Source: a virus. From it: a DNA stretch of 28,417 nucleotides. The position numbers were made by a program, and so were the translations under genes. The notes under the pieces were generated by a model. The model searched no databases and was not told the origin of the DNA. It worked only from the letters and a program-made list of their open reading frames with translations. The stretch spans positions 1 to 28,417 of the IMG/VR virus record IMGVR_UViG_3300042473_000668. One strand, given 5' to 3'. This document shows positions 1 to 28,417 of this stretch, piece by piece (the first letter of the stretch is position 1; the number at the start of each line of letters is the position of its first letter).

Positions 1-33
1 GGACGATATAGGCTGAGTCTTGGCATAGTTAAG

Positions 34-41
34 TATTTATC
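34..41 (-). promoter_or_regulatory. late-promoter-like octamer pointing left
   Basis: The minus strand reads GATAAATA, the same octamer that precedes many genes in this window and resembles the T4 late promoter TATAAATA. It would drive a leftward gene outside the window. Nothing else in bases 1-50 can be assigned. Confidence 0.4.
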
Positions 42-50
42 CAAAAACGT

Positions 51-79
51 TTGACAATAAATACCGTTTATAGTATAAT
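51..79 (+). promoter_or_regulatory. consensus sigma70-type promoter with an embedded late-like motif
   Basis: TTGACA (51-56), a 17-base spacer and TATAAT (74-79) match both hexamers of the bacterial housekeeping promoter exactly. Transcription should start near base 86, giving a leader of about 23 nt before the ATG at 109. The spacer also contains AATAAATA (56-63), so the same DNA could act as a late promoter. A perfect host promoter suggests strong expression early after infection. Confidence 0.85.
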
Positions 80-108
80 GTACACTGTTACTTAAATTTG
101 AGAATAAA

Positions 109-1320
109 ATGGCCACAAAATCTACTAAAAAAGTTTTAGCATCTACTAAAAAACTCTTAACATCTGATGAACGAACAATTGTTTCAGATTTTAAGCCAAA
201 AGACGCTGATACTCAGTATTATGGAACAGAACCTATATTTGCCACACAACCTGATTCGGATAATCGGTCGTTGGCATTAGGAATGTCATTTAATTGGTAT
301 AGTCGTTTTTGTAGTGTCAAAAACGCTAAAGATTTTTTAATTGATTATGCCGAAAAAACTAATAGAAAAGACCTTTCCAAACTATTGAGCAAGATAGAAG
401 AACGTGAAGTTATGCCAACATTAGGTTGGTTGGCTCGTATGTATATGCGTGGGTTAAATCTTTCAAGTGAAGAAACTAGTCGGTTGACAAATGAATTAAA
501 TCGTTTGATTGAATCAATTTCAAAACCAAAAGTAATTAGTTCCACTGCACCACAAGTTGTAGAAACTGTTCCAACAAATCGCCCGAACGTTCAAGAAATT
601 ATGCGTGAGCGTACTCGTGAAGTTGCGGGAGAAATTGAAGGTTGGTTAGATGATTTCATTATTCTTGGTGCAAAACCTGCCAATATTGACGTTAACAGTG
701 TTGGAATGTTAACTGAACGTAATATTATGCCACAACATATGTCTATTTTGACTGATGTATGGAAGCGCAAATTGACTGAGTTTCAAGAAGTACAAACTGG
801 AAATGACAAACAACTCAATGAAGCCTATTCTCATTATACTAAAACACAAATCAAGGCAGTTATTAAGTTTTGTGAAGCAGTATTGGCTAGTTTAAGTAGT
901 TATGTTTCTGTTAAAAAGGCATCAAAATCAGTTCGTGCTCGTAAACCAGTTTCTCCAGAGAAACAAGCTTCAAAAATGAAGTATCAGAAGACGGATGAAA
1001 CACTTAAACTTATCAGTGTTCATCCCAGTAAAATAATTAATGCGACTGAAGTATGGGCATATGATACTGCCAAACGTAAACTTCATTATTATGTTGCTGA
1101 TGATCATATTGGAACTCTTGGAATCAAAGGTACGACTATTATTGGGTATGATTCTATGAAAAGTGGAATTAAAACTCTACGTAAACCAGCTGAGATTTTA
1201 AAGAAATTAATGACTGGCGGAAAACCTTCAAGTCGTAAAGTTTTTACTGAAGTTAATTCCGTACAAACTCAACCAAATGGACGCACTAGTGATAATCTAA
1301 TTATTCTAAAAGCTTATTGA
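109..1320 (+). CDS. conserved phage protein of unknown function, 403 aa
   Basis: I do not recognise a family with a known role. The N-terminus is Lys/Thr/Ser-rich. Residues about 60-140 look helical, with a W-Y-x-R-F...N-A-K-x-F-L pattern and a further helical stretch ending in N-E-L-N-R-L. Residues about 160-270 are again mostly helical and charged. A basic linker (about 275-300, rich in K, R, P and S) leads to a more beta-like C-terminus with aromatic residues (V-W-A-Y-D, H-Y-Y-V). There is no signal peptide or membrane segment. A weak GAG lies a few bases before the ATG. The perfect sigma70-type promoter at 51-79 suggests early expression, unlike the virion genes downstream. A hairpin follows the stop at 1341-1364. 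The coding call is secure from length and codon structure; the function is open. Confidence 0.85.
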   Translation: MATKSTKKVLASTKKLLTSDERTIVSDFKPKDADTQYYGTEPIFATQPDSDNRSLALGMSFNWYSRFCSVKNAKDFLIDYAEKTNRKDLSKLLSKIEEREVMPTLGWLARMYMRGLNLSSEETSRLTNELNRLIESISKPKVISSTAPQVVETVPTNRPNVQEIMRERTREVAGEIEGWLDDFIILGAKPANIDVNSVGMLTERNIMPQHMSILTDVWKRKLTEFQEVQTGNDKQLNEAYSHYTKTQIKAVIKFCEAVLASLSSYVSVKKASKSVRARKPVSPEKQASKMKYQKTDETLKLISVHPSKIINATEVWAYDTAKRKLHYYVADDHIGTLGIKGTTIIGYDSMKSGIKTLRKPAEILKKLMTGGKPSSRKVFTEVNSVQTQPNGRTSDNLIILKAY

Positions 1321-1334
1321 ATCAACTTAATATT

Positions 1335-1343
1335 TGATAAATA
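1335..1343 (+). promoter_or_regulatory. late-promoter-like element before the neck gene
   Basis: TGATAAATA lies 25 bases before the gp13-like ATG. If used like a T4 late promoter, the transcript would start near 1349-1351. That is after most of the left arm of the hairpin at 1341-1364, so late mRNA would lack the hairpin while read-through mRNA would carry it. Confidence 0.5.
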
Positions 1344-1368
1344 CTCTATCTTATGATAGGGTATTTTT
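1341..1368 (+). terminator. hairpin plus T-run just before the neck gene (terminator and/or RBS-masking hairpin)
   Basis: ATACTCTATC pairs with GATAGGGTAT (one wobble pair) around a TTAT loop, followed by TTTT directly before the ATG at 1369. It has the form of an intrinsic terminator for the upstream gene. The right arm also contains AGGG at a suitable distance from the ATG, so in read-through RNA the Shine-Dalgarno would be paired. T4 uses such hairpins to silence late genes on early transcripts (genes e, soc and 49). Confidence 0.6.
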
Positions 1369-2124
1369 ATGGCTGATCTAGTAGAATTAAAACAACAATT
1401 ATTTAATAGTATTAGATATCGTCTTGGTGATGGTATTATTGATCTGGAATTAGATCCGGAACATTATGAGGCCGCATATCGCTATGCTATTTCTACATAT
1501 CGTCAACGTGGTCAAAATGCATATGAAGAATCATATATGTTATTGGAAGTTCAAGCCAATCAAAATGCCTATATATTACCACAAGAAGTAACCAGAGTTA
1601 GACAGGCATTTCGTAGAACGGTGGGATTAGAAACCGGCCCAAGTGCCACATCATTTGATCCATTTTCATCAGCGATTTTAAATACATATTTGTTAAACTA
1701 TAATTATGCTGGTGGATTAGCCACATATGACTTTTATGCACAATATGTTGAATTGGCTGCACGTATGTTTGGTGGATATGTTATCTATACATTTAATCCA
1801 GTAACAAAAGAGATTCAATTTGTTCGTGATTTTAAAGGTACTGGTGAAAGAATTCTATTGTGGACTGACAATATGAAGCCAGAAATTACATTACTTCAAG
1901 ACCCTAATATTGGTAATTGGATTACAAGTTGGACATTGGCTCAATGTAAGCTTACCATCGGCGAAGCTCGTGAAAAATTTGGTACAATAGCTGGACCGCA
2001 GGGTGGAACAACGTTGAATGGTGCTGCCATGAAAGCCGAAGGTGCTGCATTACAAGTTGCTCTAATTGATGAACTCAAAGCCTATGTAGATGGTTCTGAG
2101 CCACTATCTTGGGTAATTGGATAA
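1369..2124 (+). CDS. 13: neck protein, T4 gp13-like
   Basis: This resembles the gp13 neck (head-completion) proteins of T4-like phages, which close the portal vertex after packaging and form the site where the tail joins. Supporting patterns are the N-terminal D-G-I-I-D-L-E-L-D segment followed by a helical Y-R-Q-R-G-x-N-A-Y-E-E-S-Y stretch, the Y-I-L-P-Q-E-V...R-x-A-F-R-R segment, the central F-D-P-F and G-G-L-A-T-Y-D motifs, and a C-terminal A-G-P-Q-G-G...N-G segment ending P-L-S-W-V-I-G. At 251 aa it is shorter than T4 gp13 (about 309) and close to cyanophage versions. The AGGG before the ATG lies inside a hairpin. The usual partner gp14 is not next to it; instead the dNMP kinase follows behind its own promoter. 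Confidence 0.82.
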   Translation: MADLVELKQQLFNSIRYRLGDGIIDLELDPEHYEAAYRYAISTYRQRGQNAYEESYMLLEVQANQNAYILPQEVTRVRQAFRRTVGLETGPSATSFDPFSSAILNTYLLNYNYAGGLATYDFYAQYVELAARMFGGYVIYTFNPVTKEIQFVRDFKGTGERILLWTDNMKPEITLLQDPNIGNWITSWTLAQCKLTIGEAREKFGTIAGPQGGTTLNGAAMKAEGAALQVALIDELKAYVDGSEPLSWVIG

Positions 2125-2132
2125 TCTGACAC

Positions 2133-2161
2133 TTGACTAATCATTAACATAGTATTACAAT
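2133..2161 (+). promoter_or_regulatory. sigma70-type promoter for the dNMP kinase
   Basis: TTGACT (2133-2138), a 17-base spacer and TACAAT (2156-2161) match the housekeeping consensus at five of six and five of six positions if T-T-G-A-C and T-A-x-A-A-T are counted. Transcription should begin near 2168, leaving a leader of about 16 nt that contains GCGGAG before the GTG start. This separates a nucleotide-metabolism gene from the late neck gene upstream. Confidence 0.7.
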
Positions 2162-2183
2162 AATATTTCAAAGCGGAGATACT

Positions 2184-2843
2184 GTGTCAAATAAGATTAT
2201 AGTAGGTGTATGTGGATTTCAGGGTAGTGGTAAAGATACTGTTGCTGATTATCTAGTAAACGTACACGGATTTAGAAGAATAAGTTTTGCTGGTACATTG
2301 AAAGATGCTGTATCTGCTATATTTGGCTGGGATCGTGAACTACTTGAAGGTAGAACCAAAGAAAGTAGAGATTGGAGAGAGAAGGTAGATAAGTGGTGGG
2401 CAGACAAGCTCAATATGCCACATTTAACTCCACGTTGGGTTCTACAATATTGGGGAACAGAAGTGGCTCGTAAATCCTTTCATGACAATATCTGGATTCA
2501 TAGTGTAGAACATAAACTTGCCACGATATCAGATAATGTAGTAATCTCAGATGTAAGATTTCCAAACGAAATTAAATCTATTAAAGATGCTGGTGGTATG
2601 GTTATCAGAACTCATCGTGGTCCTGATCCAGAATGGTATCATGCCGCTGAAATAGTGAATAAGGGACCTACTAAAAATTTATCATGGGCAAGTAACAAAT
2701 CATTTTTAGATAATTATAAAATTCATGCTAGTGAAACTTCTTGGATAGGTACTAACTTTGATGCCATTTTAGATAATGATGGTACTATAGATGACTTATA
2801 CAATCAAATTAATCAACTGTTAAATCCCCAATCTTCCACGTAG
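2184..2843 (+). CDS. 1: deoxynucleoside monophosphate kinase, T4 gp1-like
   Basis: This enzyme phosphorylates dNMPs to dNDPs, feeding phage DNA synthesis in the cytoplasm. The P-loop G-F-Q-G-S-G-K-D-T is at residues 11-19. It is followed by the family-typical F-A-G-T-L-K-D-A-V...I-F-G-W-D-R segment, the L-L-E-G-R-T-K-E-S-R-D-W-R-E substrate region, L-Q-Y-W-G-T-E and V-I-S-D-V-R-F-P-N-E. The length (219 aa) is close to T4 gp1 (241). The start is GTG, chosen because GCGGAG lies 5 bases upstream, the P-loop spacing fits, and a sigma70-type promoter lies just before it. The last 35 bases overlap, in convergent orientation, the end of the HNH gene on the minus strand. Confidence 0.9.
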   Translation: MSNKIIVGVCGFQGSGKDTVADYLVNVHGFRRISFAGTLKDAVSAIFGWDRELLEGRTKESRDWREKVDKWWADKLNMPHLTPRWVLQYWGTEVARKSFHDNIWIHSVEHKLATISDNVVISDVRFPNEIKSIKDAGGMVIRTHRGPDPEWYHAAEIVNKGPTKNLSWASNKSFLDNYKIHASETSWIGTNFDAILDNDGTIDDLYNQINQLLNPQSST

Positions 2844-3153
2844 TATTATTTCTTCTGACTACTTCAACACAGTTTAGACATATTGAACGTAAATTGATTA
2901 ATTCGCAATTATTTAAGTTACCATCTATATGATGAACTAGAATTTGATTAGTATATCTAGCTTTAAAATTACAAAGATCACAATGTGTTTTCTTTTTATA
3001 GCCGCGAATCTTCCAACGAGGATCAGCGGCTTTTAGTTGTTTATTTTTTCTGATACAACTTTCACAACGACTGCGATAATATCGTTTATCATTGCGATAA
3101 TAAGCGGCTGCTCTTGGCAATTTATTACAAACAGTACATAATGGTCTATTCAT
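2809..3153 (-). CDS. HNH endonuclease, small zinc-binding type
   Basis: This 114-aa protein has four CxxC pairs (C6/C9, C30/C33, C58/C61, C92/C95) and an HNH core: H74-H75-I-D-G-N, N81/N82 and N87-L. It is a member of the phage HNH nicking/homing endonuclease group, which is generally mobile. The terminal His that usually follows the last CxxC is replaced by V96, which could weaken metal binding or activity. It runs against its neighbours and its 3' end overlaps the kinase by 35 bases. There is no Shine-Dalgarno before the ATG; CATAAATA ends 6 bases upstream, so the late transcript may be leaderless. The fold call is firm; activity is uncertain. Confidence 0.85.
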   Translation of the reverse strand: MNRPLCTVCNKLPRAAAYYRNDKRYYRSRCESCIRKNKQLKAADPRWKIRGYKKKTHCDLCNFKARYTNQILVHHIDGNLNNCELINLRSICLNCVEVVRRNNTTWKIGDLTVD

Positions 3154-3159
3154 AATGAC

Positions 3160-3167
3160 TATTTATG
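3160..3167 (-). promoter_or_regulatory. late-promoter-like octamer for the HNH gene
   Basis: The minus strand reads CATAAATA, with only 6 bases to the HNH ATG at 3153. A T4-type late start would fall at or next to the ATG, and no Shine-Dalgarno is present. Confidence 0.45.
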
Positions 3168-3182
3168 TTACTTTGAATAGTA

Positions 3183-3198
3183 ACTCTACTAGTAGAGT
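3183..3198. repeat. 16-base perfect palindrome
   Basis: ACTCTACTAGTAGAGT is identical on both strands. It lies between the divergent HNH and sheath genes. As RNA it would form a 6-bp stem with a CTAG loop. A weaker GTGT/ACAC hairpin followed by CATTTTTT lies just after it (3197-3217) and might terminate rightward read-through. A protein-binding operator is equally possible. Confidence 0.5.
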
Positions 3199-3227
3199 GT
3201 TGTATGACACCATTTTTTAGAAATTTA

Positions 3228-3235
3228 GATAAATA
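3228..3235 (+). promoter_or_regulatory. late-promoter-like octamer for the sheath gene
   Basis: GATAAATA lies 68 bases before the sheath ATG, giving a leader of about 60 nt that contains a possible 17-codon reading frame at 3241-3294. Confidence 0.55.
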
Positions 3236-3240
3236 TTATT

Positions 3241-3294
3241 ATGAAACTGTCACGCATAGTGCTGACATTTAATCGTTGTATTACTAAATTTTAG
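3241..3294 (+). CDS. possible 17-codon leader peptide upstream of the sheath
   Basis: An ATG lies 5 bases after the late-like octamer and opens a frame encoding MKLSRIVLTFNRCITKF. The frame ends at a TAG that overlaps the sheath Shine-Dalgarno (TAGGAG). A ribosome ending here would sit on the sheath initiation region. The ATG has no Shine-Dalgarno of its own and would depend on leaderless initiation. A short frame like this can arise by chance, so this is a low-confidence call based on position only. Confidence 0.2.
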   Translation: MKLSRIVLTFNRCITKF

Positions 3295-3303
3295 GAGAAA
3301 ACA

Positions 3304-6300
3304 ATGGCTCTAGAATCGCCTGGTGTAGAAATTACCATCATTGACCAAAGTCAATACTTACCTGCACCGCCAGCATCGGTTCCACTAATTATCATGGCAA
3401 CCGCACAAAACAAACCTGATCCTTCTGGAACAGCAATTGCCCCAGGAACATTGGCCGCCAATGCTAATAAACTATACAGAGTCACAAGTCAACGTGATTT
3501 GGTAAGTTACTTTGGAACACCATATTTCTACAAGACAACTGATGGAACAGCAATTCAAGGATATGAACTAAATGAATACGGTTTATTCGCCGCTTATTCA
3601 GTTCTTGGAACAAGTAATCTATGTTATGTAATTCGTGCTAATATTAACTTAGCTGCTTATATTGGTCAAACTGGTCGCCCAAGTTCCCCTCCAGTAGATG
3701 GATCGTATTGGTTGAATACAACTACCAGTAAATGGGGTATGTTTCAATTTAATGCAACAACTGGAACATTCTCTGTAATTAGTCCAATAGTAATTGAAGA
3801 TATTGCTGATGTTGCTGATGGCGAAGGTCGACCACAACAATATATTGGAAATATTGGCGATTACGCTATGGTATTGACCGATCAATATGGATCACCATCA
3901 AGTTATTATACTTATTGGTTTAAAAATTCAAATAATGAATGGGTTGTTGTTGGTGGTACTCTTTGGAAAAATAGCTGGCCAACAGTTCAGGGTACAGCTA
4001 CGCCAGTAACAGTAACTGCTGGAGATATTATAATCAATGGTACAACTGTAACTGTTCCTGGATCTCCGAGCAACACCGTTGATGGTGTTGTAGGTGAAAT
4101 TAACGGATCTAATATTTTAGGTGTAACTGCTCAAAATGTTGATGGAAGATTACAAATATTCCAAGACAATGGAATAACTGTTATTATTGGAAGCGGAAGT
4201 ACTCCAGCAACATTAACAAGTTTGGGAATTACTGCCAAGACATATTATTCTCCAAAATTTGTTTACGGTACCAATGCTCAGCAACCATTATGGAAGTCAA
4301 CTGATAGTCAACCTCATCCAACAGGATCAGTTTGGGTTAAAACAAACTCTCCAAATTTAGGTACTAATATTGTTATTAGTAAATATAGCTCGGCTACTGC
4401 TACATACTCTACTAAGAGTTGCCCACTATCTACTAGTGATTGGGTTATTAGTAATTTGTTAGATTCTTCTGGAGGACAAGCAATTGTCGCTGGATCAGTA
4501 TATGCTCAGTATGGTTTTGATGGAGAGTTATCTACATCACCACTACAATTGTTTGAACGTTCAAGCATTGGAGCAGCCGTATTTGTTGGAACAAATACAT
4601 CACCAACATTTGCAAATAATGCATTATTTGAAGTTTCTGTTAGTGCTCCAAGTTCATCAAGTTTAAGTGGACCATATACAGTTACAATGCCAAGCACTGG
4701 AACTCTAGACGCGGCTGATTTTGTAACCGCCTGGACATCTGCCAATATTCCTTATACTACTGCTCAAGTTTCATCAACTGGTGCAATTGTATTAACTCAT
4801 AATGAAGGTGGAGTTATTATTCTGAATGATAATGGTGTAATTACTCCAGCGTCAGCAGTAACGGCAGCAGGATTTACAATTAATACTGATGTTACTACAC
4901 CAACAGGTTGTGTAGGTGCTAAATGGGGCCCAGTTAAAACTATTAGTTATTCATACTTCCCAGCAGTCAATGAGTCCAGTTCTGGTTCCGGTGCTTCATT
5001 GTACGTAACTACAACCGGATATATTCCTACATTTACAATAGCTGGTGGTGGTTCTTCTTATGCCGTTGGTGATTTGGTATCGATTGACGGTGGTGGTTAT
5101 TTGTCCGATCCATATATTGTTCAAGTTACTGGAGTTGGAGTTGGTGGTGGAGGTAACATAACTTCCGTACAATGGTATTCAAATCTTGCAACCCCTCAAT
5201 ATTCAGTACAGTTAAGTAATTGGAGAATTTTCAATTATACGCCAAACTTAATCGCTCCAGTATCAATTCCAGCTGATGAAACTCCATGGTACTATAGCGT
5301 TGTCAATCAAGTTGATATTATGACTAACGTTGGTGGTGTATGGACTGGTTATAGAAATATAAGTTATGCCTCTGATGGATTGCCTCAATCATCTGGTACT
5401 CCTAGTACCGATCCGGCCGGCCCTATTATTTCAACAACTGCACCAACAGTTCAAAGTGATAATAGTGTATTAGTATATGGTGATTTGTGGATCGATACTA
5501 GTGATTTAGAAAATTATCCAGTAATTAGTCGTTGGCAGAATGTTAATGGCGAAGATCAATGGGTTTTAATTAATAATACAGATCAGACAACAGAAAATGG
5601 TATTTTATTCCAAGATGCTCGTTGGGCAACTAATGGAACTACAGATCCAGTTGATGATCCTATTCCAACAATTGTTAGCTTATTAACAAGTAACTATTTA
5701 GATATTGACGCTCCTGATGCTCAATTGTATCCACAAGGTACGTTGTTGTTCAATACTCGTCGTAGTGGTTATAATGTTAAAGAGTTTATGGTTAACTATT
5801 TTAATGGAACAACTTTCCCAGATGAATCATTGCCAGAAGAAACAAATGCATGGGTTAGCGTAAGTGGTTTACAGACAAACGGTGCCCCATATATGGGTCG
5901 TAGTGCTCAGCGTAGTATGATTGTCAAGGCTCTTAAGACAACAATTGATACTTCAACACAACTTCGTGATGAAGATACATTCTTTAACTTAATGGCGACC
6001 CCTCAATATCCAGAGTTACAACCTAACATGGTAACACTAAATAATGATCGCGGACAAACTGCATACATTATTGGTGATACACCGTTACGTTTAGTGGCAA
6101 ATGGTCAGGCAATTTTTGACTGGACAAACAATACAGCTGGTGCATCAAGTACTGGTGAACAAGGTCTTGTAACACGTAATACATATCTTGGTATCTATTA
6201 TCCAAGTGGTATTACTAATGACTTAACTGGAACTCAAGTTGTTGTTCCACCAAGTCATATGATATTACGTACAATGATTTATAACGATACGGTTGCTTAT

Positions 6301-6849
6301 CCATGGTTTGCTCCAGCTGGTCAACGTCGAGGCATAATTGATAATGCTACTAACATTGGTTACATTGATCCAACTACAGGTGAATTTGTTGCTGATAAGA
6401 ATAACGTTGGTCTTCGTGACATGGAATATAGAAACTTTATTAATCCAATCACATCATTCACCAATATTGGATTACTAAACTACGGTAACAAAAATAGTTT
6501 TGACAGTTCATCAGCCTTGGATAGAACCAACGTTGCTAGACTTGTAAACTATCTACGTGATCGTTTAGCAAAAGCTGTTAGTCCATTCTTGTTTGAACCA
6601 AATGATAATTTAACTCGTACACAAGTACGTGCAATTTGTCAGACATTGTTAGCTGATATCTTAGCTAAACGTGGTTTATATGATTATCTAGTAGTATGTG
6701 ATACATCAAATAACACACCAGCTAGAATTGACAGAAATGAACTTTGGATTGATATAGCAATTGAACCAGTGAAAGCAGTTGAATTTATCTATATCCCAAT
6801 CCGTATTCTCAATACTGGCGAAATCGCTGGTTTGGTAACGAACGGGTAA
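3304..6849 (+). CDS. 18: tail sheath protein, T4 gp18-like, with a very large central insertion
   Basis: This is the contractile sheath subunit that surrounds the tail tube and shortens at infection. The N-terminus (M-A-L-E-S-P-G-V-E-I...) and the Y-G-L-F-A-A-Y...N-L-C-Y-V-I-R-A block, together with roughly the last 300 residues (R-x-Y-L-R-D-R-L-A-K-A, F-E-P-N-D-x-L-T-R, W-I-D-I-A-I-E-P-V-K-A-V-E-F-I), are the conserved sheath core. At 1181 aa it is far longer than T4 gp18 (659). Most of the extra length is a Thr/Ser/Gly-rich beta insertion between about residues 110 and 880. That insertion has repeated G-D-L-W-I-D-T-like modules and a segment resembling flagellin-type I-N-G-T-x-V-x-V motifs. 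AGGAG lies 6 bases before the ATG. A strong terminator follows. Confidence 0.93.
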   Translation: MALESPGVEITIIDQSQYLPAPPASVPLIIMATAQNKPDPSGTAIAPGTLAANANKLYRVTSQRDLVSYFGTPYFYKTTDGTAIQGYELNEYGLFAAYSVLGTSNLCYVIRANINLAAYIGQTGRPSSPPVDGSYWLNTTTSKWGMFQFNATTGTFSVISPIVIEDIADVADGEGRPQQYIGNIGDYAMVLTDQYGSPSSYYTYWFKNSNNEWVVVGGTLWKNSWPTVQGTATPVTVTAGDIIINGTTVTVPGSPSNTVDGVVGEINGSNILGVTAQNVDGRLQIFQDNGITVIIGSGSTPATLTSLGITAKTYYSPKFVYGTNAQQPLWKSTDSQPHPTGSVWVKTNSPNLGTNIVISKYSSATATYSTKSCPLSTSDWVISNLLDSSGGQAIVAGSVYAQYGFDGELSTSPLQLFERSSIGAAVFVGTNTSPTFANNALFEVSVSAPSSSSLSGPYTVTMPSTGTLDAADFVTAWTSANIPYTTAQVSSTGAIVLTHNEGGVIILNDNGVITPASAVTAAGFTINTDVTTPTGCVGAKWGPVKTISYSYFPAVNESSSGSGASLYVTTTGYIPTFTIAGGGSSYAVGDLVSIDGGGYLSDPYIVQVTGVGVGGGGNITSVQWYSNLATPQYSVQLSNWRIFNYTPNLIAPVSIPADETPWYYSVVNQVDIMTNVGGVWTGYRNISYASDGLPQSSGTPSTDPAGPIISTTAPTVQSDNSVLVYGDLWIDTSDLENYPVISRWQNVNGEDQWVLINNTDQTTENGILFQDARWATNGTTDPVDDPIPTIVSLLTSNYLDIDAPDAQLYPQGTLLFNTRRSGYNVKEFMVNYFNGTTFPDESLPEETNAWVSVSGLQTNGAPYMGRSAQRSMIVKALKTTIDTSTQLRDEDTFFNLMATPQYPELQPNMVTLNNDRGQTAYIIGDTPLRLVANGQAIFDWTNNTAGASSTGEQGLVTRNTYLGIYYPSGITNDLTGTQVVVPPSHMILRTMIYNDTVAYPWFAPAGQRRGIIDNATNIGYIDPTTGEFVADKNNVGLRDMEYRNFINPITSFTNIGLLNYGNKNSFDSSSALDRTNVARLVNYLRDRLAKAVSPFLFEPNDNLTRTQVRAICQTLLADILAKRGLYDYLVVCDTSNNTPARIDRNELWIDIAIEPVKAVEFIYIPIRILNTGEIAGLVTNG

Positions 6850-6852
6850 ATG

Positions 6853-6881
6853 AAAATGTGGTCAGAAATGACCACATTTTT
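6853..6881 (+). terminator. intrinsic terminator after the sheath gene
   Basis: AAAATGTGGTCA pairs perfectly with TGACCACATTTT around a GAAA loop (a stable GNRA-type tetraloop), followed by one more T and an A-rich stretch. It lies between the stop of the sheath and the promoter of the tube gene, so the two main tail proteins would be transcribed separately. Confidence 0.88.
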
Positions 6882-6885
6882 AAAA

Positions 6886-6893
6886 GATAAATA
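6886..6893 (+). promoter_or_regulatory. late-promoter-like octamer for the tube gene
   Basis: GATAAATA follows the sheath terminator by 4 bases and precedes the tube ATG by 18 bases. AGGAG (6900-6904) lies between them. Confidence 0.65.
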
Positions 6894-6911
6894 GAATATA
6901 GGAGATATAAA

Positions 6912-7562
6912 ATGGCATTTAGTTCAATTTCGAGAATGACAGTTCCAGCACCTGGATCAGACGGGTCATTGAATGCACAAGGCTTGTTAATGCCAAAATT
7001 ACAATATAGATTCAGAATCTTGTTTGATAATTTCGGAGTAAGCCAGCCAACAACAGAATTAACAAAACAAGTAATTGACTTTACTCGTCCAAGCGTATCG
7101 TTTGGAGAAATACCAATTGAAATTTATAACAGTAGATATTATCTAGCTGGTAAACCAACTTGGGAAGCAATTACTATTAACGTTCGCGATGACGCCAGTG
7201 GTGAAGTTGCTAAATTAGTTGGTGAACAAATTCAGAAACAATTTGACTTCAGTGAACAAGCATCCGCTGCAGCTGGTATTGATTATAAGTTTCAGTTACG
7301 TTGTGACATCTTAGACGGTGGTAATGGAGCATTTGCCCCAACTGTATTAGAATGTTGGGAACTTTATGGTTGCTACGTTTCTAGTGCAAATTACAATCAA
7401 TTGGCATACGGTTCAAATGACCCAGTTACAATTGCTTTAACAATTCGTTTTGATAACGCAGTACAATCACCAACAGAAGATGCTCCAAGTATTCGCGGTA
7501 TTGGTACAAACGTTGGTCGTACTATTGGAAACAGTGTAAGTGGTATTGGTCAAACTGGTTAA
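6912..7562 (+). CDS. 19: tail tube protein, T4 gp19-like
   Basis: This is the subunit of the inner tail tube through which DNA passes. The pattern L-M-P-K-L-Q-Y-R-F-R-I-L-F, then a V-x-F-x-R-P-S-V-x-F segment, W-E-A-I-T-I-N-V-R-D-D, and a late L-E-C-W-E-L-Y-G-C-Y-V strand matches T4-like tube proteins. The length of 216 aa is somewhat above T4 gp19 (163). The extra residues are mainly a Gly/Ser/Thr-rich C-terminal tail. AGGAG lies 7 bases before the ATG, and a terminator and late-like octamer precede the gene. Confidence 0.92.
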   Translation: MAFSSISRMTVPAPGSDGSLNAQGLLMPKLQYRFRILFDNFGVSQPTTELTKQVIDFTRPSVSFGEIPIEIYNSRYYLAGKPTWEAITINVRDDASGEVAKLVGEQIQKQFDFSEQASAAAGIDYKFQLRCDILDGGNGAFAPTVLECWELYGCYVSSANYNQLAYGSNDPVTIALTIRFDNAVQSPTEDAPSIRGIGTNVGRTIGNSVSGIGQTG

Positions 7563-7572
7563 TTAAAACACT

Positions 7573-8769
7573 ATGGCTGGAATGTTTCAGGAGTTTCTTG
7601 ATGGTGCCGTTGACGGGTTCTTCGGTACCGATTATTTGCGTGATTATAAACACGCTAGTAAAGTATTCAGACCAAATGCTTATGCAAATTCACCTAAGTT
7701 TAAATGGTTGTTTCATGTATACTTTGATATCAATAAAACGCTAATTACACAACAGCCTAATATTTTCCCAGATGATGCTACTCCAGGATTATTAGTAAAA
7801 AATATTCAATTGCCTAAGTTTTCCATGAGCTTGTCGGAAATGAATCAGTACAATCGTAAACGTTATGTTCAGACTAAATTAACTTACGATCCAATTCAAG
7901 TAACATTTCACGATGATAATGCAGGTGCTATTAGATCAATGTGGTATAATTATTTTAGTTATTACTATAGTGATCCAAATAGTCCAATTGGAGCTACTTC
8001 AAGTCAAGCATCTTCAATATTAAATAAAAGAAATCAATATACTCCGGATATTAGTAGTGATGTAAACTGGGGATATCGTGGAGAACCATCAAATACATCA
8101 ACTTCAAGTGCTATAGGAATTGCAAAAGCACCATTTTTTAAATCAATAAAAATTTATGGATTCAATCAACATAGTTTTGCGCTATATGAGTTGATTAATC
8201 CAATCATTGAAAAATTTGATCATGATACATATGATTACTATCAGACAACAACGATGGAAAATCGCATGACTCTTAGATATGAAACTGTTAAGTATCAACA
8301 GGGTGCGTTAAATGGTCAGAATCCTGGCGCTGTAGTTGCTGGATTTGGATCCGAGGCAAATTACGATAGAAATCTTAGCCCAATAGCAAGACCTGGTAGT
8401 AATAGAACTATTCTTGGTCAGGGTGGACTTGTTGATGCTGGAGTTGGTGTATTAGAAGATTTGCAAAATGGTAACATTCTAGGTGCTATTCAGAAAGGTG
8501 GTACATTATTCAATACATTTAAAAATCCACAGTCTCTCTTTCAAACTGCCAAGGCAGAACTTATTAGTGGTTTATTCAATGCCACACAAAACCCACAAAA
8601 TGCAAGAAATCTTTTTAATTTCCCAAGTACAAGTTCAACTACTGGATCTACTTCTCAATCGGTTTCTAATCAGAATTTCTCTGACCCCAATAATCTTCCT
8701 TTATCAGTAATTTCAAATAATCCAATTGGCGACAGTCAAGGATTTATTGATCAAGGACAGTTTCTTTGA
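7573..8769 (+). CDS. second tail-tube-fold structural protein (tube cap/initiator candidate)
   Basis: The N-terminal 230 residues look like a diverged tail-tube domain: F-K-W-L-F-H-V-Y-F, then K-N-I-Q-L-P-K-F, Y-D-P-I-Q-V-T-F-H-D-D, and K-S-I-K-I-Y-G-F...L-I-N-P-I-I-E-K-F-D-H-D-T-Y-D-Y, which is the usual tube-fold strand order. The last 150 residues are Asn/Gln/Ser/Gly-rich and of low complexity. In T4, gp48 and gp54 are tube-like proteins that start the tube on the baseplate, and a similar role fits here. That is inference from fold and position, because the sequence does not let me choose between them. No clear Shine-Dalgarno is seen; the gene starts 10 bases after the tube stop, so translation may be coupled. 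Confidence 0.75.
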   Translation: MAGMFQEFLDGAVDGFFGTDYLRDYKHASKVFRPNAYANSPKFKWLFHVYFDINKTLITQQPNIFPDDATPGLLVKNIQLPKFSMSLSEMNQYNRKRYVQTKLTYDPIQVTFHDDNAGAIRSMWYNYFSYYYSDPNSPIGATSSQASSILNKRNQYTPDISSDVNWGYRGEPSNTSTSSAIGIAKAPFFKSIKIYGFNQHSFALYELINPIIEKFDHDTYDYYQTTTMENRMTLRYETVKYQQGALNGQNPGAVVAGFGSEANYDRNLSPIARPGSNRTILGQGGLVDAGVGVLEDLQNGNILGAIQKGGTLFNTFKNPQSLFQTAKAELISGLFNATQNPQNARNLFNFPSTSSTTGSTSQSVSNQNFSDPNNLPLSVISNNPIGDSQGFIDQGQFL

Positions 8770-8772
8770 TAG

Positions 8773-8795
8773 TATTGTATTGACTAAATACAATA
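8773..8795 (+). promoter_or_regulatory. perfect 9-bp hairpin containing a CTAAATA late-like motif
   Basis: TATTGTATT pairs with AATACAATA around a GACTA loop. There is no T-run after it, so it is not a standard terminator. The motif CTAAATA (8784-8790) spans the loop and right arm. The Shine-Dalgarno GGGAG of the next gene begins just after the stem. Read-through RNA from the tube operon would carry the hairpin; RNA started at this motif would not. Confidence 0.5.
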
Positions 8796-8807
8796 TGGGA
8801 GAAACAC

Positions 8808-9143
8808 ATGGCCGTAGATACCACCGTCAAAATATTTGATCAATTTTACAATTTAAATTTAGTTGTCAATTCAGATCAATATGAAATTGTATATTCATTT
8901 TTCAAAGGATATACTAGTAGTATTGTTACCGCTCAATCGTTTACAACAACCTTATTTTTAATTGCCAATCAAACACAATCAAATGTATTAGAACTATTAC
9001 AAACATTTGAAGGTAGTGATAAATTAAAAGTCAGTTTAACCATGGCTTATTATCTCAACAGTGTAAGTAACAAAACAGTTATGTTTGGAGTTAATAATGT
9101 TCTTGTTCCAAATAATACAGTACAAAGAAACATTCTTCAATAA
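8808..9143 (+). CDS. small conserved virion-cluster protein, 111 aa
   Basis: I do not recognise it. The sequence is Asn/Thr/Ser/Val-rich with alternating hydrophobics, consistent with a small mixed alpha/beta protein (N-terminal V-K-I-F-D-Q-F-Y strand, a central F-T-T-T-L-F-L-I segment, a helical V-L-E-L-L-Q-T-F stretch). No membrane segment or signal is seen. GGGAG lies 7 bases before the ATG. It sits between a tube-fold protein and gp4, in a stretch of late virion genes, so a tail or head assembly role is likely from context only. Confidence 0.8.
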   Translation: MAVDTTVKIFDQFYNLNLVVNSDQYEIVYSFFKGYTSSIVTAQSFTTTLFLIANQTQSNVLELLQTFEGSDKLKVSLTMAYYLNSVSNKTVMFGVNNVLVPNNTVQRNILQ

Positions 9144-9145
9144 TC

Positions 9146-9577
9146 ATGGCTAAATATGCTCAGGGATTTTTTGTCCCTAAGAACCCAGAAAAATATGTAG
9201 GTACTGGAAATATTAGATATCGTTCCAGTTGGGAAATGGTATTTATGCAATTCTGTGATAATAATCCAAAAGTACTACAATGGGCAAGTGAAAGCGTACA
9301 AATTCCCTATAGAAATCCATTGACTGGTAAACAAACAATATATGTACCTGACTTTTTGGTTATCTATCAAAGTAAAGGTAAAAAAATTACTGAACTTATT
9401 GAAATTAAACCAAAAGCACAAACTATGATTACTGAAAAGACTCGTAGTGCTAGAGATAAAGCGGCAATTGCAGTGAATACATGCAAATGGCACGCGGCAC
9501 AAATATGGTGCAAAAGAATGGGAATATCATTTAGAGTTATAAATGAGGATCATATCTTTTATTCTGGTCGTAGATAA
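9146..9577 (+). CDS. 4: head completion protein, T4 gp4-like (PD-(D/E)xK fold)
   Basis: This belongs to the gp4 (gp50/65) head completion family, needed to finish DNA-filled heads. The core of a PD-(D/E)xK nuclease fold is visible: E30 in R-S-S-W-E, P68-D69-F, then E86-I-K88 in L-I-E-I-K-P-K, followed by R-x-A-R-D-K-A-A-I and a final helix/strand. The residues needed for metal-dependent cleavage are all present. The length of 143 aa is close to T4 gp4 (about 150). The gene begins 2 bases after the previous stop, so translation is probably coupled. It is followed directly by the small terminase, a sensible packaging neighbour. Confidence 0.9.
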   Translation: MAKYAQGFFVPKNPEKYVGTGNIRYRSSWEMVFMQFCDNNPKVLQWASESVQIPYRNPLTGKQTIYVPDFLVIYQSKGKKITELIEIKPKAQTMITEKTRSARDKAAIAVNTCKWHAAQIWCKRMGISFRVINEDHIFYSGRR

Positions 9578-9584
9578 CTAAATA
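9578..9584 (+). promoter_or_regulatory. CTAAATA late-like motif next to the small terminase start
   Basis: The motif ends 7 bases before the ATG at 9592 and no Shine-Dalgarno is present, so initiation at this element would give a leaderless or near-leaderless mRNA. A 10-base palindrome, ATAGTACTAT (9584-9593), overlaps the ATG. Confidence 0.4.
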
Positions 9585-9591
9585 TAGTACT

Positions 9592-10122
9592 ATGACAAAA
9601 AAATTAGAAGAACTTTTTTTTGGCAATAATGATGAAGAAATCATTGATGTTAAAGAAACAATTGAAGAACAACAGCCATCAACTGAATTAATCACTAGAG
9701 AGACATTGGCTACTATTGAGAAAGTAGAAAATGCTTTACCTCAAGTTCGTGATTTAGAAACATCAGACAAAGAGATGGATGAGTTAGCTGGTTTAGCTAA
9801 AGAGGCATTTAATAACTTAATGGATCTTGGAATGCAGGTGGATTCTAGATTTTCAGCGGAGATATTTAACAGTGCCAGTAGTATGTTAGGTCATGCTATT
9901 ACGGCAAAAACTGCAAAAGTTAATAAAAAATTAAGAATGATTGATTTACAGTTGAAAAAAGCAGAATTAGAAAGAAAACTAAGTGCACAATCAATGAAAG
10001 AAAATGGCTCAAGTGGTGAAAAAACTGACTTGGGTACTGGTAGTATTATGAATAGAGATGAACTTATCAAGATGATTCTCAGTAATAATGATGCTAATAA
10101 TCCAGACAAAAATGATAAATAA
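9592..10122 (+). CDS. 16: small terminase subunit, T4 gp16-like
   Basis: This is the likely DNA-recognition subunit of the packaging motor; it forms a ring and regulates the large terminase. The acidic N-terminus is followed by a helical centre: V-R-D-L-E-T-S-D-K-E-M-D-E-L...A-F-N-N-L-M-D, then R-F-S-A-E-I-F-N-S-A-S-S-M-L-G, and a long charged coiled-coil helix (K-L-R-M-I-D-L-Q-L-K-K-A-E-L-E-R-K-L). The 176-aa length fits T4 gp16 (164). The C-terminus has an Asp/Asn-rich end. Position after gp4 supports the call. Sequence conservation in this family is low, so I rely on the helical pattern, size and context. No Shine-Dalgarno is seen. Confidence 0.75.
   Translation: MTKKLEELFFGNNDEEIIDVKETIEEQQPSTELITRETLATIEKVENALPQVRDLETSDKEMDELAGLAKEAFNNLMDLGMQVDSRFSAEIFNSASSMLGHAITAKTAKVNKKLRMIDLQLKKAELERKLSAQSMKENGSSGEKTDLGTGSIMNRDELIKMILSNNDANNPDKNDK
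10114..10121 (+). promoter_or_regulatory. late-promoter-like octamer before the 203-aa gene
   Basis: GATAAATA overlaps the stop codon of the small terminase. It precedes the ATG at 10146 by 24 bases, with AGAGGAA between them. Confidence 0.6.
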
Positions 10123-10145
10123 ATGATATATAGAGGAATACCACA

Positions 10146-10757
10146 ATGAAAAGTTTGCGTAAGTATTTGGCAGAGAGCGTAAGAACTTATCACTATAAAA
10201 TTAAAATTGCCGGTCAACCACCTAAAAATTGGTTAGATATGTTTTGCTATAATTTATCAAAATTTGACCCAGTTAAAATTAGTGATCCCAAAACTACTCC
10301 TATTCAAAAAGATCCATATGGATTCCCAGACTTGGAAAATCAAGCAATTACAATGATTGATGTTGAATTTAGATATCCAGCCATTGAACCAATGATTAAA
10401 CAAGTTGCTCGTTTATTAAATTATGATGAGAATTTAGTTAGAATGGTTCAGGCTGATTATGATGATAGTATTAATCATGAAGCAGAACAATATGCAAATC
10501 AAGCTTCACATAGTCCAGTTCTAACTCATGAAGAATTAGAAGACAATGGTAAAGAAGCTAATAAGGCATATGGTGAACAATATATGTCTAGCGTATTCAA
10601 AGATTATAAGGCTGATAAAATTAAAATGGCTGGTCCACAAACCAAGCCGGCTGTAGACTCACGCAAATTCCCAGGAAATGAAGAGAGTCCAATGACCAAA
10701 GTACAAAGACAGCCTAAACCACAAACTGGTGCCAGTCAAGGCACAAAATTCAAATAA
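10146..10757 (+). CDS. putative capsid-targeted internal/core protein, 203 aa
   Basis: The first eleven residues, MKSLRKYLAES, resemble the capsid-targeting sequence of T4 internal protein III (M-K-x3-x-[FY]-[IL]-A-E), which sends proteins into the prohead core and is removed by the prohead protease after [IL]-x-E. The remainder has an aromatic N-terminal domain (Y-H-Y-K-I-K-I-A-G...W-L-D-M-F-C-Y), a F-R-Y-P-A-I-E-P-M-I-K helix region, and a hydrophilic, disordered-looking C-terminus rich in K, Q, P and S from about residue 115. No membrane segment or enzymatic motif is seen. AGAGGAA supports the start. The next gene has a similar N-terminus. Packaging inside the head is inference from the N-terminal match and context; the biochemical role is unknown. 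Confidence 0.7.
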   Translation: MKSLRKYLAESVRTYHYKIKIAGQPPKNWLDMFCYNLSKFDPVKISDPKTTPIQKDPYGFPDLENQAITMIDVEFRYPAIEPMIKQVARLLNYDENLVRMVQADYDDSINHEAEQYANQASHSPVLTHEELEDNGKEANKAYGEQYMSSVFKDYKADKIKMAGPQTKPAVDSRKFPGNEESPMTKVQRQPKPQTGASQGTKFK

Positions 10758-10778
10758 TTCAAAAGTCAAGGAAAAAAC

Positions 10779-13700
10779 ATGGATATCAAATCACTATGGC
10801 AAAAATTAGATCAGATCGCTGAATCTAATCGTAGAACTAAGATCGACGAAATGGATTACGGCAACGACGATGAAAAATCTCCATCTAGCGGTCATGGATA
10901 CGGTAAACATAAACCAGCTGCAGAAGTAACAGTTGGCAAAGACAAAGTTCTTGACAAAAAGAGTATGACAAAGAACGCATCTGATGCATTAGATCATGCT
11001 TTTAAAGAAAAATCAAAAAAACAAGATGTGACGGAGAATCGTCAAGATGACAGCCCGGTAGTAAGTGCTATTCTTCGTAGAATTATGCACAACCCCAGTC
11101 ATAATGTACTAGAGATATATGGCCCACGTGCAGTTATGGATGCAGTCAACGATGTGGCTGAGTATGTAGGTGATGTTGATGAGATTGGTACTAGTGACGT
11201 TAGTGGATGGGTACAACAAGTAGAACGTGCGTTGGCTGATAACCGATCAATAAGAGAAGGAGAAATGTCAACTCGTAAGGGTGACAAGGGTGAAACTATT
11301 CGTAGACATACTGCCAAAGCTGGTGGTTATGGTCGTAAGATTGATAAAGATGATGAAAGTGGTGATGCATTTCACAGTTCGGACATTGATGATACTGATG
11401 ATACCTCAGCATCAAAATCACCAGTTAAACGTGGTCGTGGTCGTCCAATGAAGGGCGGAGATAGTGAGACTGGAATCACAAAGAAATATGATACTGATAC
11501 ACTAGCTAGTTGGATCATTGGTAACAAACCAAAAAATATCGGTAAGATTGGTAAAGTATCTCATGTAAACAGATTGAAAGAATACATGGAAATGGTTGAG
11601 CGTAAAACAATCGTTGAAAGCATCGTCGCCGAAGGTGGTGGTAATCAATTAGAACAAATTGTTGATGATATCATTGAAGGTCGTTTAGACATTTATGACA
11701 TTATTTCGAAAAAATATATTCCTACTAATAAAGTAGAAGATTTTGTTCAAAAAGCATTAATTAAATCATATGACGAAATTGCTAGTGATCGTGGATTACA
11801 TGCAGATGATGATCACGAAGATATTATTGGAATAATGTACAATGATATTCATGATATCATGGGCAAAGCCTATTCAAAAGGCATCGATGAGCAAGCCCAA
11901 CCAATGCCAGCACAAGCCGCGGCACAACAAGCAGGACAACAAGCAGGACAACAAGCAGGACAACAAGCACAACAGCAACAACTTCCAGTTCTTGCTGGAG
12001 GTAAACCTGTTGGTTCAGCACCAACCGCTCAAGCTGTTCAAGCCGCCACTCCAATGGTAAATGATATTCTTAATAAAAAACAAGCTCTTGGAAAAATGGG
12101 AGTTTCAGTGACAGCACTAGAAGAATCATTGGCTGATACAATGAATAGATTCTCTTCAATACTAAATGAATCAAAAGATCGTAGTACAGTAGGTCGTCGT
12201 ACTTTGTCAGAAAGTAAAACACCAAAGTTAGTTTTAGAAGGTACATTAGAAGAGATCATTGCCGTTCATCCACATGAGCACAAAATGTGTCAAGAAGGAT
12301 GGGGAATGGATGAAAGTTTATATGAAGCATTGTGTGATCATTATCATAAAGAGGGTCGTATTCCTCGTAAAGTATGGCATGGTTCATCAGAAGATTTACG
12401 TAAATGTGTAGAAGAATGTTACCTGCAAGATACACAGTCACTAATAGGCGAATCTACTGCGGATGTACCTGATCAGGAAGATTTTAGTACTTATAGTAAA
12501 AAAGAGATGGATGCACTGTTTACCATACCATCATCGATACAAGTTTATGATAGTCCTCCTGCGGCCTCTTCAACTACTACGACACCGACTACTACGACTC
12601 CAACAACGGGTTCGACTACACCAACGGGTTCCACTACACCAACTACACCAACTACGACATCTACTACTTCATCCACGATGGAAGAAGATGACGATAATCA
12701 TGAAGTTGCCGCCGGTTTAGGTGGAGCCGCACTTGGCGGTGGGTTGGGATATGCAGCCGGATCAGGAGCACTTGATGGTATTTTAGATGGCGCCCTGGGA
12801 TTGATCGGTTTAGAAGAAGATGACATTGAAGAAGGATTTACTGGTGGTGCATTAGGCGGTATTGCTGGTGCGGCACTAACAAAATCTCCAAGTGGGGCAA
12901 TTGCTGGTGCAAAACTTGGAAGCGATATTCAAGATAGATTTTCAAAAAAATCACCATTTGAAACTGAAGAAAAAGATATTAGAAGACATGCAATGTCTAG
13001 ACTTATTGATGAATTAGATGAATCTACTAATTACTGGAAACTAAAAAACGATATGAGTGAATCTAAAAAGCCAAGTGCTGGCATGACAAAAGGTGAAAAA
13101 TCTTCTCTTGTAAAAAAAGCAAAATCAGGAAAAGATATTGGTAAACCTGGTAAAGGATTTGACAAATTAGCCAAGAAAGCCGGTGAGAAATATGGTAGTG
13201 CTGAAAAAGGTAAGAAAGTAGCAGCAGCCGCTATGTGGAAAAATGCAGCTCCAACTAATGAAGCACAACTAGATGAGTTGTCAAAAGATACACTAGGTTC
13301 GTATGTCAAGAAAGCATCAAAAGATGTTGAAGGCAAATCTGGTGAAAAACAACAATACAAAGATATGTTTGCTGGTAATTATCCAGTTCGTGGAGCAAAG
13401 AAAGAAGTCGCAAAGAAACAAGAAAAAATCAACAAGCGTCAAGTCGGTATTGGTAAAGCAGTTGATAAGATGACAAACGAAGCAACAGACGATCACTACG
13501 ATCAAGCCGCAATTGCCAAAGGTAAACGTGGTCGTGATGCTCGTGACAATCCTTCAAAGGCAGTAGCAGCAGCTAAACGTAGTCCATCCGCTCAAGACGC
13601 TCGTGCCAAACTTGACAAAGTAAGTCAGTATGGAAACAAAGTCAAAGAATCAGCAAAACCAGATTTCTTAGACTTAGACAAAGACGGCAACAAGAAAGAG

Positions 13701-15701
13701 TCAATGAAAAAAGCATCTTCAGACAAGAAAAAAGTCAAAGAAAATGTTAATGTAGCTCAGATGCAGGCAGGTACATTTAGACCAGGCGATAAAGCAATTG
13801 CTAGAGATGGATCACAAGTTACAATCGCTAAAGTAGAAGGTAATGGAGATGTGTGGATCAAGTCATGGCAAGATGACAAACCACAACGTGTGGATGCTCG
13901 TACTCTAAAGTCAGTTGGATCTTCAGGTAAAGCACTTGCTGAGTCATATGACTTTTCTGAGTGGGATAATCAATTGTCATCATTATTGAAACCAACTCCA
14001 AAACAAGCAGTTTCTGAATCAACTAAAATTAAGAAACAAATGATCAATGAAAGTTCTAACGAATTATCTACTATGTTACAATTTGCTGGTCTTAAAAATG
14101 TTCAACAAGTAATGGAAGAGTTTAACGCTAGCATATATGCGGACGACAGTGAATCAACGTCTTCAACTGATGGTGCAGATAATCCTCCTCAATTAGCTAT
14201 GCCTACAGGTATGGGCATGAGCCAACAGAAAGATGATGATGATGAATCAACAGTGGTAGAACCAATGATGAGTGATGAAGTTATTGGTGGTTTGGCAAAA
14301 GGTGATAAAGAATCAACTCAATCTGATAATGATCATTTGAGTTTCTTCAAGAAAATGCTCAGTCATGGTCAAAGTGAAGTTAAAACTGAAAAACCAAAAT
14401 CTGAATCAGGTGAACAAAGTGGAATCCCAGCATCTACTAGTCAAAGTCCAGTAAGTGGAGAAACAAGTGATAAGCCAGTTACGGAAGCATCACCAGTTAC
14501 TTCAACTATAAACAAATTTAAGCCTAAGATAACTCCAGGTGCTATTCCCCCACTAGATACAACTACAACTACAAGTACTATTCCAACATCAAGTACTATT
14601 CCAACATCAAGTACTGGACGAACCGATCAAGAACAACGCGCCATTGAAAAAAATGCCGCCGAAAAATTTGATGCATCAAATCCAAATTGGAGAAACAATT
14701 TTTCATCATCTACTCCCAGTACGTCATCTTCAACACAACAAGCCGCTGACATGGCAGATTTCAAAGCTCTAACTGGTGTTGGTGAACCAGGAATGACTCC
14801 GGCTGATACAATGCCAGTTGGATCAAAGTATGATGCAGCTGACATGGCAGATTTCAAAGCTTTAACTGGTGTTGGTGAACCAGGAATGACTCCGGCTGAT
14901 ACAATGAAGAAATTATCTACTCATATGTCGGGTTCTGATAATCCAGAAATTAATGGTCCAAATGGTACTGGTGGTCCATTAGAAGAAGAAGACATGGAAG
15001 AAGGTAATGAGTTTACTGCGGCTTTAGCCAGAGCCAGAGCGAACGGAGTTCAAAAAGGAGAAACCATGAAAGTTGGTGGTAAAACTTATCCAGTTAAAGA
15101 AGACTCAGTTGTTGCTGGTAATGGTGACAATGAAGAAGAACAAAGTGAAGTTAGTAGTGATGCAACTCGTGATGCTGGATTAGCACAAGGAGATAGTAAC
15201 TTCTTCTCTTCAGAAAATAGTTCAACTATGGCAGAAAATGAACATCAAGGTATGTCCAGCGACAGTATTATTGGTGACATTTTAGCTAAATTAACTCAAC
15301 TAGTTGGATCAGAACAAGGTCAACCAGCAATGAGTGCCGAACCACCAGTAATGGTAGATGTACAATATGCAGATGATGAACAATCACAAGATTATGCAGA
15401 TGAAGAATCACAAGATGAAGAACATTGTGATCAGTGTCAATCATGTGGCGAAACAATGTATGAAAATCATCAATGTATGGAAAGTTTAAACGAGTGGGCC
15501 AATAGTCCTACTGGTGAAAGTGCTGATGAACAGTTTCAAACTGATATGGATTTCATGACTAAAGTAATTAGTGGTGGATTGAATAATCAGAAACAAGATC
15601 AGACAACTTTACCAAGTACACGAGTAGTTACTAGAGACGAAAGTAAAGATGTTTCTAATACTATGGGTGCAATGTTACGTAAATTGTCGGGAATTAACTA
15701 A
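10779..15701 (+). CDS. giant modular protein, candidate prohead-core polyprotein, 1640 aa
   Basis: I do not recognise the full-length protein. The N-terminus ends in I-A-E-S at residues 13-16, like a capsid-targeting propeptide. Visible modules are: an AT-hook-like K-R-G-R-G-R-P at about 217-223; GQQA repeats at about 381-397; a His/Cys-rich block at about 495-550; a Thr/Pro linker at about 598-632; two glycine-zipper segments at about 643-671 and 687-714; a Lys/Gly-rich block at about 767-823; D-L-D-K-D-G-N at about 964; an SH3-like G-D-K-A-I-A-R-D-G patch at about 1000-1045; a 69-base duplication at about 1323-1376; and a Cys cluster at about 1549-1567. At least nine [LI]-x-E-S sites occur. 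CAAGGAAA precedes the ATG. A strong terminator follows. An internal-head or ejected protein is my inference; a scaffold or tail role is possible. Confidence 0.75.
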   Translation: MDIKSLWQKLDQIAESNRRTKIDEMDYGNDDEKSPSSGHGYGKHKPAAEVTVGKDKVLDKKSMTKNASDALDHAFKEKSKKQDVTENRQDDSPVVSAILRRIMHNPSHNVLEIYGPRAVMDAVNDVAEYVGDVDEIGTSDVSGWVQQVERALADNRSIREGEMSTRKGDKGETIRRHTAKAGGYGRKIDKDDESGDAFHSSDIDDTDDTSASKSPVKRGRGRPMKGGDSETGITKKYDTDTLASWIIGNKPKNIGKIGKVSHVNRLKEYMEMVERKTIVESIVAEGGGNQLEQIVDDIIEGRLDIYDIISKKYIPTNKVEDFVQKALIKSYDEIASDRGLHADDDHEDIIGIMYNDIHDIMGKAYSKGIDEQAQPMPAQAAAQQAGQQAGQQAGQQAQQQQLPVLAGGKPVGSAPTAQAVQAATPMVNDILNKKQALGKMGVSVTALEESLADTMNRFSSILNESKDRSTVGRRTLSESKTPKLVLEGTLEEIIAVHPHEHKMCQEGWGMDESLYEALCDHYHKEGRIPRKVWHGSSEDLRKCVEECYLQDTQSLIGESTADVPDQEDFSTYSKKEMDALFTIPSSIQVYDSPPAASSTTTTPTTTTPTTGSTTPTGSTTPTTPTTTSTTSSTMEEDDDNHEVAAGLGGAALGGGLGYAAGSGALDGILDGALGLIGLEEDDIEEGFTGGALGGIAGAALTKSPSGAIAGAKLGSDIQDRFSKKSPFETEEKDIRRHAMSRLIDELDESTNYWKLKNDMSESKKPSAGMTKGEKSSLVKKAKSGKDIGKPGKGFDKLAKKAGEKYGSAEKGKKVAAAAMWKNAAPTNEAQLDELSKDTLGSYVKKASKDVEGKSGEKQQYKDMFAGNYPVRGAKKEVAKKQEKINKRQVGIGKAVDKMTNEATDDHYDQAAIAKGKRGRDARDNPSKAVAAAKRSPSAQDARAKLDKVSQYGNKVKESAKPDFLDLDKDGNKKESMKKASSDKKKVKENVNVAQMQAGTFRPGDKAIARDGSQVTIAKVEGNGDVWIKSWQDDKPQRVDARTLKSVGSSGKALAESYDFSEWDNQLSSLLKPTPKQAVSESTKIKKQMINESSNELSTMLQFAGLKNVQQVMEEFNASIYADDSESTSSTDGADNPPQLAMPTGMGMSQQKDDDDESTVVEPMMSDEVIGGLAKGDKESTQSDNDHLSFFKKMLSHGQSEVKTEKPKSESGEQSGIPASTSQSPVSGETSDKPVTEASPVTSTINKFKPKITPGAIPPLDTTTTTSTIPTSSTIPTSSTGRTDQEQRAIEKNAAEKFDASNPNWRNNFSSSTPSTSSSTQQAADMADFKALTGVGEPGMTPADTMPVGSKYDAADMADFKALTGVGEPGMTPADTMKKLSTHMSGSDNPEINGPNGTGGPLEEEDMEEGNEFTAALARARANGVQKGETMKVGGKTYPVKEDSVVAGNGDNEEEQSEVSSDATRDAGLAQGDSNFFSSENSSTMAENEHQGMSSDSIIGDILAKLTQLVGSEQGQPAMSAEPPVMVDVQYADDEQSQDYADEESQDEEHCDQCQSCGETMYENHQCMESLNEWANSPTGESADEQFQTDMDFMTKVISGGLNNQKQDQTTLPSTRVVTRDESKDVSNTMGAMLRKLSGIN
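11923..11970 (+). repeat. 12-base tandem repeat encoding GQQA units
   Basis: The unit GCAGGACAACAA occurs three times in a row at 11931-11966, flanked by partial copies (CACAACAA before, CACAACAGCAACAA after). It encodes Q-Q-A-G repeats in a glutamine-rich linker of the giant protein. Copy-number change by slippage would stay in frame. Confidence 0.85.
12571..12675 (+). repeat. low-complexity Thr/Pro linker of ACT/CCA triplets
   Basis: A run of ACT, ACG, ACA and CCA codons with two near-copies of ACGGGTTC-ACTACACCA encodes a Thr/Pro/Ser linker of about 35 residues between the His/Cys-rich block and the glycine-zipper segments. A second, shorter Thr/Ser linker with a duplicated T-S-S-T-I-P unit lies at about 14563-14620. 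Confidence 0.75.
14745..14906 (+). repeat. 69-base direct duplication, 93-base period
   Basis: Bases 14745-14813 and 14838-14906 differ at one position only (CTCTA versus CTTTA) and are separated by 24 unrelated bases. Each encodes A-D-M-A-D-F-K-A-L-T-G-V-G-E-P-G-M-T-P-A and a few following residues. The single silent change points to a recent in-frame duplication, or to conversion between copies. Confidence 0.92.
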
Positions 15702-15720
15702 TTATCATAATTAGTTATAC

Positions 15721-15749
15721 AAGGGGCTCAACTAAGTTGGGCCCTTTTT
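15721..15749 (+). terminator. strong intrinsic terminator after the giant gene
   Basis: AAGGGGCTCAAC pairs with GTTGGGCCCTTT (two G-T wobbles) around a TAA loop, with the T-run extending to 15749. It closes the 10146-15701 unit and insulates the fibre genes, which have their own late-like motif at 15774. Confidence 0.88.
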
Positions 15750-15773
15750 GTTGATAATAACAAGAAAAATAAA

Positions 15774-15781
15774 GATAAATA
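15774..15781 (+). promoter_or_regulatory. late-promoter-like octamer for the fibre cluster
   Basis: GATAAATA lies 20 bases before the ATG at 15802, with AGGA between them, immediately after the terminator of the giant gene. Confidence 0.6.
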
Positions 15782-15801
15782 TTAGATATAGGACAAATAT
15801 T

Positions 15802-16635
15802 ATGGCTCAACAATCAATTGATTACGGTAACTTTCCAGATGATTCATCTGCTGATGCTATTAGAATAGCGTTTCAAAAAACTCAAGATAATTTTACTGAG
15901 TTATATGGCAACTTATCTAATATTGCCAGTAATGTTACTGCTATAACGGCAGGAAGCGGGATCACGATTGATTCCAGCACAGGTGATGTGACAATTGATG
16001 CTACTTTTAGTTCATTAAACGTTCACAGTAATACATTGACTATTACTGGCGTTGGTGGCATAGTAACTTCTGGCGGTAATATAGGAGAAGATTATACAGT
16101 CAATAATGCTAGTAGTACATTAATAGTTGAATTGAATTCTGCGATGGATGTTGAATTTGCTAATATACTAGCTAGTGGTAATTTAACAGTTGATGGAAAT
16201 TCTATATCAGCAGCCAATGCTAATATTATATTAGCTAACGGAAATATTACATTGTCCAATGGATCATTTACGGGTGATATATTCACTACATATGGCGCAA
16301 ACACAGTTCAGTTTGCAAACTCTACTAGTATCGTTGTAGGTGATACTAATTTTACGTATAATCCAGTAGGTAGCACATTGACTCTTACAAATGGAAATCT
16401 CAATGCAGCCACAATTACTAGTCAATATCAATTAAGTGCTGTTAATGTTTCTGTAAGCGATTCTGTATCAGTAACAAACTTAATAACTGCTGAATCGGCA
16501 CAAATAGATTCTATTCAGTTCACTGGGTTAACAAGTGATCCTACCCCATCAGCCGGATTAATGTATTATAATAGTACAACTGGAAAATTAAGATTGTACA
16601 ATGGTATCACTACTACATGGCAAGATTTAAACTAA
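15802..16635 (+). CDS. fibre-type structural protein, 278 aa
   Basis: The N-terminus has the pattern I-D-Y-G-x-F-P-D-D...A-D-A-I-R-I-A-F-Q-K-T-Q-D-N-F-T-E-L-Y, widespread at the start of virion fibre proteins of environmental T4-like phages. The rest is Asn/Ser/Thr/Gly-rich with short repeated strands (L-T-V-D-G-N, I-T-L-S-N-G-S), typical of a beta-helical or trimeric fibre shaft. A final G-L-M-Y-Y-N-S-T-T-G-K-L-R-L-Y-N-G...W-Q-D-L-N matches the common tip element in which a fibre ends with a short beta-meander. The start at 15802 is preferred over an in-frame ATG at 15748, which lies inside the terminator; AGGA and the octamer support it. Which fibre this is cannot be told. Confidence 0.82.
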   Translation: MAQQSIDYGNFPDDSSADAIRIAFQKTQDNFTELYGNLSNIASNVTAITAGSGITIDSSTGDVTIDATFSSLNVHSNTLTITGVGGIVTSGGNIGEDYTVNNASSTLIVELNSAMDVEFANILASGNLTVDGNSISAANANIILANGNITLSNGSFTGDIFTTYGANTVQFANSTSIVVGDTNFTYNPVGSTLTLTNGNLNAATITSQYQLSAVNVSVSDSVSVTNLITAESAQIDSIQFTGLTSDPTPSAGLMYYNSTTGKLRLYNGITTTWQDLN

Positions 16636-16636
16636 T

Positions 16637-19600
16637 ATGGCAACTTGGAATACACCAGCGGGAACAATAGGTAATTTTACACAGGGTCAATTATTGACAT
16701 TCACCTTAAGTGCTAGTCCTACGCTTGGCGGAATAATAACATATGTGTTGGCTAATGGAACAACTTTACCATCTGGAGTAACTTTAAATACAACTACTGG
16801 AGTTATTTCAGGTACACCAGTCTATGTCAGTGTAAATACAATTAATTATTTTTCAGTAAATGCTATAGAAACTTCAGGTGGAATTCAAAATTCAAATATT
16901 CAGACATTTTCAATGAATATTACCACATTAGTTTGGAATACTGTATCCGGTAGTATTGGTGTGTTTGCTGAAAATTCATCAATTAATTATCAATTTAATT
17001 CTACCGCAAGTCAGCCATCTAACACGATTGAATATATATTGTTAAACGGAACTCTTCCAATTGGAACAGTTACTCCAGTAACTATAGATAGTACTGGATT
17101 ATTAACGGGAATTCCAAATTCGGAAATTCAAAATTCAACATATAATTTTAGCATCAGATCAATTGAATATGACGGGGTAACTCAAGTTGGATTTAAAGAT
17201 AGAACCTTTAGTATTACTATTGATATTAGTACTCCTATACCTGAATTTACTACTCCGAGTGGTACATTATTCTCGGCGTATGACAGTACATGGCAATCAT
17301 TTCAACTTCAATATGTAAATCAAGACCCAAATAGTGTAATATCAATACAAGTTGTATTTGGTAGTTTTCCTCCAGGTTTAGAAATTAACAGTACTGGATT
17401 GATTCGTGGATATCCGAATATACCTACAAGTGCCAGTGTTACATATGAATTTACATTAGAAATTTCTAGTATTAATGGTAGAAGTATTACTAGTTATAGT
17501 ATTACTATTAATAATCAAGAAACACAACCAGGATATATAGGTAGAGCACCAGTAATACTTAATACTCAACCACTTAGTTTTGATATATCAAATGATGATC
17601 CTTATAAATCTTATTATCTTACTTCAGATAGTTTAGGTAATTATTCAGAAAATACAGAATTTATTTTTAAAATTATAGGATATAATTTTGATGGTTTGGA
17701 AACTGATTTAACATATGTAATTAATGGTCCCAATATTGGGTTGACGTATGATGAACAAACTGGATGGATTAGTGGTTTATTGCCAACTATCGGCATCAAT
17801 GTTATTACTTATAACTTTACAGTTGATGTGTTTAAAACATCAGTACCATCACTCATCAGTGATAATACATTATTCTTAAGTATGACTGTTATAGGAAATA
17901 GTGTTACTGAAATCACTTGGATTTCATCTGATGATTTAGGTATTATTAATAATGGTGCAGTCAGTGATTTGTCAGTTGAGGCAATAGGTGGCACAGGACT
18001 AGATATTAATTACAGAATTGTAGGGACTCAGATTCAAAGTAATTTAAAAACTATATCTAATAGTGGATTAGAATTTAGTTCATTTGGTGACCAAGGTGCA
18101 TTTGTTACTGGATCTGATGATGGACAAACATGGACAAGTCAGATTCCAATTAATAGTTCTATTAGTTTTTTATATTTTACTTCATCAGTATATAATGTTT
18201 CGGGTTCTACTACGGTAGTAATTGGATATAATCAAGTTGGTGACGCGATTATCGGACAAGTAACAGATTCTACATATGAATATACACCAAGTGCTGTTAT
18301 AACTGCCAATATATTAAAAAAGATAATTTATGTAGATTACTATACTCTTTATATAGCAGTTGGAGACAACGGAACCATCACAACCACTACTAGTCCAGAT
18401 ATCTGGACTGATATACAAACAACTTCAACTATGTCTAATTTAAACGGAGTATGTTATTCCAATGAAACATTTGGATTAAGATATGTTGCTGTTGGTGATA
18501 ATGGTACTATTCTAACTAGTAATAATACTATTACATGGACTTCTAGAACTTCAGGTACAACTTTAAGTTTACGATCAGTAATATTTGACGAAGATAAATT
18601 TATCATAGTTGGTGATCTTGGAATAATATTAACAAGTATTAATGGTATTAATTGGATTGTTCCTCAAGTATTTGGAAATAATTATAATTTTAAAGCTTTA
18701 GCCACTGGTGGTACACTGTTAGACGATAATATTAGAACTGTTGCTGTCGGAGATGATGGTGTTATTATAGAAAGTTTTAATCATGGAGTAAGTTGGTTTC
18801 AAGTTACTAATGTAATATCTACTGCTAATATTACTGATATAATTTACGATGATATTAATACCAATAGTTTTTATATGGTTGGTGATGCGGGAACAATATT
18901 AGTTTATAATAATAATCCATTAAGCGTAGATTTTAATAAATTATCAAGTCCAACACTAGATAGTTTCCCTCCAGATTTAACATTATTAAGTAGTGGAAAT
19001 ATTTCAGGTCGTTTAGCATTCGAATCTACAGATTCAGTGCAAGATCAAGATGTAACTAGAACATATTCATTGACAATTCAGGCTTATTATCCTGATTTTC
19101 CTGAAATAAATTCTATCAAAACTTTTACATTAACTACATTACAAACATTTTATTTACCTTATGACACAGTATATATTAAGGCTTTACCATCATTTGATGA
19201 TAGATCAAAATTAAATTATCTATTAGTTAATGATGCAATTATTCCACCAGAATATATCTATCGTTCGGATGATACATATTTTGGAAAATCAATCAGTGTA
19301 ATTTATGATCATATATATGGAGTTCCAAGTATAGCCAGAGATGATTTCTTTACAGAATATGTTAATGCAGTTCAGATAAATCATTATTGGAGAAATATTA
19401 CACTAGGTGAAATCAAAGTTGCTGTTGCACGAGATAGTTTAAATAATATAATATATGAAGTTGTCTATAGTGCTATACAAGATAATCTAGTAAATTCTTC
19501 TGGACAATCTATCAGTAAACAAATTGTTTGGCCAAGAGCTATTGATTTACACTTGAACAATTGGGTAGATTCATTGACCAATATATATACATCATATACA

Positions 19601-20287
19601 TATGACAATAGTAGTCCAATTGTAAAAAATTATATAGGTTTATATAGTAGTACTAATATAATACTAAATTCGATAAATGACATTGAAGTTGGTATGGTTA
19701 TGACTGCACCAGTTAATTTTACAGTGACAAATGACATTAATGGATTACCTCCTGTTGTTGTGTCAATTGACGCAGAAACATCTAGTATTGTAGTTAATGT
19801 TGCTCAATCATTGACAATGAATCAACAAATATTGTTCAATGATCCATTAGTTACTAGTTTAACTCCTGGAGTTGCTAGAACACTATATCCAAATAGTTTA
19901 TCTAATATGCGTCAACAGATATATGATTCTCTTGGTCAGATTGATAATCAATCATTATTACCAACTTGGATGGTTAGTCAACAACTAGATGGATCTATTC
20001 CAGGATTTACTCCGGCATGGGTTATTTGTTATGCTAAACCAGGATTCGGAAATATTATTAAAAATAACATTGAAACATTATGGCCATACAAATTAAATGA
20101 AATTGATTTTCAATTGGATAGATTTGAAGTGGATCGTAGCAAAACATATAACTATGATGGTACAAATATAAATGGACAACCAATTTGGGATACATTACCA
20201 AGTGCTCAACCAAATGTTACTAATAACGATGCTGATAGTTATATACTTTTCCCAAGAAAAACTATTCTACCAAACCAAACACAATAA
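16637..20287 (+). CDS. large tail/baseplate-type protein with Ig-like domains and a Ycf48-like propeller region, 1216 aa
   Basis: The N-terminal 420 residues hold about four Ig-like domains of the He_PIG type, recognised by the repeated L-P-x-G-(V/L)-x-L-(N/D)-x-x-T-G-x-I-x-G-x-P hallmark; a fifth hallmark occurs near residue 780. Residues about 475-765 contain five or more repeats of A-V-G-D-N-G-T-I-(L/T)-T-S...W-T, as in BNR/Ycf48-type beta-propellers. The C-terminus has a separate domain (M-R-Q-Q-I-Y-D-S-L-G...L-L-P-T-W-M, T-P-A-W-V-I-C-Y, F-Q-L-D-R-F-E-V-D-R). There is no signal peptide or membrane segment. The gene begins 1 base after the previous stop. Such architectures suit surface recognition or baseplate periphery; the exact role is inference. 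Confidence 0.8.
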   Translation: MATWNTPAGTIGNFTQGQLLTFTLSASPTLGGIITYVLANGTTLPSGVTLNTTTGVISGTPVYVSVNTINYFSVNAIETSGGIQNSNIQTFSMNITTLVWNTVSGSIGVFAENSSINYQFNSTASQPSNTIEYILLNGTLPIGTVTPVTIDSTGLLTGIPNSEIQNSTYNFSIRSIEYDGVTQVGFKDRTFSITIDISTPIPEFTTPSGTLFSAYDSTWQSFQLQYVNQDPNSVISIQVVFGSFPPGLEINSTGLIRGYPNIPTSASVTYEFTLEISSINGRSITSYSITINNQETQPGYIGRAPVILNTQPLSFDISNDDPYKSYYLTSDSLGNYSENTEFIFKIIGYNFDGLETDLTYVINGPNIGLTYDEQTGWISGLLPTIGINVITYNFTVDVFKTSVPSLISDNTLFLSMTVIGNSVTEITWISSDDLGIINNGAVSDLSVEAIGGTGLDINYRIVGTQIQSNLKTISNSGLEFSSFGDQGAFVTGSDDGQTWTSQIPINSSISFLYFTSSVYNVSGSTTVVIGYNQVGDAIIGQVTDSTYEYTPSAVITANILKKIIYVDYYTLYIAVGDNGTITTTTSPDIWTDIQTTSTMSNLNGVCYSNETFGLRYVAVGDNGTILTSNNTITWTSRTSGTTLSLRSVIFDEDKFIIVGDLGIILTSINGINWIVPQVFGNNYNFKALATGGTLLDDNIRTVAVGDDGVIIESFNHGVSWFQVTNVISTANITDIIYDDINTNSFYMVGDAGTILVYNNNPLSVDFNKLSSPTLDSFPPDLTLLSSGNISGRLAFESTDSVQDQDVTRTYSLTIQAYYPDFPEINSIKTFTLTTLQTFYLPYDTVYIKALPSFDDRSKLNYLLVNDAIIPPEYIYRSDDTYFGKSISVIYDHIYGVPSIARDDFFTEYVNAVQINHYWRNITLGEIKVAVARDSLNNIIYEVVYSAIQDNLVNSSGQSISKQIVWPRAIDLHLNNWVDSLTNIYTSYTYDNSSPIVKNYIGLYSSTNIILNSINDIEVGMVMTAPVNFTVTNDINGLPPVVVSIDAETSSIVVNVAQSLTMNQQILFNDPLVTSLTPGVARTLYPNSLSNMRQQIYDSLGQIDNQSLLPTWMVSQQLDGSIPGFTPAWVICYAKPGFGNIIKNNIETLWPYKLNEIDFQLDRFEVDRSKTYNYDGTNINGQPIWDTLPSAQPNVTNNDADSYILFPRKTILPNQTQ

Positions 20288-20290
20288 ATA
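20283..20290 (+). promoter_or_regulatory. AATAAATA late-like octamer before the 337-aa gene
   Basis: It overlaps the stop of the preceding gene and lies 20 bases before the ATG at 20311. The only ribosome-binding candidate is a weak GGA. Confidence 0.4.
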
Positions 20291-20310
20291 TTACAATAAC
20301 TGGATAAATT

Positions 20311-21324
20311 ATGACCTCTACTATTAATACTGGATCAATTGACGTAAACTTCCCAACTCCTGGAGTTAATAACTCTAGTCAAGGATTTAGAACAAACTTT
20401 GCGGCAATCAGAAACAATCTAACTATCGCTGGTACAGAGATTAGTGATTTACAAAATAAGGCTATATTAAAGGCCGCACTGATTGGTACTACTCTTAATA
20501 ATGATATGAACAATGTTCAAATTAGTAATGCATTGACATTGGGATTTAGAGCCTCTACCTATAATTTAGGTAATAATTTATCAGGAACAGTAATCATTGA
20601 TGTAACCAATGGTGATGTTCAATATGGAACAATTACAGGTAATATTCAACTACAATTTGCAAAATGGGCTCCTACTGGAACTCAGAGTAATGTACAATTA
20701 GTTCTTTTCATATCAAATCCTCTTGCCACAATTGATTTACCTGACAATGTTACTAACGGGTTCGCTACAATACAAAATTATGAATCCAATGGTCAATTTC
20801 CCGGTGGTAAAATTGGTTTACCTAGTGATTCAGTACAAGTTCATTATTTGTTCAGTACATTAGATTGCGGAACTAATATTGAAATTGCCCCAATGAATCA
20901 TCCAAGACAATCTCAACAAATTGTTAAACGAATTGTTACTGCTCAAATTGGAAGACAGGGTGATTATAGTGGTGATGTTTGTATTGGCGCAGGATTTGGA
21001 ATAGATAATATTGATATAGATAGTTCTGGTAGTACATACACATTGGCAACTGTTGTTATTCCCCCTCCGAACGTAGATGGTGGTGTTCAAGCCACCGCTA
21101 CAGCTACTGTAACAGCGGGAATATTAACTAATATTGTAGTAACTGAAAGTGGCAGTGGATATCTATATGCACCCTCTATATCTATTGTTGATCCAACTTC
21201 AAGTGGATCAGGAGCATCTGTATCTGCCACATTATTAGAAATCGTCAATTATATGTACTTCTGTACTAATGATTATGATGGTAGTACTCTAATTTGGAAT
21301 AAAGTAGCAACTCAATCTTGGTGA
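20311..21324 (+). CDS. fibre/structural protein with G-x-G-Y beta modules, 337 aa
   Basis: The start (T-G-S-I-D-V-N-F-P-T-P-G-V-N-N-S-S-Q-G-F) followed by F-A-A-I-R-N-N-L is the N-terminal signature of a family of fibre-like virion proteins in environmental T4-like phages. The middle is a beta-rich domain. Near the C-terminus, V-T-A-G-I-L-T-N-I-V-V-T-E-S-G-S-G-Y...A-P-S-I-S-I is a beta module also seen in the sheath insertion. The protein ends with N-Y-M-Y-F-C-T-N-D-Y-D-G-S...W-N-K-V-A-T-Q-S-W, a fibre-tip type ending. It is probably co-expressed with the two genes before it. Binding target and location on the particle are unknown. Confidence 0.75.
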   Translation: MTSTINTGSIDVNFPTPGVNNSSQGFRTNFAAIRNNLTIAGTEISDLQNKAILKAALIGTTLNNDMNNVQISNALTLGFRASTYNLGNNLSGTVIIDVTNGDVQYGTITGNIQLQFAKWAPTGTQSNVQLVLFISNPLATIDLPDNVTNGFATIQNYESNGQFPGGKIGLPSDSVQVHYLFSTLDCGTNIEIAPMNHPRQSQQIVKRIVTAQIGRQGDYSGDVCIGAGFGIDNIDIDSSGSTYTLATVVIPPPNVDGGVQATATATVTAGILTNIVVTESGSGYLYAPSISIVDPTSSGSGASVSATLLEIVNYMYFCTNDYDGSTLIWNKVATQSW

Positions 21325-21328
21325 TAAA

Positions 21329-21571
21329 ATGATTTCTGGCATGGGACACCCGTTAATCGGGGATGTAAGTGATAAATCAATGGATGAATTGTCTGAAATT
21401 ATAAGTGGATTAACCAAAAAGTTAAACTACGCCTATAGAATTCAACATCAAGCCATGATTAATCAATTAACAATGACTCTTAATACGTATAGATCCGAAT
21501 ATGCAGTAAAACAAGATGCACTTTGGAAAGAAGAATCTGGTGTAATTAGTGGTAAAATAGATATCCAATAA
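21329..21571 (+). CDS. small helical protein, 80 aa, unknown
   Basis: The pattern H-P-L-I-G-D-V-S-D-K-S-M-D-E-L-S-E-I-I-S followed by a long charged amphipathic helix (L-T-K-K-L-N-Y-A-Y-R...Y-R-S-E-Y) resembles a short conserved protein found near tail genes in cyanophage-type T4 relatives. No function is known to me. It starts 4 bases after the previous stop and is the last gene of the fibre block; a new promoter follows. A coiled-coil assembly factor or chaperone for the fibre proteins is a guess from size and place. Confidence 0.75.
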   Translation: MISGMGHPLIGDVSDKSMDELSEIISGLTKKLNYAYRIQHQAMINQLTMTLNTYRSEYAVKQDALWKEESGVISGKIDIQ

Positions 21572-21583
21572 CGTCTATATTTG

Positions 21584-21612
21584 TTGACTTTAATCTTTCT
21601 TTATGTTATTAT
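21584..21612 (+). promoter_or_regulatory. sigma70-type promoter placed to give a leaderless mRNA
   Basis: TTGACT (21584-21589), a 17-base spacer and TATTAT (21607-21612). The canonical start point is 7 bases after the last base of the -10 hexamer, which is the A of the ATG at 21619. No Shine-Dalgarno is present. Confidence 0.7.
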
Positions 21613-21618
21613 TTATAG

Positions 21619-22125
21619 ATGAGAACTGACAACTATGGACAAATTATTCTATCAGAAAAGGATTTATGTAATCTTTATTTACAAAATCCAAATAGAATCG
21701 TGTCAAAAACTTTAATAGATCACAGTATAAATATTAATGATGATTTGGAATTGACCAATATTCCACAATTAATTAAATATGTTACATCAACCGAAACAAT
21801 AGAAGAATTTGATAAAAGATTACAATCCAATTGGTATATGCCAGATGAGTATAAAAATCTGGATATTGCTCAATGGATATTAGATCAATGTCAAACTGAT
21901 TCAGAACGTCAAAGAGTGGGTGAAGAACTATTATTATATTTGGATAGAAATTTATTTCAACTACTACAGTATCTTAAATACTTAGTAGACACTATGAGAA
22001 AACATAATATAGTGTGGGGAGTAGGACGAGGTAGTTCGGTAGCCTCGTATGTATTGTATCTGATTGGAGTTCATAGAATAAACAGTATGTACTATGATTT
22101 AGATATTGAAGAATTCTTAAGATAA
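21619..22125 (+). CDS. DnaE-like fragment (DNA polymerase III alpha palm-entry region), 168 aa
   Basis: The C-terminal half aligns by eye with bacterial C-family polymerases: a helix R-V-G-E-E-L-L-L-Y-L...Y-L-K-Y-L-V-D-T-M-R-K-H-N-I, then G134-V-G-R-G-S-S140, then S-Y-V-L-Y-L-I-G-V-x-R-I-N-S-M-Y-Y-D-L-D-I-E-E-F-L. This matches the DnaE G-P-G-R-G-S motif and its following L-F-E-R-F-L segment. The protein stops just before the region that would carry the catalytic Asp residues, so it cannot polymerise on its own. The N-terminus (1-95) is not recognisable. It is a complete, promoter-driven gene with clean ends rather than an obvious pseudogene. A role as a nucleotide- or clamp-interacting factor, or an interaction with host PolIII, is conceivable but unproven. 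Confidence 0.72.
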   Translation: MRTDNYGQIILSEKDLCNLYLQNPNRIVSKTLIDHSININDDLELTNIPQLIKYVTSTETIEEFDKRLQSNWYMPDEYKNLDIAQWILDQCQTDSERQRVGEELLLYLDRNLFQLLQYLKYLVDTMRKHNIVWGVGRGSSVASYVLYLIGVHRINSMYYDLDIEEFLR

Positions 22126-22135
22126 GGAAATTATA

Positions 22136-22519
22136 ATGGCAACACATCGTTCAGCAATGGGTAAAGAAGTAGACATGTCAGCTCTACGTCAAAGAAATGA
22201 AAAAACAAGAGCAATTGGCAACATGAATGTTAATGCTCGTGGTGATATTATTGATAGTAATGGTCAAGTTATCAATGATAATAACAAACGTGTAAATGAA
22301 TATTACATGAAAAGTGTTATCAATCGTGGTATTCGACCAACATCAGCCGCACCAAAACGTGAAGTAAAAGAAACTGCACCAGTGATGGCACAAACAATGC
22401 CAAAAGTGGATGAAAAACAGGTAGAAATGACCAAAGAAGAATTAGAATTTGATCAGGAGGATACAATCATTGTAGAACCAAAATCAAAGAAGTCAGATTC
22501 ATCCAAAAAAATTGATTAA
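22136..22519 (+). CDS. conserved small phage protein, 127 aa, unknown
   Basis: The first 65 residues are strongly patterned (M-A-T-H-R-S-A-M-G-K-E-V-D-M...L-R-Q-R-N-E-K-T-R-A-I-G-N-M-N-V-N-A-R-G-D), a segment I associate with conserved hypothetical proteins of cyanophage-type T4 relatives. From about residue 70 it is acidic/basic, disordered and Lys-rich. No enzyme motif or membrane segment is seen. AAGGA overlapping the previous stop supports the ATG. It lies between the DnaE-like gene and the co-chaperonin. A small virion-associated or DNA-associated protein is possible, but I have no basis for a firm call. Confidence 0.8.
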   Translation: MATHRSAMGKEVDMSALRQRNEKTRAIGNMNVNARGDIIDSNGQVINDNNKRVNEYYMKSVINRGIRPTSAAPKREVKETAPVMAQTMPKVDEKQVEMTKEELEFDQEDTIIVEPKSKKSDSSKKID

Positions 22520-22540
22520 TATTATAAAATACAGTAATAT
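22512..22540 (+). promoter_or_regulatory. sigma70-type promoter placed to give a leaderless co-chaperonin mRNA
   Basis: TTGATT (22512-22517), a 17-base spacer and TAATAT (22535-22540). Exactly 6 bases separate the -10 from the ATG at 22547, so +1 coincides with the A of the ATG. No Shine-Dalgarno is present. The hexamers are weaker than at 51-79. Confidence 0.5.
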
Positions 22541-22546
22541 AACAAC

Positions 22547-22912
22547 ATGAATACTAAAATTAGCTACGCCGCACATCAACTTAATTCCAATCAAATCGTT
22601 GCCTTGAAAGACAATATTCTTGTAAAAGATATGGTCTTCAAAGAGCGAATGGTTGGTTCTATTCTTATCGTCAAAGATGATGGTAAAGATAGTGGAATCA
22701 GACCTCGTTGGGCAGAAGTCTATAAAGTTGGTCCGAATCAAAAGGATGTCAAAGTGGGTGAATTCGTCATGGTTGCTCATGGTCGTTGGACTCGTGGTAT
22801 TGAGATTGAAGATGAAAATGGTCCTACTACTATTAGACGAGTTGATCCCAGTGATATTTTGTTAGTATCGGACATACCAATGATTGACGAAACACAGAGT
22901 ACTAAAGTATGA
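22547..22912 (+). CDS. 31: GroES/gp31-like co-chaperonin
   Basis: This is probably the lid of the host GroEL chamber, as T4 gp31 is for folding of the major capsid protein. The fold pattern is clear: V-A-L-K-D-N-I-L-V-K (first strand), a mobile-loop region containing G37-S-I-L-I41, which corresponds to the GroEL-binding G-G-I-V-L of GroES, then R-P-R-W-A-E-V-Y-K-V-G-P, V-K-V-G-E-F-V-M-V-A-H-G-R-W and a terminal D-P-S-D-I-L-L. The 121-aa length fits gp31 (111) and GroES (97). The next gene overlaps its stop by 4 bases (ATGA), so translation is coupled. It opens the replication operon that includes the clamp loader. Confidence 0.88.
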   Translation: MNTKISYAAHQLNSNQIVALKDNILVKDMVFKERMVGSILIVKDDGKDSGIRPRWAEVYKVGPNQKDVKVGEFVMVAHGRWTRGIEIEDENGPTTIRRVDPSDILLVSDIPMIDETQSTKV

Positions 22913-23220
22913 TAAGAAAATCATTATACAAATTGTTTCGCTGGGTCAATAATTATGATTCAAATATTTTGATTGATAATGATATTCCTGTAAGTAATCG
23001 CGGTCGTGGTATTAGTACAAAGATATCATCTAGTGATGGAATTGCTAAAGAAGGTATGAATTTTACGATTCATCCGGCCGCTGGTGGATATATTCTGGAA
23101 TATCGTGTTTATGATAGAAAGAATGATCGTAGCGACAATAAATTACATATTATTAATCATGATCAAGACCTAGGCGAAAGCATTGGCAAGATCGTAACTT
23201 TGGAAATACTGAGATCATAA
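22909..23220 (+). CDS. unknown protein, 103 aa, between co-chaperonin and clamp loader
   Basis: I do not recognise a family. A short basic N-terminal helix (R-K-S-L-Y-K-L-F-R-W-V) is followed by a beta-rich body with G-R-G-I-S-T-K-I, F-T-I-H-P-A-A-G-G-Y-I-L-E-Y-R-V-Y-D and L-H-I-I-N-H-D...L-G-E-S-I-G-K-I-V-T-L-E. The latter half reads like a small single-domain beta protein. It overlaps the genes on both sides (ATGA and TAATG junctions), so expression is tied to the co-chaperonin and clamp loader. A replication-accessory role is inferred from context only. Confidence 0.85.
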   Translation: MIRKSLYKLFRWVNNYDSNILIDNDIPVSNRGRGISTKISSSDGIAKEGMNFTIHPAAGGYILEYRVYDRKNDRSDNKLHIINHDQDLGESIGKIVTLEILRS

Positions 23221-24158
23221 TGGCATTAGATAATAAATTATGGGTGGAAAAATATCGTCCGAAATCAGTTTCGGACTATGTTTTTGTAGATGAACGTCAA
23301 CGTCAACAAGTATCAGATTGGATTAAAAATGAATCCATTCCAAACTTATTGTTTAGTGGAGAACCTGGTACAGGTAAAACAACATTAGCAAAAGTTCTTA
23401 TCAATGAACTAGATGTAAATGAATATGATGTATTGGAAATTAATGCCAGCCGTGAGAATGGAGTTGATGTTATTCGTGATAAGATTCTAGGATTTGTTCA
23501 AACTATGCCATTTGGTCGATTTAAAATCGTTCTACTAGATGAGGCCGATTACATGACACCAGCGGGTCAAGCCATGTTACGTGGTGATATTGAATCATAT
23601 CACAGTACAGTTAGATTCATCTTGACTTGTAATTATGCTCACAGAATCATTCCAGCGTTGAAATCACGTTGTCACGAATTTCATATTACCAAGAGTGATA
23701 GAACTGAGTTTACAGCCAGAGCAGCCACAGTGTTGGTCACTGAAGATGTTGAATTTGATTTAGATACACTTGACGCTTATGTAGGTGCTACCTATCCAGA
23801 CTTACGCAAATGTTTGAATCAACTTCAAACTAATAGTATGAGTGGTAAACTAGCGTCGGTTCAAAATAGTGGTAATGATCAAGATGCCATGTTGATTGAA
23901 ATCACTGATCTATTCAAAGGCGGTAAAGTATTAGAAGGCCGTCAACAATTATTACAATTTCTTGGATTAAATCCAACTAGACTGGAAGATATTTACAAAT
24001 GGACTTATGTCAATCTTGATCTTTGGGGTAATACCACAGAACAGAAAGATGCGGCAATTGTAGTAATTAGAAATGGATTGGCAAATCTATCATTGGTTGG
24101 AATCCCAGAAATCAGTCTGGCAGCAACCATGGTGGAATTAACACAAATACGAGAATAA
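23220..24158 (+). CDS. 44: sliding-clamp loader ATPase subunit, T4 gp44-like
   Basis: This is an AAA+ ATPase that opens the gp45-type sliding clamp and places it on primer-template DNA. Motifs in order: W-V-E-K-Y-R-P at 8-14; Walker A G47-E-P-G-T-G-K-T54; Walker B L-L-D-E-A-D at 105-110; sensor 1 T-C-N-Y at 136-139; the S149-R-C151 arginine-finger motif; and a sensor-2-type Y-P-D-L-R-K-C-L-N-Q-L-Q segment, which supports an active RFC-type loader. The length of 312 aa matches T4 gp44 (319). No recognisable gp62 (the small loader subunit) follows; two short unknown genes occupy that place. The start overlaps the previous stop by one base. Confidence 0.95.
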   Translation: MALDNKLWVEKYRPKSVSDYVFVDERQRQQVSDWIKNESIPNLLFSGEPGTGKTTLAKVLINELDVNEYDVLEINASRENGVDVIRDKILGFVQTMPFGRFKIVLLDEADYMTPAGQAMLRGDIESYHSTVRFILTCNYAHRIIPALKSRCHEFHITKSDRTEFTARAATVLVTEDVEFDLDTLDAYVGATYPDLRKCLNQLQTNSMSGKLASVQNSGNDQDAMLIEITDLFKGGKVLEGRQQLLQFLGLNPTRLEDIYKWTYVNLDLWGNTTEQKDAAIVVIRNGLANLSLVGIPEISLAATMVELTQIRE

Positions 24159-24159
24159 C

Positions 24160-24369
24160 ATGACAAAGCAAGAAAAGATTAACGAGAATTTCAGTCTTAG
24201 TTATAACAGTCGTGAAGACGGCACCGGTGACACCGTAATCGATGTTTCCATCAACTTTGACAATCCCAAGAGTGATAGCGTTATTGTTAATAGATTAAAC
24301 ACATGGTTACAGGCAATTGGAAGAAATGATCTGGTAGTTGCATATAAAGAACATACTTTAGGATCATAA
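24160..24369 (+). CDS. small unknown protein after the clamp loader, 69 aa
   Basis: It starts one base after the gp44-like stop and its own stop overlaps the next start (TAATG), so it is part of the operon. It shows V-I-D-V-S-I-N-F-D-N-P as a beta strand and a helix around V-N-R-L-N-T-W-L-Q-A-I-G-R-N-D-L. No homologue is known to me. The place matches where T4-like phages carry gp62, but it is far too short and shows no similarity I can see. Confidence 0.8.
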   Translation: MTKQEKINENFSLSYNSREDGTGDTVIDVSINFDNPKSDSVIVNRLNTWLQAIGRNDLVVAYKEHTLGS

Positions 24370-24641
24370 TGAGATATTTACTAGTAACATTTGCTCGTCA
24401 GCCAGGTGGACGTATTGATGAACAAGCAGGATTCAGTAATGTAATCAAGTCCAAAGACTTACAAACATGTAATGTAATTTTAGATTATCAAGAACAAAAA
24501 GTTCTTAAATGTGTGATTGAAGGTAAAATAGTTCCAACCTCTTTTGAAAGTATGCATGAGTATTATAAGAAAGTATATCCAAATATGATTACACAAATGG
24601 AACACTTTCAAATGGACAAACTCAAGGATAAATTTAAGTAA
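24369..24641 (+). CDS. small unknown protein in the replication operon, 90 aa
   Basis: The N-terminal M-R-Y-L-L-V-T-F-A-R-Q-P-G-G-R-I-D-E-Q and V-I-L-D-Y-Q-E-Q-K-V-L-K-C-V-I-E-G-K look like two beta hairpins. They are followed by a helical C-terminus with F-E-S-M-H-E-Y-Y-K-K and a Lys-rich end. The protein is small and without known motifs. One-base overlaps (TAATG) on both sides make translational coupling likely. Together with the 69-aa gene before it, it may be a loader or replication accessory; this is inferred from position. Confidence 0.82.
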   Translation: MRYLLVTFARQPGGRIDEQAGFSNVIKSKDLQTCNVILDYQEQKVLKCVIEGKIVPTSFESMHEYYKKVYPNMITQMEHFQMDKLKDKFK

Positions 24642-25225
24642 TGAATAAAAATGTAATCTTAACCGACATTGATGGTGTAGTTCTGGACTGGGAATATGCA
24701 TTTTCTATTTGGATGCAAACACACGGACATTCAAAAGTAGAAGGTGGTCAATATAAGTATAGTATAGGAAAGAGATACGGGATTGATGATGAGAACGCTA
24801 AGCAATTGATCAAGTACTTTAATGAAAGTGCTGCTATAGGATTTTTGCCCCCTCTTCGTGACGCTATGTATTACGTAAAGAAACTGCATGAGAAACACGG
24901 ATATATATTTCATGCTATTACCTCACTAAGTAAAGATCAAAATGCGTGCAAACTTAGAGAAATGAATCTTAGGAAATTATTTGGGGAAACGGCATTTGAA
25001 AAATATATTTTTCTGGATACCGGCGCTGACAAAGATGATGCATTGGAAGAGTATAGAAATAGCGAATTGTTCTTCATTGAGGACAAAATAATCAATGCCG
25101 AAACTGGACGTCTGATGGGATTGAATTCTCTATTAATGATTCATGGGCATAATATGAACTATGATGGTTTAGTTCCAAAAGTAAAAAATTGGAAAGAAAT
25201 TTATGAGATTATAATTGGCAATTAA
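24641..25225 (+). CDS. HAD-like phosphatase/nucleotidase-type protein, 194 aa
   Basis: The N-terminal I-L-T-D9-I-D11-G-V-V-L-D-W is HAD motif I, with the nucleophile D9 and the acid/base D11. A short cap-like helical region follows, then I-T-S-L (motif II, Ser/Thr) near residue 93, and F-F-I-E-D-K (motif IV-like) near 147. Proteins of this type in T4-like phages are thought to act on nucleotides or on DNA ends (5'-nucleotidase or 3'-phosphatase); the substrate cannot be read here. It is the last gene of the operon. Its final 17 bases overlap, convergently, the end of the homing endonuclease gene. The length and motif order suggest an intact enzyme. Confidence 0.78.
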   Translation: MNKNVILTDIDGVVLDWEYAFSIWMQTHGHSKVEGGQYKYSIGKRYGIDDENAKQLIKYFNESAAIGFLPPLRDAMYYVKKLHEKHGYIFHAITSLSKDQNACKLREMNLRKLFGETAFEKYIFLDTGADKDDALEEYRNSELFFIEDKIINAETGRLMGLNSLLMIHGHNMNYDGLVPKVKNWKEIYEIIIGN

Positions 25226-25859
25226 TCCAAATAGTAAAATTTCCCATATCCATTTCTTTCTTGTCAATTAATCTACACACAGTTTTTATTTTTGGTTTTC
25301 CGTTAGATTTATTAGGTCCTAATTTCTTTCCTTTAGATGGATGCCCTCCAAATTTTTCTTTATGTATTTGAGCATTTTTTCTATTGGAAATTGTCATATT
25401 AATAACTGCTTGTTTTGATTTTGAAACTCCTTTTGATGAAAGACTTATTTGTTGTTTTTGTTCATCAGTGAGAGATTTATATTTTCTATTTTTGTTTATG
25501 ATAGAAATATCTTTGGCAAAATCTCTTCTTATCTTATCAAATAGTTTTGCTGTTATTTTTAGACGAGTTTGATTGTCACTTTTGCGAGACATTTTATTTA
25601 AAGCAAATCTCATTTTTCTTGAAATGTCTACGTCATCAAACATTTTTGTTAATAAATGATGACATACAAAATGCTCTTTTGCCGTTAAATATACCAAATT
25701 AGATGATTCATCTGATCCATCAATGCATTTTGGAATAATATGATGTTTTTCAACATATCCTAGTGATTCTTTAGCTGATTTTTTAGTTGAGTGATTTCTT
25801 AATTTGGATTGTTCAATGATATTATAATACCATTTAGTATATTTGTTGTCTAAATACAT
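25209..25859 (-). CDS. HNH homing endonuclease, 216 aa
   Basis: The start (K-Y-T-K-W-Y-Y-N-I-I-E) is typical of phage HNH homing endonucleases. The HNH site is E37-K-H39-H40-I-I-P-K...N54-L-V-Y-L-T-A-K-E62-H63-F-V-C-H67-H68-L-L. A Lys-rich C-terminus with repeated S-K-G-V-S-K-S-K and H-P-S-K-G-K-K segments looks like NUMOD3-type DNA-binding motifs. An in-frame ATG 60 bases upstream exists, but I choose 25859 because AAGGAG lies 9 bases before it and the family N-terminus begins there. It lies downstream of phoH on the same strand, and its 3' end overlaps the phosphatase gene. A hairpin at 25887-25917 lies in its leader. It is likely a mobile element inserted after phoH. Confidence 0.87.
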   Translation of the reverse strand: MYLDNKYTKWYYNIIEQSKLRNHSTKKSAKESLGYVEKHHIIPKCIDGSDESSNLVYLTAKEHFVCHHLLTKMFDDVDISRKMRFALNKMSRKSDNQTRLKITAKLFDKIRRDFAKDISIINKNRKYKSLTDEQKQQISLSSKGVSKSKQAVINMTISNRKNAQIHKEKFGGHPSKGKKLGPNKSNGKPKIKTVCRLIDKKEMDMGNFTIWINCQL

Positions 25860-25886
25860 TTGCTGATGCTCCTTGAAAGCGTTAGA

Positions 25887-25917
25887 GCGAGTGGATGTTA
25901 GTAGCATCGCGACTCGC
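25887..25917 (-). promoter_or_regulatory. hairpin in the leader of the homing endonuclease
   Basis: GCGAGT pairs with ACTCGC, and an inner GATG pairs with CATC, giving a stem of about 10 bp with an asymmetric bulge. On the minus strand it lies upstream of the AAGGAG at 25869-25874. In the rightward direction it is followed by a T-rich stretch (ATCTTTTATTT) and could end read-through from the replication operon. Which use, if any, is real is open. Confidence 0.5.
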
Positions 25918-25923
25918 ATCTTT

Positions 25924-25931
25924 TATTTATC
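25924..25931 (-). promoter_or_regulatory. late-promoter-like octamer between phoH and the homing endonuclease
   Basis: The minus strand reads GATAAATA, 64 bases before the endonuclease start and immediately after the phoH stop. It would give the endonuclease a late transcript separate from the phoH one. Confidence 0.5.
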
Positions 25932-25933
25932 TT

Positions 25934-26719
25934 CTATTTGTAAAGATTCAATACTTCACCAATTAAACGATGTCTTTGAATATCACGATGATCAAATTTA
26001 CAAGTTTCAATTCCAGATATTGGGCTAGATTGCAACTTCTGTTGTAAATCTAACAATCCATTATCTGGAGTCTTTCGGTCAGTTTGATCAGTATCTCCCG
26101 TTACGATAATCTTACTACCAACACCAATACGAGTCAGTAACATTTTCATTTGAGCGGGAGTGGCATTTTGTCCTTCATCTAATATCAGATATGTATTTTT
26201 AAACGTTCTTCCTCTGAGATATCCTAATGGGGCAAATTCAATTAATTGTTCAGCCAACATTAGTTCTACTTCTTTTACGGAGTAGAATTCATGTAAAACG
26301 TCAACCATGGGGCGGACCCAAGGTGCGAGTTTCTCAGTCAAATCACCAGGCAAGAATCCATGATCCTCATCTTCTATAGATACATTTGGGCGACATAATA
26401 CAATTCTGTCACATTCACGATCTCTCATGGCTTGAATAGCAGCCAACATAGCCAAGTATGTTTTTCCAGTACCAGCCGGTCCACTAACCACAACTACATC
26501 AGTGTCTTGATTCTGTAGAGCTAATATGTACTTTTCTTGATTGACTGTTTTTGGTATCAAACTAACGGATTTACGTTGTTTTTGGGGATTGAATCTAATT
26601 GTATTTGTTTCAATGTCCATAGTTTGATTTTTTTGATAATAAGTTTGGTGATGTTTGTGTGACTGTGTTAGAAATGCTGATTGTTCTTTGCGCAAAGCGC
26701 CTGATTTTCTACGTGCCAA
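25934..26719 (-). CDS. phoH: PhoH-family ATPase
   Basis: This is a P-loop NTPase of the PhoH family, common in marine and freshwater phages and linked in bacteria to phosphate starvation and RNA metabolism; its phage role is not settled. Walker A is G80-P-A-G-T-G-K-T87, and Walker B L-I-L-D-E-G-Q-N is at 178-185. The family motifs R-P-N-V-S...L-P-G-D-L-x-E-K and I-V-T-G-D-T-D-Q-T-D are present. The N-terminal 60 residues are basic and poorly conserved. The start is TTG, chosen because AGGAG lies 8 bases upstream; the next in-frame ATG would lose 33 residues. It reads divergently from the 26894 gene. A sigma70-type promoter at 26839-26867 would give a leader of about 110 nt. Confidence 0.92.
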   Translation of the reverse strand: MARRKSGALRKEQSAFLTQSHKHHQTYYQKNQTMDIETNTIRFNPQKQRKSVSLIPKTVNQEKYILALQNQDTDVVVVSGPAGTGKTYLAMLAAIQAMRDRECDRIVLCRPNVSIEDEDHGFLPGDLTEKLAPWVRPMVDVLHEFYSVKEVELMLAEQLIEFAPLGYLRGRTFKNTYLILDEGQNATPAQMKMLLTRIGVGSKIIVTGDTDQTDRKTPDNGLLDLQQKLQSSPISGIETCKFDHRDIQRHRLIGEVLNLYK

Positions 26720-26815
26720 AATTGAATCTCCTAATTTGTGATCTGCTCATAACAGATAAAGTATTTACATATCATCATTGGTCATCAAATGTGTCGTGAT
26801 TAGTCATGAATTTAT

Positions 26816-26823
26816 GATAAATA
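26816..26823 (+). promoter_or_regulatory. late-promoter-like octamer, distal, for the 201-aa gene
   Basis: GATAAATA is centred in an odd-length palindrome (ATTTAT-G-ATAAAT), so a similar element is presented to the other strand. It lies 70 bases before the ATG at 26894. Confidence 0.4.
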
Positions 26824-26838
26824 ATGAGCTGTACCGTA

Positions 26839-26867
26839 AATATATTAACTTTCAAAAACTCATTCAA
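26839..26867 (-). promoter_or_regulatory. sigma70-type promoter for phoH
   Basis: On the minus strand, TTGAAT (26867-26862), a 17-base spacer and TATATT (26844-26839). Start near 26832, leaving a phoH leader of about 110 nt. The rest of the 26720-26893 gap holds late-like octamers on the plus strand and no gene. Confidence 0.5.
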
Positions 26868-26878
26868 TTCATAATTAT

Positions 26879-26886
26879 GATAAATA
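26879..26886 (+). promoter_or_regulatory. late-promoter-like octamer next to the 201-aa gene start
   Basis: GATAAATA ends 7 bases before the ATG at 26894. No Shine-Dalgarno is present, so the late transcript may be leaderless. Confidence 0.5.
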
Positions 26887-26893
26887 CATTATC

Positions 26894-27499
26894 ATGACAA
26901 AGAAAAAGACCTTTTTAGATAGTCCACAGTGGGAAGAAATCGTTCAAAACGTTAAAGGTATAATGACCTCAGACGGAACTATGTCTACGTTATTAGACTT
27001 TGAACGAGTATTATCTGAGGCAGATATCTATGCTTATAAGAATTGGGAATTAGGTGAATTAGTTGATGGCCCAATTATTAGACGATATGAAGTAATTTGT
27101 ACGTTTATGTGGCCTACTGGTATTATGCCTGATCCACGTGGTGCCAAAAGATTATTGCCACTTGGATGTACAGTTAAATTTAAAAAGACAACATTAAAAG
27201 TTCCAGTTGAAATTAAAGACCCAAGTGATTTCAAACCAGGCACACATTATCCAAAATTAATTGACAGAAAAGTATGGTTAGTTAATATCATTATGCCAAA
27301 AGCATTGATGAATGATATACGTGAAGGTAGTATTGACTTGGCCGGACAGACAATTGATCTTGAAGATTTAGATGATGCATATGCTAAAGATTATGATACT
27401 GATAGTCTTAAAGAGTTCGATCAACAATCTGAAAATCAAGATAATACTGATATGAATGATGATATGAACAATCAAATGGGTAATCTTCCAGGACTATAA
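26894..27499 (+). CDS. conserved phage protein of unknown function, 201 aa
   Basis: I do not recognise a function. The first 150 residues look like a compact alpha/beta domain: F-L-D-S-P-Q-W-E-E-I-V, then Y-A-Y-K-N-W-E-L-G-E-L-V-D-G-P, R-R-Y-E-V-I-C-T-F-M-W-P, L-P-L-G-C-T-V-K-F-K-K, and R-K-V-W-L-V-N-I-I-M-P-K-A-L-M-N-D-I. The C-terminus is acidic and Asn/Asp/Met-rich, probably disordered. There is no membrane segment. The next gene starts one base after the stop, so the two are likely a unit. The start relies on a late-like octamer only 7 bases away. A virion or late accessory role is a guess. Confidence 0.85.
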   Translation: MTKKKTFLDSPQWEEIVQNVKGIMTSDGTMSTLLDFERVLSEADIYAYKNWELGELVDGPIIRRYEVICTFMWPTGIMPDPRGAKRLLPLGCTVKFKKTTLKVPVEIKDPSDFKPGTHYPKLIDRKVWLVNIIMPKALMNDIREGSIDLAGQTIDLEDLDDAYAKDYDTDSLKEFDQQSENQDNTDMNDDMNNQMGNLPGL

Positions 27500-27500
27500 T

Positions 27501-28061
27501 ATGACTGAACAATTAAACGAGAGTTTACAATATTTGGATATGGAACGTCAGATGTTACCAATTGTAAATATAGATCAATATGAATCTAAAATTGGTGATA
27601 ATAGTGATTATGTTACTATTAGTTTTACTATGAATAGTAAAGCCGCAGCTGATGATTTATGTAGTTGGTTAGAACGTGGTTATGATTGGGTAATTGATGC
27701 AGATACAAGTCCTGGAGAAGTTAATAAAGGTAAATTTTTAGTATTTGTTGAAATGAATCGTAGATTACGAGTTCCAGAAAGAATCATTGAAATGTTAGAT
27801 GATTTGGAAACACTAACTGGTTTAACACTTAAGGATTGGAAATTGAATATCGGTGATAAATTTTTACCAGCCAATGAAGAATCAATCAAAGATAACATTA
27901 CTCTGAGTCCACATGACTATAGAATGCAACATCCAACAGAAGAAGAATCTGAAGAATCTGATCTTAATGAAATGAGAGAATTGGCTGGATTAGAACCACA
28001 TACTAGTTATGTAGCGGATGAAGATTTAAAGTTTATTCAGCGGCGCGCCGGAATCATTTAA
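27501..28061 (+). CDS. conserved phage protein of unknown function, 186 aa
   Basis: Unrecognised. It has a beta/alpha body: V-T-I-S-F-T-M-N-S-K-A-A-A-D-D-L-C-S-W-L-E-R-G-Y-D-W-V, then F-L-V-F-V-E-M-N-R-R-L-R-V-P-E-R-I-I-E-M-L-D-D-L, then L-K-D-W-K-L-N-I-G. The C-terminus is acidic and ends with a short L-N-E-M-R-E-L-A-G-L segment, a motif I have seen near the ends of other phage proteins. The N-terminus (T-E-Q-L-N-E-S) contains an [LI]-x-E-S site like those in the giant protein, which may be chance. AGGA lies 8 bases before the ATG. It is coupled to the gene before it. A site for GGCGCGCC (AscI type) at 28042 is incidental. Confidence 0.83.
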   Translation: MTEQLNESLQYLDMERQMLPIVNIDQYESKIGDNSDYVTISFTMNSKAAADDLCSWLERGYDWVIDADTSPGEVNKGKFLVFVEMNRRLRVPERIIEMLDDLETLTGLTLKDWKLNIGDKFLPANEESIKDNITLSPHDYRMQHPTEEESEESDLNEMRELAGLEPHTSYVADEDLKFIQRRAGII

Positions 28062-28079
28062 TCTAAGTATCCAAAACAT

Positions 28080-28108
28080 TTGAATTTCAATCTGTTTTGC
28101 GTTATAAT
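28080..28108 (+). promoter_or_regulatory. sigma70-type promoter placed to give a leaderless J-domain mRNA
   Basis: TTGAAT (28080-28085), a 17-base spacer and TATAAT (28103-28108, perfect). The ATG begins 5 bases after the -10, at or one base from the expected +1. No Shine-Dalgarno is present. Confidence 0.72.
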
Positions 28109-28113
28109 CATTT

Positions 28114-28417
28114 ATGGATTATTATAATATACTTGGTGTCACTAAGACAGCAACTCAACAAGAAATAAAACAAGCGTATAGACGTTTGGCTGCCAAACAT
28201 CATCCAGATCGTGGTGGAGATACGGCCGAATTTCAAAAAATAGAAGAAGCCTATAGAACATTAAGTGATGACGAAAAACGACATCAATATAATAATCCAA
28301 ACCCACATCAAAATTTTGGTGGATTTCCATTTGGAACACAAGGTGGATTTAATCCTTTTGAGGAAATATTTAATCAGTTTACCAGGCAACGTCAACAAAG
28401 AATTTATACTGTAACAG
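28114..28417 (+). CDS. J-domain (DnaJ/Hsp40-like) protein, start only
   Basis: The reading frame begins M-D-Y-Y-N-I-L-G-V and runs off the window without a stop after about 101 codons. The J-domain is complete in its key parts: helix II ([17 protein letters not shown]), the H-P-D motif at residues 30-32, and [14 protein letters not shown] Gly/Phe-rich linker follows ([18 protein letters not shown]), as in type I/II DnaJ proteins, so the missing part should hold the substrate-binding domains. It would stimulate host DnaK. It pairs with the co-chaperonin at 22547 as a second phage-encoded host-chaperone partner. Confidence 0.93.

Follow-up and report, generated by a model that had tools for sequence, protein, structure and literature searches.

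In bacteriophage T4, the prohead protease gp21 cleaves after the motif [LI]xE (PMC9026906), and the scaffold protein gp22 along with the core proteins gp67 and gp68 are known to be cut by this enzyme at multiple sites (PMC5694885, PMC9026906). The internal proteins IPII and IPIII start with MKTYQEFIAE/A (here and below, the slash marks a cut position, known or candidate), which is the capsid targeting sequence (CTS) (PMC9026906). In the giant phages phiKZ, 201phi2-1 and SPN3US, head proteins with long propeptides are processed at several motif sites by a divergent gp21 homolog (PMC10052503, PMC9026906); in RaK2, processing of gp23 was suspected by the authors of the original study, and the protease was detected in the virions (PMC3622015). 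The polyvalent proteins (P1 DarB, N4 vRNAP-like) are large and consist of multiple modules, and have been likened to polyproteins by the authors who analyzed them (PMC5512222).

The protein P0001 (1640 amino acids; positions 10779..15701, on the plus strand, as are all features below unless indicated otherwise) is encoded by a single open frame in the window, i.e. the complete 28,417-base IMG/VR fragment analyzed here, and, on strong sequence evidence, this giant protein appears suited for incorporation into the nascent head and for cleavage at numerous positions by the head protease that the phage itself encodes. P0001 resembles T4 gp22 in its strong excess of the motif [LIVM]xE[SAG] but, unlike gp22, gp67 and gp68, is far larger and modular, contains a conserved folded domain and occupies another gene slot; moreover, unlike gp22, a P0001 homolog coexists with a true scaffold in the IMG/VR record G011. 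T4 IPI-III and Alt share with P0001 a short N-terminal propeptide that ends in [LI]xE/[AS], but whereas the IPs lose this propeptide and Alt is cut at both ends, P0001 has about 20 candidate internal sites. Almost all sites detected in phiKZ, 201phi2-1 and SPN3US (where the motif is AxE) remove N-terminal propeptides, in contrast to P0001, in which sites are found throughout the protein, around the modules. Polyvalent proteins carry enzymatic domains, often with an embedded peptidase, whereas neither enzymatic domains nor an embedded peptidase were found in P0001 by comparison with Pfam and PHROGs. Finally, the structural proteins RaK2 ORF047-051 and 121Q gp557-561 occupy the P0001 slot after gp4, and several of them have a CTS-like [LI]xE[AS] start, but these are separate short genes as opposed to one long mosaic ORF, and the likeness is one of slot and N-terminal start rather than of demonstrated homology to gp558-561.

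The window comes from a jumbo phage that is T4-related and RaK2/121Q-like, and its gene content and order match those of RaK2, 121Q, XaC1 and Vibrio phage 2.275.O, all of them jumbo phages related to T4. The genes for the Ad2 neck protein, dNMP kinase, sheath, tail tubes and gp4 head closure protein are followed by ORFs of 176, 203 and 1640 amino acids; gp21, the scaffold and gp23 are absent from this fragment. The relatives from IMG/VR also encode the P0001 homolog as one ORF, and in the cultured relatives 121Q and RaK2, the slot holds several short proteins, most of these annotated as structural. P0001 produced no significant match in Pfam or PHROGs, and a sequence search of annotated phage records yielded no match except for one short module.

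The original prediction listed nine [LI]xES sites in P0001, with one or two expected by chance. All nine are indeed present, starting at residues 13, 278, 447, 462, 476, 556, 746, 1053 and 1089, namely, IAE/S (aa 13-16; 10815..10826), IVE/S (aa 278-281; 11610..11621), LEE/S (aa 447-450; 12117..12128), LNE/S (aa 462-465; 12162..12173), LSE/S (aa 476-479; 12204..12215), IGE/S (aa 556-559; 12444..12455), LDE/S (aa 746-749; 13014..13025), LAE/S (aa 1053-1056; 13935..13946) and INE/S (aa 1089-1092; 14043..14054), and the near-matches noticed around residues 157 and 516 correspond to IREG (aa 158-161) and LYEA (aa 514-517). By chance, 1.16 sites are expected from the composition, 1.2 from the local composition and 2.2 when dipeptides are preserved, and none of the 5000, 1500 and 1500 respective shuffles reached nine, which rules out composition, local-composition and dipeptide artefacts as the cause of the excess. 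Control motifs are not enriched in P0001 (none for [LI]xDS, [LI]xQS, [LI]ES and [LI]...ES, and two for [LI]xKS).

The list of sites was nevertheless too narrow. With [LI] relaxed to [LIVM] and S to [SAG] after inspection of the data, which gives the form of the motif found in substrates of the T4 type, P0001 contains 21 sites compared with 6.0 expected (P = 1.4e-6), and the widened motif subsequently held in independent proteins of RaK2, T4, G011 and 2.275.O. The sites gained or confirmed include IRE/G upstream of module M1 (aa 158-161; 11250..11261) and VLE/G upstream of module M2 (aa 485-488; 12231..12242). The excess vanishes when the hydrophobic position is shifted, E is replaced with D or Q, or the P1' residue is changed, whereas K at P1 shows a weak, non-significant excess. 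The remaining 25 ORFs examined in the window contain 16 [LIVM]xE[SAG] sites, with 15.4 expected. Between two of the sites, the short segment of aa 1056-1091 (13944..14051) displays the recurring pattern E/S..W(D/E).QL..LL.

The same excess is found in known and predicted prohead-core proteins. Among the 156 ORFs in 150 kb of RaK2, the protein encoded between gp21 and gp23, that is, in the scaffold position, is by far at the top (14 sites versus 2.0 expected), whereas with the top 12 ORFs removed, the count is 112 versus 116. The record G011, which includes a 1122-aa P0001 homolog (L042), has the order gp20, two small ORFs, gp21, scaffold, gp23; its gp21 matches Pfam S77 (PF03420) with 97.8 bits, so a cognate S77 protease is present in the lineage, its scaffold contains 14 sites versus 2.3 expected, and the N-terminus of its gp23 carries LLE/S, LLE/G and LAE/S. 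The scaffold of Vibrio phage 2.275.O (14 versus 2.0) and T4 gp22, which is annotated as degraded by gp21 (10 versus 2.5), show the same trend; T4 gp21 is moderately enriched (5 versus 1.0), gp23 marginally, and the counts for the T4 sheath, tube, portal and Hoc differ little from expectation. A general proteome bias is ruled out by the controls in the window, RaK2 and T4, and on these counts, motif excess is a mark of prohead-core substrates. P0001 is not itself the gp22-type scaffold, as the position between gp21 and gp23 is taken by a different ORF in G011, RaK2 and Vibrio phage 2.275.O. A direct search for gp23 and gp21 in the 169 kb record with another homolog (L005) detected no gp23 and only an S77-like ORF of 129-131 amino acids. 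A free-standing ORF of 129-131 amino acids in the G001 record (L024:8292-8681), with the central S77 protease region only and without a scaffold or gp23 nearby, is possibly a diverged protease paralog.

Nearly every substantial homolog of P0001 that was retrieved shows motif excess, mostly at positions that cannot be aligned. The near-complete homologs contain 12-19 sites compared with 3.5-6 expected, and 12 more distant ones, some of these partial and some mutually related, jointly contain 160 sites versus 47.6 expected, with P values that ignore shared descent. In the pooled homologs, alternative spacings and D, K or Q at P1 are flat or nearly so, and S, G and A are preferred at P1'. Because the flanks of 181 sites represent 114 distinct contexts, the pooled count reflects more than shared descent, and many sites either originated independently or cannot be aligned; an explanation of the excess by shared descent alone is made less plausible, although not eliminated. 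Modules are kept across relatives while linkers diverge. In close pairs, the site glutamates show only a slight, non-significant surplus of conservation over other glutamates. In four loci (L047, L005, L010 and L008), the P0001 homolog is the only ORF with a strong excess, and in L060, one further ORF is strongly enriched. This ORF (L060:18184-19686; 500 amino acids, 7 sites versus 2.2 expected, C-terminus RLLKLSGL) is a second candidate core substrate.

Both ends of P0001 are reminiscent of core proteins. Like the T4 internal proteins, it has a short N-terminal propeptide that ends at a cleavage motif, MDIKSLWQKLDQIAE/S (aa 1-15; 10779..10823). This CTS-like sequence is recognizable in most homologs and persists with variation down to a 263-aa protein of T4-like contigs (MNMKDMIQRMTDIEANKQQLNE/A), which occupies the same slot as P0001, has the EWANSP module in common with it and contains a single site; L008, L009 and L012 carry LEE or LDE as the N-terminal motif, with no small residue at P1'. 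The 203-aa upstream neighbor (10146..10757) has a CTS-like N-terminus of its own, MKSLRKYLAE/S, and an N-terminal LxES is present in every relative in which this neighbor was found, with the counterpart in L055 starting with MTFEKFLTE/A. At the other end, the tail LRKLSGIN (15675..15698) is similar to the C-termini of the scaffolds of this clade and, elsewhere in the scanned sets, such a tail was found only in the scaffolds of RaK2, G011 and 2.275.O and in a 663-aa ORF of L055. The pattern [LIVMF]xxL[AS]G[LIV] (L065:35281-36393, L070:5594-6700, L071:9072-10169, window:10779-15701, L060:18184-19686 and L055:12022-14013) is confined to scaffolds and putative core substrates, with no other ORF in the sets scanned, and this tail may serve for docking to the core or the shell; this result is exploratory because the pattern was loosened after a stricter version had given only chance matches.

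Three blocks of P0001 are retained in divergent homologs (aa 173-281, 481-558 and 1553-1640). Module M1 (aa 161-280; 11259..11618) is flanked by sites at E160 and E280, with the conserved block ending at the IVE/S site, and includes the AT-hook-like KRGRGRP (aa 217-223; 11427..11447); KRGRGRP or GRGRP is found in many homologs that possess M1, and the equivalent in L042 exceeds the Pfam AT_hook cut-off. Module M2 (aa 488-558; 12240..12452), a conserved five-helix HPHEHKM domain, is flanked by sites at E487 and E558. The predicted model of M2 consists of five helices with a pLDDT of 86; the search of PDB folds with this model produced nothing below an E-value of 2.8, and the PDB sequence search returned only short hexokinase stretches that were judged to be chance matches. 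Module M3 (aa 1572-1640, EWANSP...ISGGLN; 15492..15698), for which the AlphaFold model is of low confidence (pLDDT 56), is preceded by MYE at 1562, with N at P1', and by a CxxC zinc ribbon-like stretch, CDQCQSCGETMYENHQC (aa 1550-1566; 15426..15476). Neither M2 nor M3 matched any annotated phage.

The order of the modules changes from M1-M2-M3 to M2-M1-M3 in L038 and L040, and to M2-M1 in L015 and L016, and in most cases, the reordered modules remain flanked by sites; in L008, L009, L011 and L012, some module edges have no site nearby. Altogether, 19 of the 30 ends of homology blocks lie within 10 amino acids of a site, compared with 11.0 for random glutamates (P = 0.0014). The sites thus tend to be located at module boundaries. 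Two of the 21 sites, MDES (aa 510-513) and LYEA (aa 514-517), lie inside the predicted helical M2 fold; these two may be protected and perhaps remain uncut.

The original prediction construed P0001 as a core polyprotein, which is supported in part. At the sequence level, there is good support for P0001 as a multi-site substrate of a gp21-type prohead protease, from the spacing of the motif, the P1' preference, the excess in scaffolds and gp22, the CTS-like N-terminus and the sites at module boundaries; packaging and location in the head, cleavage, the choice of the sites used, and the retention and function of the pieces are inferred. It appears fairly probable that P0001 is a prohead-core protein from which the gp21-type protease produces several pieces. 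Under this scenario, P0001 would belong to the prohead core of its RaK2/121Q-like, T4-related jumbo phage, and would be brought into the core before shell closure by the CTS-like propeptide and, perhaps, the scaffold-like C-terminal tail. The gp21-type (S77) protease would then act on the C-terminal side of [LIVM]xE, usually with S, G or A as the next residue, cleaving both the N-terminal propeptide and numerous internal sites in the linkers that separate the modules. This would liberate, as separate pieces, the M1 peptide with its AT-hook, the helical M2 domain and M3 at the C-terminus; some of these, at the least, probably remain with the DNA in the mature head, and the linker peptides would be cleared.

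The main rival holds that P0001 is an accessory scaffold or core protein that is degraded as a whole and cleared or lost like T4 gp22, with no piece functional in the virion. The density of sites and the C-terminal tail of P0001 do resemble a scaffold, and the cleavage of T4 gp22, gp67 and gp68 yields short fragments (PMC5694885), but G011 encodes a separate full scaffold between gp21 and gp23 in addition to a P0001 homolog, the confidently modeled domain, the AT-hook and the CxxC stretch are kept across relatives while the linkers diverge, and the same slot in 121Q and RaK2 encodes proteins annotated as structural. Complete clearance seems rather unlikely, and these features favor the persistence of at least some pieces. 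Quite improbable is the alternative whereby [LIVM]xE[SAG] serves for docking to some other protein of the core or shell and most internal sites are rarely or never cut: two conserved sites are located within the helical M2 domain, and the case for cleavage comes from sequence, but the motif fits the P3-P1-P1' pattern of gp21 and the gp23 propeptide sites of this clade, and marks T4 gp22, which is known to be cleaved. The least probable reading, which assigns P0001 to the neck, tail or baseplate, out of reach of the protease, draws on its position in the window between head-closure/tail-tube and baseplate-like genes but is hard to reconcile with the T4-like contig L055, where the 263-aa protein with the same slot and the EWANSP module precedes gp17, and with the lack of motif excess in the tail proteins of the window and T4.

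A broader possibility, put forward tentatively and with slightly less than even confidence, is that of a phage head polyprotein, i.e. one long core-targeted precursor from which independently evolving modules, namely a DNA-binding piece with the AT-hook, a helical domain and a piece from the C-terminus, are released in the prohead by the maturation protease, and in which modules are shuffled together with the flanking cut sites. A literature search that covered few subscription papers found no account of a phage head protein with cut motifs at the borders of shuffled modules. Should the polyprotein reading be correct, a single shuffled precursor would supply jumbo T4-related phages with a whole set of internal peptides, the motif-excess test, which singled out T4 gp22 and the scaffolds from three jumbo phages, would serve as a simple predictor of prohead-core substrates that requires no more than sequences, and the contents of jumbo phage heads, mostly unassigned, would become directly testable.

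Several other features of P0001 and the window were observed. The direct repeat AADMADFKALTGVGEPGMTPADTM occurs twice in the C-terminal third of P0001 (window 14600-14900). The module KKPSAGMTKGEKSSLVKKAKSGKDIG (aa 761-811; window 13059-13211) shows 67% identity to a 230-aa protein encoded by an uncultured 735-kb phage (L021:7506-8198) and appears to be a traveling module. The tail sheath reaches 1671 amino acids in one relative (L015:1038-6053) compared with 1181 in the window, and a homing endonuclease (phrog_655; window 25209-25919, minus strand) is lodged between the plus-strand and minus-strand phage genes.
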